Assembly: GCF_002224245.2 (NCBI RefSeq)
Contig: NZ_NKHK02000008.1
Location: forward strand, 1 to 64,000
DNA: 64,000 nt
Direction of reading: 5' to 3'
Source: Moraxella sp. VT-16-12
Lineage (GTDB): Bacteria; Pseudomonadota; Gammaproteobacteria; Pseudomonadales; Moraxellaceae
The position numbers and the translations under genes were made by a program. How positions within the stretch are numbered: the first letter of the stretch is position 1; each line of letters opens with the position of its first letter. Below are positions 1 through 64,000 of the stretch, piece by piece. A model generated the notes under the pieces. That model saw only the letters and a list, made by a program, of their open reading frames with translations, did no database searches and was not told the DNA's origin.

Positions 1-64
1 TATTATACCTGATAAAATAGGATTGTAAAGGGGGTTTTGGAGATATTTTGTAAGTGGTTGGTTT

Positions 65-967
65 TTAAATGAAAATGACCAATCCATTTACCAAAACCAA
101 AATAGCCACAATAGCCCCCAGTTGTTTACCCAAGCAATCAGGGTGTGTGCGATATTTTTGTACAGCATAAATATGCCTTACCAGTAAAGGAACAGCCAAC
201 ATTAACATCCATGCTGTTTGATCTGCTGCCACTAAATGCCACACATAACAAAACATCGCCAGTCCAAAAAGTCCAAAGTAAGCAATGATTTTGTATCTGC
301 CCAGCACAAGTGCAAGGGTTATTTTGCCACTTATTTTATCGCTGGCTACATCTCGCAAGTTATTGATATACAAGACGCACGCAGACATCAATCCCACTCC
401 CATGGCAATCACAACATGGCACATCTCCACCTTGCCCACTTGCAACCAATAACCACCTAATACCGCCATAAACCCAAAGAAAATTAGTACAGAAAGCTCT
501 CCAAGTGCTTGATAGCCGTAGGGTTTTTTGCCCATTGTATAGCCAATCGCTGCCAGAATGGATGCCGCCCCCAAACCAAAAAATAGCAAAATCTCTTTGA
601 GATTTGACAGGCTCAGCCAAATCAAAAGCCCACCTGCAAACATGGTTTGAAACAACCAAACCATCAACCACCACCAAACTTGTTGTGATGACACCACGCC
701 ACTTCCCACAAGACGTGTTGGGCTATCAGCATGACGATGCTGGTCCGTGCCACGAATGCCGTCGCCTAAGTCATTAGCAAGATTGGATAAAATTTGTAAG
801 GATAAAGCAGTATAAATAATAAGCCAAGCCATCAACCATTGATGACCATCAAAACCACCCAAAGTACGGTATGCCAAACTTTGCCCAACCCCAAGACTTG
901 TTATGGCAATGGGGTAAGTGCGTGGACGAGTGGCAGATAAAAACTGACAAATGGTAGATTTTGGCAT
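65..967 (-). CDS. menA: 1,4-dihydroxy-2-naphthoate polyprenyltransferase (MenA)
   Basis: This 300-aa integral membrane UbiA-superfamily prenyltransferase attaches a polyprenyl chain to 1,4-dihydroxy-2-naphthoate in menaquinone synthesis. The two Asp-rich prenyl-diphosphate/Mg binding motifs are visible: NDLGDG at residues 65-70 followed by a conserved DSPTRLVGSG, and NNLRDVASD at 202-210. About eight hydrophobic segments surround them, and the length is usual for the family. It is the last gene of a minus-strand run rlmJ-pssA-menA and starts 29 bp after pssA. No other men genes lie in the window, so the pathway assignment rests on family resemblance. Confidence 0.9.
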   Translation of the reverse strand: MPKSTICQFLSATRPRTYPIAITSLGVGQSLAYRTLGGFDGHQWLMAWLIIYTALSLQILSNLANDLGDGIRGTDQHRHADSPTRLVGSGVVSSQQVWWWLMVWLFQTMFAGGLLIWLSLSNLKEILLFFGLGAASILAAIGYTMGKKPYGYQALGELSVLIFFGFMAVLGGYWLQVGKVEMCHVVIAMGVGLMSACVLYINNLRDVASDKISGKITLALVLGRYKIIAYFGLFGLAMFCYVWHLVAADQTAWMLMLAVPLLVRHIYAVQKYRTHPDCLGKQLGAIVAILVLVNGLVIFI

Positions 968-996
968 GATGTGGTGATTTTAAAATCATCTGATGG

Positions 997-1788
997 CTAT
1001 TTGGTATAAGTCTTTTTGGTGGTTAATGTTGTCCAAAATCCGCTTATTGCATAAATGACTCCAATGGCAAGCACCCCCACAGGAATGTCATAAAGTATCA
1101 CACCCATGATGAGTACGCCCACAATCAATGCCACAAAAGGGACTTTTTTCTTGTCAAATTCTTTAAAACTATAATATTTGACATTACTAACCATCAGCAA
1201 TCCACAAATCACCGTCCATATCGCACACCCAATAGCAAGAGCATGGGGCGTAAGATTGGCGTGATCCTTGGCAACCATCACACTTGATGTTACCAAAATC
1301 GCCGCCAAGGGGCTTGCCAAACCAATAAAGTAGCGTTTGTCCACCACACCAATTTGCACATTAAACCTTGCCAAACGAAATGCCGCACACGCCGTAAACA
1401 CAAACGCACAAGCAAGACCAAATCGTCCCAAATCAGACAGAGCAAAATGATACATTAAGATGGCAGGAGCAAGCCCAAAAGCGATACAATCGGCAAGACT
1501 GTCAAACTGCTCACCAAAAGGGCTTTGGGCGTTAAGCATACGAGCTGCTCGTCCGTCCATACCATCTAAAATCGCTGATAAAAAAATGGCAAGGCAGGCT
1601 TTGGTAAAATCACCACTGGCACTAGATGTGATGGAAAAAAACGCCGAGAGCATGGATGCTGTCGTGATAAGATTGGGCACAAGATACACACCGCGACTTA
1701 CCTTTTTGGTGTTACCTAATTGCTCAGTTTCCACCACTTCAAAAGTGATGCCATCATGGTCATCATCAGATTGGTTTGATTTGTTCAT
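997..1788 (-). CDS. pssA: CDP-diacylglycerol--serine O-phosphatidyltransferase (PssA)
   Basis: This 263-aa membrane enzyme makes phosphatidylserine from CDP-diacylglycerol and serine, the first step to phosphatidylethanolamine. The full CDP-alcohol phosphotransferase signature is present at residues 75-100 (D75..D78-G79..A82-R83, G92, D96, D100). The rest is a series of hydrophobic helices, with a short hydrophilic N-terminus of about 30 residues. It belongs to the multi-spanning type II Pss group rather than the E. coli phospholipase-D-like type. It lies 25 bp downstream of rlmJ and upstream of menA in the same orientation, probably one transcript. Confidence 0.92.
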   Translation of the reverse strand: MNKSNQSDDDHDGITFEVVETEQLGNTKKVSRGVYLVPNLITTASMLSAFFSITSSASGDFTKACLAIFLSAILDGMDGRAARMLNAQSPFGEQFDSLADCIAFGLAPAILMYHFALSDLGRFGLACAFVFTACAAFRLARFNVQIGVVDKRYFIGLASPLAAILVTSSVMVAKDHANLTPHALAIGCAIWTVICGLLMVSNVKYYSFKEFDKKKVPFVALIVGVLIMGVILYDIPVGVLAIGVIYAISGFWTTLTTKKTYTK

Positions 1789-1813
1789 GGTTTATTTGGT
1801 TATTTTATAATCA

Positions 1814-2692
1814 TCACTCGCCCACCAACCACTTTACCACCACCATGTCATCAAGACTCATGCGTGGTGCGTCTGCGGGCTTTAATATAGGGGCCAGCGT
1901 TGTTAAGATGTCTTTGGCATGCTCATCAAACTGCCAAGGCGGATTGATGACAAACAATCCTGTGCCATTCATACCCACCGCCACATCATTGGGGTATAAA
2001 TTCAGCTCACAAATCAGCTGTTTTTTGATGCCAGTGCGTTTCATTTTTTTATAAAAAAGCTCAACCGCTTCTTTATTTTTGATGGGATACCACAGCACAA
2101 ACGTCCCTGTGGCAAACTTCTTATGACTTGCCACAAGCAAATCCACCAAACGGCTAAAATCTTTATGCTCTTGTTCAAAGGGTGGGTCAAGCAGGATAAT
2201 ACCACGTTTTTCTTTGGGGGGCAGCACCGCAGGCACACCTTCAAAAGCGTTGCGATGATGAATGCCAATAGGTAACTGGTACAGCTGATAATTTAGGGCG
2301 TCGTACTCATCTGCTTGACTTTCAAAAGCTTCAGCTCGCAAAGGTGCGTCTGTACTATGGTGCAAGGCGTGGTTGGCAATCCACCATGGCGAGCCCGGAT
2401 AAACATATTTGTCATAAGTTTTACGAGCAGTTGCAAGGTCAAGCAAATATTGAGCGATGGCTTTGGGTGGTGTACCAAGATTGGCGTTTTCTAAGGCACC
2501 GATACCTTTATCTGCTTCGCCTGTTTTGCTTGCTTCTGTACTTTGTAGTGAATACAGCCCCCGCCCACCATAGGCATCTAGCACATAAAAAGGTTTGGCT
2601 TTGGCACTAAATTGGCTAAGTAATTGTAATAATAAAATGTGTTTGGCAACATCGGCAAAATTGCCAGCATGATAGGCGTGCTTGTAATTCAT
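1814..2692 (-). CDS. rlmJ: 23S rRNA (adenine(2030)-N6)-methyltransferase (RlmJ)
   Basis: This 292-aa SAM-dependent methyltransferase of the RlmJ/ComJ family methylates A2030 of 23S rRNA. The N-terminus MNYKHAYHAGNFADVAKH is typical of the family. A glycine-rich SAM-binding loop (DAYGGRG, residues 39-45) and the catalytic DPPFE motif (169-173) are visible. Length and motif spacing match the E. coli protein. It is the first gene of the minus-strand group with pssA and menA; about 215 bp of non-coding DNA separates it from the divergent oxygenase gene. Confidence 0.9.
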   Translation of the reverse strand: MNYKHAYHAGNFADVAKHILLLQLLSQFSAKAKPFYVLDAYGGRGLYSLQSTEASKTGEADKGIGALENANLGTPPKAIAQYLLDLATARKTYDKYVYPGSPWWIANHALHHSTDAPLRAEAFESQADEYDALNYQLYQLPIGIHHRNAFEGVPAVLPPKEKRGIILLDPPFEQEHKDFSRLVDLLVASHKKFATGTFVLWYPIKNKEAVELFYKKMKRTGIKKQLICELNLYPNDVAVGMNGTGLFVINPPWQFDEHAKDILTTLAPILKPADAPRMSLDDMVVVKWLVGE

Positions 2693-2910
2693 ATAAATTT
2701 ATTAATCATTAAATGACTTATAATACCATAAGCTCAATGTTTTTGGCTATTTTATTTTGGTTGCCATCTGGCAAGTGCCATGTAAACAAATGACTGCTGA
2801 TTTGACAAAACAGCCATTGGGTTCACTGATAAAATTCATCACATGATAAAATTTTGGCTTATTTTTACATGATATTTTGATAAAATAAGATAATTTTTTA
2901 TGCGATTTTG

Positions 2911-3516
2911 ATGATGAATACAGTTTTTACAGCCGATTGGCACGCCCAAATATCCACGCGCCTAGATAATTTTATTGCCACAGGTACGATGGTGCTAGAT
3001 GATGTGTTTGATGACAATGATTTGACCGCTTTGCAACAAGAAAGTGGCTTTATCACTTACAAGGCTGCACATTTAACTCATGGCGAACGAATGGCAAACA
3101 TTCGTGGCGATAGCATTCGCTGGATTGATGAGTCTTGCCCTGCTGGCATGGCGTATTTGGCAAGCATCAATGCGTTGGGGCGGTATTTTAACCAGTCGCT
3201 TTATACAGGCATTCGCCACGCCGAAGCCCACTATGCCTGCTATCCGTCAGGCTTTGGCTATCAATGGCACACCGACAACCCCAAAGGACGTGATGAACGG
3301 GTAATCTCTGCGGTGTTTTATTTAAATGACGACTGGACAGACAGTGATGGCGGACAAATCACAGTCATTGATAAACAAGGTCGCACCATACAGCTGCTGC
3401 CCAAACTGGGTCGTTTGGTAATTTTTGATAGCAACCTACTCCACCAAGTAGAAATCACCCACAGACAACGCTTTTCTATCGCCACTTGGCTACGGCGTGA
3501 TGATGGGGTGTTGTAA
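2911..3516 (+). CDS. 2OG-Fe(II) oxygenase, SM-20/prolyl-hydroxylase-like
   Basis: This protein of about 201 aa looks like a 2-oxoglutarate/Fe(II) dioxygenase of the SM-20/PHD type. The iron triad is readable as H120-x-D122 (in WHTDNP) and H178 (LLHQVE). A 2OG-binding Arg follows near 187 (HRQRFSIATW). The stretch AHYACYPSGFGYQWHTD and the DGGQI loop are typical of bacterial prolyl hydroxylase-like enzymes. A related Pseudomonas enzyme (PPHD) hydroxylates EF-Tu; whether this one does is unknown. The frame is open from a TTG at 2908. I prefer the ATG at 2911 or 2914, though no strong ribosome-binding site decides it. Confidence 0.8.
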   Translation: MMNTVFTADWHAQISTRLDNFIATGTMVLDDVFDDNDLTALQQESGFITYKAAHLTHGERMANIRGDSIRWIDESCPAGMAYLASINALGRYFNQSLYTGIRHAEAHYACYPSGFGYQWHTDNPKGRDERVISAVFYLNDDWTDSDGGQITVIDKQGRTIQLLPKLGRLVIFDSNLLHQVEITHRQRFSIATWLRRDDGVL

Positions 3517-3579
3517 CTTAATTGGCAGATAACTCAGTTTTTGTTCAAATTTAAGGATGCATATAAATTAAGGACAGGT

Positions 3580-4170
3580 ATGAACATTTATTGTTTGTTG
3601 TTTCACGACTATGAAACGCTGGATTTGATGGGAGCGGTAGAGTTTTTGGCTCGTTGCCCTGATGTGCGTTTGCATTATGTCTCACAGTTTGGCGGCTTGG
3701 TTGATAGCCATCAAGGATTTGCTGTACAAACCACGCCACTAGATGGTTTATCCACAGACAGCATTTTGGTGGTGCCGGGCGGACAAGGCACACGCACTTT
3801 GGTCAATGATGCACTATTTTTGCAACAACTTGCCACATGGGTGGAACAAGCCAGTATATGTCTCAGCATTTGCACAGGCTCGGCACTTTTGGCAAAAGCA
3901 GGCTGTTTGGACGACAAAAAAGCCACCACAAATAAAAAAGCATACGCATGGGCAACCAGCCAAAGCAGTCAAGTACATTGGCAAAAACACGCTCGCTGGG
4001 TACATGATGGCAAATTTTATACTTCATCAGGGGTGTCAGCAGGCATGGACATGACACTTGGCTTTATCGCTGATTATTATGGCAAACACATCGCCCAAGA
4101 GATTGCCAATCACTGCGAATACCGCTGGCAAAGCGACCCAAGTCTTGATGAGTTTGCAGATTTATATTAA
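3580..4170 (+). CDS. DJ-1/PfpI family protein
   Basis: This 196-aa protein has the DJ-1/PfpI class I glutamine amidotransferase-like fold. The nucleophile elbow is SICTGS with Cys98. The conserved acidic residue is in the MGAVEF segment (E21), and a VVPGG oxyanion-hole motif lies at 64-68. It is closest in style to the AraC-type DJ-1 domain or isonitrile hydratase-like proteins, but there is no DNA-binding domain, so the substrate is unknown. The frame is open from 3541, but the ATG at 3580 has AGGACAGG just upstream and starts exactly at the first beta-strand. It follows the 2OG oxygenase and precedes the ADP-ribosylglycohydrolase on the same strand. Confidence 0.82.
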   Translation: MNIYCLLFHDYETLDLMGAVEFLARCPDVRLHYVSQFGGLVDSHQGFAVQTTPLDGLSTDSILVVPGGQGTRTLVNDALFLQQLATWVEQASICLSICTGSALLAKAGCLDDKKATTNKKAYAWATSQSSQVHWQKHARWVHDGKFYTSSGVSAGMDMTLGFIADYYGKHIAQEIANHCEYRWQSDPSLDEFADLY

Positions 4171-4245
4171 ATGTTTTCAACTGTGTATGGATGATAAATC
4201 CACACAAAATCACAAACAATCACACAACACCAAAAAAGCACAAAT

Positions 4246-5160
4246 ATGGCAGACATACATTTATTTGACCGCAGCCAAGGCTGTTTGCTAGGTTTGGCGG
4301 TTGGCGATGCCCTTGGTGCAGCCATAGAATTTCGCCCAAAAGACAGTTTTGCCCCCATCAAAGATATGATGGGTGGTGGCATATTTAACCTAAAAAAAGG
4401 ACAATGGACAGATGACACTTCCATGGCGTTGTGCTTGGCAGACAGTTTAATCGCCCAACAAGGCTTTGACCCCCAAGACCAAATGCAACGATATTATCGT
4501 TGGTATCAATTGGGCGAAAACTCAGTAACAGGCAAATGCTTTGGTATGGGCAAAACCGTCCTACAAGCCTTAACGCTTTTCAAATATGTTGGGGCTTATG
4601 CAGGTTCAGACAATCCAAAAAGCTCAGGCAATGGCTCACTAATGCGACTTGCCCCTGTGCCAATTTTTTATCATCATGACCTAAGCTGTGCAGTAAAATA
4701 CAGTATATTAAGCTCAAAAACGACACACGGCTCGCCAGAGTGTCTGTCCGCCTGTGCTTATTTTGGCGAAATATTGTGGCACGCTTTACATGGTGAAACC
4801 AACAAAGACACCCTACTAACCCCCACAAGCAACTACGCCTTTTCGCCCAACATACAAACCATCATTGATGGTAGTTTTAAACAAAAAGCTCGTGATGACA
4901 TTTTTGGTACAGGCTATGTGGTAAACAGTCTTGAAGCGGCTTTGTGGTGTTTTTATCATACAGATAATTTTAAAGACGCTGTGCTACAAGCGGCAAATCT
5001 TGGTGATGATGCTGACACTACTGCTGCCATCACAGGGCAGATTGCAGGAGCGTATTATGGCTTGGCTGACATGCCCCAAGATTGGGTACACAATGTTGCT
5101 TGGCATGAATATATTTTACAAATCGCAAATAAGCTACTTACCAAAAATCCCCAAGAATAA
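4246..5160 (+). CDS. ADP-ribosylglycohydrolase family protein
   Basis: This 304-aa DraG/ARH-like hydrolase would remove ADP-ribose from a protein, nucleic acid or small molecule. The binuclear metal site is clear: TDDTSM at residues 55-60 and GDDADT at 253-258. The family motif SSGNGSLMR lies at 126-134 and a GLAVGDALG N-terminal helix at 16-24. All key Asp residues are present, so it should be active. Target unknown; no nitrogenase genes or ADP-ribosyltransferase are seen nearby, so a DraG role in nitrogen regulation is unlikely. It is 75 bp from the DJ-1 gene. Confidence 0.88.
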   Translation: MADIHLFDRSQGCLLGLAVGDALGAAIEFRPKDSFAPIKDMMGGGIFNLKKGQWTDDTSMALCLADSLIAQQGFDPQDQMQRYYRWYQLGENSVTGKCFGMGKTVLQALTLFKYVGAYAGSDNPKSSGNGSLMRLAPVPIFYHHDLSCAVKYSILSSKTTHGSPECLSACAYFGEILWHALHGETNKDTLLTPTSNYAFSPNIQTIIDGSFKQKARDDIFGTGYVVNSLEAALWCFYHTDNFKDAVLQAANLGDDADTTAAITGQIAGAYYGLADMPQDWVHNVAWHEYILQIANKLLTKNPQE

Positions 5161-5188
5161 ACGCACCCCATCGCCACCACAATACAAA

Positions 5189-5218
5189 TTGTCAATTCCC
5201 CATAAATTGTGGCATAAT
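5189..5218 (+). promoter_or_regulatory. Candidate sigma-70 promoter for the Ala/Lys/Thr-rich lipoprotein
   Basis: TTGTCA at 5189-5194 and CATAAT at 5213-5218 are separated by 18 bp. The pair lies 36 bp upstream of the lipoprotein start, just after the ADP-ribosylglycohydrolase gene. Called from sequence match only. Confidence 0.5.
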
Positions 5219-5253
5219 ATAGCCACCATTATGTCCTAATTTTTGGAGTTATC

Positions 5254-5682
5254 ATGAAAGCCAAGTTCACCCTAGCCATCATCGCTACCGCTACCTTAAT
5301 AACTGCCTGTGGTGGCAATCATGAGAAAGTTTATGCTGTGGACAAAATAGAAGAAGCTCAAAAACAAGCCCTAGAAAAAGCCCCAAAAGCCGAAGAGATT
5401 AAATTTGCCGACCACGGTCAAACGCCAATGGGTGGTGTTGGTGGTGCAAACCCACAACAGCCCACAGCTACCCAAGCGGCTGAATCCGCCAAAGCAGCAG
5501 CAGTTGCCGAAGCTCTAACCACCGCTCATCATGGTGCTGCCACCAACGAATCTGCTACTGCCAATGAAGCAGTTGCTACCGCAGATGCCACCAAAACCGA
5601 CACTCCCAAAGCTGACACCGCCAAAACCGACGAAACACCCAGTGAAACCCCCAAAACTGACACCCAAGCACCAAGCCAATAA
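5254..5682 (+). CDS. Low-complexity Ala/Lys/Thr-rich lipoprotein
   Basis: This 142-aa predicted lipoprotein has a signal peptide ending in the lipobox ITAC followed by GGN. The mature part has no recognisable domain. It begins with a charged helix (KIEEAQKQALEKAPKAEE), then becomes rich in Ala, Thr, Lys, Pro and Asp. Near the end a short unit like TDTPKAD/TDETPSE recurs, coded by imperfect repeats that could expand or contract. It is preceded by a good promoter and a GGAG ribosome-binding site and followed by a terminator hairpin, so it looks like a single-gene unit. Function unknown. Confidence 0.75.
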   Translation: MKAKFTLAIIATATLITACGGNHEKVYAVDKIEEAQKQALEKAPKAEEIKFADHGQTPMGGVGGANPQQPTATQAAESAKAAAVAEALTTAHHGAATNESATANEAVATADATKTDTPKADTAKTDETPSETPKTDTQAPSQ

Positions 5683-5687
5683 TACAA

Positions 5688-5715
5688 AAATACCACTCCT
5701 ATTGGGGCGGTATTT
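5688..5715 (+). terminator. Hairpin between the lipoprotein and SPOR genes
   Basis: AAATACC at 5688-5694 pairs with GGTATTT at 5709-5715; an inner CTCC/GGGG pairing gives a long stem around TATT. It sits between convergent genes and may serve both. Confidence 0.55.
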
Positions 5716-5734
5716 CGTCAATGCCAATGACGGC

Positions 5735-6463
5735 TTAGTGCCTTCTTTGCTCTATCAGCAGTGAATCAATGCCATTGTTGCTTAGTTTTCTTTCTGCTTC
5801 AATGGCTGACATTCGGTTAGAAAACGGCACAGAGATGACCTGATACAACGACACGCCTGATGGGTCTATGCGATGTACCACCCGTGCATCCACGCCCGCC
5901 ATGATGACTTCTAGGCGTTTTTTATCCGCTTCTTCGGCATTGTCATAACTACGCACTTGTAAAATGTAAGTCTTGCCAGTTTGAGCAGTACTAATTTGTA
6001 TTTGGTCTATTTGCTTATCCGTCTGGGTGTCTGATGGGTCATCATAGGTGTCATTTTCTTCTACCACGGTGATTTGTGCATCATCAGCCTTAGTGCTGAC
6101 CACCACATCTGGGGAGCGTACTGTTTCGGTGCTAGATGGATTTTGACTGTTTGTGTTTGAAGTGCTGCTCTCATCAGGATCGTTGCCCAAGCCTGCCTGA
6201 CTGCTGCGAAAGCTACGCTCGGGCAAAATCTCATAAAATTCATACTCTTCGGGTTTTTTTTGCTCTTGGGGCAAAGGTGTTACAGGCACTTCTTGATTAA
6301 CGTCCACATCTTTTTTAAAGCTATCAAACAATGGAGATAAATACAAAAATACCGCAATCATCACCGTAATAATCGCCCCCACAAACATCCACAAAAGACT
6401 CGCCCAACCCAAACGTGTGCGAGCTTGTTCTTTGCGACTGACAGGTTCTTTATAAGGCTTCAT
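5735..6463 (-). CDS. SPOR-domain inner-membrane protein
   Basis: This 242-aa protein has a short cytoplasmic N-terminus, one transmembrane helix (about residues 22-45), a low-complexity Ser/Thr/Asp linker, and a C-terminal SPOR domain (about 165-240: YILQVRSYDNAEEADKKR to SLLIEQRRH). SPOR domains bind denuded septal peptidoglycan, so a cell-division or septum-remodelling role similar to FtsN is likely. It is not next to argS, where FtsN-like genes often lie. It stands alone, convergent with the upstream lipoprotein gene. Confidence 0.82.
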   Translation of the reverse strand: MKPYKEPVSRKEQARTRLGWASLLWMFVGAIITVMIAVFLYLSPLFDSFKKDVDVNQEVPVTPLPQEQKKPEEYEFYEILPERSFRSSQAGLGNDPDESSTSNTNSQNPSSTETVRSPDVVVSTKADDAQITVVEENDTYDDPSDTQTDKQIDQIQISTAQTGKTYILQVRSYDNAEEADKKRLEVIMAGVDARVVHRIDPSGVSLYQVISVPFSNRMSAIEAERKLSNNGIDSLLIEQRRH

Positions 6464-6741
6464 GGAGTTCTCTATTTATTTTAATAAAAACCAAACAAAC
6501 TTTAACACATCTTTGATTTGAATTGTTGTGATGAATGGATATACTGCTAAATTGATTAAATTATAATCATATTATCTCAATTTTATCATCAAAGCCAATT
6601 AATAGGCAGACTGCTTTTATTTTAGCAAGTTTTAATCACTTTGGCAATTTTAGAATTTAAGAGACACCCCACTAAAAAATTTCATTGGTTTTTGTTATAA
6701 TATGTCTGATATGTGGTTAAGTGGTTAAATTTGGGGGTTAT

Positions 6742-6963
6742 ATGTTATTTGCCATTTCCGAAGGAACAATTGTTAAACTGGGTCTTTATGGATTACTGCC
6801 CATCTTTATTGGTTTTTTATTTTTTATTATGTGGGACATCTCCAAAAAATCACACGCAGGTAAAGCAGGCACATTTTGGATTTTTGTGGCATTAGGCATG
6901 GGATTTTTTGGATTTTTGGCAAAGATTGTGATTGAATTTGTCTTAGAAAAATTTATCTTGTAG
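6742..6963 (+). CDS. Small membrane protein, DUF2788-like
   Basis: This protein of about 73 aa has two predicted transmembrane helices separated by a short basic loop (WDISKKSHAGKAG). It resembles the DUF2788 family of small proteins found in Pseudomonas, Acinetobacter and Moraxella; function unknown. An upstream GTG at 6721 is in frame. The ATG at 6742 is preferred because a GGGGG ribosome-binding site lies 4 nt upstream. A TATAAT element lies at 6696-6701. The 3' end overlaps the convergent cmoB gene by 11 bp. Confidence 0.7.
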   Translation: MLFAISEGTIVKLGLYGLLPIFIGFLFFIMWDISKKSHAGKAGTFWIFVALGMGFFGFLAKIVIEFVLEKFIL

Positions 6964-7987
6964 CCACCATCACCGCCCTTTTGGGTCTGGGATGACCTTC
7001 TATGGTTTTGGTGTCATCATCAGGGTGCAAAAAATCAGCCAACGAATGATAGGTCATGTACTCGGTGGCACGTTGCTCTTGTGTGGTGGTGGTATTGATG
7101 TCCACGCAACGCACATTTTTAAAACCCACTTTGATGAGCCATTTGGTGAGTGCGTCCACGCTTGGTAAAAAATACACATTGTTCATCATCGCATAACGCT
7201 CTTGTGGCACAAGCACAGTATTTTCATCGCCATCTACCACCAGCGTCTCCAAAACAAGCTCTCCGCCTTTTTTAAGCTGATGTTTTAGCTGTAACAGACA
7301 TTCAAATGGGGAAGCACGATGATACAACACCCCCATACAAAACACCGTATCAAACAATCCGCCTTGCTCGGCCATGGGCAACTGTTCTAGTCCCACAGGA
7401 ATAAAATGCACAGGATAATTGCCATATTTATTTGTCATCTGTCCCAAAAAATGGCGTATCATCATAAACTGATGATAAAACAAACAAGACGGATCAATGA
7501 CCACCACCGTACTTGCTCCTGCCCCCACCATGCGAAATCCATGATAGCCTGAGCCACCGCCCACATCAAGCACACGCTTGCCTGTCAAGTCCGAAATAAA
7601 AGGCACTATCCGCTCCCACTTTAAATCAGACCGCCATTCAGTGTCTATATGTATCCGTCTGTCGCCTTGCCCAATCACAAATCCGCCTTTTCGCCACGGC
7701 ATCAAATTTTTGATGAGTGCTTGGGTTTTTTTAAAATCCGCATGACTAAAATCCACCACGGCAGTGATATCTTTGGCATCTAACTGCACTGACATGGGGG
7801 TAATTTTTGGCAACTTATCAATCACAGACGCATAATAAGGGGCGTGGGCGTAGCGATTTTTATCTTTGATGGACGACAGCCAGTCAGGAAGCCGTCTTAG
7901 CCAATCGGTCGCCTGCGGGTGATACAAACTCATATCAAATAAGGTATCATACAAAGCTTTTTCAGCAATAAAGATGGTATTTGGCAT
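6953..7987 (-). CDS. cmoB: tRNA U34 carboxymethyltransferase (CmoB)
   Basis: This 344-aa enzyme uses carboxy-S-adenosyl-L-methionine made by CmoA to convert 5-hydroxyuridine to 5-oxyacetyluridine at tRNA position 34, widening wobble reading. The PWRKGGF segment (97-103), IDTEWRSDLKWERI (114-127) and the SAM-like binding loop DVGGGSGY (141-148) are diagnostic. Length is close to the E. coli protein (about 323 aa) with a slightly longer C-terminus. It follows cmoA by 19 bp on the minus strand, so the two should be co-transcribed. Confidence 0.95.
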   Translation of the reverse strand: MPNTIFIAEKALYDTLFDMSLYHPQATDWLRRLPDWLSSIKDKNRYAHAPYYASVIDKLPKITPMSVQLDAKDITAVVDFSHADFKKTQALIKNLMPWRKGGFVIGQGDRRIHIDTEWRSDLKWERIVPFISDLTGKRVLDVGGGSGYHGFRMVGAGASTVVVIDPSCLFYHQFMMIRHFLGQMTNKYGNYPVHFIPVGLEQLPMAEQGGLFDTVFCMGVLYHRASPFECLLQLKHQLKKGGELVLETLVVDGDENTVLVPQERYAMMNNVYFLPSVDALTKWLIKVGFKNVRCVDINTTTTQEQRATEYMTYHSLADFLHPDDDTKTIEGHPRPKRAVMVATR

Positions 7988-8006
7988 GGCATTTCCAGTT
8001 TAATGG

Positions 8007-8786
8007 TCATTTAAAAGCAATCATGGACGCAAAATTTAAAAACATAAACCACGTCAGCACCCTATCAAACCCCGCCTGTCTTAGGCGGTCATGGTGCGTC
8101 TCTATCGTGTCAGTCATCAGCACATTTTCTAAGGCATCTCTTTTGCCACTGATTTGCAGCTCGCTGTATCCATTGGCACGCTTAAAATCATAATACCGCT
8201 CTACTCGCCAAGCATCATCTTGTTCATCGCCCAAATGAGTTTTTTCAGTCAATATCAAAATCCCCCCTTCATCTAGGGCGTCATAACATTTTTTTAACAA
8301 ATCAAGGCGTGTGTCTGGGGATAAAAATTGCAAGGTCAGATTTAGCACAATCATGTCGCACTTTTTAAATACAATGTGATTGACATCGTCCAACACAAAC
8401 TCAATGTCATGATTTGGATAATGTTCGCTCATCACTGCCTGAGCTTTATCAATCATCGCCGATGAAATGTCCACCGCCACAATGTGCAAATCATTGGGGG
8501 CGAATTTATCCGCCAAAGCAAACGACACCGCCCCAAGCGATGTTCCCAAATCATAAACACGGCTGATTTTTTTGCCATCTTTCAACTGACGATATGCCAA
8601 ATGACGTTTAGCAAGAATCGGGAGCATGGCAAGCATTTGTCCGTAACCTGGCACACTGCGACGAATCATGTCAGGAAAACACGCCACAACCGTCTCATCA
8701 AAACTAAAACGTGCGTGCTTATCTAAGGGGGTGGTAAATAGCATATCGTGGGTCATGGCTGTCTTTGTTGGGTTGATACTTGACAA
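8007..8786 (-). CDS. cmoA: Carboxy-S-adenosyl-L-methionine synthase (CmoA)
   Basis: This 259-aa SAM-fold enzyme converts SAM and prephenate to carboxy-SAM, the donor for CmoB. The glycine-rich loop [10 protein letters not shown] begins at residue 79. Typical CmoA segments [20 protein letters not shown] (about 30-49) and the late motif [10 protein letters not shown] are present. An internal ATG (residue 11, MTHDMLF) is a possible alternative start. It is the first gene of the cmoAB pair and is divergent from the lytic transglycosylase gene across about 209 bp. Confidence 0.93.
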
Positions 8787-8995
8787 AAATGCGTTATTTT
8801 ACCACTTTTTTAAGACTTTGGCTGTTTTTCAAAAATGGCTTATTTTAATCGTGCTCACACTCCATTGCATTGAATGATTTTTACCAGAAAAAATCTTACC
8901 CCATTCTTACAAAACATTGGTTTTTGGCAATATCGCTTTTTATTTTTTCAAAAACTTTGTAAGATGACTTATTTTATATTGAGTGAAAATTTATC

Positions 8996-10276
8996 ATGCA
9001 AAAATCCACACTTTTGGGGCTATCGCTACTGGCACTTGCTGGCACACCTGCACTCGCTAATGATTTGCCAAATTTATCAAACAGCCATTTTCAATCTTGT
9101 CTAACTAATCTAAAAAATTCTGCCACCTTTAAGGGTGTGTCTGCTACTACCTTTGAACGTTATCGCCCCAGTGAGCCCGACCCCAGTGTCATTCGCTCCT
9201 TAAATTACCAACCAGAATTTAAAAAAGACCCTTGGGATTATCATGCGTCTTTGGTGGACAGTGAACGCGTGGCAGATGGACTGCGTGCCAAAAATGAGAT
9301 GGCAGACGTATTAAGACGTATTGAGAGCCGTTATGGTGTCAAAGCAGAACACGTGCTTGGTGTGTGGGGCGTTGAGAGTAATTTTGGTCAAACCTTAGGC
9401 AAAAAAGACTTATTTACCAGCCTTGCCACCCTATCATGTTTTGACCGCCGTCAGTCTTATTTTCGTGGCGAGTATGCCAGTGCCTTAAAAATTGTCCAAA
9501 ATGGCGACATTCGCCCCCAAGACATGACTGGCTCATGGGCAGGGGCATTTGGTCAAACACAGTTTATGCCAAGCACGTTTTTGCGATTGGCGGTGGATTT
9601 TGATGGTGATGGTCGTAAAGATTTGGTTAATTCTAAGGCAGATGCCCTAGCAAGTACCGCCAATTTTTTGGTAAAAAGTGGCTATCGTACTGGTGAGCCT
9701 TGGGGCTATGAAGTTCGCCTAAACGGTTATTCAGGCACAAGCGGTCGCAAAAACAAAAAATCCATCAGTCATTGGCAAAATATGGGGCTGACATTGCCTG
9801 ATGGTCGCCCCTTACCACATAATATGGCAAGTGCTGGATTGCTACTGCCTGCTGGTCGTCATGGTCCTGCGTTTTTGGTGGGTAAAAACTTTGATACCTT
9901 TTATAGTTATAATGCGTCCGAAAGTTATGCTCTTGCCATTGCCCATCTGTCCACATTGATTGAAACCAATAACACCAACACCAATTTTGCCACCGCTTGG
10001 CCTACCGATGATGCAGGAATCAGTCGCCGTGAGGCCAAAGAAATCCAACAAGCCCTAATCAACGCAGGCTACGACATCGGCAATGCAGATGGTATCATTG
10101 GTGATAATACCAGACGAGCCATCATGGATTATCAACGCAAATCAGGCGTTACCCCAAATGGACGAGCAGGACAGCAATTTTATCGTCTGATTATGAGTCA
10201 TCAACAAGGAAATCAGCCTGTCGCCACCCCCACCAGTAACCCCAACATCAAAATCATTCGGAGGGCAGTTCAATAA
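8996..10276 (+). CDS. Lytic murein transglycosylase, MltB-like with peptidoglycan-binding domain
   Basis: This 426-aa secreted enzyme cleaves the MurNAc-GlcNAc bond of peptidoglycan, leaving 1,6-anhydro ends. A signal peptide (residues 1-21, cleavage near ALA-ND) leads into an SLT_2/MltB catalytic domain. The catalytic Glu is probably E127 in GVWGVESNFG; the segment GSWAGAFGQTQFMPST follows. A C-terminal PG_binding_1 domain lies at about 338-395 (EAKEIQQALINAGYD...GDNTRRAIMDYQ). There is no lipobox, so it is periplasmic rather than lipid-anchored like classical MltB. It stands alone between divergent cmoA and a convergent lipoprotein gene. Confidence 0.9.
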   Translation: MQKSTLLGLSLLALAGTPALANDLPNLSNSHFQSCLTNLKNSATFKGVSATTFERYRPSEPDPSVIRSLNYQPEFKKDPWDYHASLVDSERVADGLRAKNEMADVLRRIESRYGVKAEHVLGVWGVESNFGQTLGKKDLFTSLATLSCFDRRQSYFRGEYASALKIVQNGDIRPQDMTGSWAGAFGQTQFMPSTFLRLAVDFDGDGRKDLVNSKADALASTANFLVKSGYRTGEPWGYEVRLNGYSGTSGRKNKKSISHWQNMGLTLPDGRPLPHNMASAGLLLPAGRHGPAFLVGKNFDTFYSYNASESYALAIAHLSTLIETNNTNTNFATAWPTDDAGISRREAKEIQQALINAGYDIGNADGIIGDNTRRAIMDYQRKSGVTPNGRAGQQFYRLIMSHQQGNQPVATPTSNPNIKIIRRAVQ

Positions 10277-10361
10277 AGCTCTCATCACCATCAGTTTATT
10301 GATTGTTCTTTTGTTGGGATTGATGATGGTTTGTCTGTGGCAAATCAAACACTAAAAAAAA

Positions 10362-10404
10362 CCACACCCTAAAAGCCAGTTTAAACCAAGCTTTCAGGGT
10401 GTGG
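10362..10404 (-). terminator. Rho-independent terminator of the surface lipoprotein gene
   Basis: A strong hairpin pairs CCACACCCT (10362-10370) with AGGGTGTGG (10396-10404), plus inner AAAGC/GCTTT. On the minus strand it is followed by a run of T (A-tract 10354-10361). It ends the gene at 10420-11214. Confidence 0.8.
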
Positions 10405-10419
10405 CTATACAGCTAAAAA

Positions 10420-11214
10420 TTACTCAGGTTTTATGGGTTCAGCAACTTTGGTGGCACCAAATGCCCCCGCAAAGTTAGCACTTTTGTAAACACCGCTCAT
10501 CTCACTGGCATCTACCCCATAAAATGCCCCATTGGTCTGTACACCATTAGCAAAACCAGAAAAGGCACTGCCTTTGATGTCAGCTTCCAAGGCAACTTTA
10601 CCACCTGTGATGTACTTGCTGCCACCAATCTCACCTTTAACAGTTTTTGCCCCAAAATCCACATCAAATTTAGAAACCGCTTGTCTTTCACGGCATTCTT
10701 CACAGTCATGCAAAGCAAATCCAGTATAGCTCATCTTACCTTCGGTTGGCATTTTATTAGGTGCAGTTTGCAGACCTTGATAAAAAACATAGTCTTTTTC
10801 TATGCCTTTATCTTTATAACCAACAATACCAAATTTACTATGCCCAGTTGAACCTACTTGACCCCCAAGACCTGCTTGGTGAAGTGGTGTCAAACCTTCT
10901 TCGTGTACATTTGTTAAATCCAACGTTTTGCCATCAACGACCAGCTTATTTAGCACATCAAGATTATCCGGTGCAATACCTGTCATGTTATGAAACTCAA
11001 TAGTAGAGCTTTTTTCTGTATGGGCTAATTGCCAATGCTGACCTGTTGCCACTTGTTTGTCTTGTGGAACAGCAGTTGGGTTATTTTTAGAATCGGCATT
11101 TTTAGGCTGTATCATGGTTGATGCACCCGCCTTTACAGAATCATCAGAACTGCTACACGCCGTCAATGCCAATGTGGCAGATACCGCCACCATACCAATC
11201 ATGAATTTTTTCAT
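10420..11214 (-). CDS. TbpB/factor-H-binding-like surface lipoprotein (Slam-substrate type)
   Basis: This 264-aa lipoprotein has lipobox LTAC (Cys20) followed by a serine/acidic stretch. The C-terminal half is a beta-barrel of the TbpB or factor-H-binding-protein type, with alternating YTGFAL, VKGEIGG, FSGFANG strands and the hallmark ending GAFYGVDASEMSGVYKSANFAGAFGATK. Proteins of this class are moved to the cell surface by Slam in Neisseria and Moraxella and often bind haem, transferrin or host factors. A CEEC pair (about residues 162-165) could form a disulfide or bind a ligand. No slam or TonB receptor gene is in the window, so the ligand is unknown. Confidence 0.78.
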   Translation of the reverse strand: MKKFMIGMVAVSATLALTACSSSDDSVKAGASTMIQPKNADSKNNPTAVPQDKQVATGQHWQLAHTEKSSTIEFHNMTGIAPDNLDVLNKLVVDGKTLDLTNVHEEGLTPLHQAGLGGQVGSTGHSKFGIVGYKDKGIEKDYVFYQGLQTAPNKMPTEGKMSYTGFALHDCEECRERQAVSKFDVDFGAKTVKGEIGGSKYITGGKVALEADIKGSAFSGFANGVQTNGAFYGVDASEMSGVYKSANFAGAFGATKVAEPIKPE

Positions 11215-11396
11215 GACATTACTCCTTTAATGTTAAGAAATTAAAAACCCATACTTTTTATGGGTGATTAATAATTTATAATTTTTTAGTACATAAAGCA
11301 ATGATTAATCATTAAAATGTACAAACTTTCATCAAATAAGTACAAATGTAAACTTTTTATTATCATTATAATACATTCATTCACAGCGTGTCGCCA

Positions 11397-11424
11397 TAAA
11401 AAAAGCCCACCGAAGTGGACTTTT
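11397..11424 (-). terminator. Strong terminator of the rpoBC operon
   Basis: On the minus strand AAGTCCAC, a TTCG tetraloop and GTGGGCTT form an 8-bp stem (one wobble) followed by a run of T. It lies 18 bp after the rpoC stop. Confidence 0.9.
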
Positions 11425-11441
11425 AGATTAAAGTTGGTTGG

Positions 11442-14400
11442 CTATTCTATGTCGCTTTGACCCAACTCATCAGCAAACGCTTTGGCAAAATCATCAGTAT
11501 TTTGCTGATTCACAGACAATAGCTCATCAGTCATTGCCTGAATTTGGCTATTTGCCTGACGCTGACGGTTCTGGTGATATGCCAAGCCTGTACCTGCGGG
11601 AATTAGACGACCAACCACCACATTCTCTTTAAGACCTGTCAAATCGTCCACCTTGCCCATCACTGCTGCTGCGGTCAAGACACGCGTGGTCTCTTGGAAA
11701 GATGCCGCCGAGATAAAGCTCTCAGTAGCAAGACTGGCTTTGGTAATGCCCAATAGCTGACGTTCATACTGCACAGGGAACTTATTATCAGCGATAAGTT
11801 TGGCATTAACTTCACGAATTTTATTAAATTCAGCTTGGTCGCCTTTAAAGTAGTTAGAATCACCGCCATCAGTAATTTCTACTTTGCGTAGCATTTGACG
11901 TAAAATCACTTCAATGTGCTTATCGTTGATTTTTACGCCCTGCAAACGATAGACCTCTTGGACTTCATTGACCACATAATTTGCCAAAGCCGTCTCACCT
12001 CTAAGACGCAAGATGTCATGCGGATTTTGTGGTCCATCAGAAACCACTTCACCACGCTCCACTGTTTCACCTTCAAAGACGTTGATTTGACGCCATTTTG
12101 GAATAAGCTCTTCGTGGACGTTACCATCTTCATCTGTAATGATAAAGCGATTTTTGCCTTTGGTTTCTTTACCAAAACTTACCACACCACTCATCTCCGC
12201 CATGATGGCATGGTCTTTTGGTTTACGTGCTTCAAACAAGTCAGCCACACGTGGCAAACCACCGGTGATATCTTTTGTGCCTGATGTGGCTTGTGGCACA
12301 CGACCAAGCACCGAACCTGCGGTAACCGTATCACCTTCTGACACACGAATTACCGTTTCAGCAGGCAAGAAATACACCACTTCTTTACCCTCATCAGTAT
12401 CCAACACAATGGCAGGACGTGCATCTTTGGCAATACCAGGTCGGTCTTTGGGGGCTAATATTTCAAATGAGCTCATGCCTGTGGTTTCATCCACTTTGAC
12501 AGTGGCAGTCATACCATCTGTGATGTCGCTAAATCTTGCCACACCTGAAACTTCTGTAATGATTGGGTGGGTGTGTGGGTCCCATTTGGCAACCACGTCA
12601 CCTGTATTAACTTCTGCACCATCACGCACCGAAACATTAGAGCCATAAGGTACTTTATAGCGTTCACGTTCACGACCTTGGGTATCAATCACACCAATCT
12701 CTGCTGAACGAGACACCACCACCAAATGACCACTGGCGTGTTCTACGGTTTTCATGTTACGAAAACGTATTGTACCCGCATTGCCCACAGACACACTATT
12801 ATCAACGGTAGCAGAGCTTGCTGCCCCACCAACGTGGAAAGTACGCATGGTTAGCTGAGTACCTGGCTCACCAATAGACTGGGCTGCCATGACACCAACA
12901 GACTCACCAATATTAACCAAATGCCCACGAGCCAAATCACGACCATAACACTTGGCACACACGCCATGATGAGATTCACAAGTGATGACCGAACGTACAT
13001 ACACTTCATCAATGGCATTTTTATCCAACAGCTCCACCAAACGCTCATCAATCAATGTATTGGCAGAAATAATCACCTCACCATCATGATTAACCACGTC
13101 TTTGGCAGTAACACGACCCAAAACACGGTCGCCCAAACGCTCCACAATCTCGCCACCATTAATCACGGGGGTCATCAGTTGTCCTGCACTTGTGCCACAG
13201 TCATCATGGGTAATCACCAAGTCTTGTGCCACGTCCACCAAACGACGAGTCAGATAACCTGAGTTGGCAGTTTTTAAGGCAGTATCAGCCAAACCTTTAC
13301 GAGCACCGTGGGTTGAGATAAAGTACTGCAACACCGACAGACCTTCACGGAAGTTTGCTTTAATCGGGGTTTCAATGATAGAGCCATCAGGTTTTGCCAT
13401 CAAACCACGCATACCCGCAAGCTGACGAATCTGTGTGGCACTACCACGAGCTCCTGAGTCTGCCATCATATAGATGGAGTTAAACGACTTTTCACGTTCA
13501 AGCTCACCTTTGGCATTCACCACTTCATCAGTGGACAAGTTATCCATCATCGCATTGGCGATTTTATCAGAAGTACGAGACCAAATGTCCACCACTTTGT
13601 TGTAACGTTCGCCCGCAGTTACAAAACCACCTTCAAACTGCTGCTCAATCTCACGCACTTCGGCATCAGCACTGTCCATGATGTCTTTTTTGGTAGGTGG
13701 AATGACCATGTCCTCCATGCCAATAGAGATGCCTGACAAGGTTGCTTGGGCAAATCCTAAATACATCAAATGATCAGCAAACAGCACCGACTCTTTGACG
13801 CCCAGTTTGCGATAACAAGAGTTTAGTAGCTTAGAGATGTTCTTTTTGGTCATCTCTTTGTTGCATTCTTCAAATGCCATGCCATCTGGCATGATGTTCC
13901 AAATCAACAAACGACCTGCTACCGTATCATAAATGCTGGTTTTGGTGATTTTTTCACCTGTGGCATCATCAAATGTTACTTCTTTAACACGCACTTTGAT
14001 TTTGGCATTGACTGATAAATCATCAGAACCAATGGCACGCAATGCTTCATTGACCGTGCTAAATATCATGCCTTCACCTTTGGCATTGATGTGGCTACGG
14101 CTGATGTAGTACAGACCCAAAACCACGTCTTGAGACGGCACAATAATCGGCTCACCGTTTGCAGGTGATAAGATGTTGTTGGTGGACATCATTAAAGCAC
14201 GAGCTTCAAGTTGAGCCTCTAAGGTCAAAGGCACGTGCACCGCCATTTGGTCGCCGTCAAAGTCAGCGTTAAATGCCGCACATACCAATGGGTGAAGCTG
14301 AATGGCTTTACCTTCAATCATCACAGGTTCAAAAGCTTGCAAACCCAAACGGTGAAGTGTTGGTGCACGGTTGAGCAGTACAGGATGTTCACGAATCACG

Positions 14401-15647
14401 CTGGCAAGCATGTCCCAAACCACAGGGTCTTCACGCTCTACCATCTTTTTGGCAGCCTTGATGGTTTGGGCGATGTTGTTTTGCAAAAGTTTGGCATAGG
14501 TAAACGGCTTAAACAGCTCTAATGCCATTTTTTTGGGCAAACCACATTGGTGCAAACGTAGCGTAGGACCTACCACAATCACTGAACGCCCTGAGTAATC
14601 CACACGTTTACCCAATAGGTTTTGACGGAAACGACCTTGTTTACCTTTAATCATGTCTGCCAAAGATTTTAAAGGGCGCTTATTTGAACCTGTGATGGCA
14701 CGACCGCGGCGACCATTGTCAAGCAGTGCATCAACCGCTTCTTGCAACATACGTTTTTCATTACGTACAATGATGTCAGGGGCGTTTAATTCCAACAAAC
14801 GCTTTAAACGGTTATTGCGGTTAATAACACGGCGATACAGGTCATTTAAATCCGATGTGGCAAAACGACCGCCTTCTAGTGGCACGAGCGGACGCAAATC
14901 TGGTGGCAACACAGGCAACACCGTCATCACCATCCATTCAGGTTTATTACCAGAATCTCTAAAAGATTCCAATAATTTTAAACGTTTAGACATCTTTTTA
15001 AGCTTGGTTTCTGAGCTGGTTTGCGGAATCTCAGCACGCAGCTCATCAATCTCGCCATCTACATCAATGTCTTTGAGCAAATCTTGAACCGCTTCTGCGC
15101 CCATTTTGGCAATAAATTCATCACCGTACTGCTCTAAGGCGTTAAAATATTGCTCATCATCTAGCAGTTGATACTTTTCAAGAGCAGTCATACCAGGGTC
15201 AGTAACGATATAGCTTTCAAAATATAGCACACGCTCAATATCACGCAAAGTAATATCAAGCAGCAAGCCAATACGGCTTGGCAAAGATTTCAAAAACCAA
15301 ATATGAGCCACAGGACTGGCAAGCTCAATATGCCCCATGCGTTCACGTCGAACCTTGGCAGCAGTAACCTCTACGCCACATTTTTCACAAATAATGCCTT
15401 GGAATTTACGGCGTTTGTATTTACCACACAAACACTCAAAGTCCTTAACAGGACCAAAGATTTTGGCACAAAATAAACCATCACGTTCAGGTTTAAAGGT
15501 ACGATAGTTAATGGTTTCAGGTTTTTTAACTTCACCATGCGACCATGATTTAATCACATCAGGGCTGGCAAGCGAAATCTGAATGCTGTCAAATTCTTTC
15601 ATGCCGTTATCGGCAGGATTTTTCATGATGTCTAATAAATCTTTCAA
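11442..15647 (-). CDS. rpoC: DNA-directed RNA polymerase subunit beta'
   Basis: This 1401-aa large subunit forms the catalytic clamp of RNA polymerase. The N-terminal zinc finger cysteines are C72, C74, C87 and C90. The Mg-binding catalytic motif NADFDGDQM lies near residue 460. The second zinc cluster ([13 protein letters not shown]) is in the central part, and the trigger-loop region ([16 protein letters not shown]) is intact. Length matches E. coli (1407 aa). It follows rpoB by 68 bp on the minus strand and is the last gene of the block, ending at a UUCG hairpin terminator. Confidence 0.99.
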
Positions 15648-15715
15648 CTGTTTTCTCCGCAGTTTTTTAATTGAATTTATGTCCTGCCCACCTATTGGCA
15701 GGCAGGTTACAGCAC

Positions 15716-18700
15716 TTACTTTTTGTCTTTTAGGTCAATGTTAATACCCAATGAGCGAATCTCTTTGGTCAATACGTTAAAGGACTCAGGCATACCCGGA
15801 TTCATGTATTGCTCGCCATCCACAATGTTTTTATACATACGGGTACGACCTTCCACATCGTCTGATTTGACCGTCAGCATTTCTTGCAAGGTGTAAGTAG
15901 CACCATAGGCTTCTAATGCCCAAACTTCCATCTCACCAAAACGCTGACCACCAAACTGAGCTTTACCACCAAGTGGCTGCTGAGTAACAAGGCTGTACGA
16001 ACCCGTTGAACGGGCGTGCATTTTGTCATCAACCAAGTGGTTGAGTTTGAGCATGTACATATAGCCCACCGTTACGGGACGGTCAAACTTTTTGCCCGTA
16101 CGTCCATCATACAAAGTCTGCTGACCTGATTTGTCCAACCCTGCCAATTCAAGCAATTCTTTGATTTGGGTTTCTTTTGCCCCATCAAATACCGCCGTTC
16201 CCATTGGCACACCAGCACGCAAGTTTTGAGCCATGTTTAAAATGTCTTCATCAGATAAGCTGTCCAAATCTACCTGCTCACCGCCGACTTTATTGTAAAT
16301 TTTATCTAAAAATTCACGCAGCTCAGCAACTGCCACCTGCGAACGCAACATGTGATTAATCTTATCGCCCAAACCGCGAGCCGCCATGCCAAGATGCGTC
16401 TCCAACACCTGACCGATATTCATACGCGATGGTACGCCAAGTGGGTTTAGCACGATGTCCACAGGATTGCCATTTTCGTCATAAGGCATGTCTTCTACGG
16501 GCATGATGCGAGAAACCACCCCTTTATTACCATGACGACCTGCCATTTTATCCCCAGGCTGAATGCGACGTTTGACCGCCAAATACACCTTGACAACTTT
16601 TTGCACACCATGTGGTAAGTCATCGCCTGCGGTCAGCTTGCGTTTTTTGTTGGCAAATTTCTCATCAATGTCTTTTTGTTTATCGGTCAAAAATTCAGCA
16701 ATTTGCGTTAAACGCTCTGAAATTTCTTCTTCGGCAGGCTGAATGTCAAACAATCTGTCCAAAGGCAAGCCATCAAGGTCGGCTGTATCTAGCACCGTAC
16801 CTGCCTTAAAGCCTGCACCGCCACTGACCTTTTGACCTGCCAGCAACGCAATCACACGACTGCGAGCCGCCGCTTCAAAAATCACCAACTCTTCTTTTAA
16901 GTCTTTGCGATAATCATCGAGCATAGCTTTTTCAATCGCTTTGGCACGACTGTCTTTTTCTAAACCATCACGCGTGAATACTTGCACATCAATTACCGTA
17001 CCTTTGGTAGATGATGGCACACGCAAAGACGTGTCTTTCACATCGGCAGCTTTTTCACCAAAAATGGCACGAAGCAGCTTTTCTTCTGGGGTAAGTTGAC
17101 TTTCACCTTTGGGGGTAACCTTGCCCACCAAAATATCACCTGCGTCCACTTCTGCCCCAATATAGACAATGCCTGCTTCGTCAAGATTAGCAAGAGCGGC
17201 CTCACCCACGTTTGGAATGTCGCCTGTAATCTCTTCTGAGCCAAGTTTGGTATCACGAGCCACACAAGTCAGCTCTTGAATATGAATGGTGGTAAAGCGG
17301 TCTTCTTGTACCACACGCTCAGATAGTAAAATGGAGTCTTCAAAGTTATATCCATTCCATGGCATGAATGCCACACGCATGTTTTGACCCAAAGCAAGCT
17401 CACCTAAGTCGGTTGAAGGCCCATCCGCCAAAATATCGCCACGAGCAATCACATCACCTGTATTGACAATCACACGTTGGTTGATACAAGTGTTTTGATT
17501 AGAACGGGTATATTTAATCAGATTATAAATATCAATACCTGCTTCACCTGCCACCATCTCATCTTCATTGACACGCACAATAATACGGCTGGCATCCACC
17601 TCATCAATCACACCACCACGCTTGGCGACCACGCACACACCACTATCTCGTGCGACATGACGCTCCATACCTGTACCCACCAAGGGCTTATCGCTACGCA
17701 AAGTTGGTACAGCTTGACGTTGCATGTTTGACCCCATCAATGCACGGTTAGCATCATCATGCTCCAAAAACGGAATCAAACTGGCTGCCACCGACACCAC
17801 TTGGCGTGGTGATACGTCCATATGTGTTACTTTATCAGGACTCATGCGTACCGAATCACCTTGATAACGTACCATCACCATTGGGTCAGTCAGCTCACCT
17901 TTATCATTCATGGGTGAGTCTGCCTGTGCAATCACCGCACCCACCTCTTCAATGGCAGACATATATTCAATGTCGTCAGTTACTTTACCGTCCACAACAC
18001 GGCGATAAGGCGTTTCTAAAAAGCCAAAATTATTGGTCTTAGCAAATACCGCCAAAGAGTTAATCAAACCAATGTTTGGACCTTCGGGCGTTTCAATCGG
18101 ACAGACACGACCATAATGGGTGGCGTGTACATCTCGCACCTCAAAACCTGCACGCTCACGAGTCAAACCACCCGGGCCGAGTGCTGAGACGCGGCGTTTA
18201 TGAGTAATCTCTGATAATGGGTTGTTTTGGTCCATAAACTGAGACAGCTGGCTTGCACCAAAAAACTCTTTAATAGATGCCACAATAGGTTTAGAGTTAA
18301 TCAAGTCTTGTGGTTGCAGATTATCAGAATCCGCCAAACTTAAACGCTCTTTGACAGCGCGCTCCACACGAGCCAAGCCAATACGAAACTGATTTTCGGT
18401 CATCTCGCCTACTGAGCGAATGCGGCGGTTACCCAAATGGTCAATATCATCTACCTCGCCACGACCATTACGAATCTCAATCAGCTCTTTGACCACATCA
18501 ATGATGTCTTGTTTGGACAGCACGCCTTGTTCACGCTGAACATCAATGTCATCACTTTCAATAAATTCACGCCCCAAACGGCGGTTAAATTTCATGCGAC
18601 CGACATTTGATAAATCATAACGCTCATGACTAAAAAACATCTGCTCAAAGAGTTTTTCTGCGGTTTCCAGTGTTGGCGGCTCACCCGGACGCATGACTTT

Positions 18701-19807
18701 ATAAATCTCAATCAATGCCTCTTCACGGCTATTCACCACATCTGCACGCAAAGTATCTGCAATGTAAGTACCTTGGTCAATGTCATTAGTAAACAAAATC
18801 TTAAAGGATTTGATGTTTTTTTCGCTTAATTTCACCAAAAGCTCATGGTCAATCAAGCTGTTTGCACGAGCAATCAACTCATCATGTACAATGATGTCTT
18901 CTGCCAAAACACGCTCGTACAAATATTCATCAGGTACAGCAAGTTTGGTCATGCCTGTCGCTTTAATCTCTTTGATACGGCGAGCATTGATACGCTGACC
19001 TTGCTCCACAATGGTTTTGCCCTCTGGTGAAACAATATCAAACTGAGCCATCTCCCCCTGCAAACGCTCTGCAATCAGCTCAATTTCAAAAGATTCATCA
19101 CCTTTATAAACTTCTATGGTCTCAAAAAATGTATTTAAAATGTCAGTGGTCGTCATGCCAATGGCACGCAAGATGATGGTTGCCAACAGCTTACGGCGGC
19201 GGTCAATACGAGCATAAACCAAATCTTTTACATCAAATTCAAAATCCAACCATGAGCCACGATAAGGAATGATGCGAGCATTATAAAGCACTTTACCGCT
19301 AGAATGTGAACGCCCCTTGTCATGGTCAAAAAACACGCCAGGTGAGCGGTGCAATTGTGAAACAATCACACGTTCTGTGCCATTAATAATAAACGTACCA
19401 TTGTTGGTCATGAGTGGAATCTCACCCATATACACTTCATTTTCACGCACGTCTTTAATGGTGGCTTTATTGTCTTTATCCTTAATGACTAAGCGAATCT
19501 TAACACGCAATGGAGCAGCAAAAGTAGAGCCACGCATGATGCACTCACGCTCATCAAATTCAGGTTTGCCCAAATAATACTCTACAAACTGTAACTCAGC
19601 ATTGCCTGAGTGGCTTGTGATGGGAAAAATAGATGAAAATGCCGCTTGTAAACCAACGTTAGCACGAGCCTTTGGTTTTTTATGTTCTTGCAAAAATTGC
19701 TCATAAGAATCCACCTGAATGGCGAGCAAATAGGGTACGTCCATAACGTCTGGCAGTCTAGAAAAACTTTTGCGAATGCGTTTCTTTTCGGTATAAGAAT
19801 ATGCCAT
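15716..19807 (-). CDS. rpoB: DNA-directed RNA polymerase subunit beta
   Basis: This 1363-aa subunit forms the other jaw of the polymerase active-site cleft and is the rifampicin target. The rifampicin-resistance cluster (about residues 520-544) reads [20 protein letters not shown] and onward, with the usual susceptible residues at the E. coli positions D516, H526 and S531. The C-terminal [24 protein letters not shown] segment is intact. It is slightly longer than the E. coli protein (1342 aa). It follows rplL after a 321-bp spacer that holds an attenuator-like hairpin. Confidence 0.99.
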
Positions 19808-20055
19808 TGGGATTCCTTACAATAACAATATGATGACACTCTACCGTAGCAGAGACCAGATGAGTAAAGCGATTGAATCGCTTTTTAAAAATCTACCAAA
19901 AACAAAAAATCGCCAAACACTCTTTTGAGTATTTAGCCCATCATTTATGATTTAGCGATGAAGTTATTTTGCATAAAGACACATGAATTCATGTAGATAT
20001 TGTGTTATGACCTAGAACCAAACACAAAATGTCAAATTCTATATTATATAATAAT

Positions 20056-20087
20056 AAATCCGACAATGCAAGCACACCATCGGATTT
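20056..20087 (-). promoter_or_regulatory. Attenuator-like hairpin between rplL and rpoB
   Basis: AAATCCGA (20056-20063) pairs with TCGGATTT (20080-20087) in the 321-bp gap 19808-20128. On the minus strand the stem is followed by an AT-rich rather than a pure T tract, so it would be a leaky terminator. E. coli has a partial attenuator and an RNase III site in the same gap; a similar role here is inference. Nothing else gene-like was seen in the gap. Confidence 0.55.
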
Positions 20088-20128
20088 TTGCAAAATAATT
20101 TTATCAACAGGCAATTGCCTGCTTATAA

Positions 20129-20497
20129 TTATTTAAGCTCAACAGAAGCACCAGCTTCTTCAAGTTTCTTTTTAAGCTCTTCGGCTTCTGCTTTAGAAAC
20201 GCCTTCTTTGAGGGTTTGTGGTGCACCTTCAACTAGGTCTTTGGCTTCTTTTAGACCTAAGCCAGTTACCTCACGTACCACTTTAATCACTGCTACTTTC
20301 TTGTCGCCACCGCCAGTTAGAACAACGTTAAAGTCATCTTTTTCCTCAGCAGCAGGAGCATCGCTAGCAACAGGAGCAGCCGCCAAAGCAGCAGCAGATA
20401 CACCGAATTTTTCTTCCATCGCAGAGATAAGCTCAACGATTTCCATGACTGATTTTGCCGCAATGGCATCTAAGATTTGTTCGTTAGTTAATGACAT
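20129..20497 (-). CDS. rplL: 50S ribosomal protein L7/L12
   Basis: This 122-aa stalk protein recruits translational GTPases to the ribosome. The N-terminal dimerisation helix pair (residues 1-33), an Ala-rich hinge (about 35-52, [17 protein letters not shown]) and the compact C-terminal domain with [12 protein letters not shown] are all clear. Length is that of the family (about 121 aa). It lies 58 bp downstream of rplJ and forms the L10-L7/L12 translational unit with it. Confidence 0.98.
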
Positions 20498-20555
20498 AGC
20501 AATTTCCTATGAAATAAAAATTTGATTAAAAATAAAATGAAAACCTGCTTTATGA

Positions 20556-21059
20556 TTAAGCAGCTTCTGCTTCCATTTTGTCGCGAAGAGCGGCCAGTGT
20601 GCGAGCCAATTTGCCAGCAGCCGCTTCTTTCATTGTACCCATCAGACGTGCAATTGCTTCGTCGTAAGTAGGTAGGGTTGCGAGTTTATCAATAGATTTT
20701 GCATCAATAAATTCGCCTTCAAAAGCTGCACCTTTGATTTCAAACTTGTCATTGGTCTTAGCAAACTCTTTAAACAAACGAGCAGCAGCTCCGGGGTGTT
20801 CGTTTGAGAATGCAATCAAAGTAGGACCAACAAAAACATCGTTCATGCAAGCAAAATCTGTATCAGCCAAAGCACGGCGTAATAGAGTATTACGCACGAT
20901 ACGCACTTCAACATTTGCCTGACGAGCTTGTTTACGAAGTTCAGTCATCTTTGCTACTGTTACACCACGAGAGTCGGCAACAACAGCAGACAGGGCAACT
21001 TTGGCAGCTTCATTTACCTCAGCAACAATTGCTTGTTTGTCTTGAAGGTTTAGTGCCAT
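20556..21059 (-). CDS. rplJ: 50S ribosomal protein L10
   Basis: This 167-aa base of the L7/L12 stalk binds 23S rRNA and, as free L10-(L7/L12) complex, represses its own mRNA. The N-terminal [11 protein letters not shown] helix, the RNA-binding segment with [13 protein letters not shown], and the C-terminal Ala-rich helix that docks L7/L12 are present. A GGAG ribosome-binding site precedes the ATG. The 304-bp region upstream carries an L10 leader-type RNA, so translational feedback is likely. Confidence 0.98.
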
Positions 21060-21089
21060 GGGTTGTCTCCATATTTATCACTAAGTGAT

Positions 21090-21260
21090 TGAAATTACAA
21101 ATCCAAAGATTTGCACCGAAATACGGCGAGTCTTTCACCGTCTGCGTAGGCTGATGATTTTACTCATCAATTAGGTCAATGTTTAAGAATAATCACTGAC
21201 ACCTACGGTCTTAGACAGCACAACCCGTTGTGCTGAACTAATTTAAATCTTATCTTCTAC
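21090..21260 (-). promoter_or_regulatory. L10 (rplJL) mRNA leader, autoregulatory
   Basis: The 304-bp rplA-rplJ spacer (21060-21363) has no ORF. On the minus strand it holds the segment CCTACGCAGACGGTGAAAGA, very like the E. coli rplJ leader bound by L10-(L7/L12), and a 9-bp hairpin CAGCACAAC/GTTGTGCTG at 21216-21235. Another pairing TTGATGAGT/ATCATCAG lies near 21155-21170. The boundaries are approximate. Role is by analogy with the E. coli L10 leader. Confidence 0.75.
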
Positions 21261-21363
21261 CAAAGCAGGGCGGGTCGCTTGATAAAAGCCTAACCATTAT
21301 AAGCGAAAAATCACAAAATGCAAGTATTTTATATTGATGACTTTTCGCCAATCCTATTTGGAA

Positions 21364-22065
21364 TTATTTGTTGGCACGATGTGGTACAGGGTCAATAGCA
21401 ATACCAGGACCCATGGTGCTAGATAGCGTAATCTTCTTGATATAAATGCCCTTAGAAGTTGCTGGCTTAGCACGTTTTAGGTCATTAAGCAAAGCTGTGG
21501 CGTTTTGCTCAATTTGCTCGCCTGTAAAGCCCACTTGACCGATAGACGCATGAATAATACCTGCTTTATCAACACGGTACTGAGCCTGACCTGCCTTGGT
21601 GTTTTTTACCGCAGTTGCCACATCGGCAGTTACCGTACCAACTTTTGGGTTTGGCATAAGACCACGTGGACCTAAGATGGTACCCAACTGACCAACCACA
21701 CGCATGGCATCAGGAGAAGCAATCACCACATCAAAGTCTAAATTACCTGCTTTAATGCTCTCGGCAAGGTCTTCAAAGCCCACCACATCAGCACCAGCTT
21801 CTTTGGCAGCCTCAGCGGCCGCACCTTGGGCAAATACTGCCACACGCTTGGTTTTACCAGTACCAGCAGGTAGATTGGTCGCACCACGAACCACTTGGTC
21901 TGATTTACGTGGGTCAACACCCAAATTAATGGCAATGTCAATAGATTCTTTGAATTTGGCAGGTGGCAAGCTGTTTAAAATTGCTACTGCTTCTTCAATG
22001 GTGTATAGTTTACTGTTATCAACTTGCTCGTTGATAAGTTTTTGGCGTTTAGTTAGCTTAGCCAT
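21364..22065 (-). CDS. rplA: 50S ribosomal protein L1
   Basis: This 233-aa protein forms the L1 stalk at the E site and represses L11-L1 translation. [11 protein letters not shown] at the start, the family signature [13 protein letters not shown] (about residues 131-143) and the C-terminal GPGIAID are present. The start overlaps the rplK stop codon by one base (rplK ends at 22065 on the same strand), showing tight translational coupling. Confidence 0.98.
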
Positions 22066-22496
22066 TATACACCCTCCACATTGATACCCATTGAGCGAGC
22101 AGTACCTGCGATGGTACGAACAGCTGCTTCTAGGTCAGCACCTGTCAAATCTGCTTCTTTGGTTTTGGCAATTTCTTCTAGTTGAGCACGAGTAACTGTA
22201 CCCACTTTGTTTTTGTTTGGCACACTAGAACCCTTAGCAATACCTGCCGCTTTGCGTAGCAATACCGCCGCAGGTGGCGACTTCATGATGAAGGTGAATG
22301 ATTTATCACTAAATACGGTAATGACCACAGGCACAGGTAAACCTGGTTCCATATTAGCAGATGCGGCATTAAATTCTTTACAAAATGCCATGATATTCAC
22401 ACCTTTTTGACCCAAAGCAGGTCCAATTGGTGGTGAAGGGTTTGCTTTGCCAGCAGGCACTTGTAGCTTGATGTAGCCATCAATCTTCTTTGCCAT
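22065..22496 (-). CDS. rplK: 50S ribosomal protein L11
   Basis: This 143-aa protein of the GTPase-associated centre binds 23S rRNA around position 1067. The N-terminal [26 protein letters not shown] and the C-terminal [12 protein letters not shown] signatures are complete. It is first in the rplKAJL transcript and is preceded by a consensus promoter in the 3' end of nusG. Confidence 0.99.
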
Positions 22497-22587
22497 GATA
22501 TCTCTCCGATGGTGGGTAAAACGCTAAAATAGCTCCCCAATTAACACAATAAACGCTCCAAACCATGCTTGGAGCTAAAAATGGCAT

Positions 22588-22616
22588 ATTATACACCGTT
22601 TAGATGGTTTTTTCAA
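22588..22616 (-). promoter_or_regulatory. Strong promoter for rplKAJL-rpoBC inside the 3' end of nusG
   Basis: On the minus strand TTGAAA (22611-22616) and TATAAT (22588-22593) are separated by exactly 17 bp. The -35 box overlaps the last nusG codons (nusG ends at 22600). E. coli has a promoter at the equivalent place before rplK. Confidence 0.85.
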
Positions 22617-23130
22617 CCTTGTTAAATTCAAGCTCTACTTCGGTAGGACGACTAAATACGCTCACCGTCAAAGTCAGTTTAGATTTATCATAATCCACTT
22701 TTTTGACTTCACCTTTAAAGTCAGTGAATGGCCCATCAATAATAAGCACTTCTTCGCCTGGCTCAAACATTGTCTTAGGACGTGGTGCTTCATTGCCTTT
22801 ATTGATACGATTTAAAATGCGGTCAGCTTCTGCTTTTGTGATGGGGGCAGGCTGGTCTTTTGTGCCACCAATAAAGCCTGAAATATTTGGGCAATCTTTC
22901 ACAACGTGCCAAGTATCTTCACGCATTTCCATCTCAATCATGACATAGCCTGGGAACAATTTGTGCTCTACCGTGCGTTTTTTGCCATCTTTCATCTCTA
23001 TGACTTCTTCGGTTGGCACCAATACATTGCCAAAATATTCGGTCAGCTCACTTCTTTTGATACGCTCAATTAAGGCACGTTGTACCTGTTTTTCATAACC
23101 AGAAAATGCCTGAATGATATACCAACGCAT
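22600..23130 (-). CDS. nusG: Transcription termination/antitermination factor NusG
   Basis: This 176-aa elongation factor binds RNA polymerase through its N-terminal NGN domain (MRWYIIQAFSGYE, GYVMIEMEM) and Rho or ribosomal S10 through the C-terminal KOW domain (about 125-176, GEEVLIIDGPFTDFKGEV). Length is close to E. coli (181 aa). It lies 39 bp after secE on the same strand, the classic secE-nusG pair. Confidence 0.98.
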   Translation of the reverse strand: MRWYIIQAFSGYEKQVQRALIERIKRSELTEYFGNVLVPTEEVIEMKDGKKRTVEHKLFPGYVMIEMEMREDTWHVVKDCPNISGFIGGTKDQPAPITKAEADRILNRINKGNEAPRPKTMFEPGEEVLIIDGPFTDFKGEVKKVDYDKSKLTLTVSVFSRPTEVELEFNKVEKTI

Positions 23131-23169
23131 GATGTATTCCTAAAATAGAAATGATTAAGATATGAAAAT

Positions 23170-23667
23170 CTAATTTAAAATAAAACCAAGTATATAATTA
23201 AAGAAGGTGTCAATCACCCAAATAAAAAATCCCACAATCACCATCACAACAAGCACTTGCCAAGTGTAACGAAACGTCTCTTCTTTGGTTGGCCATGTTA
23301 CACGGCGAAGCTCAATGCCTGCATCTTTTAACAAAGTCTTAAAAGCACGTCCTTGATGGGTAAAGACAAGACAAAGCAACGCAAATACCGCCAAGCCAAC
23401 CGTAATGGCAAACTGCGTGATTTCATTGCTGGCAGGCGCCCAATATTTTGGGAGATATTGAGAGATTAATGTGGAGCTAATCAGTGCCACAATCGCCAAA
23501 AACCACAGCACCATGTCCTTGACAGAGCGAGTTTTGGCAACTTCTACGACATTTTCTTCGGACACAACGACGGCTTGACGCTTATTTAGCATATCCTGAG
23601 CAACCGCTTTGGCATCTGCCAATTTGGTCTCTAAGCTGTCTTGCTTGGGGGTTTTATTGTCGCTCAT
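23170..23667 (-). CDS. secE: Preprotein translocase subunit SecE
   Basis: This 165-aa inner-membrane clamp of the SecY channel has three predicted transmembrane helices (about 52-71, 84-102, 135-158). The conserved amphipathic helix and hinge ELRRVTWPTKEE lies at 119-130. It carries a hydrophilic N-terminal extension of about 50 residues and is longer than E. coli SecE (127 aa). The frame is open from a TTG at 23685, but the ATG at 23667 (MSDNKTPKQ) is the better start. It follows tRNA-Trp and precedes nusG. Confidence 0.95.
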   Translation of the reverse strand: MSDNKTPKQDSLETKLADAKAVAQDMLNKRQAVVVSEENVVEVAKTRSVKDMVLWFLAIVALISSTLISQYLPKYWAPASNEITQFAITVGLAVFALLCLVFTHQGRAFKTLLKDAGIELRRVTWPTKEETFRYTWQVLVVMVIVGFFIWVIDTFFNYILGFILN

Positions 23668-23737
23668 GCAAAAAATGCCTTGCAATAATCAATCGGCTAT
23701 CAATTAAAATGATGAATGATATGGAAAATATAGAAGA

Positions 23738-23813
23738 TGGCAGGCGACGAGGGACTCGAACCCCCAACCTGCGGATTTGGAGTCCGCTGCTCTACCAATT
23801 GAGCCAGTCGCCT
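23738..23813 (-). tRNA. tRNA-Trp (anticodon CCA)
   Basis: A 76-nt cloverleaf with encoded CCA end. The 5' AGGCGAC pairs with the 3' GTCGCCT. The D-loop is CTCAATTGGTAGAG, the anticodon loop in GACTCCAAATCC reads CCA, and the T-arm is GGGGGTTCGAGTCCC. It is upstream of secE, as in many gammaproteobacteria, and probably processed from the secE-nusG transcript. Confidence 0.98.
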
Positions 23814-23832
23814 AAGGGTGCTAAGGACTGCT

Positions 23833-23860
23833 ATTATATACATATTTTTAAACTTTGCAA
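23833..23860 (-). promoter_or_regulatory. Promoter for tRNA-Trp-secE-nusG
   Basis: On the minus strand TTGCAA (23855-23860) and TATAAT (23833-23838) are separated by 16 bp, about 20 bp upstream of the tRNA-Trp 5' end. Confidence 0.75.
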
Positions 23861-23895
23861 GTAATTTTTTATTATTGATACGAAAATCTTAAAAG

Positions 23896-24798
23896 TTATT
23901 TATTTTTTGGCTTGAAAGACCCCAAATAAATTGCAAACATCACCAAAAATGCCCCACCCCATTGCATGACATTTATCATTTTATCAAGCCAAAAATAATC
24001 AATCAATAATGCCGCCACAGGTTCGGACAGCAGCAAAAGTCCTGTCAAAGATAGGGCAATTTTTGGGATAGAATAAGCAATCAGCCCCCACGCCATGCAC
24101 TGCATGACCGCCCCATACACCAACACCCAGCCCCACTGAGTCAGTGTTGCAGGTGCAAGTTTATCCCCATCAAACATCAGCATCAATGGCAACAGCAAAA
24201 CCGCACCGCCCACTCCCACAAGACTCATCATGGGGAAAATTGGTACGTCTGCCACTTCATGTGTTTTTCGCACAAAAGACATGGACACCGCCAAAAACGC
24301 CCCTGATAAAATCCCAGACACAAAGCCCCACACCGCCAAAGAATTGTGTGTCAATTCAGGACTTGCTATCAGCCCCACACCAACAGAGGCAAGTGCAAGG
24401 CTAACAAGTTGTATTTTACTTTGTTTTTCGCCGAACCAAACAAATGCAATCAACGCCAAAAAGAAAATTTGTAAACTGTTTAATAAAGTAGAAATGCCCG
24501 GTCCTACTGCATAAATGCTTTCATGCCATAATGCCAAATCCAACCCCAACGCACCGCCTGAGATGAGTGCAAACACGATGGCACGACCAGAAGTTGGGAA
24601 TTTTTGATGAAATATTTTTGCAAGCATCACAAAAATCAGCGTTGAGATTGCCAGTCGCCAAAACGCCATGGCATACGCACCTACGCCATCTACATGAGCC
24701 ACTATCAAACTACCAAGCCCAAACAGCACACAGCCTAGCACCAAGCCTATCATAGAAATCAGCTCAGATGATGTATGTTTGATTTTGGTAGCTGACAT
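23896..24798 (-). CDS. EamA/DMT-family transporter
   Basis: This 300-aa inner-membrane protein has ten predicted hydrophobic segments arranged as two five-helix EamA repeats. The first repeat contains AYAMAFWRLAISTLIF and the second ends with LLLLSEPVAALLIDYFWLDK, the usual EamA features. Such drug/metabolite transporters export amino acids, sugars or toxic metabolites; the substrate cannot be told. It lies upstream of tRNA-Trp on the same strand, but the tRNA has its own promoter. Confidence 0.85.
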   Translation of the reverse strand: MSATKIKHTSSELISMIGLVLGCVLFGLGSLIVAHVDGVGAYAMAFWRLAISTLIFVMLAKIFHQKFPTSGRAIVFALISGGALGLDLALWHESIYAVGPGISTLLNSLQIFFLALIAFVWFGEKQSKIQLVSLALASVGVGLIASPELTHNSLAVWGFVSGILSGAFLAVSMSFVRKTHEVADVPIFPMMSLVGVGGAVLLLPLMLMFDGDKLAPATLTQWGWVLVYGAVMQCMAWGLIAYSIPKIALSLTGLLLLSEPVAALLIDYFWLDKMINVMQWGGAFLVMFAIYLGSFKPKNK

Positions 24799-24917
24799 TG
24801 ATTACTCCTAAAATTTGCCAAAAATAACCAAAAATAAATCATAATTTTATGGTAAAAGGTTGTGTTATAATGTTTTGAGTATCTTTGTTATCATCATGCC
24901 AAACTTAGGGAGTTATT

Positions 24918-25394
24918 ATGAAAAGTATTTATGTCATTGTGACCACTTTGCTTATCAGTGCCTGCACCGCCACACCAGACATCGCCAATCCTGCACCTAC
25001 CGCCATATCCGCCACCCCAAAAACCACCCATCTGGTTAGCAATTATGACTTTACCACAACGGTAAATCGCCTAAAATCCACCATTGAAAGCAAAGGCATG
25101 ACCATCTTTGCCACCATTGACCACACCCAAGCCGCCAAGGACCACGGTCTCAATATGCAACCTGCTACCGTTTTGATTTTTGGCAACCCCAAAGTTGGCA
25201 CGCCTTTGATGGTAAAAGACCCAAGTTTTGCCTTACAATTGCCCTTAAAGGTACTTATCACTCAAACCAATGGGCAAGTACAAGTGATTTATACTCCTGC
25301 TGACACGCTCATCAAAGGCAGTCAAATCACACCCACGGAAGTTGCCACAACGCTTGCCAACGCCGAAAAGCTGATACAAGCCACCATCAAATAA
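24918..25394 (+). CDS. DUF302 domain lipoprotein
   Basis: This 158-aa predicted lipoprotein has lipobox LISAC (Cys16). The mature part matches the DUF302 fold (about residues 37-150): VNRLKSTIESKGMTIFATIDHTQAAKDHGLNM then TVLIFGNPKVGTPLM and LPLKVLI. DUF302 proteins are small and widely distributed, with no settled biochemical role. A ribosome-binding site TAGGGAG precedes the ATG and a terminator follows directly, so it is a single-gene unit convergent with ligA. Confidence 0.85.
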   Translation: MKSIYVIVTTLLISACTATPDIANPAPTAISATPKTTHLVSNYDFTTTVNRLKSTIESKGMTIFATIDHTQAAKDHGLNMQPATVLIFGNPKVGTPLMVKDPSFALQLPLKVLITQTNGQVQVIYTPADTLIKGSQITPTEVATTLANAEKLIQATIK

Positions 25395-25402
25395 GCTGCA
25401 AC

Positions 25403-25429
25403 AATAAGCCCCATCAGTTAGGGCTTATT
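25403..25429 (+). terminator. Terminator of the DUF302 lipoprotein gene
   Basis: AATAAGCCC (25403-25411) pairs with GGGCTTATT (25421-25429), followed by T-rich sequence. It starts 8 bp after the stop codon. Confidence 0.85.
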
Positions 25430-25451
25430 TTATGAATTTATGAACAATTTG

Positions 25452-27494
<2,043 letters not shown>

Positions 27495-27520
27495 CTACAA
27501 CATAAAATTTAAGGGTTAAA

Positions 27521-27541
27521 AAACCGCCTAAACGACGGTTT
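27521..27541 (-). terminator. Terminator after zipA
   Basis: On the minus strand AAACCGTC and GGCGGTTT form an 8-bp stem with a 5-nt loop, followed by six T. It separates zipA from ligA. Confidence 0.75.
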
Positions 27542-27564
27542 GACATTTATCTTATTTGCTTAGT

Positions 27565-28386
27565 TTATTGATAATTTTGTACTTGCAAACGCAATTTTTC
27601 AAAATAAGCATCATCAAAAATATAGCCTTCTTCATCATGAATATCGGCATTTAAATCCTTAGCAATCAGGCGAGCGGTTGCCACCATCGTGTTATAGCCA
27701 CGCAAAGCGTGTGGGTGTGGCAATGACAAAAATAGCGACAATCCCCTAAATCGCTGGTCGGTTAGCGTATTTAAATCAAAATCTTGCACGCCATCACGCC
27801 CAATGCCAAGCATACTAAACCACAAATCCCCTGAGCCGTCTTCATGTTCATAGCGATGATACATATTCATCACGCCATATTTTAGCCCATAGATACGAGC
27901 GATTTCTAGCACTTCTCTGCCTGATAAACCAATGGCATTATGGCGAGGGCTGATAAGTAGTGTAACAGCATCTTTGGCATTTAAGAGTGGGTCGTTATTT
28001 TGGTCAAAATTCTTTTGTTTGTCCAAATGACGGTCAAGCAATGGCGAATTTTGAGTAAATTCGTTACTCATATGCACCAAGTTTTCTTTACTTTTGGGTG
28101 TATCTTTGGCTTCATCGTCTTTAGGCAACTCCATCTGACTGACCGCCATTGCCAAATTTGACAAAGCATCAGGTTCTTCGGTCTTTTGGGTGGGAGTGTC
28201 TGACGCTACTGGCGTCTCCTGCGTCGCTCGTTGGTCTCTGGGTAAAATCGGTAATTCGTCCTTGTATTCTAAAAACTTATCATCACCCTTATAAGTTTTG
28301 GAGCGTAGCATTTGTATGATAAAAAACATACCCACCAACATCACCAAAACAATCAGGACAATAATCAACGTATCTATCATGCCCAA
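27565..28386 (-). CDS. zipA: Cell division protein ZipA
   Basis: This 273-aa essential divisome protein tethers FtsZ to the membrane. It has the typical plan: an N-terminal transmembrane helix (about 4-24, LIIVLIVLVMLVGMFFIIQML), a charged linker rich in Pro, Thr, Asp and Glu, and a C-terminal FtsZ-binding domain (about 140-270) with ISPRHNAIGLSGREVLEIARIYGLKYG and MYHRYE. Gene order zipA-ligA supports the call. Confidence 0.92.
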   Translation of the reverse strand: MGMIDTLIIVLIVLVMLVGMFFIIQMLRSKTYKGDDKFLEYKDELPILPRDQRATQETPVASDTPTQKTEEPDALSNLAMAVSQMELPKDDEAKDTPKSKENLVHMSNEFTQNSPLLDRHLDKQKNFDQNNDPLLNAKDAVTLLISPRHNAIGLSGREVLEIARIYGLKYGVMNMYHRYEHEDGSGDLWFSMLGIGRDGVQDFDLNTLTDQRFRGLSLFLSLPHPHALRGYNTMVATARLIAKDLNADIHDEEGYIFDDAYFEKLRLQVQNYQ

Positions 28387-28476
28387 TACTCTACTTTTAA
28401 TCTAACTCAAATTGCTAATAGTGTAACACGCTCACATGATTTCGTCATCTACCAATTTAGAAATTTCATGCCAAAA

Positions 28477-29439
28477 TCACAAATACCGCCCCACCATCTG
28501 TGCCATCAGCTCAATATGCAGCTCATCGCTATTGAGTGCAGGGATATATTGATAGGATTTGCCACCTGCATTCATAAAATTATCACGATTTTCTACCGCC
28601 AGCTCTTCTAGTGTCTCCAAGCAGTCTGCTGAAAAAGCAGGGCTTAACACCTGCACAGACACGCCTTGACTGCCCCATTCGCTAAGCAGTTCATCAGTAT
28701 AGGGTTTTAACCACTCCTGAGCCCCAAAACGAGACTGGAAACTTATCGCCCATTCATGTGTGCCAAGCCCAAGCTCACTGGCAACCAACACCGCCGTTTT
28801 GCGACATTGCTCAGCATAAGGGTCGCCTTTATCAGCATAGGGCTTAGGAATGCCATGAAAACTCATCAAAAGACGGTCAGCTTGTCCATGCTGTGCCCAA
28901 AAATTACGAATGCTTTGTGCCAATGCCTTGATGTATAAAGGGTGGTCATGATAATCACGCACAAACTGCACCGCAGGCATATTGCGTTTACTCATACAAT
29001 ACTGAGCCACTTTATCAAACACCGCCCCTGTGGTCGTGGCAGAGTACTGTGGATATAATGAAAAAATAATCAAATCATCATAGCCTTTATCTTGTAGCTG
29101 CTGCATGACATCTTTGATGTTTGGGTTGCCATAGGTGGTGGCAGGAAACACAGCGACAGGCTTGCCATCATGGGCAAGTTTTTCTTGCAATAAAACCGCT
29201 TGCTTTTTTAAAATCGCCAAAAGCGGTGAGCCGTCTTGTGTCCACACGCTTTGATAAGCATGAGCAACACGCTTAGGGCGAGTGGTCAGCACAAATAAGT
29301 TTAGGATAATTTGCCAAATAAAAGGTGGGATTTCAATCACCCGAGTATCAGACAAAAACTCACGCAAATAACGGCGAACACCTGCGGGTGTAGGCTCATC
29401 TGGCGTACCCAAATTAACAAGAATGACGGCAGTTTTCAT
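28477..29439 (-). CDS. hemH: Ferrochelatase
   Basis: This 320-aa enzyme inserts Fe(II) into protoporphyrin IX, the last step of haem synthesis. The N-terminal VNLGTPDEPT, the catalytic-histidine segment LMSFHGIP (about 192-199) and the acidic EFLSDTRVIEIP are present, as is SFQSRFGAQEWLKPYT near the C-terminal end. Length fits the family. It is 90 bp upstream of zipA on the same strand. Confidence 0.97.
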   Translation of the reverse strand: MKTAVILVNLGTPDEPTPAGVRRYLREFLSDTRVIEIPPFIWQIILNLFVLTTRPKRVAHAYQSVWTQDGSPLLAILKKQAVLLQEKLAHDGKPVAVFPATTYGNPNIKDVMQQLQDKGYDDLIIFSLYPQYSATTTGAVFDKVAQYCMSKRNMPAVQFVRDYHDHPLYIKALAQSIRNFWAQHGQADRLLMSFHGIPKPYADKGDPYAEQCRKTAVLVASELGLGTHEWAISFQSRFGAQEWLKPYTDELLSEWGSQGVSVQVLSPAFSADCLETLEELAVENRDNFMNAGGKSYQYIPALNSDELHIELMAQMVGRYL

Positions 29440-29596
29440 GGTTGGTTATCATTTACTAAAAATGGTTTAGTTTAGCATTTTTTGGCAAAAATAACAGTTG
29501 ATTTATAAAAATTTCATGATAAGTCATACAGGTTATCGCAAGTTTTGCCATTGATGACAATAAAAACACCCTTGGTGCACTTAAACACAAATGTCA

Positions 29597-29625
29597 TTGA
29601 ATTTATCAAAACGCTTACATACAAT
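29597..29625 (+). promoter_or_regulatory. Candidate promoter for the zinc-ribbon membrane protein
   Basis: TTGAAT (29597-29602) and TACAAT (29620-29625) are spaced 17 bp, about 54 bp upstream of the ATG at 29679, which has an AAGGAG ribosome-binding site. Confidence 0.55.
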
Positions 29626-29678
29626 AAACACACGAAATTGCCCCATTATGTTAAAAGTCCTGATACCAAGGAGCGACC

Positions 29679-30761
29679 ATGTCAAAAGTGCAGTTCCAAA
29701 AATCCAAACCCACATCAACCAATCGCCAACCTGAAAAGTGGTTTCGCCTATTTTTGTGGTTTGTGGCGGTGATTTTTGCCAGTTTTTTGATTGGGTTGGG
29801 TAGCAAACTGGTCGCTGATTTGCCTTATATCAGTACTGAGTATGTGCAGATTGCCGATTTTGTGGCTGACCGCCCATCTTATGACAAACTGCAAGATGAT
29901 TTAAAAGTTGCCGAGCGACAAGAACAAGACATCACCCACGAATGGGAACAAAAAAATCATGAGCTGTCAGAGCAACGCACTTTTAACCAAAACGCCCGTG
30001 AGACTTTTGATAATTGGCTTGCCACTCGCTCTGTTACTGAACAATCCGACCAAAACCCCGAAGTCATCAAACGCACCAAAGAGCTAGATGAGCTCAAACA
30101 AAAAGAACAAACCCTACAAAATGAGCTGTCCGCCATTGATAAACGTCAGCTAGACAGACGTCAAGCCGTAGAAAACATACGCACCAAAATAGATGACATG
30201 GAAGAAATGGCTCGCACAGATTATGATAAATATCTAAAAAAACAAGAATTACAAGTATTTATCTATCGGTTACTCATCACCTTGCCCCTGCTGATTTTAG
30301 CGTGGTATTTGTTTAGACGTTATCGCCATTCAAATGCTTGGCCGTTTGTGTGGGGCTTTGTATTTTTTGCGGTGTTTGTGTTTTTTGTGGAGCTGGTGCC
30401 ATATTTGCCAAACTATGGCGGTTATGTGCGTTATGCGGTGGGGATTTTGATGACGGTGCTGATTGGGCGTTATGGCATCATCGCCATGAACACCTACCTA
30501 CAAAAAAAGCGTGAAGAAGAAGCCCTATCCACCACCGAACGCCAATCACAGATGAATTATGACCAAGCCCAAAGCAAAATCGCCAAAAGCATCTGTCCTA
30601 GCTGTGAGCGTGGGTTGGATTTTAACAATCCTGATTTGGACTTTTGTCCGCATTGTGGCATACATTTGTTTGAGTATTGCACCAACTGCACCACTCGCAA
30701 AAGCACCTTTAATCACTATTGTTTTAAATGTGGAGAAAGCGGCACGGACTCTTTGGGCTAG
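29679..30761 (+). CDS. Membrane protein with coiled coil and two C-terminal zinc ribbons
   Basis: This 360-aa protein has one N-terminal transmembrane helix (about 21-41), a long charged coiled coil (about 62-188), three further hydrophobic segments (about 192-211, 221-241, 249-269) and a soluble C-terminus. The C-terminus holds four CxxC pairs (C306/C309, C323/C326, C334/C337, C348/C351), enough for two zinc ribbons. The coiled coil would lie between helices 1 and 2, probably in the periplasm, with the ribbons in the cytoplasm. No known family was recognised. It has its own promoter and an AAGGAG ribosome-binding site. Confidence 0.75.
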   Translation: MSKVQFQKSKPTSTNRQPEKWFRLFLWFVAVIFASFLIGLGSKLVADLPYISTEYVQIADFVADRPSYDKLQDDLKVAERQEQDITHEWEQKNHELSEQRTFNQNARETFDNWLATRSVTEQSDQNPEVIKRTKELDELKQKEQTLQNELSAIDKRQLDRRQAVENIRTKIDDMEEMARTDYDKYLKKQELQVFIYRLLITLPLLILAWYLFRRYRHSNAWPFVWGFVFFAVFVFFVELVPYLPNYGGYVRYAVGILMTVLIGRYGIIAMNTYLQKKREEEALSTTERQSQMNYDQAQSKIAKSICPSCERGLDFNNPDLDFCPHCGIHLFEYCTNCTTRKSTFNHYCFKCGESGTDSLG

Positions 30762-30940
30762 TTTACTGGCACTTTAATTAGCTTAGCCAATCGCCATTTG
30801 ACAAACCACAATCTTGGCAGGCGTGTTTGATGCGCCTGTCAAATTAGGCAAAAACGGCGATGGCTGTGGTGCAAAAGAGTGCTTGAAGTTGGCGAAAAAT
30901 TATTCTATGATATGATTTTTACAAATTCTAAGGAACACCC

Positions 30941-31678
30941 ATGTTCAGCTCACTTAAAAACGCCCTAGGACTTGACACTCTAAACGTACAGACCCACCTA
31001 AATCAAGAGAGCGTCATGGTTGGCACTACCCTAAAAGGCGTGGTCAGTATCACAGGTGTGGCAAATGACAAAACCGTCAATCATGTGGATTTGCATTTAT
31101 TAACCACTGCCGAACAAGACACCGATAATGGCGACATCAAACGTTCGCACACCTTAGGTTCAGTGCGTTTGGCTCATCAGCTTATCATACCTGCTAACGA
31201 CCAAATCACCCTACCTTTTGAGCTTGCTTTGTCTGCCGAAACACCCATTACCAATGTAGGCTATTCCCATCAAAACGGCACTCACTTATGGCTACATACA
31301 GACGTAGATGTCGCTCGCACCTTGGACAGCTCGGACAAAGACCCTGTCTATACCACGCCCACGCCCACAATGGCACGTTTTTTGGACGCCATGAACGGCT
31401 TAGGATTTAGACTTATCAAATCAGATGTGGAGCTAGGTTATCTAAACACCGCCTATGGTCGTTCAAGCTATGGTTGTTATCAAGAATTAGAATACGCAGG
31501 ACGTGGTTTTGGTTTAAACAGCGTAGAAGTGTCGTTTTTACCCATTGGTGAACAAACTCATGTGGTGCTTGAAATTGACCGTGCGTTTCGCTCAGACAGT
31601 TATGGTGTGATTAGTCTGACTGACAACATGAGCGTGGCAGATATGATGGCGTTGATTCGTCAAAGAGTAGGGATTTAA
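30941..31678 (+). CDS. Spo0M-like sporulation-control/arrestin-fold protein
   Basis: This 245-aa protein matches the SpoOM family, whose members have an arrestin-like beta-sandwich. Visible features are the N-terminal MFSSLKNALGLDTLNVQTHL, a GTTLKGVVSITG strand pair, LPFELALSAETPI, and a C-terminal ELEYAGRGFGLNSVEVSFLP followed by LEIDRAFRSDSYG. In Bacillus Spo0M affects sporulation and cell division; in a non-sporulating Gram-negative the role is unknown. An AAGGA ribosome-binding site precedes the ATG. It lies 34 bp before the first immunity-like gene on the same strand. Confidence 0.85.
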   Translation: MFSSLKNALGLDTLNVQTHLNQESVMVGTTLKGVVSITGVANDKTVNHVDLHLLTTAEQDTDNGDIKRSHTLGSVRLAHQLIIPANDQITLPFELALSAETPITNVGYSHQNGTHLWLHTDVDVARTLDSSDKDPVYTTPTPTMARFLDAMNGLGFRLIKSDVELGYLNTAYGRSSYGCYQELEYAGRGFGLNSVEVSFLPIGEQTHVVLEIDRAFRSDSYGVISLTDNMSVADMMALIRQRVGI

Positions 31679-31712
31679 CATTTGATAACAATCTAAGTCA
31701 TAAAGAACACAC

Positions 31713-32165
31713 ATGGCAAAGACGATGGTTGATACATTGGTGTTTAAGCCTTGGCAATCAGTTGGGGTTTTTAAATTTGATGATGATATTGCCAACTATC
31801 AAAATGAGCTTGCTGATTGGGTTTTTGAACCAATTGATGAGTACGGTTTAGAACATTATCATCTTAACGATGACAGTCGTATGATAAGCATTCGTCATGG
31901 CAAAATCGGCAGTATTTTTTGTTACGAAACACTGATTTATCAAGGGGTAAATTTAATTGGTTTGACCATTGATGAATTTAAAAACATCACTCAATCTGAT
32001 TATGTGGGTACGCCCGAAGAGATAGATTTTGAAGATGATGGTTATCCACAAGTCATTTATAACTTTGATGATATTGGGGCAAGAGTTTGGGTGAAGAAAG
32101 GCAAAATCGTAACCATCATCGTCGCAGGCAAAGACAGCTACTCTGACGAACCTGCTGACGACTAA
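31713..32165 (+). CDS. Small acidic immunity-like protein, copy 1
   Basis: This 150-aa acidic protein has no recognised domain. Its C-terminal half (from IFCYETL, about residue 69, to the end) is nearly identical to the gene 673 bp downstream, while the N-terminal half is only similar (PWxSVGxF at the start). Both copies are exactly 150 aa and end SYSDEPxDD. Tandem small acidic paralogues, one of which overlaps a toxin-like C-terminal tail, suggest immunity proteins of a polymorphic toxin system. That role is inference. A terminator hairpin follows. Confidence 0.7.
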   Translation: MAKTMVDTLVFKPWQSVGVFKFDDDIANYQNELADWVFEPIDEYGLEHYHLNDDSRMISIRHGKIGSIFCYETLIYQGVNLIGLTIDEFKNITQSDYVGTPEEIDFEDDGYPQVIYNFDDIGARVWVKKGKIVTIIVAGKDSYSDEPADD

Positions 32166-32275
32166 ACACCGCTTACCACAGCAGACAATGAAAAGGCGAC
32201 AAGGCAACTTGCTTCGCCTTTTTTACGCTGCCCTGCCTTGTAAATCCACTTGTTTGCCCTTAAAATACCCCCGCG
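31917..32275 (+). repeat. Tandem direct repeat, copy 1
   Basis: The DNA from TTTTGTTACG (31917) through the gene end, its terminator and about 50 bp beyond is repeated with few changes at 32590-32946. The offset is a constant 673 bp inside the coding part. It covers the 3' two thirds of the immunity-like gene and its downstream hairpin. Confidence 0.85.
32191..32222 (+). terminator. Terminator after immunity-like copy 1
   Basis: AAAAGGCGA (32191-32199) pairs with TCGCCTTTT (32214-32222), with an inner AAGGC/GCTT pairing, then more T. The second copy has the same hairpin. Confidence 0.85.
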
Positions 32276-32291
32276 GTCAGCAAAGAAATAA

Positions 32292-32405
32292 AAAGGCAAT
32301 TTAAGCAAGAAAGAAAAACAAGTGTTGAGAAAGAAAATTCAACGTATTAGAGAAGATGCCCAGAAAAAAGCAAAAGGAGAAGAGCATGGCAGACGTGGCA
32401 GATAA
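32292..32405 (+). pseudogene. C-terminal remnant of a polymorphic-toxin-like protein
   Basis: An open frame of 37 codons with no start codon runs from just after a stop at 32289 to a TAA at 32403-32405. It encodes a very basic tail (from KGNLSKKEKQVLRKK to KKAKGEEHGRRGR) with the look of the C-terminal end of a secreted nuclease toxin. It overlaps the start of the downstream immunity-like gene (32386) by 20 bp, the coupling usual for toxin-immunity pairs. The frame is lost upstream where the repeat unit of copy 1 ends, so only the tail remains. The toxin family is not identified. Confidence 0.5.
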
Positions 32406-32838
32406 TGTTTTGGAGTTTATCCCTTGGAAGTCTGTGGGTAAATTTGAGCTTAATAGTGATATTAAAAATTATCAATTCCCCAAACAAAATTGGGAATATG
32501 GTGAAAAAGATGAATTTGGTGATGAATTTTATAGAGCTACCGATAATTCTTTAACCATTTCATTTCAAAACAATAAAGTTCACAATATCTTTTGTTACGA
32601 AACACTGATGTATCAAGGGGTAAATTTAATTGGTTTGACCATTGATGAATTTAAACACATTACCCAATCTGATTATGTCGGCGATGTTGATGTGCTGGAT
32701 TTTGAAGATGACGACTACCCCCAAAGCGTGTATGAATTTGAAGACATTGGTGCTCAGGTTTGGGAAAAACAAGGCAAAATCGTAACCATCATCGTCGCAG
32801 GCAAAGACAGCTACTCTGACGAACCTACTGACGACTAA
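32386..32838 (+). CDS. Small acidic immunity-like protein, copy 2
   Basis: This 150-aa paralogue of the gene at 31713 shares the LIGLTIDEFKxITQSDYVG core and the VWxKxGKIVTIIVAGKDSYS ending. The frame is open from 32356, but the ATG at 32386 has an AAGGAG ribosome-binding site 6 nt upstream. It aligns exactly with the start of copy 1, giving the same length. The ribosome-binding site lies inside the coding frame of the basic toxin-like tail, so translation may once have been coupled. Function as an immunity protein is inference. A duplicated terminator follows. Confidence 0.72.
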   Translation: MADVADNVLEFIPWKSVGKFELNSDIKNYQFPKQNWEYGEKDEFGDEFYRATDNSLTISFQNNKVHNIFCYETLMYQGVNLIGLTIDEFKHITQSDYVGDVDVLDFEDDDYPQSVYEFEDIGAQVWEKQGKIVTIIVAGKDSYSDEPTDD

Positions 32839-32946
32839 ACACCGCTCACCACAACAAGCAATAAAAGGCGACAAGGCAACCTGCTTCGCCTTTTTTACGT
32901 TGCCCTGCCTTGTAAATCCCCCTTTTTAGCCTTAAAATATCCCTTT
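32590..32946 (+). repeat. Tandem direct repeat, copy 2
   Basis: This is the second copy of the unit at 31917-32275. The segment GGCAAAATCGTAACCATCAT and the flanking 3' coding DNA are identical over long stretches. The similarity ends near the CCTTAAAATA sequence, shortly before metX. Confidence 0.85.
32863..32894 (+). terminator. Terminator after immunity-like copy 2
   Basis: AAAAGGCGA (32863-32871) pairs with TCGCCTTTT (32886-32894), followed by TT. It is the duplicate of the hairpin at 32191. Confidence 0.85.
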
Positions 32947-32974
32947 AAAAACCAAACACAATAAGAGATATTTT

Positions 32975-34201
32975 GTGGAAAATCACACCCCCCCATATTT
33001 AGACCCCACATCAGTTGGCATCGTTAGCCCCCAAGTCCTACATTTTGATGAGCCTTTAACCTTAGAATGCCAGCGAGTTTTGCCAGAGTTTGAGCTGGTG
33101 ATTGAAACCTATGGCACATTAAATGATGACAAAAGCAATGCCATTTTGATTTGCCATGCTCTATCAGGCAGCCACCACGCCGCAGGTTATCACAGTGAAG
33201 ATGACAGCAAAGCGGGCTGGTGGGATAATTTGATTGGCAAAGGCAAGGCCATTGATACCAATGATTTTTTTGTGGTGTGCCTAAACAACATCGGCTCATG
33301 TCATGGCTCCACAGGCCCTACCACCATCAACCCTGCCACAGGTGAGATTTGGGGGGCGGATTTTCCGCTGATTACCATCAAAGACTGGGTAAAAACACAG
33401 GTCTTACTCTCTGACCGCCTAGGCATTGATAAATGGCACGCCATCATCGGTGGCTCTATGGGTGGCATGCAAGCACTACAATGGTCGGTGGATTACCCTG
33501 ACCGCTTAGAACGTGCCGTCATCATCGCCAGTACGCCCAAGCTGTCCGCCCAAAACATCGCCTTTAATGAAGTGGCTCGCCAGTCCATTTTGTCCGACCC
33601 TGAATTTTTTGACGGTTGGTATCTTAAACATGGCACTTATCCACGACGTGGGCTGATTTTAGCTCGTATGGTTGGGCACATCACTTATATCACCGAAGAC
33701 GCCATGAAAGCCAAGTTTGGACGGGATTTAAAATCTGGCAAATTTATGTACGGCTTTGATGTGGAGTTTCAGGTAGAGAGTTATCTACGCTACCAAGGCG
33801 AGCGGTTTAGCCAAAATTTTGATGCCAACACCTATCTTTTGATGACCAAAGCCTTGGATTATTTTGACCCCAGTCGTGATTATGCCGATGATGTATCCGA
33901 TGAAGCCGCCCTAAAAGTCGCCCTAGCTCGCACCAAATGCCAGTTTCTTATTGTGTCATTTACAACTGATTGGCGGTTCAGCCCCGAACGCTCGGTGGAG
34001 ATTGTGGATGCTTTGATGGCAAACGAAAAACGCGTGAGCTTTGTCAATGTGGACGCACCGCATGGGCATGACTCGTTTTTGTTTGACATACCCCGCTATA
34101 CCAGTGCTGTCAAGGGCTTTTTATCTGCCCCCATTTTAAAAAGTCAAGTAACACAAACCAACCTGAGCCCCAAAGACATCTCAAAATTAGCAAGAAAATA
34201 G
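32975..34201 (+). CDS. metX: Homoserine O-acyltransferase (MetX)
   Basis: This 408-aa alpha/beta hydrolase-fold enzyme acylates homoserine in methionine synthesis. The nucleophile elbow is GGSMGG with Ser161, and the Asp/His end of the triad is in [10 protein letters not shown] near residues 363-372. Segments [14 protein letters not shown] and [12 protein letters not shown] are family hallmarks. Whether the acyl donor is acetyl- or succinyl-CoA cannot be decided by eye; MetX proteins linked to MetW are often succinyltransferases in gammaproteobacteria. It is followed by a MORN/YwqK-type gene and then metW. Confidence 0.93.
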
Positions 34202-34210
34202 AAGTTCAAC

Positions 34211-34981
34211 ATGAAAAAACTAGTTAGTTTATCAGCTTTGGCGGTAAGTGGCGTGATGTTTTCATCATCCGCCCACGCTTGTGCTGGCAATGACCATGCG
34301 TGCATTCAAAGACAACAAACCATCGCAGCACTGCACAACAACCCCGCCATGTGTCAATATGGCTACAACCCCAACTGTCAAACCCAAACTGCTCGCTCAT
34401 CCATCAACGACATCCCGCCCCCACAAGTTACCACCGACCAATGCCAAGCTCGCCCACAAGGGGGCAAAGCGTGTCTCACCATCTACAAACAAGACCCTGA
34501 TTATAAATTTCACCTGATGGAAACCAACGCCCAAGGCAACCTTGTTTATGCTCGCTTTTATCACGTTGATGGACAAACCATCAAAAGCGAACAATGGTAC
34601 AACGCCCAAGGCATCAAGCACGGTGCTTTTAAAAGCTACCACCCAAATGGCACACAAAAAAGCCTAGGCAACTTTGTCAATGGTCAGCTCCAAGGCGACT
34701 ACAAAATCCATGATGAAAACGGACAGCTCATTAAGATTGAACATTATCAACATGACAATATTGTCCTAGAAGTTTTTTATCAAAACGGCAAAAAACACGG
34801 ACAAGAGACCGAATTTGACTATGTCCAAACCAAAAAAGGGCTCGCCCAAGTCATCGCTCGCACCGCTCAATGGGTAAGCGGCGTCAAACACGGCGAAGAA
34901 CAATTTTTTGAAACCAACCACAAAGGCAAAACAAAACTTGTCAAAACCATCATCTGGCAAAACGGCAAACCCAACAGCTAA
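34211..34981 (+). CDS. Secreted MORN/YwqK-type repeat protein
   Basis: This 256-aa protein has a signal peptide (MKKLVSLSALAVSGVMFSSSAHA, cleavage before CAG) and a Cys-rich N-terminal region. From about residue 100 it carries MORN-like repeats of the YwqK type (QWYNAQGIKHGAFKSYHPNG, GNFVNGQLQGDYKIHDENG, YQNGKKHGQETEF). Such repeats bind membranes or partners; YwqK family members are annotated as antitoxins of LXG-type toxins in Bacillus, but no toxin is adjacent. It sits 9 bp after metX and 37 bp before metW, inside what is normally a tight metX-metW pair. Confidence 0.75.
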   Translation: MKKLVSLSALAVSGVMFSSSAHACAGNDHACIQRQQTIAALHNNPAMCQYGYNPNCQTQTARSSINDIPPPQVTTDQCQARPQGGKACLTIYKQDPDYKFHLMETNAQGNLVYARFYHVDGQTIKSEQWYNAQGIKHGAFKSYHPNGTQKSLGNFVNGQLQGDYKIHDENGQLIKIEHYQHDNIVLEVFYQNGKKHGQETEFDYVQTKKGLAQVIARTAQWVSGVKHGEEQFFETNHKGKTKLVKTIIWQNGKPNS

Positions 34982-35018
34982 ATCATCAAATTAAGCCACC
35001 ACAAAAAAGGACAACGCC

Positions 35019-35633
35019 ATGAACATTGACCATCAACTTGCCGAAAAATGGATAAAACCCCACGCCAAAGTGCTAGATTTGGGCTGTGGCGACGGCACGC
35101 TTTTAGAGCATTTACAAACCAATCTTGGTGTGTTTGGTTATGGACTAGAAATTGACCCTGACAAAATCAACCAAGCCATCGCCAAGGGTTTAAACATCAT
35201 TGAGCAAGACCTAAATGACGGACTGGCACGCTTTGCCGACAACAGCTTTGATACGGTGGTGATGGCTCGTGCCTTACAAGCGGTCAAAAACCCCCAAACC
35301 CTGCTTAATGACATGTTGCGTGTCGCCAAATTTGGCATTGTTACCTTTCCCAACTTTGCTTATTGGCAAAACCGCGTCTATCTTGGCATCAAAGGCATCA
35401 TGCCAATGAGCGAAACCCTGCCCCACCAGTGGTATAACACGCCCAACATTCACCTTTGCACCTTTAAAGATTTTGAAAGGCTCTGTCATGACAACCACAT
35501 TCGCATTTTAGACACCGTTGCTCTGTGGGACAACCCAAACCCAAAAATCCCTGCCTTTATCCGCAACAAAGCCGTCAAATCTGCCCCAAATCTTTTGGCA
35601 GACGTGGCAGTGTATCGCATCACACGTCAGTAA
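35019..35633 (+). CDS. metW: Methionine biosynthesis protein MetW
   Basis: This 204-aa SAM-methyltransferase-fold protein pairs with MetX. The SAM loop VLDLGCGDGTLLEHL starts at residue 18. The family segment ARALQAVKNPQTLLNDMLRVAKFGIVTFPNFAYWQNR is clear, as is LPHQWYNTPNIHLCTFKDFE. MetW is needed for full MetX activity in several proteobacteria. It has an AAAGGA ribosome-binding site and lies downstream of metX with one gene between. Confidence 0.94.
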   Translation: MNIDHQLAEKWIKPHAKVLDLGCGDGTLLEHLQTNLGVFGYGLEIDPDKINQAIAKGLNIIEQDLNDGLARFADNSFDTVVMARALQAVKNPQTLLNDMLRVAKFGIVTFPNFAYWQNRVYLGIKGIMPMSETLPHQWYNTPNIHLCTFKDFERLCHDNHIRILDTVALWDNPNPKIPAFIRNKAVKSAPNLLADVAVYRITRQ

Positions 35634-35768
35634 TTAAAACAAACTGTTACGTTTTGTCGGGGTGCAGAAATTGAGTTTTTTTGTAAAAAATGTTATGATG
35701 TAGCTTTTAGTAATGGCAATGTCATTGCTTTACCATCATTTTTGATGACAACCAAGATGGGAGTTTAT

Positions 35769-36344
35769 ATGAAATCTTTAAAAATCGCTCTACTGCTTGG
35801 GGCAATATTTAGCGCCAGCATTGCCAGTGCCGAGCTAACAGGCACACATCTAGGGTCAAGTTTTGAGACCATGGACATCACCAGTTTGACCAATCAAGCC
35901 AGTCAAGGCAACCATCACGCCCAGTTTTTTTTGGCAAAACGCCTACAAAAAGGGGAAGGTGTGGCAAAAGACGCTGCCAAAGCCATCTATTGGTACACCC
36001 GAGCTGCCGAGCAAAACATCGCCCCTGCTCAGCTCAACCTAGGCATCATGTATCTGCGTGGTGAAGGCGTCAAAGCCAATATGGCAGAAGGTCGCAAGTG
36101 GCTAGAAAAGGCTGCTCACCTTGGTGATAACCGTGCCAGCTATGCCTTAGCGATGATTGATGAAAAACAAAAACGCTTGGTAGATGCTTATAAATGGTAC
36201 GATTTGTCTAGCCGTGATGGCATGCTTGATGACAAAATCCGTGATAAAGCCCAAACCAAAATCAGCCAACTTGCCCTTAACTTGTCATCTAGCGACATTG
36301 AAAAAGCCAAAACCAGTGCCGATGATTGGTTTATCATCAAATAA
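35769..36344 (+). CDS. Sel1-repeat secreted protein
   Basis: This 191-aa protein has an N-terminal signal peptide (MKSLKIALLLGAIFSASIASA) and at least three Sel1-like (TPR-related) repeats: HAQFFLAKRLQKGEGVAKDAAKAIYWYTRAAEQ, PAQLNLGIMYLRGEGVKANMAEGRKWLEKAAH and a degenerate third. Such periplasmic repeats mediate protein-protein contacts. The frame is open from 35742, but the ATG at 35769 has a GGGAG ribosome-binding site 5 nt upstream and starts the signal peptide. A terminator follows. Confidence 0.85.
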   Translation: MKSLKIALLLGAIFSASIASAELTGTHLGSSFETMDITSLTNQASQGNHHAQFFLAKRLQKGEGVAKDAAKAIYWYTRAAEQNIAPAQLNLGIMYLRGEGVKANMAEGRKWLEKAAHLGDNRASYALAMIDEKQKRLVDAYKWYDLSSRDGMLDDKIRDKAQTKISQLALNLSSSDIEKAKTSADDWFIIK

Positions 36345-36367
36345 CTCTCATTGATGCACACAGACAT

Positions 36368-36389
36368 ACCCACAACTTAGATTGTGGGT
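36368..36389 (+). terminator. Terminator of the Sel1 gene
   Basis: ACCCACAA (36368-36375) pairs with TTGTGGGT (36382-36389), followed by TTTG and TTTTAT. Confidence 0.85.
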
Positions 36390-36413
36390 TTTGTTTTATG
36401 ATAAGGATAATTG

Positions 36414-36542
36414 ATGAAACACTTGCTTTTTATCAGCCTGTTGAATAAAGCAACCGCCAATCAATTACGCCTTATCTGTGCCAATGATAAATACTGTGAT
36501 GTTAATGCACTAAACAACACCTTACAAGAAAAGGGCTTATAA
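36414..36542 (+). CDS. Possible 42-aa small protein
   Basis: An ATG with AAGG upstream opens a 42-codon frame ending at TAA 36540-36542, in the gap between the Sel1 terminator and the convergent CitE-like gene. The product begins MKHLLFISLLNKATANQLRL and ends NALNNTLQEKGL, with two Cys. No family was recognised. It may be a small secreted protein, a gene fragment or chance. Confidence 0.3.
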   Translation: MKHLLFISLLNKATANQLRLICANDKYCDVNALNNTLQEKGL

Positions 36543-37373
36543 TCACTTTTTAGCCTGTGCCACATAGTCGCTTGCCCAACGGATGACGGGCATATCCACC
36601 ATTTGTCCATCTATGGCAAAAACCGCTTGGCGAGTTTCTTGATAATGAGCAACCACTTTTTTGGCAAAGGCAAGTTTGTCCTTATCTCTATCCATCTGTT
36701 TGATGATGGCGACTTGTTTGGGGTGGATAAGTAGCTGACCACCAAAACCAAAATCCTGCCACGTCTGCACATTTTGCTCAAAGCCCACATCATCACCAAT
36801 ATCAGCATAAATGGTCTCAATGGGTGGGGCAAGTTCATTGGCGGACGAATGCAAAAGTAGCTCCATCTTGACATGCTCAAACAGCAGTTTTGCCGATGGG
36901 CTATGAAGTGCCATCCCCAAAGACGTCGCCAAATCCAAACAACCATAACTGAGTGCATACACGCCACTTTTGGCGATATGACCAACATTGAGTACGCCCT
37001 TGGCACACTCTATCATGGCAATCACAGGCTTGTTTGTCTGCCCTTTTAGTGTCAGTACGTCATCAGCGTGCCTAACTTTGGGTAGCACTACCCCATAAAT
37101 CGCCAGTTGCTCCACCAACGCCACATCACCTGCAAAATCAGGGTGCGACACGCCATTGATACGTAGCCAAATCTTATCAAACGCTTGCCAGTCCCAAACA
37201 TCAAAAAAGTGTATTAAGGCTTGGTACAAAGCCGTTTTGTCCTGACCAATCACTGCATCTTCTAAGTCAATGATGACATTATCCGCCCCACTGTCCACCG
37301 CTTTGGCGACACGGTCAAGGCGACTGGCAGGCACAAATAAATAACTGCTTTTTTGCTGCTCCACGTTTGTCAT
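36543..37373 (-). CDS. HpcH/HpaI aldolase family, CitE-like CoA ester lyase
   Basis: This 276-aa TIM-barrel protein resembles the citrate lyase beta subunit (CitE) and malyl/citramalyl-CoA lyases. SYLFVPASR at residues 10-18 and the acidic metal/substrate motif NVIIDLEDAV at 32-41 are typical, with LPKVRHADDV and MIECAKGVLN further on. No citD, citF or citrate lyase ligase genes are nearby, so it is a stand-alone CoA ester lyase rather than citrate lyase. It lies 14 bp downstream of the cytochrome gene on the minus strand. Confidence 0.8.
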   Translation of the reverse strand: MTNVEQQKSSYLFVPASRLDRVAKAVDSGADNVIIDLEDAVIGQDKTALYQALIHFFDVWDWQAFDKIWLRINGVSHPDFAGDVALVEQLAIYGVVLPKVRHADDVLTLKGQTNKPVIAMIECAKGVLNVGHIAKSGVYALSYGCLDLATSLGMALHSPSAKLLFEHVKMELLLHSSANELAPPIETIYADIGDDVGFEQNVQTWQDFGFGGQLLIHPKQVAIIKQMDRDKDKLAFAKKVVAHYQETRQAVFAIDGQMVDMPVIRWASDYVAQAKK

Positions 37374-37387
37374 GACACCCCCAAATT

Positions 37388-37888
37388 TTATTTGACTTGG
37401 CTGACCATATAATCCACCGCCGCATACACTTCAGCTTCTGAAACATCGCCTGTTACCTGAGCAGGCATTTTACCAAAGCCTTTGGCAGAATGCAGATACA
37501 AAGTATCCATGCCTTTGTCTAGGCGTTTTGCCCAGTCGGCTTTGGCGGTCAGCTTGGGTGCGTTTAGTAGCCCTTGGTCATGACAGACGCGGCAAGTTTT
37601 TTCATAGCGAGCTTTACCTTCTTCTAATGACACCGCTTTGACCGCTTCTTTGGGGACTTCTTTTGTAGTAGCTGGCTCGGGTTTTTCCACATCACCAACA
37701 GGCTCAGGCTCGCTTTGGGCAGTCTTTGTTTGTTCAGTAGCTTGGGTAGGCTCGGCAACGGGCGTGCTTTGGGCAGGACTTGGCGTTGATTGGGTAGCTT
37801 TGTCAGGGGCGGGCTTGTCATCACCACAAGCGGTCAAACATACCGCACTGGTCAATAATACCGCTAAGATTTTGCTGGGAGTGTTCAT
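37388..37888 (-). CDS. Cytochrome c5-like lipoprotein
   Basis: This 166-aa predicted lipoprotein (lipobox LTAC, Cys21) has a long Pro/Thr/Glu-rich linker (about 25-85) that would span from the membrane. It ends in a class I c-type haem domain: haem-binding CRVCH at 99-103 and axial Met at about 141 in GKMPAQ. The domain closely resembles cytochrome c5. It probably carries electrons in the periplasm near the terminal oxidases. It is upstream of the CitE-like gene on the same strand and divergent from ileS. Confidence 0.85.
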   Translation of the reverse strand: MNTPSKILAVLLTSAVCLTACGDDKPAPDKATQSTPSPAQSTPVAEPTQATEQTKTAQSEPEPVGDVEKPEPATTKEVPKEAVKAVSLEEGKARYEKTCRVCHDQGLLNAPKLTAKADWAKRLDKGMDTLYLHSAKGFGKMPAQVTGDVSEAEVYAAVDYMVSQVK

Positions 37889-38064
37889 AGGTTACCTTGC
37901 AAATTTTTATTATCATAAGTACAGACATAATATAACTAATTTTTATCAGCTTTTAAAGTTTTTTTATGATTTTATGGGGTTTTATTGGGTGTGGGTTTTT
38001 GCAGATTTTTGCCTTTTGCTTTATAATAATCTGTTATTTTACCAACAGTCAAAGAGCCATCTTT

Positions 38065-41000
38065 ATGACCAACACCACCCAACAAGACTATAAAAACACC
38101 CTAAATCTTGCGGACACGCCCTTTCCCATGCGTGCTGACCTTGCCAAACGTGAACCAAAATGGCTTGATGAATGGGAAAAAGATGGGTTATACCAAAAAG
38201 TGCGTGAGTCCAAAAAGGGGCTGCCAAAATACATCCTACACGATGGCCCGCCCTATGCCAACGGTCAAATCCACCTAGGTCATGCGGTAAACAAAGTCCT
38301 AAAAGACATCATCACCAAATCCAAAAACTTATCAGGCTTTGACGCGGTTTATGTGCCGGGGTGGGACTGTCATGGTTTGCCGATTGAGCAAAAAGTTGAG
38401 CAAAAAGTTGGCAAAGTCGGTCAAAAAGTGGACGCCACCGAGTTTCGCCGTCTGTGCCGAGACTACGCCAAAAGCCAAATCGCCCTACAAATGAAAGACT
38501 TTAAACGTCTGGGCGTGCTTGGTGATTGGGATAACCCTTATCTGACCATGAATTTTAAACAAGAAGCAGGCATCGTGCGAGCTTTGGGTAAGATTTATGA
38601 CAATGGTCATATCGTGCGTGGTCTAAAACCTGTGAACTGGTGCTTGGACTGTGGCTCTGCCCTTGCCGAAGCCGAAGTAGAATACGCCGACAAAAAAAGC
38701 GACGCCATCTATGTGGGTTTTGACATCACCAATCGTGATGCCCTGCCACAGACCAAGGATATACAAGGCAAACTACAAGCAGTGATTTGGACAACGACCC
38801 CTTGGACACTGCCTGCCAACCAAGCCATCAGCGTGCATGAGACGTTTGATTATGCAGTTGCACAAGGTGTATTGCCACCACCTGCCTTTAAATTACCCAA
38901 AACTTTAACAGCAGATAACTTTTATCTTAGACCACTCACCAAAGACGACAAAGACGCTTTATGGCAAATAGCAAAAGACCCTGCCATTTGGGAGTTTATG
39001 CCAGAAAAACGCCACGAACCTGCTGTTTTTGATAAGTATTTTCAACAATCACTCACTCAACACGCCTATGTCATTATTGATCACACCAGCGAGCAAGTGA
39101 TTGGGGCGACACGTTTTTATGATGACAAACCAAGTGATGACAGCATTGCCATCGGTTATACCTTTTTTGCCCCCAGTTATTGGGGAACGGGTGTCAATGC
39201 CAAAATTAAACAAGCCATGTTGGATTATGCCTTTACCCAACGCCAAAAGGTGCTGTTTTATGTATTCCCAGACAACAAACGCTCTGGCAACGCCCTAAAA
39301 AAACTGGGGGCAACCTATCAGGGTTTTGATGAGCAAAGCCATCGTGATATTTATGCCATCACTTCCCCAAACCCCAGTACCAAAGTTACCCAAAACTTTA
39401 TCATTGCCAAAGATTTATTAGAAGACTTTGTCAGCACCACCAAACTTAATAATCCACAAGTAATAACCACCATCAAAGGCAAAGAGCTGACCGCCCTAAC
39501 CGCTCAGCACCCACTGATTGACAGCCGTCAAGTGCCCATCATCACAGGCGACCATGTTACTGCCGACAGCGGTACAGGGCTTGTACACACCGCCCCTGCT
39601 CATGGTGTGGACGACTACAATGTTGGCATCAAATATGGCTTACCAACCGACAATCCTGTGAGCGGTAGCGGTGTGTATTTACCAGAAGCAATGGCGTTTG
39701 TGGGTGAGCACATTTATAAAGCCCAACCCAAAATCATTGACGCTTTGCAAGCAAGTGGTCATCTGCTACATCACAGTGTCATCACCCACAGCTATCCGCA
39801 TTGCTGGCGACACAAAACACCGATTATTTTTCGTGCCACGCCCCAGTGGTTTATCAGCATGGAAAAACATGGCTTACGCCAAAAAGCCTTAGATGACATC
39901 AAAAAAGTTACTTGGACGCCTGCTTGGGGTCAAAACCGCATTGAAGCGATGGTAGAGTCTCGCCCTGACTGGTGTATCTCTCGCCAACGCACTTGGGGCG
40001 TGCCAATTCCCTTTTTTATCCACAAAGAAACAGGCGAGCTCCACCCACGCACCAGCGAGCTGATTGAACAAGCCGCCCAACTGATTGAAAAAGGTGGTAT
40101 TGAAGCGTGGTTTGAAGCAAGCTGTGGCGACTTTTTGGGCGATGATGCTGACAGTTATGACAAAGTTAGCGACACGTTGGACGTATGGTTTGATTCTGGG
40201 ACAACACATTGTGCGGTGCTTGATGAAGATGACAATTTAACTAACCCTGCTGATATGTACCTAGAAGGCAGCGACCAACATCGTGGCTGGTTTCAAACCT
40301 CGCTACTCACCAGTGAAGCCATCTATGGACGAGCTCCCTTTAAGCAAGTCTTGACACATGGCTTTGTGGTGGACGAAAACGGCTACAAAATGAGCAAATC
40401 GCTTGGTAACATCATTGAGCCACAAAAAGAGATTGATAAAACAGGGGCGGACATGCTCCGCTTATGGATTGCATCTAGCGACTATCGTTATGAGATGAGT
40501 GCAGGACAAAAAGTCTTTGCAGGGGCGGTGGATAACTACCGACGTATCCGCAACACCATTCGCTTTTTGCTTGCCAATACCAGCGATTTTGACATCAAAA
40601 CAGACGGTGTGCCACTTGATGAACTGGTTAGCCTTGATAAATTTATCTTGCACAAAGCCCACCAAACCCAACAAACGATAGTCAAAGCTTACGCCGACAT
40701 GGATTTTCATAGTGTGGTACAGGCAGTGAGCGTGTTTTGCTCGCAGGATTTGGGCGGATTTTATCTGGACATCATCAAAGACCGCACCTACACCACCAAA
40801 GCTGATGGCAAGCCCCGCCGTTCGGCACAGACTGCTTTGTATCATATCGCCCAAGCCTTGGTACGCTGGATTGCTCCGATTTTGCCCTTTACCGCTCAAG
40901 AAGCGTGGGGTTTTATCCGCTCTGACATGGACGAAAAATACATTTTTTCAACGCTTTGGTATGAGCTGCCCACCCCTGCTTTAACCGCCATCACCAGTGA

Positions 41001-41355
41001 TGACTGGGTGATGATTTTGGCAGTCAAAGACACTGTCAATAAAGCCATGGACGAAGCTCGCACGGATAAACTCATCAGCAGCAATCTCACCGCCAAAGCC
41101 ACCATCACCACCGATGGCGACACCTTGACCGCTCTCAACAAACTGGGCGATGAAGCCAGATTTGTGTTTATCACCAGTGATGTAGAGCTAAAACAAGGTG
41201 AGTACAGCGTACTTATCACGCCTGCTGATGGCAAAAAATGCACTCGCTGCTGGCATATCCGCCCCGATGTTGGCACACACGACAACCATCCAGAGCTTTG
41301 CACTCGCTGCGTAACTAACGTGGACGGTGATGGAGAAGTACGCCATTATGCTTAA
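38065..41355 (+). CDS. ileS: Isoleucyl-tRNA synthetase with an inserted GNAT acetyltransferase domain
   Basis: This 1096-aa class I synthetase charges tRNA-Ile. The HIGH-like motif is in [17 protein letters not shown] is in YKMSKSLGN, the editing-site segment [16 protein letters not shown] is intact and the C-terminal zinc motif CTRCWH...CTRC is present. E. coli IleRS is about 938 aa. The extra length is one insertion at residues about 269-442, inside the CP1 editing domain, between FDYAVAQG and NFIIAKDLL. It reads as a RimJ/RimL-type GNAT domain ([15 protein letters not shown], then [19 protein letters not shown] and [16 protein letters not shown]). The frame is open from 37966, but the ATG at 38065 (MTNTTQQD) fits the family start. 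lspA overlaps its 3' end. Confidence 0.96.
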
Positions 41356-41860
41356 TACACCCAACAGCAAATCGGCGATGACTTACTACATCATCGCTGT
41401 GGTGGTGCTGATACTTGACCAAATCAGCAAGTATTATTTTAATAGCACCTTTGAGCTTTATGAAAGTGTGGACGTGATAGCACCTATTTTAAACTGGACA
41501 CTGGCTTATAATTATGGGGCGGCGTTTAGCTTTTTGGCAGATGCTGGTGGTTGGCAAAAGTGGTTTTTTGCCATTTTGGGCTTGGCGGTTTCGGTATTTA
41601 TTATTGGCTATCTAAGACAAACCGCCACCCATGCCAAAGTGCTGTCATTGGGTTTGGCACTGATTTTGGGCGGAGCGGTAGGCAATGTCATTGACCGCTT
41701 TATTCATGGTTATGTCATTGATTTTATTCATGTTCATTATGCTGATGTGTGGCATTATCCTGTGTTTAATATCGCCGATATTGGGATATGTGTGGGCATG
41801 GCATTGGTGGTGTGGGACATGATGTTTTTGGAGAAAAAGCGAGCAAAAGAAACGCCATAA
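41348..41860 (+). CDS. lspA: Lipoprotein signal peptidase (signal peptidase II)
   Basis: This 170-aa inner-membrane aspartyl protease removes signal peptides from prolipoproteins. The catalytic aspartates are D116 (GNVIDRF) and D144 (FNIADIG), with the conserved NYGAAFS at 55-61 and four hydrophobic segments. Its ATG overlaps the ileS stop codon by 8 bp, the usual ileS-lspA coupling. An in-frame GTG at 41327 is less likely. Confidence 0.97.
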
Positions 41861-41964
41861 TTTCTTATGCTAATACAGCATAAAAAGTTGCAATAATGCC
41901 AACAATCCTTTTATTTTTAGCGTGCTACAATGCACGCTTATTTTTTGTAATAAGGAACTACTTT

Positions 41965-42771
41965 ATGTCTGTTGGTGCAAACCGCGACTTTTATCCCCAT
42001 GAAATCTTAGAAGACACCATCATCAAATCCCAAGGCAAGGCCAATGCCAGCATAAAAACCTTATCTATTTTGAGTTTTTTGGGTGGTGGTTATGTGGGTT
42101 TTGGTTATTTGGCGTATCTTAAAGTCGTCAGTGGCATTCCCCCTGATTGGGCAGGGCTTGCAGTATTGCTTGGTGCTTGCGTGTTTCCCATTTGCCTAAT
42201 TTGTATCTTGATTGGCGGGGGCGAGCTGGCAACAGGCAGCATGATGATGATGTCGCTGGGTTTTTTGACCAAACGTGTGCCTTTTAAAAAACTGGCACGC
42301 AACTGGGTGATTGTCAGCTTGGGCAATCTTGCAGGAGCAATGGCAGTGGCGTACTTTTTGGGGCATTATGTGGGGCTGGCAGAACAAGGTGGTATCGCCA
42401 CCAAAACCATTGCCATTGCCGAATCAAAAATCGCCATGAGTTATGGCAAATCCTTTGTCTCTGCCATTGCTTGTAATTGGTTGGTTTGTATGGGTATTTG
42501 GTTTTATTTGGGTGCTAAGCACAACTCAGGGCGTATCATGGGTATGTGGTTTCCTGTGATGATTTTTGTGCTTTTGGGCGTACAGCATTTTGTTGCCAAT
42601 ATGTTTATTGTACCAGCAGGCATTTGGGCAGGGGCAAATATAAGCTGGACCGAGTTTGCAGGCATGATGATACCGGTGTTTTTGGGTAATGTGGTGGGTG
42701 GTTCATCTTTTGTGGCAGCATCTTATCTACACGCTTATCGGCATTTATTAAAAGATGATTATTCCATTTAA
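41965..42771 (+). CDS. Formate/nitrite transporter (FNT) family channel
   Basis: This 268-aa protein has six predicted transmembrane helices and the FNT features CILIGGGELATGSMM (helix 2 break) and AIACNWLVCMGIWFYLGAK. These pentameric channels move formate, nitrite or hydrosulfide. The substrate cannot be told and no nir or pfl gene is near. The frame is open from 41896, but the ATG at 41965 has AAGGA 8 nt upstream and starts a normal cytoplasmic tail. Confidence 0.88.
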   Translation: MSVGANRDFYPHEILEDTIIKSQGKANASIKTLSILSFLGGGYVGFGYLAYLKVVSGIPPDWAGLAVLLGACVFPICLICILIGGGELATGSMMMMSLGFLTKRVPFKKLARNWVIVSLGNLAGAMAVAYFLGHYVGLAEQGGIATKTIAIAESKIAMSYGKSFVSAIACNWLVCMGIWFYLGAKHNSGRIMGMWFPVMIFVLLGVQHFVANMFIVPAGIWAGANISWTEFAGMMIPVFLGNVVGGSSFVAASYLHAYRHLLKDDYSI

Positions 42772-42874
42772 TCCCATGCAAATACCCAAAACAAAAGCAA
42801 GATGAATATCCAAATCATCAACGCTCAGCCACCACAATCAACCAACATCATTTAGCCTGATTGCAAATGATTGA

Positions 42875-43249
42875 TTAACGCCTTGATTTTGGTGGGCATT
42901 TTAAGCTGATGGCGACATCTAGGTTTCTTGCCACGGGCTTACCATGAATAAGATATGGCGTGTATTTGGCTTTTTTAAAGGCTTGGGTAATGTGCAATGC
43001 CAGCTCTTTATCCTTGACCGTCAAGCCTGACACGCCAGTTACTTGACCTTGTTTGTCCAACGCCAAAACCGCAGATGTGTGGATAAACTCACCATTTTTA
43101 CAGCTTTTGGTGGGCAGATGGCGAAAATCAGGGGATTTGACCACTTGTGGGGGTGTGATGGCATTTGAAGTTTGTTTAATGGGTTTGGTTGTGCCACACG
43201 CCACCAATCCCAAAGAACTGATTGCAACAAATAACAAATGATTTTTCAT
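42875..43249 (-). CDS. Small lipoprotein with TonB-C-like domain
   Basis: This 124-aa predicted lipoprotein (MKNHLLFVAISSLGLVAC, lipobox LVAC) has a C-terminal region resembling the TonB C-terminal fold: VLALDKQGQVTGVSGLTVKDKELALHITQAFKKAKYTP then a strand RNLDVAISLKC. There is no TonB-type transmembrane anchor or Pro-rich linker, so it is not a classical energy transducer. The in-frame start at 43261 adds only four residues; MKNH is preferred as the signal peptide start. Function unknown. Confidence 0.65.
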   Translation of the reverse strand: MKNHLLFVAISSLGLVACGTTKPIKQTSNAITPPQVVKSPDFRHLPTKSCKNGEFIHTSAVLALDKQGQVTGVSGLTVKDKELALHITQAFKKAKYTPYLIHGKPVARNLDVAISLKCPPKSRR

Positions 43250-43515
43250 AATATCCCCCATAAATCGCTCATCTTAGCCCATCATCGCACAACTTTCAAT
43301 CATAAAAATGTATGCTTGTGTGGGTTAAGTTACAACAGTTTGGCAGTTAGATGACAAATTTTATCTACAATTTATCATTGCCCCGCCATGTGTCTTGTTG
43401 GTTTATTTATCCCCATCTTTATGCTTGCTTAGCTTTATTTGCTTTCATCAAGATTTATTTTTTAACTTAATATAAATTATGATAAACTAACGATTATTTT
43501 TGATTTTGGATAACC

Positions 43516-44007
43516 ATGACCCCCATCTTACCCAACGAAGAAATCCGCATCACAGACGGCAGTACTGTGCAGCTGCATTTTGAAGTTAGCCTACCCAATG
43601 GCACGGTGATTGACTCAACCTTTGGACGTGATGAGCCTGTCAGCTTGACCATTGGTGATGAAAGTTTGCTCTCTGGCTTTGAACAGGTGCTGATTAACCT
43701 AAAAGCAGGCGACACCCGCACTGCCCATCTGCCACCTGAGCAAGCCTTTGGTGAGTGGAATCAAGAAAATGTCCAAAGTTTTAGCCGTGCCAAATTTAGC
43801 CTATCAGAGCCAAATCCTGTGGTGGGCATGATGATGGAGTTTGCCGACAAAGGCAATAATACCCTTGCTGGGGTGATTAGTGAAGTCAATGATGACACGG
43901 TTAAAGTGGATTTTAATCACCCATTGGCAGGGCAAGATGTGTTATTTAAGGTACAGATTTTTAAAGTAACGCCCAAAGGTCAAAGCACGCTGACCCTAAA
44001 AATCTAA
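43516..44007 (+). CDS. fkpB: FKBP-type peptidyl-prolyl isomerase (FkpB/SlpA-like)
   Basis: This 163-aa cytosolic isomerase of the SlyD/FkpB group has an FKBP core (VQLHFEVSLPNGTVIDSTFGRDEPVSLTIGD, LPPEQAFGE) interrupted by an IF chaperone domain (about 80-130). It lacks the His-rich tail of SlyD. fkpB usually follows lspA; here an FNT gene and a lipoprotein gene intervene. It converges on the ddpX-like gene with only 3 bp between stop codons and no hairpin. Confidence 0.9.
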   Translation: MTPILPNEEIRITDGSTVQLHFEVSLPNGTVIDSTFGRDEPVSLTIGDESLLSGFEQVLINLKAGDTRTAHLPPEQAFGEWNQENVQSFSRAKFSLSEPNPVVGMMMEFADKGNNTLAGVISEVNDDTVKVDFNHPLAGQDVLFKVQIFKVTPKGQSTLTLKI

Positions 44008-44010
44008 GTT

Positions 44011-44622
44011 TTATGCAGGGCATTGCCACACAAAATCCGCTATTGGTGCACCAGCTTGTGGGCGATAGTCATAATGCCACCACTCGCTATTGATTGGCTT
44101 AAAGTCATACTTTGCCAAGATAGTTTTAAGCAGTTGGCGGTTGGCAAGCACGTTTTTGGGTAGCTGACGATAACTGTGATGAGTCTTTTGTCCAAAAAAA
44201 TCAAAAGGCGTTCCCATGTCTAGCTCTTTACCCTGCTTATCCACCAAAGTCAAATCCACCGCCGCACCACGATTGTGTTTTGAGCCTTTGGCAGGATTGG
44301 CGACATAAGTAGAATTTGGCAAAATTTGCCACATCTTTTTTTGTACAGACAATGGTCGATAGCAGTCAAACACCTTAATGCGATAGCCTAGCTGTTGAAA
44401 CTCTTGATTGGCTTTGATAAGTGCCTTGGCGGTATTTTGTCTTAGATAGCACTCACCACAAGGATAAACGCTCTGCTTTAAAAAATTATCGCTGCTGGCG
44501 TATTTCATGTCCAACACAATGCTGTCATCTAGCGTTTTGACATTGACAAAATCTGCATTAGCAAAGGCTGACATACCAAAACTTAATAACACCACATAGT
44601 TTAGCTGTTTTATCATACTCAT
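44011..44622 (-). CDS. D-alanyl-D-alanine dipeptidase (VanX/DdpX-like)
   Basis: This 203-aa secreted zinc metallopeptidase has a signal peptide (about 1-23). The M15D active site is complete: SKHNRGAAVD with H116 and D123, and EWWHYDYR with E180 and H183, plus R89 in DCYRP. VanX-type enzymes hydrolyse D-Ala-D-Ala. A periplasmic version probably recycles murein-derived dipeptide rather than conferring vancomycin resistance, since no van genes are present. It starts 1 bp after the plsC-like gene, so they are co-transcribed. Confidence 0.88.
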   Translation of the reverse strand: MSMIKQLNYVVLLSFGMSAFANADFVNVKTLDDSIVLDMKYASSDNFLKQSVYPCGECYLRQNTAKALIKANQEFQQLGYRIKVFDCYRPLSVQKKMWQILPNSTYVANPAKGSKHNRGAAVDLTLVDKQGKELDMGTPFDFFGQKTHHSYRQLPKNVLANRQLLKTILAKYDFKPINSEWWHYDYRPQAGAPIADFVWQCPA

Positions 44623-44623
44623 T

Positions 44624-45397
44624 TTATGCTGTTAGTACTTGTTTGTGTAACTGGCTAAGTCCAGCTTCCATACGCTCTTGGAGTATTTGGGTCAGCTCAT
44701 TGCGACTTTTGCCATCAGGATAAATGGGAGCAAGTGGCAACACATAAGCACGAATGCCGGCACTGTCCGCAACACGCTTTAAACTCTCTGCCATCGTGCG
44801 ATTGCCACAATACGCAGCATCATCAGAAATCTTGCCGTTTTTATCCACATAAGCAATCACCACAGGACAAATCGGCAAGCCTGTATCCATAGAAGCCTGC
44901 AACAGTTTGCCGTGGATTTTTTTGATGTGTTTGCCATCGGTAGTGGTCGCTTCGGGGAAAAACACCACCGATGAACCGCCACGCAAAAAGTCGGCAATCT
45001 GATGGCTGACTGTATTGGTATCACCCGAGCCACGCTTGATAAAGAGTGTCCCCCCTGCTTTGGCAAGGCGACCAAAAATAAACCACTCGCTTATCTCTGC
45101 TTTTGACAAAAAAAACACAGGAGCAACCGAGCCTACCACAGGAATGTCAAGCCATGAAATGTGGTTGGATACCCACAATCCATGTGTTTGTGGCACAGGC
45201 TCCACCTGAATGACTTCCACCCCAAAAGAATTTGCCATCTTGCGACAAAAAATTTGAATGTACTTGGGAAGCTTGTCTCTGGGTGGCGATTGAAATGCAC
45301 CGATTTTTTGGGCAGCACGAAAGCCACCAACAAGTGTCGCCCCCATATGGATGGCTTTTTTGGTGCGGTTAAGTTGAGTTTTTATAAAATTTGCCAT
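44624..45397 (-). CDS. 1-acyl-sn-glycerol-3-phosphate acyltransferase (PlsC-like)
   Basis: This 257-aa membrane-associated acyltransferase adds the second fatty acid to lysophosphatidic acid or a related acceptor. The catalytic NHxxxxD box reads NHISWLD (H79, D84) and the acceptor motif is FPEATT at 147-152. FIKRG (119-123) is also typical. The family is close to PlsC, but OlsA-like ornithine lipid acylation cannot be excluded. It is first in a two-gene unit with the ddpX-like gene. Confidence 0.85.
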   Translation of the reverse strand: MANFIKTQLNRTKKAIHMGATLVGGFRAAQKIGAFQSPPRDKLPKYIQIFCRKMANSFGVEVIQVEPVPQTHGLWVSNHISWLDIPVVGSVAPVFFLSKAEISEWFIFGRLAKAGGTLFIKRGSGDTNTVSHQIADFLRGGSSVVFFPEATTTDGKHIKKIHGKLLQASMDTGLPICPVVIAYVDKNGKISDDAAYCGNRTMAESLKRVADSAGIRAYVLPLAPIYPDGKSRNELTQILQERMEAGLSQLHKQVLTA

Positions 45398-45492
45398 AAA
45401 GGTTTGTTAATCTAAAAATGACCCATGCTATAAAAATTTAACAAAAATTGCAAGTTATTTTTGTGCACATTTGTATGATGTACCCAAAAAAA

Positions 45493-45513
45493 CACCCGCC
45501 AATATGACGGGTG
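45493..45513 (-). terminator. Terminator of gltS
   Basis: On the minus strand CACCCGTC and GGCGGGTG form a stem with a 5-nt loop, followed by seven T. It lies 9 bp after the gltS stop. Confidence 0.85.
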
Positions 45514-45521
45514 AATATGAT

Positions 45522-46813
45522 TTACTGCAAAAATGGCAACTGTGTAAAGATTTGTAGTACTGCGGCATTGACAATGTCCACAAAAAACGCTCCCACCATT
45601 GGCACAATCAAAAATGCCTTATGTGATGGCAAGTAGCGGTCAGTAATCGCTTGCATATTGGCAATGGCGGTGGGCGTTGCTCCCATACCAAAACCGCAAT
45701 GACCTGCCGCCAATACTGCCGCATCATAGTCTTTGCCCATAATGCGAAAAGTTACAAAATACGCATACAATACCATCACCACCGTTTGCACCAGCAAGAT
45801 AATAAGCACAGGACCTGCCAAATCAGTCAGCTCCCACAGTTTTAATGACAAAAGTGCCATTGCCAAGAACAAACTGAGCGATGCGTTACCAAAAACATCA
45901 ATGGCACGGTCAAACATGTCAAAAAAATAAGCGTCAAGACATTACGCAATATCACGCCCCCTGCCAATGCCCAAACAAAGGTCGGTAATTCAAACCACGT
46001 GCCCTTTGCCACATCTGTCATAATCCCAGCAAAAGCAAGCGTAGCAGCAAATAGTGCCAAAGTCTCAATGGCAGATGATGCGGTGATAAGACGAATGTTG
46101 TCAGGCTTTTCAAAGACTTCTTTGTTGGCACGGTCTTCATTTTCACTGTGTTTGGTGCTGTATAGAGATTGAGCTCCTGCAAGTTTTTCAACTTCGCTTT
46201 GGTTGGGATTAACAGGTGTCGGCTCAATACCAAGTTTACTCACAAGACGTTTGGCAACAGAACCACCAATTAAACCACCTGCCACCAAACCGTAAGTAGC
46301 CACTGCAATGCCCAAAGTGGTTGCCCCAGCAATGCCATACTTTTGTTCAAGTGTGGCACCCCATGCCCCTGCGGTACCATGACCACCTGTCAAGGCGATA
46401 GAACCCGTTACAAGCCCCATCAGCGAATCTAAGCCTAGCACGCTTGCCATGGCAACACCCACGATGTTTTGTGCAATGATAAATCCTGACACCACCAGCG
46501 TAAAAATAAATAATGGCATACCGCCAGCTTTTAGGCGACTAAAATCAGCACTTAAACCAATGGACGCAAAAAACATCAACATACATGCTGTCTGCAACTC
46601 TTTTTGAAAGATAAAACTAAATCCAAACATTAAATTTAGACCATATACCACCGCAGCAGCCACCAAGCCACCTGCCACAGGCTCTGGAATGTTAAATTCT
46701 TCTAAAAATTTTATCTTTTTTACCAAAAATCGCCCAAGCAACAATACCAATGTCGCCAAAATCAGCGTGTAGTAACCATTTAAAGTAATCTCGGTCATAA
46801 ACTTCCTTAACAC
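45522..46813 (-). pseudogene. gltS: Sodium/glutamate symporter GltS, split by a frameshift
   Basis: Two overlapping frames together encode a complete GltS of about 430 aa. The upstream frame (46813-45842) gives MTEITLNGYYTLI through GGVILRNVLTLIF and then runs into unrelated sequence. The downstream frame (45917-45522) resumes with MFDRAIDVFGNASLSLFLAMAL and ends normally. The break is at a run of seven T on the coding strand (A run 45921-45927); one more T would restore LIFFDMFDRA. It could be a real inactivating slip, a phase-variable tract or a sequencing error. Everything else in the gene looks intact, including the GGHGTAGAWG motif. Confidence 0.88.
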
Positions 46814-46896
46814 TCACTTATTTTATTAGGTGATGGCACATCACCCAAAAGCCACATAGAAATATTTCTAAGTGGCAAACATATCCACAAATAAAA

Positions 46897-46939
46897 TAGC
46901 TAATTTAACTCTCCAAAATTTTGGACGATAAATTAGCTA
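46897..46939 (-). terminator. Extended hairpin terminator after ftsH
   Basis: TAGCTAATTTA (46897-46907) and TAAATTAGCTA (46929-46939) form an 11-bp perfect stem. A second palindrome, CCAAAATTTTGG, lies in the loop. On the minus strand it is followed by TTTTATTT. It lies 16 bp after the ftsH stop. Confidence 0.75.
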
Positions 46940-46955
46940 CTGATATTTAGGTAAA

Positions 46956-48860
46956 TTAGGCAGTTGGCAATGGTGGTGGTAACTCATCAGCTTTGATGAT
47001 GTTTACCTGATTGATTGTTGGTACTTCGTGTTGGTACTCTTTTGGCTCTCGTGGGGTTTCACCATTCATGATTTGCAAAAACTGCTCACGGTCAATGGTT
47101 TCCCATTTCATCAAAGCGTCCACCATGGCATGCATTTTGTCATGATTATTGTCAATCAACTGATACGCCACATCGTACTGTTCATCCAAAATCGCTCGCA
47201 CTTCGGCATCAACTTTTTGCTGAGTCGCCTCAGAGATGGTGCGTGTTGAACCGCCAAAATATCCGCCATGCTCTTCGTCTTCATAGACCATCACACCAAG
47301 TTTATCGCTCATGCCATACTTGGTAACCATGGCTCGTGCCATTTTGGTGGCACGCTCAAAATCGTTAGACGCCCCTGTGGATTTGCGGTTGATAAAAATC
47401 TCTTCGGCAATCCGCCCACCAAACAAAATAGAGATGTCATTGAGCATTTTATCGCTATAACTGCTGACTGCGTCCTGCTCAGGCAACTGCCATGTTACAC
47501 CCAACGCCCAGCCACGTGGCATGATGGTTACTTTATGTACAGGGTCAGTGTTGGGCAATAGATGTGCCACCAACGCATGACCTGCTTCATGATAGGCAGT
47601 TGCTTTGCGTTCCTCTTCACGCAATACCATAGATTTACGCTCAGGACCCATGTAGAGTTTATCTTTGGCATCTTCAAAGTCGTTCATGTCCACGCTGTGC
47701 TTGTTGCGGCGAGCGGCAAAAAGAGCGGCTTCGTTGACAAGGTTGGCAAGCTGAGCACCACTAAATCCGGGTGTGCCACGAGCCAAAGCATTGACATCCA
47801 CACCGATGGTTTGTGGCAGTTTTTTAAGATGAACATTTAAAATTTGCTCACGACCTTTGATGTCAGGCAAGCCCACAGATACTTGACGGTCAAAACGCCC
47901 CGGTCTAAGCAAGGCTTTATCCAAAACGTCCACACGGTTGGTGGCAGCGATAACAATCACGCCATCATTGCCTTCAAAGCCGTCCATCTCTACAAGTAGC
48001 TGGTTTAGGGTTTGCTCACGCTCATCATGACCGCCACCCATGCCCGAACCACGATGACGACCCACCGCATCAATCTCATCAATAAAGATGATACAAGGTG
48101 CGTTCTTTTTGGCTTGCTCAAACATATCACGCACACGGCTTGCACCCACGCCCACAAACATCTCCACAAAATCTGAGCCAGAGATGGAAAAAAACGGCAC
48201 TTTGGCTTCACCAGCGATGGCTTTGGCAAGCAAAGTTTTACCTGTACCGGGGGGGCCTACCATCAGCACACCACGGGGAATGGTTGCTCCTAGTTTGGTA
48301 AATTTGCTCGGGTCTTTTAAAAAGTCCACAATCTCAACCACCTCTTGCTTGGACTCTTCACAGCCAGCGACATCAGCAAAAGTTACTTTGATTTGGTCTT
48401 CTGAGAGCATTTTGGCTTTGGATTTACCAAAACTCATGGGATTACGACCACCCATGCCGCCACCGGCACCACCACCGCCCATGCCGCGCATAAAAAACCA
48501 AAACAGTCCAATAAGAAGCAAAATTGGAAACGCTGCGATGAGTAGCTGTGTTCCCACCCCTTGACGCTCAGGGACTGTGCCTTGTATCTCTACGTTGTGT
48601 TTACGCAACAGGGGCATCAGCTCATTGTCAGTAATGGCAGGACGTACGGTTTCAAAGTCTGAACCATTGACCTTTTTGCCCACAATCTCCTGTCCGTCAA
48701 TCTCTACCTTTTGGATTTCACCTTCGGAGACTGCGGTTACGAACGCTGAATAGTTCATCGTGTCCGCCTTGCCTGAACCACGGTCAAGACTGCTAAATAC
48801 CATGACCACCACAGCGATAATCACGAGCCATAATAAGATATTTTTTACCATATCACTCAC
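46956..48860 (-). CDS. ftsH: ATP-dependent zinc metalloprotease FtsH
   Basis: This 634-aa membrane-anchored AAA+ protease degrades membrane and regulatory proteins, in E. coli including LpxC. Two transmembrane helices (about 7-24 and 104-124) flank a small periplasmic domain. Walker A GPPGTGKT is at 202-209, Walker B FIDEIDA follows near 259, and the zinc site HEAGH is at 424-428. Length is close to E. coli (644 aa). It follows rlmE by 84 bp on the same strand. lpxC, a possible substrate gene, lies about 4 kb away. Confidence 0.98.
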
Positions 48861-48944
48861 AAACGTTTCCTGTTTAGCATTGCTAACTTTTAAAAATAGG
48901 TCTAGTAAACCGATATAAGGCTATTTTCATCAAAATCAAGTCAT

Positions 48945-49577
48945 CTATTTGGTTGCCACCCAAAACATCTCTTTGGAGCGTGGGCGAGACGCTTTTGGTT
49001 TGATGCTTTTGATTTTGCTAAATTGTTTTTGCATATTGGCTCTGAGCTCTTGTGAGCCTTCGCCCTGAAATACTTTCATAATTAAGGCACCGCCATCAGG
49101 CAACACTTTTAGGGCAAAATCCACCGCAAGCTCACACAGATACATCATGCGTGGCATATCCACCGCTGCCATGCCCGATGTGTTTGGTGCCATGTCTGAC
49201 AACACCACATCCACACGCCGTCCACCAACTTCTGCCATGATTTTATCAAAAATCTCTTGTTCACGAAAATCACCTTGAATGAAGGTAACATTTTCCAAAG
49301 TATCCATCGGCAAAATATCAGAAGCAATCAGCGTGCCTGTCTCACCCACGAGCTGTCCTGCCACTTGCGACCAACTGCCCGGGGCACAGCCCAAATCCAC
49401 CACCGTCATGCCTTTTTTGATGAGCTGTGTTTTGTCGTTGATTTCTAGTAATTTGTAGGCTGCTCTGGCACGATAGCCGTCTTTTTGAGCTTTTTGTACA
49501 TAATAATCGTCAATATGCTCTTTCATCCAAGCACGACTTGATTTAGAAAACTTCTTGTTGGTAATGCGAGTTGCCAT
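48945..49577 (-). CDS. rlmE: 23S rRNA (uridine(2552)-2'-O)-methyltransferase RlmE
   Basis: This 210-aa RrmJ/FtsJ methyltransferase modifies U2552 in the A loop of 23S rRNA. The N-terminal SSRAWMKEHIDDYYVQKAQKDGYRARAAYKLLEI, SAM loop VVDLGCAPGSWSQVA and catalytic segments VVLSDMAPNTSG (Asp) and LIMKVFQGEG (Lys) are all present. It sits upstream of ftsH and divergent from yhbY, the same arrangement as in E. coli. Confidence 0.97.
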   Translation of the reverse strand: MATRITNKKFSKSSRAWMKEHIDDYYVQKAQKDGYRARAAYKLLEINDKTQLIKKGMTVVDLGCAPGSWSQVAGQLVGETGTLIASDILPMDTLENVTFIQGDFREQEIFDKIMAEVGGRRVDVVLSDMAPNTSGMAAVDMPRMMYLCELAVDFALKVLPDGGALIMKVFQGEGSQELRANMQKQFSKIKSIKPKASRPRSKEMFWVATK

Positions 49578-49685
49578 GATTGATGAATTAATGAATTAAA
49601 AATAACTGCTTAGTTTACCACTATTAGCACTAAATTTGGCAATTTTTCTGCTATAATGTGTAAAATTTTATCTTTGAGAAATCTT

Positions 49686-50015
49686 ATGGCAAAAAATAAA
49701 TTTGACAGCTTGTCAAACGACACACTAAAAGAGCTTCGTGGCACTGGTCATCACCTAAGCCCCATCATTATGGTAGGCGGTCATGGTTTATCGCCCACAC
49801 TCATTGAAGAGACTGCTCGTGCCCTAAATGACCACGAACTTATCAAAATCAAAATCCCCGCAGGCTCTGCTGACGAACGCAAAGCGTGTGCTAATGCTTT
49901 GGCAGAAGCTACTGAAAGTACAGTTATTCATCATATTGGACGTATGGTGCTGTTGTTTCGCAAAAATAACACGCCCAACGAAAAATTATCAAACCTTGTT
50001 CGCTTTGGCTTTTAA
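49686..50015 (+). CDS. yhbY: Ribosome assembly RNA-binding protein YhbY
   Basis: This 109-aa CRS1-YhbY (CRM) domain protein associates with the pre-50S particle. The conserved LRGTGHHLSPIIMVGGHGLSPTLIEE, the KIKIPAGSADERKACAN segment and the C-terminal GRMVLLFRKN are clear. The frame is open from 49656, but the ATG at 49686 (MAKNKFDSL) starts the domain properly. Its stop codon overlaps the ATG of the downstream DOMON-like gene. Confidence 0.93.
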   Translation: MAKNKFDSLSNDTLKELRGTGHHLSPIIMVGGHGLSPTLIEETARALNDHELIKIKIPAGSADERKACANALAEATESTVIHHIGRMVLLFRKNNTPNEKLSNLVRFGF

Positions 50016-50608
50016 TGAATTTTACCACTTCTCATCTGCACGCCTTTTGGGGAAATGCTTGCATATCAACAGATGGCTTTCGTTATTTTTGCCTAAGACC
50101 CCACACCCCAAATATGCTTGATATCACCATCAATGTGGTATCTAGTGTGCAGGGTGATTGCTTGCAACTTAGCTATTTTATTGATGGCAAATGTGCAACA
50201 AAAAACCCACATCGCTCATCTACAACCGCCTTGATACAGGCAGATTTTTTGTGGGAAAAGACATGTTTTGAGTGCTTTTTTGATTTAAAAGGGATGGATA
50301 AAAGCTATTTTGAGCTAAATTTTTGCCCAACAGGCAAATACAACCTATATCAGTTTGATGATTATCGCACACCAAACACTCTGCCCCCCAAACGTGCAAC
50401 TGGCATGGTGTTTTTAGCAGACAATACCCACGATGACTTACAAGCATCTTATCATCTTGGCATAAAATTAGACAACATTCACACACTCACACCCAATAAA
50501 ATTCACCCAACTGCCATCATTTACCATAAAGACATGCCCTATTTTTATGCCACAGAACATAGCACACCGCCTGATTTTCATGACAAACGTATTTGGCAAA
50601 GTTTTTAG
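50015..50608 (+). CDS. DOMON-like domain protein
   Basis: This 197-aa protein looks like the bacterial DOMON-like (CBM9-related) family: DFLWEKTCFECFFDLKGMDKSYFELNFCPTGKYNLYQFDDYR is the core. DOMON-type beta-sandwiches bind haem or sugars, but this cytosolic bacterial group has no assigned role, and no signal peptide is seen. The ATG shares a base with the yhbY TAA stop, so it is translationally coupled. The N-terminal 30 residues are poorly conserved in style, so an internal start (residue 34, MLDITIN) is possible. A terminator follows. Confidence 0.72.
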   Translation: MNFTTSHLHAFWGNACISTDGFRYFCLRPHTPNMLDITINVVSSVQGDCLQLSYFIDGKCATKNPHRSSTTALIQADFLWEKTCFECFFDLKGMDKSYFELNFCPTGKYNLYQFDDYRTPNTLPPKRATGMVFLADNTHDDLQASYHLGIKLDNIHTLTPNKIHPTAIIYHKDMPYFYATEHSTPPDFHDKRIWQSF

Positions 50609-50625
50609 CAGTTATTTGACACAAA

Positions 50626-50652
50626 AAAAACCGACTTTTATTGTCGGTTTTT
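50626..50652 (+). terminator. Bidirectional terminator
   Basis: AAAAACCGAC (50626-50635) pairs with GTCGGTTTTT (50643-50652). T runs occur on both sides, so it can end both the DOMON-like gene and the convergent amidase gene. Confidence 0.9.
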
Positions 50653-50658
50653 ATCATC

Positions 50659-51411
50659 TTACTCATTAAACGCCAAATGCGTGTTTGTGGTGTTAGACGC
50701 ATCTATATAACGAGTATCACGCCATACGGTGTAGCCATTGTGCTGACTGTATGGACTAAATTTATTTTGGCGGAAATCTGATACCCATTGATTGCCATCA
50801 TAAATCTGAATATGACCATGTGGGTGTTTACCGCTGCGGTTAAATACCGCCACATCACCTACTTGGGGCGTGTAATTATGATTGCTCAGCTTGGTAAAAC
50901 CTGCTCCTGCCAAGATACCTTTGCTGGCATACATATAGGCAGATGGCTGGGGGGTAAACTTATAGCCTGCTGACTGCAAGGCTTTACGCACATATAAGGC
51001 ACAGCGACCTAGGCTTTTACCATGAGCAGCTCTGGTGGCAGCTCGGGCAGCGATACGTGGTGCATCGCTATTTAAGGTGGCGGTTAAAGAAGTGGTATTT
51101 TTATTAAATTGATTAAATGCCAATTGAGTATCACGATAAGCTTCATCATACCCATTATTAGATGACATCTCCAAATAACTGTTATCACCTGATGTGATGC
51201 CTGTTAAAGGGCGGCTTTGACTGCTTGCTACCAGCCCATCAATCGCTTGGTCTAGCTCAGCATCGCTCATGGTCTTAGCTTCTGGCTTACTCTTTGAGAC
51301 GATAAATACTTTTCTGCCATCTTCGGAGCTGATACTAATTGTGCCACTTTGAGCGTTTGCACTACCAACTGTCAAGCCAATGGCTGATGCCAACCAAAAA
51401 ATCTTTTTCAT
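50659..51411 (-). CDS. Secreted CHAP/NlpC-P60-like peptidoglycan amidase
   Basis: This 250-aa protein has a signal peptide (residues 1-20, ending SANA). A spacer of about 110 residues leads into a C-terminal papain-like domain. The catalytic Cys is probably C137 in GRCALYVRKAL and the His H200 in HPHGHIQIYDG, with VGDVAVF between. This arrangement fits CHAP, NlpC/P60 or T6SS-amidase-like peptidoglycan hydrolases. It could be a housekeeping cell-wall hydrolase or an antibacterial effector; the Sec signal favours the former. No immunity gene is adjacent. Confidence 0.72.
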   Translation of the reverse strand: MKKIFWLASAIGLTVGSANAQSGTISISSEDGRKVFIVSKSKPEAKTMSDAELDQAIDGLVASSQSRPLTGITSGDNSYLEMSSNNGYDEAYRDTQLAFNQFNKNTTSLTATLNSDAPRIAARAATRAAHGKSLGRCALYVRKALQSAGYKFTPQPSAYMYASKGILAGAGFTKLSNHNYTPQVGDVAVFNRSGKHPHGHIQIYDGNQWVSDFRQNKFSPYSQHNGYTVWRDTRYIDASNTTNTHLAFNE

Positions 51412-51529
51412 AAAAATAACCTTGAATTTGCAGGATAGATTAATTATCTTATCTGTAAGACTGTATAAGTCGCCTAAGACATGATAAACTAATCTGCTTT
51501 ACTTTTTTGAGTGTTTAAAGAGTGTCGCC

Positions 51530-52072
51530 ATGCCATCATTCCCTGATTTGCCCCAACATCATTTTGATGATAAGAAAGTCAAAAAACACCTTCCCAACCA
51601 CCTTGCCACTCGCATAGAACTCCAAGCAGCGGCAGGAGCAAGATTACCCAGTACACTCGCCAAACAGGTGTCCAAGCGACAACACTTAACTGAGCTTGTA
51701 AAACAAGCACTGCAAGGACTTCTAACATCAGAAATCCTAGCCTTGTGTCAAGTGGTGCACGCCACCGAAAATAAGCTAACCCTTGCTTTACCTTCGCTGA
51801 CCGCCATCAACCACCTGCGTTACTTGCACGCAGAGTGTCTTGGTGCATTTAGGCAAAATCCCAAACTGTGTCAATATCAAGAACTTAAATATATCCTAAG
51901 TTCAACAAAATATCAACACACATCTTCACAAAACAACTCAAAAAAACCACTAAGTGAAAACACAAGACATACTATAACACAGTACACAAACGTTGTCATC
52001 AGTCATGAGCCTTTGCGTCAATCACTTTTAAAGCTAGCACAAAGCGTGCCAATTTCTGATGAAAATCCCTAA
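51530..52072 (+). CDS. dciA: DciA-like DUF721 protein (helicase-loading factor)
   Basis: This 180-aa protein has a DUF721/DciA-like N-terminal domain (about 48-112: KQVSKRQHLTELVKQAL...ALCQVVHATENKLTLALPSLTAINHLRYLHAE) and a hydrophilic, disordered C-terminus with low-complexity Ser/Asn/Lys sequence. DciA loads the replicative helicase DnaB in bacteria that lack DnaC, including Acinetobacter. Its place beside lpxC supports the call, though here the two genes converge. A hairpin terminator includes its stop codon. Confidence 0.75.
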   Translation: MPSFPDLPQHHFDDKKVKKHLPNHLATRIELQAAAGARLPSTLAKQVSKRQHLTELVKQALQGLLTSEILALCQVVHATENKLTLALPSLTAINHLRYLHAECLGAFRQNPKLCQYQELKYILSSTKYQHTSSQNNSKKPLSENTRHTITQYTNVVISHEPLRQSLLKLAQSVPISDENP

Positions 52073-52084
52073 TAAATTTAGGGA
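52066..52084 (+). terminator. Terminator overlapping the dciA stop codon
   Basis: TCCCTAA (52066-52072) pairs with TTAGGGA (52078-52084), followed by a T run at 52087-52092. The dciA TAA lies in the stem. Confidence 0.75.
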
Positions 52085-52188
52085 AATTTTTTGGTCAATG
52101 TTACTTTATGTAAACAAACCTGTCTTGTTTGAAAAACACCACTTTTTATCGCCAAACAATAAACACTCTCAACACCTTAAAACAAAAA

Positions 52189-52214
52189 CCAATCCTTGAT
52201 AAGATTGGCTTTTT
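52189..52214 (+). terminator. Second hairpin between dciA and lpxC
   Basis: CCAATC (52189-52194) pairs with GATTGG (52203-52208), with T run 52210-52214 on the plus strand and an A run 52184-52188 that gives T on the minus strand. It may serve lpxC as well. Confidence 0.65.
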
Positions 52215-52304
52215 GAAGTGGTTTTATCATCACGATTAAAAAGCGTATTTCTTGCCTTTTTGTTGCAAGTTTCACGCCAAAAAAAATTTAAAATGGTCAA
52301 TACA

Positions 52305-53252
52305 TCATGAGACCAACGTGATATTTTCACTAAATTTGCATAAATTATAAGCAATTGGGCAAGTTTCCTTGTCATAAAAAGTTACAATTTTATGGCTATT
52401 TGGGTCTGCCAATACCGCTCTGATGAGTGCGTTATTGAGTGCATGACCTGATTTGTATGCCGAAAACTGCCCTAAAATGGCATGACCGATGACATATAAG
52501 TCGCCAACAGCGTCTAGCATTTTGTGGCGAACGAACTCATTTGGGTATCTTAACCCACCTGCATTCATCACAGAAGTGTCATCTAACACCACTGCATTGT
52601 CCAAACTGCCACCTAGTGCTAAATTGTGCTGACACAAGTATTCTAAATCCTTTAAAAAACCAAAGGTACGAGCCTGCCCCACTTCACGGATAAAGTTTTC
52701 AGTATTAAAATCCAGTGTGGTTGTCTGATTGGTCGCTTGAATGGCAGGGTGGTCAAAATCAATCTCAAATTTCATCAAAAAACCCCCATCATAAGGGTCA
52801 AATCTTGCCCATTTGTCGCCATCACACACCACAACTGTCTGCTTGATTTTGATGAATTTTTTTAGGTCAGATTGCTCCATCACGCCCGCTTTGTCTATGA
52901 GTGATAAAAACACACTGGCTGAACCGTCCATGATGGGAATCTCAGGTGCATCTACTTGTACATACAAATTATCCAAACCAAAGGCAGATACTGCCGACAA
53001 CAAATGCTCCACCGTGCCAACGCGAGCATCCCCTGCCACCAAATTTGATGACATCATGGTGTCTTGGACGAGCGTGGCAGTCATGGGAATTTTGGCATTT
53101 GCCAAATCAGTACGCACAAACACAATACCTGTACCCACAGGAGCAGGGGTCAGCGTTAATGTAACTTCTTTACCACTGTGCAGTCCTATTCCTGTGGCAG
53201 TAATGGGCATGGCAAGTGTACGTTGATAAACGGGCGTTTTTTGATTTGACAT
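52305..53252 (-). CDS. lpxC: UDP-3-O-acyl-N-acetylglucosamine deacetylase LpxC
   Basis: This 315-aa zinc amidase carries out the committed step of lipid A synthesis. Zinc ligands are H83 in VEHLLSA and the HKMLDAVGDLYVIGH segment. The catalytic-loop DAPEIPIMDGSA is intact. The N-terminal RTLAMPITATGIGLHSGKEVTLTL is typical. Length is slightly longer than E. coli (305 aa). The lipid A target means lipooligosaccharide is made. It is not adjacent to ftsZ, as it is in enterics. Confidence 0.97.
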   Translation of the reverse strand: MSNQKTPVYQRTLAMPITATGIGLHSGKEVTLTLTPAPVGTGIVFVRTDLANAKIPMTATLVQDTMMSSNLVAGDARVGTVEHLLSAVSAFGLDNLYVQVDAPEIPIMDGSASVFLSLIDKAGVMEQSDLKKFIKIKQTVVVCDGDKWARFDPYDGGFLMKFEIDFDHPAIQATNQTTTLDFNTENFIREVGQARTFGFLKDLEYLCQHNLALGGSLDNAVVLDDTSVMNAGGLRYPNEFVRHKMLDAVGDLYVIGHAILGQFSAYKSGHALNNALIRAVLADPNSHKIVTFYDKETCPIAYNLCKFSENITLVS

Positions 53253-53341
53253 GAGTTTGTTTTATTTTGTTACAATTGGGGATATTTTAGCACCTGATGT
53301 CTTGTTTGTCATCTGCTGACACTTTGATTTAGATGGACTTG

Positions 53342-54028
53342 TCATTTAGGAAAATCTATCATGGCTTGCCTGAGTGCTTGCCAAGTTGTTTCATGTTCTG
53401 GGGCAAATATCCAAAGCACTCCTAAAATAGCGTACAAAACAGCATAAGCAATGGGCTTATTACTCTCAAAAAATTTAAATGCTGTGCCTGATGATTTTTT
53501 TAGCTTTAAACCCCACACATCAACGCTGTATAATTCATCTAATATCAAATGCACCAAGCTACCAATGAACAAAAAACCACCAAATAGCCAACTGACTAAG
53601 GCGGTTAACTTTAAGCCATGATAAGCCCCATACACCACAAGCAAAGCAAAAACTGCCATATAAGGCACAGAATGCACCATGCCACGATGTACTGTAACTC
53701 GGTGAAAAATCTCAAAAATCACATATTTTAGAAAGCAAAACACCGCCACCCACACCGCCAACGCATTTATCACCGCATCAGTGCCAACATGATGAGAAGC
53801 GTACAAAATCGCCATGAGTGTCGCCAAAAACAGCTCTGCAATGGCAAAAAACTTTTTGGCAGGGCGTGATGTCCTTAGGTCAATATCAGGCAACAGCCCC
53901 CCTATTGTGCCGATAATTGCCCCAAATACGGCGGTACTCACACCATATAATCCCACCCCAAAGCCTGCGACCGCCGCCGCCGAACTTGCCACGACAGCGA
54001 CAGTTAAATGCGTACGAAAATTCGCCAT
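53342..54028 (-). CDS. Membrane-bound metal-dependent hydrolase (DUF457/YdjM-like)
   Basis: This 228-aa inner-membrane protein has five to six hydrophobic segments and the DUF457 metal-binding motifs: GGLLPDIDLRTS (about 43-54), HRGMVHSVPYM (about 113-123) and LVHLILDELYSVDVWG. It is related to the YdjM/LexA-regulated hydrolase group. Substrate unknown. It is 89 bp upstream of lpxC on the same strand. Confidence 0.85.
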   Translation of the reverse strand: MANFRTHLTVAVVASSAAAVAGFGVGLYGVSTAVFGAIIGTIGGLLPDIDLRTSRPAKKFFAIAELFLATLMAILYASHHVGTDAVINALAVWVAVFCFLKYVIFEIFHRVTVHRGMVHSVPYMAVFALLVVYGAYHGLKLTALVSWLFGGFLFIGSLVHLILDELYSVDVWGLKLKKSSGTAFKFFESNKPIAYAVLYAILGVLWIFAPEHETTWQALRQAMIDFPK

Positions 54029-54117
54029 AATTCATCACAGTAAAAAACCAAATTGTAGCACGAATCATGCCCAAATTTCACGCAATACCCAACTGACCTG
54101 TCAGGCAATAGACTGAT

Positions 54118-54564
54118 TCATCTGTCATTTAAGAAGCGATAAACACCATAAATAATCGCACCAATGATGATAATCCCCACAATGAATGTCAAAATCTGCA
54201 CCCAAAACTTATAGATAAGAAAACCAATGGATACAAGCAAAATCAGACCCAGTATCATCATCGCTTCATCATCGTTTTGTTTTTTAGGATTGGCAAGTTT
54301 GTGCAAAAAGTGTAGCACCTCACGCATGTCCTTTTCGTACTGCTGATATTCGTCTAGGGTGGGGTTGTATTTGTCGTGCATGATACGATTGCGTAGATGG
54401 TTGCAATGTTGTATTTTTTGTTGAATGTTTTGTGGGAGCTTATCTTGGATGCTAAGATATTTTTCTTTGATACCTGCGCCTGTGGCTTGGCACGCCGCCA
54501 GAGCATTTTCTAAGTCCACGCTGTAATTGCGAACATTCATAATGCGTTTGGACATATCCACCAC
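54118..54564 (-). CDS. HEPN-like protein with two C-terminal transmembrane helices
   Basis: This 148-aa protein has a helical N-terminal domain (about 15-90) with the motif LRNRIMHDKY. R58-x4-H63 fits the RNxxxH signature of HEPN ribonucleases and related folds. Two transmembrane helices follow (about 102-118 and 122-142). The start is set by a GGAG ribosome-binding site 7 nt before a GTG at 54564. An internal ATG at 54555 is too far from that site. No antitoxin partner is adjacent. The domain call rests on one motif and the helical pattern. Confidence 0.5.
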   Translation of the reverse strand: MVDMSKRIMNVRNYSVDLENALAACQATGAGIKEKYLSIQDKLPQNIQQKIQHCNHLRNRIMHDKYNPTLDEYQQYEKDMREVLHFLHKLANPKKQNDDEAMMILGLILLVSIGFLIYKFWVQILTFIVGIIIIGAIIYGVYRFLNDR

Positions 54565-54669
54565 TGTTATTCTCCGTGTTATTATTGGATTATTGTTATT
54601 GTATTAGGTTAATTATAAAATAAAATGCATAAACTTTAAAGTTGTGTTTTTTAGTGAATAATGACAACA

Positions 54670-54693
54670 AAAACCGCCAATTTAGGCGGTTTT
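54670..54693 (-). terminator. Terminator of the FAD-linked oxidase gene
   Basis: AAAACCGCC (54670-54678) pairs with GGCGGTTTT (54685-54693), with T on both sides. It lies 14 bp after the oxidase stop. Confidence 0.85.
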
Positions 54694-54706
54694 CTTATTT
54701 TATGGG

Positions 54707-56098
54707 TTAGTCAAAAATCTTGCCTGCATTCATGATGCCATTAGGGTCAAACACCGCTTTAACTGCTTTCATGTATTCAATTTCAACAGGCGAGCGGGTA
54801 TAGTCCAAATAAGGCTTTTTGGTCATGCCCACGCCATGCTCGGCAGAGATTGAACCTTTGTATTTTTTGACAGTTTCAAAGACGTATTGATTGACCACTT
54901 GGCATTTTTCAAAAAATTCTTCTTTGGACAAATGCTCAGGTTTTAAAATGTTTAAATGCAAATTGCCATCACCAATATGCCCAAACCAACAGATTTCAAA
55001 ATCAGGATAGTTGTCTTTGACAATGGTCTCAATATCGGCAATAAAATCGCCCAAATAACTAATCAGTACCGACACGTCATTTTTGTAAGGGGTAAACACC
55101 GAAATGGTCTCTGAAATGCTTTCACGCAGTTTCCACAGCTCGTGCAGTTGCCCCACACTTTGACTCATCACGCCATCCACAATCAAACCCGCTTCGGCAC
55201 AGCTCTCAAACACGCTCATGGCGGTATCTAGCACCTCATCAGACACAGCTTCAAATTCTAGCAGGACATAAAACGGCGTTTGGCTGTCAAAAGGGGCTTT
55301 GGTATGCCCTGCTTGTATCACTTTATCCACAGCGATTTGGTCAAAAAACTCAAAAGCGGTCAAATGAAGTGCTTTGCCAAACTTGTCAAGCAGTCTCACC
55401 ACAGCGTTAAAATCAGGCACGCCCAGCACCATGGCGGTCAGATTGACAGGCTGTTTTTCTAGTTTTATCAAAGCCTTGGTAACAAAACCGAGCGTGCCTT
55501 CTGCCCCGATAAACAGATGGCGAAAATCATAGCCAGTGGCGTTTTTGAGCATACCGCCGTTTAGCTCCAATACGTCGCCTTTGCCTGTTACCACCGTAAG
55601 CCCCAAGATTTGATTGCGTGTCATGCCATAGCGAATCACCTTGATACCACCAGCGTTGGTGCCGATATTGCCACCGATTTGGCTTGACCCAGATGACGCA
55701 AAATCCACCGCATAATACAAGTCTTTACTTTCGGCAAACTCTTGTAGAGCCTTGGTAACAACGCCTGCTTCCACTTCCACCATGCGGTCAGCTTCATAAA
55801 AGGTGCCAATGGCATTCATTTTATCAAAGCTCACCACCACTTCACCAAAAGCTGCCACCGCTCCAGCCGACAGCCCCGTGCGTCCGCCACTTGGCACAAG
55901 ATGAATCTTGTACTCATTGGCAAGACGGACAATTTGGGCGACTTCTTCGGTGCTTTTGGGAAACAAGATGGCAGAAGCATTGGGGTCAAAATGCTTTGTC
56001 CAGTCTTTACCCCAGTTGTCTAGGCTGTCTTTGTCGGTTTTGATGGTCAAATCGGGCAAAGTGTTATTAAGCTGGTCAAGAAAGGTGCTGATGGTCAT
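54707..56098 (-). CDS. FAD-binding oxidoreductase, GlcD/D-2-hydroxyacid dehydrogenase-like
   Basis: This 463-aa flavoprotein has an FAD_binding_4 domain (about 40-180: PSGGRTGLSAGAV, GGNIGTNAGGIKVIRYGMTRNQILGL) and an FAD-oxidase C domain (about 215-460). Near the end are the substrate/metal motifs GHIGDGNLHLN and SAEHGVGMTK. It oxidises a D-2-hydroxyacid such as D-lactate, glycolate or D-2-hydroxyglutarate, passing electrons to the respiratory chain or an ETF. The frame is open from 56260, but the ATG at 56098 (MTISTFLDQL) has AAAGG 7 nt upstream and starts the conserved part. Confidence 0.9.
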   Translation of the reverse strand: MTISTFLDQLNNTLPDLTIKTDKDSLDNWGKDWTKHFDPNASAILFPKSTEEVAQIVRLANEYKIHLVPSGGRTGLSAGAVAAFGEVVVSFDKMNAIGTFYEADRMVEVEAGVVTKALQEFAESKDLYYAVDFASSGSSQIGGNIGTNAGGIKVIRYGMTRNQILGLTVVTGKGDVLELNGGMLKNATGYDFRHLFIGAEGTLGFVTKALIKLEKQPVNLTAMVLGVPDFNAVVRLLDKFGKALHLTAFEFFDQIAVDKVIQAGHTKAPFDSQTPFYVLLEFEAVSDEVLDTAMSVFESCAEAGLIVDGVMSQSVGQLHELWKLRESISETISVFTPYKNDVSVLISYLGDFIADIETIVKDNYPDFEICWFGHIGDGNLHLNILKPEHLSKEEFFEKCQVVNQYVFETVKKYKGSISAEHGVGMTKKPYLDYTRSPVEIEYMKAVKAVFDPNGIMNAGKIFD

Positions 56099-56213
56099 AG
56101 ATAAACCTTTATGATGTGATTGGGCTAAAATTTGGCTATGATAACAGAAAATTGACTTTTGAGAAACCAAGTAGGTATTTGGTGGTGATAATTTAATTGG
56201 TTTTGAGCAGTTG

Positions 56214-56927
56214 CTAGCCAATGCCAAAGTGCTCAGATAAGTCTTGTTCGGTTGTCTCAATCATGCGTTTTAGCCACTTTAATTGTCCATCAGGGGGTAA
56301 AAATGGCAAATCTTGCAAACGCCGAATGAGCCGTTCATCATCTACTTGCCATAGGCGGTTTAGACGCTGATGATAGACTTCATCAAAATCACAAGCAAAA
56401 TGCTCTTGATAGATGGGCTGGGCGTCCTGCCATGATACGCCGAGTACAGGGGCAAGCGGATAAAACTCATTGAACACACTGGTGTACATAAATTTGAGTA
56501 TCACATCCGTCCACAAAAGTGGCAACTCATAACTGCCAGCTGATTGCCAACGCTCAAACACTAAGGCATACACATCAATGATGTGATTGGACATCTCGTC
56601 AAAACACAGCACAAAATCATGGCTAAATATTGGGTGATAACACCAACGCATACCAAAATAATCGGTTAATACTTGACCAAAAGCAATGCTTGCTAACTGG
56701 CAAAAGTCAGCTGCATTGGTGCAAAACATTGAATACAAATCTTCGTACTCTACATAGCATACCGCCTCCCAGATGGCGGCACTATTGGCGTTTTGTAGGT
56801 CAATTAGGGTGTTTAGTGATGAATGCTTCTGCCACGTTTGGCAAAACTTTGCCAAGCGAGCATCTCGCCATAGGATAAACTGATGTCGTGGTGGGTTAGG
56901 GGTGATGATAAAAGGATTAATGGTCAT
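56214..56927 (-). CDS. Uncharacterised 237-aa protein
   Basis: No family was recognised. The protein is rich in Trp, Phe and Tyr and mostly helical in pattern, with no signal peptide or clear transmembrane helix. Segments such as FGMRWCYHPIFSHDFVLCFDEMSNHIIDVY and LLWTDVILKFMYTSVFNEFYPL suggest a folded cytosolic domain. The ORF is long and closed and lies in line with the downstream oxidase, so it is likely real. It starts 181 bp from the tRNA cluster. Confidence 0.7.
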   Translation of the reverse strand: MTINPFIITPNPPRHQFILWRDARLAKFCQTWQKHSSLNTLIDLQNANSAAIWEAVCYVEYEDLYSMFCTNAADFCQLASIAFGQVLTDYFGMRWCYHPIFSHDFVLCFDEMSNHIIDVYALVFERWQSAGSYELPLLWTDVILKFMYTSVFNEFYPLAPVLGVSWQDAQPIYQEHFACDFDEVYHQRLNRLWQVDDERLIRRLQDLPFLPPDGQLKWLKRMIETTEQDLSEHFGIG

Positions 56928-57079
56928 GACTTGTTATGAAATTTTATCCAAACACCATAAATACTAATCACTCGCAGTTTACACCAACAAATAATCACAA
57001 AGCAACACTCATCAAAACAACATCAATCTTTCTGCATACTTATTATATTTACTCAATCATGAAAGTATAAATAAAAAAA

Positions 57080-57097
57080 CCCAAACCGAAGTTTGGG
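57080..57097 (-). terminator. Terminator of the tRNA-Ala-tRNA-Glu transcript
   Basis: On the minus strand CCCAAAC, a TTCG tetraloop and GTTTGGG form a hairpin followed by seven T (A run 57073-57079). It lies about 11 bp after tRNA-Glu. Confidence 0.92.
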
Positions 57098-57108
57098 ATT
57101 TTATAATT

Positions 57109-57184
57109 TGGCACTCCATAGGGGATTCGAACCCCTGTTACCGCCGTGAAAGGGCGATGTCCTAGGCCTCTAGACGAATGGAGC
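57109..57184 (-). tRNA. tRNA-Glu (anticodon TTC)
   Basis: A 76-nt cloverleaf with encoded CCA. The core from TTCGTCTAGAGGCC to CGCCCTTTCACGGCG and the T-arm AGGGGTTCGAATCCCCT closely match E. coli tRNA-Glu. The anticodon loop CTTTCAC reads TTC. The first acceptor pair is G-T. It is second in a two-tRNA unit. Confidence 0.97.
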
Positions 57185-57262
57185 GTAATAACCTAATCAA
57201 CCAACACAAGAAAATTTGCCTAGGTGCTTGTGTTTTGCACTTTTTAACTTGATATTAAAAAG

Positions 57263-57338
57263 TGGTGGAGCTAAGCGGAGTCGAACCGCTGACCCCTACA
57301 ATGCCATTGTAGTGCTCTACCAACTGAGCTATAGCCCC
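57263..57338 (-). tRNA. tRNA-Ala (anticodon GGC)
   Basis: A 76-nt cloverleaf with encoded CCA. The acceptor GGGGCTA pairs with TAGCTCC, the D-arm is GCTCAGTTGGTAGAGC, the anticodon arm CTACA-ATGGCAT-TGTAG reads GGC, and the T-arm is CAGCGGTTCGACTCCGCT. It is the first tRNA after a strong promoter. Confidence 0.97.
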
Positions 57339-57356
57339 TAATGTTTAGGTGTGCGT

Positions 57357-57384
57357 ATTATAGCAAAAAATTTTATACGGTCAA
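57357..57384 (-). promoter_or_regulatory. Promoter of the tRNA-Ala-tRNA-Glu unit
   Basis: On the minus strand TTGACC (57379-57384) and TATAAT (57357-57362) are 16 bp apart, about 19 bp before tRNA-Ala. No coding sequence intervenes. Confidence 0.88.
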
Positions 57385-57449
57385 GAGATTTTTTCTAAAA
57401 TTTACCAAAAAAAATGATAAAATTTTGATTTTAAAATAAAAATAGCATA

Positions 57450-57806
57450 CTACCAATCTCTTGTAGCAATGATTTCTTCTAGCTCATCACCGGTCAGCTC
57501 AAACCCATAGGCAGCAGCAATAAAATCAAACTCTTCACCCATACACTCACGAGCCACCGTTTCAAGGTCAAGCTCACTGTCATATTTATCTTGTAAGTCG
57601 TTGATTTTTTCTACGGCAGGATGAGTATATTGGCATAATGCTTCAATCGTGGCAGGTTTACCAGCTTCTATTTGAATGCACATTTCAAGCAAAATTTGCT
57701 CAATTTTTGCCACCAAATGTTTGGGATAATAGTCATCCTCATACATCTCTGCCAAAAAGTTGTGATTTTTTAAGGTTTGATTGTTTAAAGTATCTTTGTT
57801 TGGCAT
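57450..57806 (-). CDS. DUF5713-family protein
   Basis: This 118-aa acidic cytosolic protein closely resembles DUF5713: FLAEMYEDDYYPKHLVAKIEQILLEMCIQIEAGKPATIEAL, then ARECMGEEFDFIAAAYGFE and a terminal EEIIATRDW. Function unknown. The frame is open from 57869, but the ATG at 57806 has AAAGGA 6 nt upstream. It lies between tRNA-Ala and gltX, on the same strand as both. Confidence 0.8.
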   Translation of the reverse strand: MPNKDTLNNQTLKNHNFLAEMYEDDYYPKHLVAKIEQILLEMCIQIEAGKPATIEALCQYTHPAVEKINDLQDKYDSELDLETVARECMGEEFDFIAAAYGFELTGDELEEIIATRDW

Positions 57807-57866
57807 GGAGTTTCCTTTTAATCGCGGTAAGTTTATCATAAGAGATTTTGTATCAAAAAAACAAGT

Positions 57867-57911
57867 CATATAAAAACCGATAACTTACTGAAAATTATCG
57901 GTTTTTATATG
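57867..57911 (-). terminator. Terminator of gltX with a 17-bp perfect stem
   Basis: CATATAAAAACCGATAA (57867-57883) is exactly repeated in inverse at 57895-57911, with an 11-nt loop. It lies 6 bp after the gltX stop and has T tracts on both strands. Confidence 0.88.
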
Positions 57912-57916
57912 ATGAT

Positions 57917-59419
57917 TTATGCTTGATTTAAAAAACTCGGCAAAGATTTATTCACTTCTTCTAGCTTTTTGAGCTTCTTTTTGCCCAGTCCGCCCAAAAC
58001 TTCACAGGCGTGTCTTAGACGTGCCAAAGTCATGTCCGCCCCAATCACATACATAGAATTCATCACGGGCGTGGAGCTGGTAGAGCCTGCAATCGCCACA
58101 AAAAACGGCTGCATAAAATCTTTAAGTTTAATCTCAAAATGAGCTGCCAAGCCTTTGAGCGTGGCATAAATATTCTCTTCGCTCCACACAGGCAAGCTCT
58201 CCAACTGCCAAGTGGCAAGGTAGAGAATTTCTAAGAGTTTGTCATTATCTAGTGATTTGTGGGTAAAATCATCTGCACTGATGTTTGGCAGATTTTGAAA
58301 ATAAAAGCCTGCCCAGTTTACCGCATCTGACAAAACGTTAATGCGTGGGGCAATGGCTTTGGCAATGGCGGTGAGTTTGTCATCATTGCTTGCCCATGCC
58401 AAAATCTTAGCCTTTAATTCGTCTGCACTCATGGCACGAAGATACTCGCCATTGAGCCAGTAGAGTTTTTCAACATCAAACACAGGCCCACCCAAAGACA
58501 CTCGCGTGATGTCAAAGCTTTCTATCATCTCATCAAGGCTAAATTTCTCCGCTTCGTTTGGCAGGCTGTATCCCATACGCCCCAAATAGTTAAGCAGAGC
58601 TTCGGGGAGCACGCCTGCGTCCCGATAATAGGTAATGGACGTGGGGTTTTTACGCTTAGAAAGCTTGGATTTGTCAGGGTTACGCAGCAGTGGCATGTGG
58701 CACAGCACAGGCATCTCCCAGCCAAAATATTCATAAAGTAGCTTGTGTTTGGGGGCAGAGTTAATCCACTCTTCACCACGAATCACATGGCTGATTTGCA
58801 TCAAATGGTCGTCCACCACGTTGGCTAAATGATACGTTGGTAGACCATCTGTTTTTAGCAAAACTTGCATATCCACCGTCTCCCACGGAATGCTAATCTC
58901 GCCACGCAGCATATCGCTAAACACGCAGTCGCCTTCGGTTGGTACACGCATACGAATGACAAAGGGTTTACCACTTTCTGCCAGTTTATCGCTCTCTTCA
59001 CGGCTTAAATTGGCATAACGCCCATCATAACGCACAGGCAGGCCTGCCGCTTCTTGCTGTTTACGCATTTCATCTAGCTCATCAGGGGTGCAAAAACAGC
59101 GAAAGGCATAACCTTTGTCCAAAAGCTCTTGGGCGTACTTTTTGTAAATCTCGCCACGCTCGCTTTGGCGATAAGGAGCAAACTGACCACCCACATCAGG
59201 ACCTTCACTCCATGACAGCCCTGCCCATTTTAGGGCGTCCAAAATCATTTGTTCAGATTGGGCGGTGGAGCGAACTTGGTCGGTGTCTTCAATACGCAAA
59301 ATAAACTCACCGCCTTGGGATTTGGCAAATACCATATTAAACAGGGCAATGTAGGCAGTGCCAACATGGGGAAAGCCTGTGGGGCTTGGGGCAATACGGG
59401 TGCGAATTGGGCGTGTCAT
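57917..59419 (-). CDS. gltX: Glutamyl-tRNA synthetase
   Basis: This 500-aa class I synthetase charges tRNA-Glu. The HIGH-like motif is PHVGT at 17-21 and the KMSKS-like motif is SKLSKRKN (about residue 250). The [10 protein letters not shown] segment near 43-52 and the [14 protein letters not shown] insertion are typical. Length is usual. Its cognate tRNA-Glu gene lies only 0.7 kb downstream on the same strand. Confidence 0.97.
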
Positions 59420-59487
59420 AAACTTATCTCAATGAATATTTTGGTATATTATAGTCAATTTTGATACCATTGTGGCAAATTTCTAGG

Positions 59488-60126
59488 ATAATTCATCTAT
59501 TTTACCAAACCAAACAGCTCTTTTATCTAAATAGCACTTATGGCTTAACTGATGATGAAATTGATGTTTGCACACTCATCACACCCCAATTATCCAAGGT
59601 GTTATATCTTTATTATCAATAACTTGGGCAAACCATGTCATAAATCACACCCAAGACAACCTATTAGCCCCAAGTGAGCTTTATTTTTCAAAAAAATGGT
59701 GATTATTTAGTATTTTATGCCAAAAATCAAAAAGCGTGCATTTGGGGCATTCGCCAAGATGAGTTGTCGTTGGATAGTCCACCTGTTTATCACCATGATG
59801 ATGAACAAATTTGGCAAAAAGAGCATGGGACGTTGAGTGATTTTGTATCTTATGGCAGATGTACAAGTAGTGTTTGGCTTGTCTTATAACAATGAAGAAT
59901 TTATCGCGATTGATAGCAATGCCAAAGCTATGATACAAAGCCAATTTAGAAAAGTATGGGGCATTTGTTTATTGGCTTGGCATAGAAATGTTTGGTAATC
60001 GTGCTGATGATGTGATGATATTTGGCAAAATGATGGTGATTATGATGTGGCGTACGACTCAGCAGTCAAAGAGCAATTTGATGAGCTTGATAAATACTTA
60101 GGGCAGTTAGATTTATCTTCACGACA
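59488..60126 (+). pseudogene. Multiply frameshifted SUKH/SMI1-KNR4-like gene
   Basis: This fills most of the 712-bp gap between gltX and the EEP gene. Pieces of one protein can be read across shifting frames: NSTYGLTDDEIDVC, then NHTQDNLLAPSELYF, then NGDYLVFYAKNQKACIWGIRQDELSLDSPPVYHHDD, then LMADVQVVFGLSYNNEEFIAID, then AFVYWLGIEMFGNRADDVMIF, then NDGDYDVAYDSAVKEQFDEL. At least five shifts and two in-frame stops occur. The pattern of a YLVFYxxNQxxCxWGI core followed by PPVY and LSDF resembles SMI1/KNR4 (SUKH) proteins, common as immunity proteins. No start is preserved. The family call is tentative. Confidence 0.65.
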
Positions 60127-60131
60127 ATGTC

Positions 60132-60878
60132 TTAGACTAATGTCAATCTTGCCCCTATTGGCAAATGGTCAGACAAATCAGACCACGGCACACCGCCATA
60201 AACTTGGGCAGATAGCACCCTTAGATGACGCACATAAATGCGGTCAAGACTGAGCATGGGTAGCTTAGCAGGAAAAGTGGCAGGGTGTTTGCCGTATTTG
60301 CTATAAAACACTTCGTGCAAACCCAACCGCCCCAAAAACTGCCCTGACTTTTTTGCCCAATCATTAAAATCCCCCGCCAAAATCAGTGGCTTATCTTTAT
60401 CAATCTCACTGGCGATATACTCGCTGATGGCTTGGTATTGTTTGGCACGGTCGCTCTCTAACAGATTTAAATGAGCGTTTAGCACCACCACTGGTACGCC
60501 CCAATCACTGGGCGTAATCTCACTATGTAGCACGCCACGCTTTTCCAAGGCAGAGACGGTGATATTGACATTGTGTTTGGGGTCAAGGCGGTGGCGTGAT
60601 AGCGTGGCGTTGCCGTGATGTCCGTGTCCATAACTGGCGTTTTGTCCATAGCTGTGCGACAGCGACAGATACTCGCCAAACCAATCATGTTGTGGGTTGT
60701 CAGGATATTCATTAAAGGCAATCGCACGTTTTAGATTTTGCCCTTGTACTTCTTGCAAACACAAAACGTCTATGGGCAAATCTGACAATGCCTGCCCCAT
60801 GCTTTGCAATTTAACCAAGCGGTTTAAAGGCGACATGCCTTTGTGGATGTTATAAGAAATGACGTTAATGGGAGTCAT
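60132..60878 (-). CDS. Endonuclease/exonuclease/phosphatase (EEP) family protein
   Basis: This 248-aa protein has the EEP metal-dependent hydrolase fold: NVISYNIHKG at 5-14, LQEVQG near 41-46, the catalytic LAGDFNDW (about 161-168) and the closing SDHLPIGARL. All Asp, Asn and His active-site positions appear present. Substrates in this superfamily include DNA, RNA caps, phosphoinositides and sphingomyelin; this cytosolic member cannot be assigned. It is the first gene downstream of the Balon-like gene but is separated by a terminator. Confidence 0.87.
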   Translation of the reverse strand: MTPINVISYNIHKGMSPLNRLVKLQSMGQALSDLPIDVLCLQEVQGQNLKRAIAFNEYPDNPQHDWFGEYLSLSHSYGQNASYGHGHHGNATLSRHRLDPKHNVNITVSALEKRGVLHSEITPSDWGVPVVVLNAHLNLLESDRAKQYQAISEYIASEIDKDKPLILAGDFNDWAKKSGQFLGRLGLHEVFYSKYGKHPATFPAKLPMLSLDRIYVRHLRVLSAQVYGGVPWSDLSDHLPIGARLTLV

Positions 60879-60894
60879 GATACAGCAGATAAAA

Positions 60895-60925
60895 CATAAG
60901 ATGACGCATAAAGTATCATCTTATG
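60895..60925 (-). terminator. Terminator of the Balon-like gene
   Basis: CATAAGATGA (60895-60904) pairs with TCATCTTATG (60916-60925), followed on the minus strand by TTTTAT. It lies 36 bp after the stop codon. Confidence 0.8.
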
Positions 60926-60960
60926 GATATGATGGCAAGATGGTTTATTTAATGCCACAC

Positions 60961-62088
60961 TTAGTAGCGAGTTACCAAAGCAATATCATCTTGTGCCAAA
61001 TCTTGTGGTAAAAACACCACATCACCGCCATGACTTGCCACCAGCTCAATGATATCACTCACCACATCATCAGTAACGCCATCACCTGCTGGGTCGTCTG
61101 CCAAAGTTAGGCTTTGCATGCTTTCATCAACCAGTGCAGGCTGAATGTAACCAATACGCACATACAAACGCTCGCCCAATCCTTGATAAGCTGACTGATA
61201 AATGCTTTGTAAATCGGTACGTAATAGCCCACGAGATTTAGCAAGCCCAATGCCTTCTAGGGACTGTTTTTGACGCTCATCGTGATAGGCTTTGACTGCG
61301 TCTTGCACGCCTGCAATGATATGTGCTGACGAGCCGTTTTCTAAGTCAGTGATGTTATCAGCTGAGCCTGCAATGATGTCAGGACGGTCGCACACGTCTT
61401 TATAAAACGAGATGTTGCGGGCATCACCCACCACAAACAAGGGGATTTTTTCGCCAGATTTGCCAATCAGCTCTTGAACACTCTTATCCACACGATTTAA
61501 AAACTCTTTGAGATAATTATCTTCGTTGGAAGCGGCTGAACGGTCTGCCCCACTGGTGGTGTATAATGTGGTGTTTTCAATCGGAAACGGCAGGTTATCA
61601 AACACGCCACGCTCTTGCTCAGGACTGTTTTGGTCAAACTCACGCACCACACGGTCATTAACCGCTTCTATCAGGCGAGCGTGCGTGCGAGTTACCACCA
61701 CCACATAATAATGCACCGCATGGCTTAGCTCACGCACCAGCTCTCGGGTGGCAAATTTTTTGTCCACCACCACACGTGGCGTAACATCTAAGGGCAAACG
61801 CAGCACTTGAACGTCATCTTTGGTGGCAAAAATCGCCAAAGTATCCAAATTATAATTATGGTCAAAGTCAGTCAAAGCGTCTTGGATTTTTGTCATCAGC
61901 TCATCGCTGGTGCGTTTGTCATATTCGCCAGTCAAACGAGCAGACGCATCAGATAACGCATTTTTTAAAGCAATGGGGTCTTGCTCATTTTGTGGGTGGG
62001 TGCGATGCGTTTTAAGTAGTACCGACAAGGCGGGGTCAGCAGTTACTGCACGCAAATTTTTTAGGGTGTGTTTTAGGTTGACAGTCAT
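60961..62088 (-). CDS. Balon/baeRF-type ribosome hibernation factor (AOC03_06830 family)
   Basis: This 375-aa protein belongs to the bacterial archaeo-eukaryotic release-factor-like (baeRF) group. The central segment LSHAVHYYVVVVTRTHARLIEAVNDRVVREF (about residues 120-150) is the family core. It resembles the Psychrobacter AOC03_06830 family, whose founder Balon binds the ribosomal A site with EF-Tu in cold or stationary cells and stops translation. There is no GGQ motif, as expected for a hibernation factor rather than a release factor. The frame is open from 62109, but the ATG at 62088 has AGGAG 5 nt upstream (an adjacent ATG at 62091 is possible). It is divergent from prlC and has its own terminator. 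Confidence 0.82.
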   Translation of the reverse strand: MTVNLKHTLKNLRAVTADPALSVLLKTHRTHPQNEQDPIALKNALSDASARLTGEYDKRTSDELMTKIQDALTDFDHNYNLDTLAIFATKDDVQVLRLPLDVTPRVVVDKKFATRELVRELSHAVHYYVVVVTRTHARLIEAVNDRVVREFDQNSPEQERGVFDNLPFPIENTTLYTTSGADRSAASNEDNYLKEFLNRVDKSVQELIGKSGEKIPLFVVGDARNISFYKDVCDRPDIIAGSADNITDLENGSSAHIIAGVQDAVKAYHDERQKQSLEGIGLAKSRGLLRTDLQSIYQSAYQGLGERLYVRIGYIQPALVDESMQSLTLADDPAGDGVTDDVVSDIIELVASHGGDVVFLPQDLAQDDIALVTRY

Positions 62089-62319
62089 CATAACTCCTAG
62101 TTGTGTCAATGTCCAAAAGAAAATACCTAATCACAGCTTCATACTGTTAAAACCACTATAACAAAAAATCCCTACGCTTATGGTGGCATTGTATGGCTTT
62201 TTTATCACAGACTCTAAAAAACTGTTGATAATAAGTAATATACGCTCACATTGACTTGTAAAATCACCCATCGCCCCCATTTACCGTCCAAAACAAGGCA
62301 AACCCAACGGACACAAAAC

Positions 62320-64000
62320 ATGATAACATTTACTAGCCCCGCCTTTGATTCACGTTTACAGTTGGTGGATTTTGACAAAACCGATGCTGGCACACTAAGC
62401 ACACTCATACACCAAGATTTACAGATGGCTGATGAGTTTTTGGATGCCCTGCCCGCCACTGACGACCCACAAGTTGCTCTTGATGTGATTAACCAGTTTA
62501 ATCGCCTAATGCTGGCTCTAAATCGCAGTTTTGGCGTTTTGTCGCACCTAAACAGCGTGGTCAGCACCGCCGACATTCGCACCGCTCATCATGAAGTACT
62601 GCCAAAGCTGTCCGCCTTGCACACCAAAACGGGGCAATCAGTGGCACTTTATCAACTATACAAATTGGTTGATGGCGACAAAAATTTACTCAAAGATGCC
62701 ACTTTGGCACGAGCCATTGTGTTATCTTTACAAAGTTTTGAACTGTCTGGCGTGGGCTTAGATGATGATAAAAAAGCCCAGTTTGCCAACATTGCCAGCA
62801 AACTATCCACACTCTCTGCCAAATTTTCAGACAATGCCTTGGATGCCAGTCAAGCCTTTGCCCTACCCTTGACCGAGCAGCAGCTATCAGGCATTACCCC
62901 AACAGGACTAGCCCTACTAAAATCAGCAGGCGATGCCTACAAAGCCAAGCACCCAAACACCGTCCTTGCCACCGACTATGTCGCCACGCTGGATGTGCCA
63001 ATGTATCTGGCGGTCATGCAGTACGCCGATGACAGAGCCCTGCGTGAAACGCTTTATCACGCCTACAATACCAAAGCAAGCGACCAAAGCACCTTTGGCT
63101 ATACACAGTTTGATAACAGCCAAATCATGAGCGAGATTTTGTCGCTACGCCAACAAAAAGCACGCCTTTTGGGCTTTGATGACTACACCCAAGTCTCCTT
63201 AGCCACCAAAATGGCAGACAGCAAAGAAGAAATTGAAGCGTTTTTGCTGGATTTGGCACACCACGCCACCGCCTTTGCCAAAGCTGAGCTTGCCGAAGTG
63301 AGCATTTTGGCAAAAACGCTTGGCATAGATAACGTTGAGCCTTGGGACGTGCCGTATTTGAGCGAAAAAATCCGTAGCGAAAAATACAACCTAAACAGCG
63401 AAGAGCTGCGCCCTTATTTTCCTTTGCCTGTGGTGCTGTCAGGGCTGTTTGGTATCATTGACAAACTTTTTGGTGTACAATTTGTAGAACGCACCAGCGA
63501 AGTGCCACGCTGGCATACAGACGTGCAGTTTTTTGAGCTTATCCAAGACGGTCAAGTCATCGGCGGCATTTATTTGGATTTGTTTGCTCGCAATGGCAAA
63601 CGTGGCGGAGCGTGGCTATCCACTTTCCAAGACAAACACAAAGACCAACATGGCGAGAGTCTGCCTGTTGGCTTTATCGTGGGCAATTTTTCGCCTGCGG
63701 TGGGAGATTTGCCAAGTTTGTTAAGTTTTGATGAAGTAACCACCTTGTTTCATGAGTTTGGTCATGGGCTGCATCATCTTTTGACTACCGTCAGCCTAAG
63801 CGATGTGGCAGGCATTAACGGCGTAGAATGGGACGCGGTGGAGCTGCCCAGTCAGTTTATGGAAAACTTTGCCATTGACAAGGACGGTATCGCCCTTATC
63901 AGCCGTCATGTCCAGACAGGTGAGCCACTGCCCCAAGACAAACTAGACGCCCTAATCAATGCCAAAAACTTCCAAAGTGGGCTACAAACCTTACGTCAAG
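62320..64000 (+). CDS. prlC: Oligopeptidase A (M3 metallopeptidase), 5' part
   Basis: The frame is open for 560 codons from the ATG at 62320 to the window edge, so the C-terminal part is missing. It is an M3 family (thimet-like) zinc peptidase that degrades oligopeptides, including cleaved signal peptides. The zinc site HEFGH lies at residues 478-482, in TLFHEFGHGLHHLL. RGGAWLSTFQDK precedes it and the ELPSQFMENF segment follows. A full protein would be about 680 aa. The ribosome-binding site is weak (ACGGA). Confidence 0.92.
   Translation, partial: MITFTSPAFDSRLQLVDFDKTDAGTLSTLIHQDLQMADEFLDALPATDDPQVALDVINQFNRLMLALNRSFGVLSHLNSVVSTADIRTAHHEVLPKLSALHTKTGQSVALYQLYKLVDGDKNLLKDATLARAIVLSLQSFELSGVGLDDDKKAQFANIASKLSTLSAKFSDNALDASQAFALPLTEQQLSGITPTGLALLKSAGDAYKAKHPNTVLATDYVATLDVPMYLAVMQYADDRALRETLYHAYNTKASDQSTFGYTQFDNSQIMSEILSLRQQKARLLGFDDYTQVSLATKMADSKEEIEAFLLDLAHHATAFAKAELAEVSILAKTLGIDNVEPWDVPYLSEKIRSEKYNLNSEELRPYFPLPVVLSGLFGIIDKLFGVQFVERTSEVPRWHTDVQFFELIQDGQVIGGIYLDLFARNGKRGGAWLSTFQDKHKDQHGESLPVGFIVGNFSPAVGDLPSLLSFDEVTTLFHEFGHGLHHLLTTVSLSDVAGINGVEWDAVELPSQFMENFAIDKDGIALISRHVQTGEPLPQDKLDALINAKNFQSGLQTLRQ

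Follow-up and report, generated by a model that had tools for sequence, protein, structure and literature searches.

An acetyltransferase domain inserted into the CP1 editing domain of isoleucyl-tRNA synthetase in Moraxella sp. VT-16-12 and some related species

The ileS gene carries an in-frame insertion of 174 residues

The DNA analysed here, which we call the window, is a stretch of 64,000 nucleotides from Moraxella sp. VT-16-12. It contains ileS, the gene for isoleucyl-tRNA synthetase (IleRS), as a single unbroken frame, with the ATG at 38065 as the best start by homology and the stop codon ending at 41355. The gene and its main features are listed below.

38065..41355, + strand, ileS, IleRS carrying the GNAT insert, 1096 aa, stop inside the coordinates
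38272..38283, + strand, HIGH-type motif HLGH, residues 70-73, intact
38788..38802, + strand, editing-site threonine motif W242-T-T-T-P246, intact
38848..38871, + strand, host hairpin strand preceding the insert, residues 262-269
38869..39390, + strand, inserted block where insert-free IleRS has a short hairpin turn, residues 269-442, placed by alignments with empty relatives and solved IleRS
38881..38919, + strand, N-terminal tether, residues 273-285, pLDDT <50
38923..39312, + strand, GNAT domain PF13302, residues 287-416
39367..39384, + strand, C-terminal tether, residues 435-440, pLDDT <50
39391..39408, + strand, host hairpin strand following the insert, residues 443-448
39571..39618, + strand, editing-site motif from G503 to 518, intact
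40387..40401, + strand, KMSKS motif, residues 775-779, intact

HIGH, KMSKS and editing motifs, an anticodon domain and a zinc finger identify the protein as an IleRS, and in Pfam the domains tRNA-synt_1 (488 bits), Anticodon_1 and zf-FPG_IleRS flank an Acetyltransf_3 domain. It is the sole full-length IleRS match in its own genome; the remaining matches, at no more than 39% identity, are frames of 971, 866 and 703 aa, presumably ValRS, LeuRS and MetRS. Domains, HIGH, KMSKS and editing motifs are shared with the solved bacterial type 1 enzymes of Priestia megaterium (8c9e/8c9f) and Staphylococcus aureus (1ffy/1qu2). A further in-frame ATG at 37966 lies upstream of the ileS start (37966-38064) and would lengthen IleRS by 33 residues; in the relatives L004, L006 and L010 the frame is closed 1-3 codons upstream of the later start.

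We found the same fusion in nine other assemblies. The motifs were compared between 10 bearers and 21 empty relatives. The W242-T-T-T-P246 and G503-518 motifs are, by their presumed role, the CP1 editing-site motifs. The threonine motif is identical in all 10 bearers and all 21 empty relatives, and the G503-518 motif is identical in every bearer, with small variants in 11 of the 21 empty relatives. HLGH is kept in 10/10 bearers. At the KMSKS loop, three of them have KMSKS and seven have KLSKS, both of which also occur in empty relatives; the two longer forms of this loop, KMSKSLGNI and KLSKSKGNT, are likewise distributed among bearers and empty relatives alike. Judged by its sequence, the synthetase part of the fused protein retains its catalytic and editing motifs and looks normal. 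We therefore rejected the idea that the insert compensates for a loss of editing, the editing motifs being intact in 10/10 bearers.

The extra block is a true insertion into the CP1 hairpin turn. Solved IleRS chains match residues 8-267 and 444-1085, with just chain residues 257-260 between them, in the two alignments displayed out of 20 chains listed; compared with 8c9e, the window IleRS has 174 additional residues at this point. The block is absent from the solved chains and so does not belong to the normal CP1 fold. Insert-free relatives have 2 residues at the site in 15 cases (12 from the same genus, 3 from one neighbouring genus), 6-7 residues in five more distant ones and 14 in L025. Mis-assembly or chance was rejected as very unlikely, given the identical fusion at one site in 10 assemblies; two of the nine besides the window's own, G001 and G007, are single-contig.

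The initial annotation had read this locus as an IleRS of about 1096 aa in an unbroken frame, with a complete GNAT acetyltransferase in its editing domain at 38869-39390 and an otherwise intact synthetase around it. Each part of this reading stood: the coordinates correspond exactly to residues 269-442, the frame runs unbroken from 38065 to 41355, Pfam domains and alignments with empty relatives place the GNAT in the editing domain, and its completeness is borne out by its sequence, predicted fold and acetyl-CoA residues. Two checks proposed there, a GNAT profile search and an alignment of IleRS across the family, returned Acetyltransf_3 at 77.4 bits (cut-off 25.4) and a segment that is extra and absent from insert-free relatives. 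As candidate targets the annotation had put forward aminoacyl-tRNA, a mischarged product, the synthetase itself and a translation factor.

The annotation had also known of no description of such a fusion. For the architecture this is not so, as it is already catalogued as NCBIfam NF040702 (ileS_w_GNAT, isoleucine--tRNA ligase, N-acetyltransferase domain-containing; type exception). The window protein scores 2149.1 bits against a cut-off of 1999 and covers profile positions 1-1100 of 1100, and we found no difference in architecture over the full length. NF040702 gives a name and no function. Literature searches in a collection with few subscription journals listed no account of an IleRS-GNAT fusion.

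The insert is a GNAT domain on probably flexible linkers

Acetyltransf_3 (PF13302) matches residues 287-416 (2.2e-21). This match, a predicted GNAT fold and kept acetyl-CoA residues place the insert in the GNAT superfamily. Below superfamily level, the insert lies under the NCBIfam equivalog thresholds for RimJ (PRK10809, 20.3 of 190) and ArsN1 (23.3 of 170), and no NCBIfam RimL model is listed for the fused IleRS at E 0.001. The residues that matter here are as follows.

38977..39042, + strand, signature D305-P-x-I-W309 ... R316 ... F322 ... F326, common to free-standing relatives
39181..39198, + strand, acetyl-CoA loop W373-G-T-G-V-N378, to which PacT contacts G108 and G110 map
39274..39303, + strand, N404 to K413, in which N404, R406 and K413 map to PacT acetyl-CoA contacts N140, R142 and K149

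The acetyl-CoA residues were assigned by mapping the contacts of PacT, a solved relative described below. G374, N404 and R406 are kept in 10/10 inserts, G376 and K413 in nine and T366 in eight; position 368 is hydrophobic in all ten and position 405 is variable. We take the D305-F326 stretch to be the part of GNATs that usually faces the acceptor. We infer from these sequence features that the inserted domain is likely to be an active, autonomous acetyl-CoA-dependent acetyltransferase.

AlphaFold predicted the insert alone with a pLDDT of 85.3 and the whole fused protein with a mean pLDDT of 84.9. The host fold of the model matches Priestia megaterium IleRS1 (8c9f) with a TM score of 0.91 by target length and 0.77 by query length, and the Foldseek and VIA matches of the insert, among those listed, are GNAT-type acyltransferases, with a few not so named. 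According to the model, the GNAT domain sits on low-confidence linkers that are probably flexible, and the host fold is probably unchanged. Such linkers to CP1 might let the domain acetylate lysines of its own IleRS and so tune the activity of the enzyme by acetyl-CoA supply. RimJ/RimL-class enzymes, however, act on alpha amines, and we consider self-modification the least probable of the readings weighed here. Detoxification of aminoacyl nucleotides is reported for the alpha-amine acetyltransferases RimL and MccE (PMC3817062), for RimL on the authors' unpublished data. Both have 14-19% sequence identity to the insert.

The insert is under purifying selection, weaker than that on its host. Over six pairs and by two methods its dN/dS is 0.08-0.28, while the remainder of CP1 gives 0.05-0.12 and the core 0.01-0.12; one insert value is missing from this set, as are the two core values of one pair. 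By NG86 the insert lies above the rest of CP1 in 6/6 pairs. In 10/10 bearers the insert is lower in G+C than the remaining ileS sequence (window, 0.433 vs 0.485), and it is lowest in G007 (0.329 vs 0.483). These values bear on whether the domain is a catalytically silent spacer or relic, retained for folding only. The weaker constraint in all six pairs fits that reading, as does the G007 insert (L003), in which the acetyl-CoA loop is WGTSAN instead of WGxGxN, without the second glycine, and which may be losing activity. A silent relic would, however, hardly keep its acetyl-CoA residues in 8-10 of the 10 inserts over long divergence, nor show dN/dS values of 0.08-0.28, and we regard it as quite improbable.

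Comparison with GNAT toxins and aminoacyl-tRNA acetylation

The nearest solved relatives of the insert are PacT (PA3270, a Pseudomonas GNAT toxin; PDB 1yre, 8gxj) and a homologue (8gxk). PMC9561280 describes an antitoxin gene adjoining the PacT toxin gene; its abstract states that PacT acetylates aminoacyl-tRNAs, and a results section on the target reports only proteome changes. For a second toxin, ItaT, PMC9177977 gives Ile-tRNA(Ile) as the main cellular target. Going by that description, ItaT has the GNAT fold and possibly a link to Ile-tRNA in common with the insert.

These parallels raise the question of whether the domain could be a growth regulator of the ItaT kind, acetylating Ile-tRNA(Ile) under some condition and thereby slowing translation. 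Both the main target of ItaT in cells and the position of PacT and its homologue as nearest solved relatives speak for this. Unlike PacT, with its adjoining antitoxin gene, and ItaT, which is half of a toxin-antitoxin pair, the insert belongs to an essential enzyme, and we saw no adjoining cognate antitoxin gene of the kind that accompanies GNAT type II toxins such as PacT, ItaT and TacT. Upstream, only 176 bases lie between ileS and a minus-strand ORF at 37388-37888; downstream, an ORF at 41327-41860 overlaps the end of ileS, so that an antitoxin gene has no space at the locus. Nor is an antitoxin evident beside 13 free-standing relatives among ORFs of at least 90 aa, and a constitutive Ile-tRNA acetylase within the only IleRS would do harm. 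Growth regulation is therefore highly unlikely.

A related reading has mischarged Val-tRNA(Ile), or another non-cognate product, receive an acetyl group on its alpha amine from the GNAT while leaving the editing site, after which peptidyl-tRNA hydrolase (Pth) would free the tRNA. In a broader form, the domain would add a second, acetyl-CoA-dependent proofreading step, in which alpha-amine acetylation of non-cognate aminoacyl adenylates or released mischarged tRNA(Ile) bars the product from translation, Pth clears it, and the module spreads by recombination of ileS alleles. The location of the insert in CP1 is consistent with such editing, as are the acetylation of aminoacyl-tRNAs stated for PacT in the abstract cited above (PMC9561280) and, in PMC9177977, the account of N-blocked elongator aminoacyl-tRNAs as Pth substrates. 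However, 10/10 bearers retain the ordinary editing motifs, which leaves nothing for acetylation to make good; it would endanger cognate Ile-tRNA; and the conserved residues of the insert are common to GNATs that are not attached to IleRS. We consider acetylation editing, in the narrow and the broad form alike, improbable. We also weighed as a parallel the pair of SbzA and SbzC, an IleRS-like enzyme plus a GNAT, and rejected it, as PMC6331615 describes separate genes and a different chemistry.

The insert probably derives from a free-standing GNAT subfamily

Close free-standing relatives of the insert belong to a GNAT subfamily of gammaproteobacteria (e.g. L042, L062 and L126), four members of which have 33-40% identity to it. 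The close set of 21 rows corresponds to 18 different genes, three of them present twice and one from a viral contig, which match at 94-140 bits in frames of 172-221 aa and one of 475 aa. The insert alignment begins nearly at the N-terminal start of the free-standing protein. In a tree of the 10 inserts and 43 free-standing GNATs, built like our RpoB and IleRS core trees by a quick search without bootstrap, the inserts form one clade (SH-aLRT 96) beside the close free-standing group, so that a single fusion event is the simplest reading. The subfamily thus differs from the inserts in consisting of separate genes, mostly of 170-220 aa, with the inserts a clade of their own.

Inserts and close free-standing relatives have 31 columns in common, each at 80% or more in both groups. 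On the acetyl-CoA side these include W373, G374, N378, K382, N404, R406, S407 and K413, and on the possible acceptor side D305-P-x-I-W309, R316, F322 and F326. The inserted and the free-standing enzymes therefore probably act on one class of substrate, and a substrate specific to IleRS is disfavoured, since the conserved residues, presumed acceptor side included, are common to unattached GNATs.

A conserved gene partner of the free-standing relatives was rejected as a guide to function: no neighbour is common across 13 contexts (12 regions plus L042), in which ORFs of at least 90 aa were judged by eye, neighbours being taken without a domain search and shorter genes unlisted. Two of the 13, L135 (G673) and L136 (G431), adjoin a gene that we presume to be glmS-like. 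Among the bearers a second GNAT match occurs only in G007 (36 bits), and free-standing members of the close subfamily are absent from all 10.

The insert is patchily distributed and was gained or lost repeatedly

Insert-grade matches (293-325 bits) in a frame of more than 1100 aa occur in 10 of 348 genomes of the family, all at one common site. Seven bearers belong to genus g1 (G000, G001, G004, G007, G009, G011 and G013) and three to genus g7 (G027, G052 and G271), that is, 7/22 and 3/6 of the genomes of these genera. For g1 the fraction becomes 7/19 where IleRS could be judged, G003, G017 and G019 being left out for lack of a full IleRS match. In one of these, G019, rated 100% complete, neither IleRS nor GNAT gave a match. 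No bearers outside g1 and g7 appeared among 369 genomes sampled from the class and 390 from the order. A scan of genome contigs with a single insert sequence, whose reach is close relatives only, found one locus, L031 in a Moraxella MAG, with an IleRS 88% identical to the window's. The presence of the insert is thus patchy, with some related species carrying it and close sisters doing without.

We rejected an origin from plasmids or phages. Matches among plasmid records (62 of 72,556, the best-ranked at 40.5% identity) and phage records (1 of 50,697, at 27.0%) are all below 60% identity, and the nearer relatives are genes of genomes. Viral contigs scanned with alignment A1, which comprises 8 of the 10 inserts, gave no match, and those scanned with alignment A3 gave one GNAT, L097.

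An RpoB tree of 25 of 30 genomes, including nine bearers (G009, G012, G015, G028 and G046 had no RpoB match), requires 7 changes of the label, at least 6 of them forced by starred branches, and clustering on it is no better than chance (219/500 shuffles as low). The IleRS core tree of 31 genomes requires 6 changes (18/500 shuffles as low). The insert was therefore gained or lost many times, and these two trees cannot tell gain from loss.

One insert looks to have been transferred between species. By RpoB, G001 groups with the empty G002 and G018, and its insert is the sister of that of G013 (99/95). In DNA windows along ileS, G001 and G013 are 82-87% identical in the insert and 53-83% in the remainder; outside the insert, G001 and the empty G002 are 69-98% identical. 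Four-fold sites are identical between G001 and G013 at 37/55 positions in the insert and 120/302 outside (p = 1.9e-4), and this is the only one of 45 insert pairs to pass correction. At p <0.05, G011-G007, G007-G013 and G007-G001 deviate in the opposite direction and G004-G052 (0.014) in the same direction. Outside the insert, too, ileS looks like a mosaic between species: for example, at residues 160-209 the DNA of G001 is closer to G007 than to its sister G002.

A possible role in inactivating compounds near IleRS

The reading that we place first, at a probability of roughly 0.4, is that the domain acetylates alpha amines while tethered to IleRS and thereby inactivates, in the neighbourhood of the synthetase, a compound that resembles an aminoacyl adenylate or an amino acid. 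A whole RimJ/RimL-class N-acetyltransferase of the free-standing type would have been inserted in frame, most simply once, into a permissive beta-turn of CP1, and either the fused allele or the insert together with short flanking stretches would then have been gained and lost among species. By analogy with RimL and MccE, the substrate may be a small primary amine like those that these enzymes are said to acetylate, candidates being an aminoacyl-adenylate-like inhibitor of IleRS or a non-cognate amino-acid-like compound. The tether would put the acetyltransferase at the target, where the compound would be inactivated, and an accessory, exchanged distribution would mirror exposure to such compounds. 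We put this reading ahead of the others because an accessory, exchanged presence fits a niche-limited compound better than a housekeeping role.

Second in our ranking, and doubtful, is that the domain is cargo, an active GNAT whose substrate is unrelated to IleRS and which gains steady expression from an essential gene with little effect on the synthetase. The low-confidence linkers on both sides of the domain, the sharing of its conserved columns with free-standing relatives whose 13 contexts show no common neighbour, and the frequent gain or loss, with RpoB-tree clustering no better than chance, all accord with cargo. It gives no reason, however, for a kept site in IleRS while the inserts diverged to 44-54% identity among bearers, or for the absence of a free-standing copy of the close subfamily from 10/10 bearers. 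Acetylation editing ranks third, behind tethered detoxification and cargo.

Whatever its substrate, an ancient essential enzyme has here acquired a whole optional second enzyme that close sister species do without, and the existence of closely related bearers and non-bearers in nature makes the question of its function testable. If the domain guards IleRS from adenylate-like inhibitors, the target itself would carry the inactivating enzyme, a resistance device of unusual build; if it were true that mischarged products are acetylated, this would be a new kind of proofreading. The likely transfer between species of a domain-sized piece in a housekeeping gene bears on the evolution of synthetases. 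Beyond NF040702, the analysis adds that the insert probably stems from a free-standing GNAT subfamily, that it is patchily present among close sisters, that it was likely transferred between species in one case and that it is under constraint, together with a model of it as a side domain on probably flexible linkers.

Sequence traces at the insert boundaries

A 21-base direct repeat lies near both ends of the insert in the window (38890-38910 and 39383-39403; 19/21 identical, 493 bases apart), a match reached in 0/100 codon shuffles. The copies are out of frame, so that a deletion between them would shift the ileS frame, and the repeat is absent from the other 9 bearers; on both grounds we rejected excision of the insert by flanking repeats. 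In G042 (L025), an empty member of the genus in which 3/6 genomes are bearers, the IleRS loop is 14 residues long instead of 2. This loop weakly resembles the linkers of the g7 bearers, and our guess is that it is the deletion scar of a lost insert.
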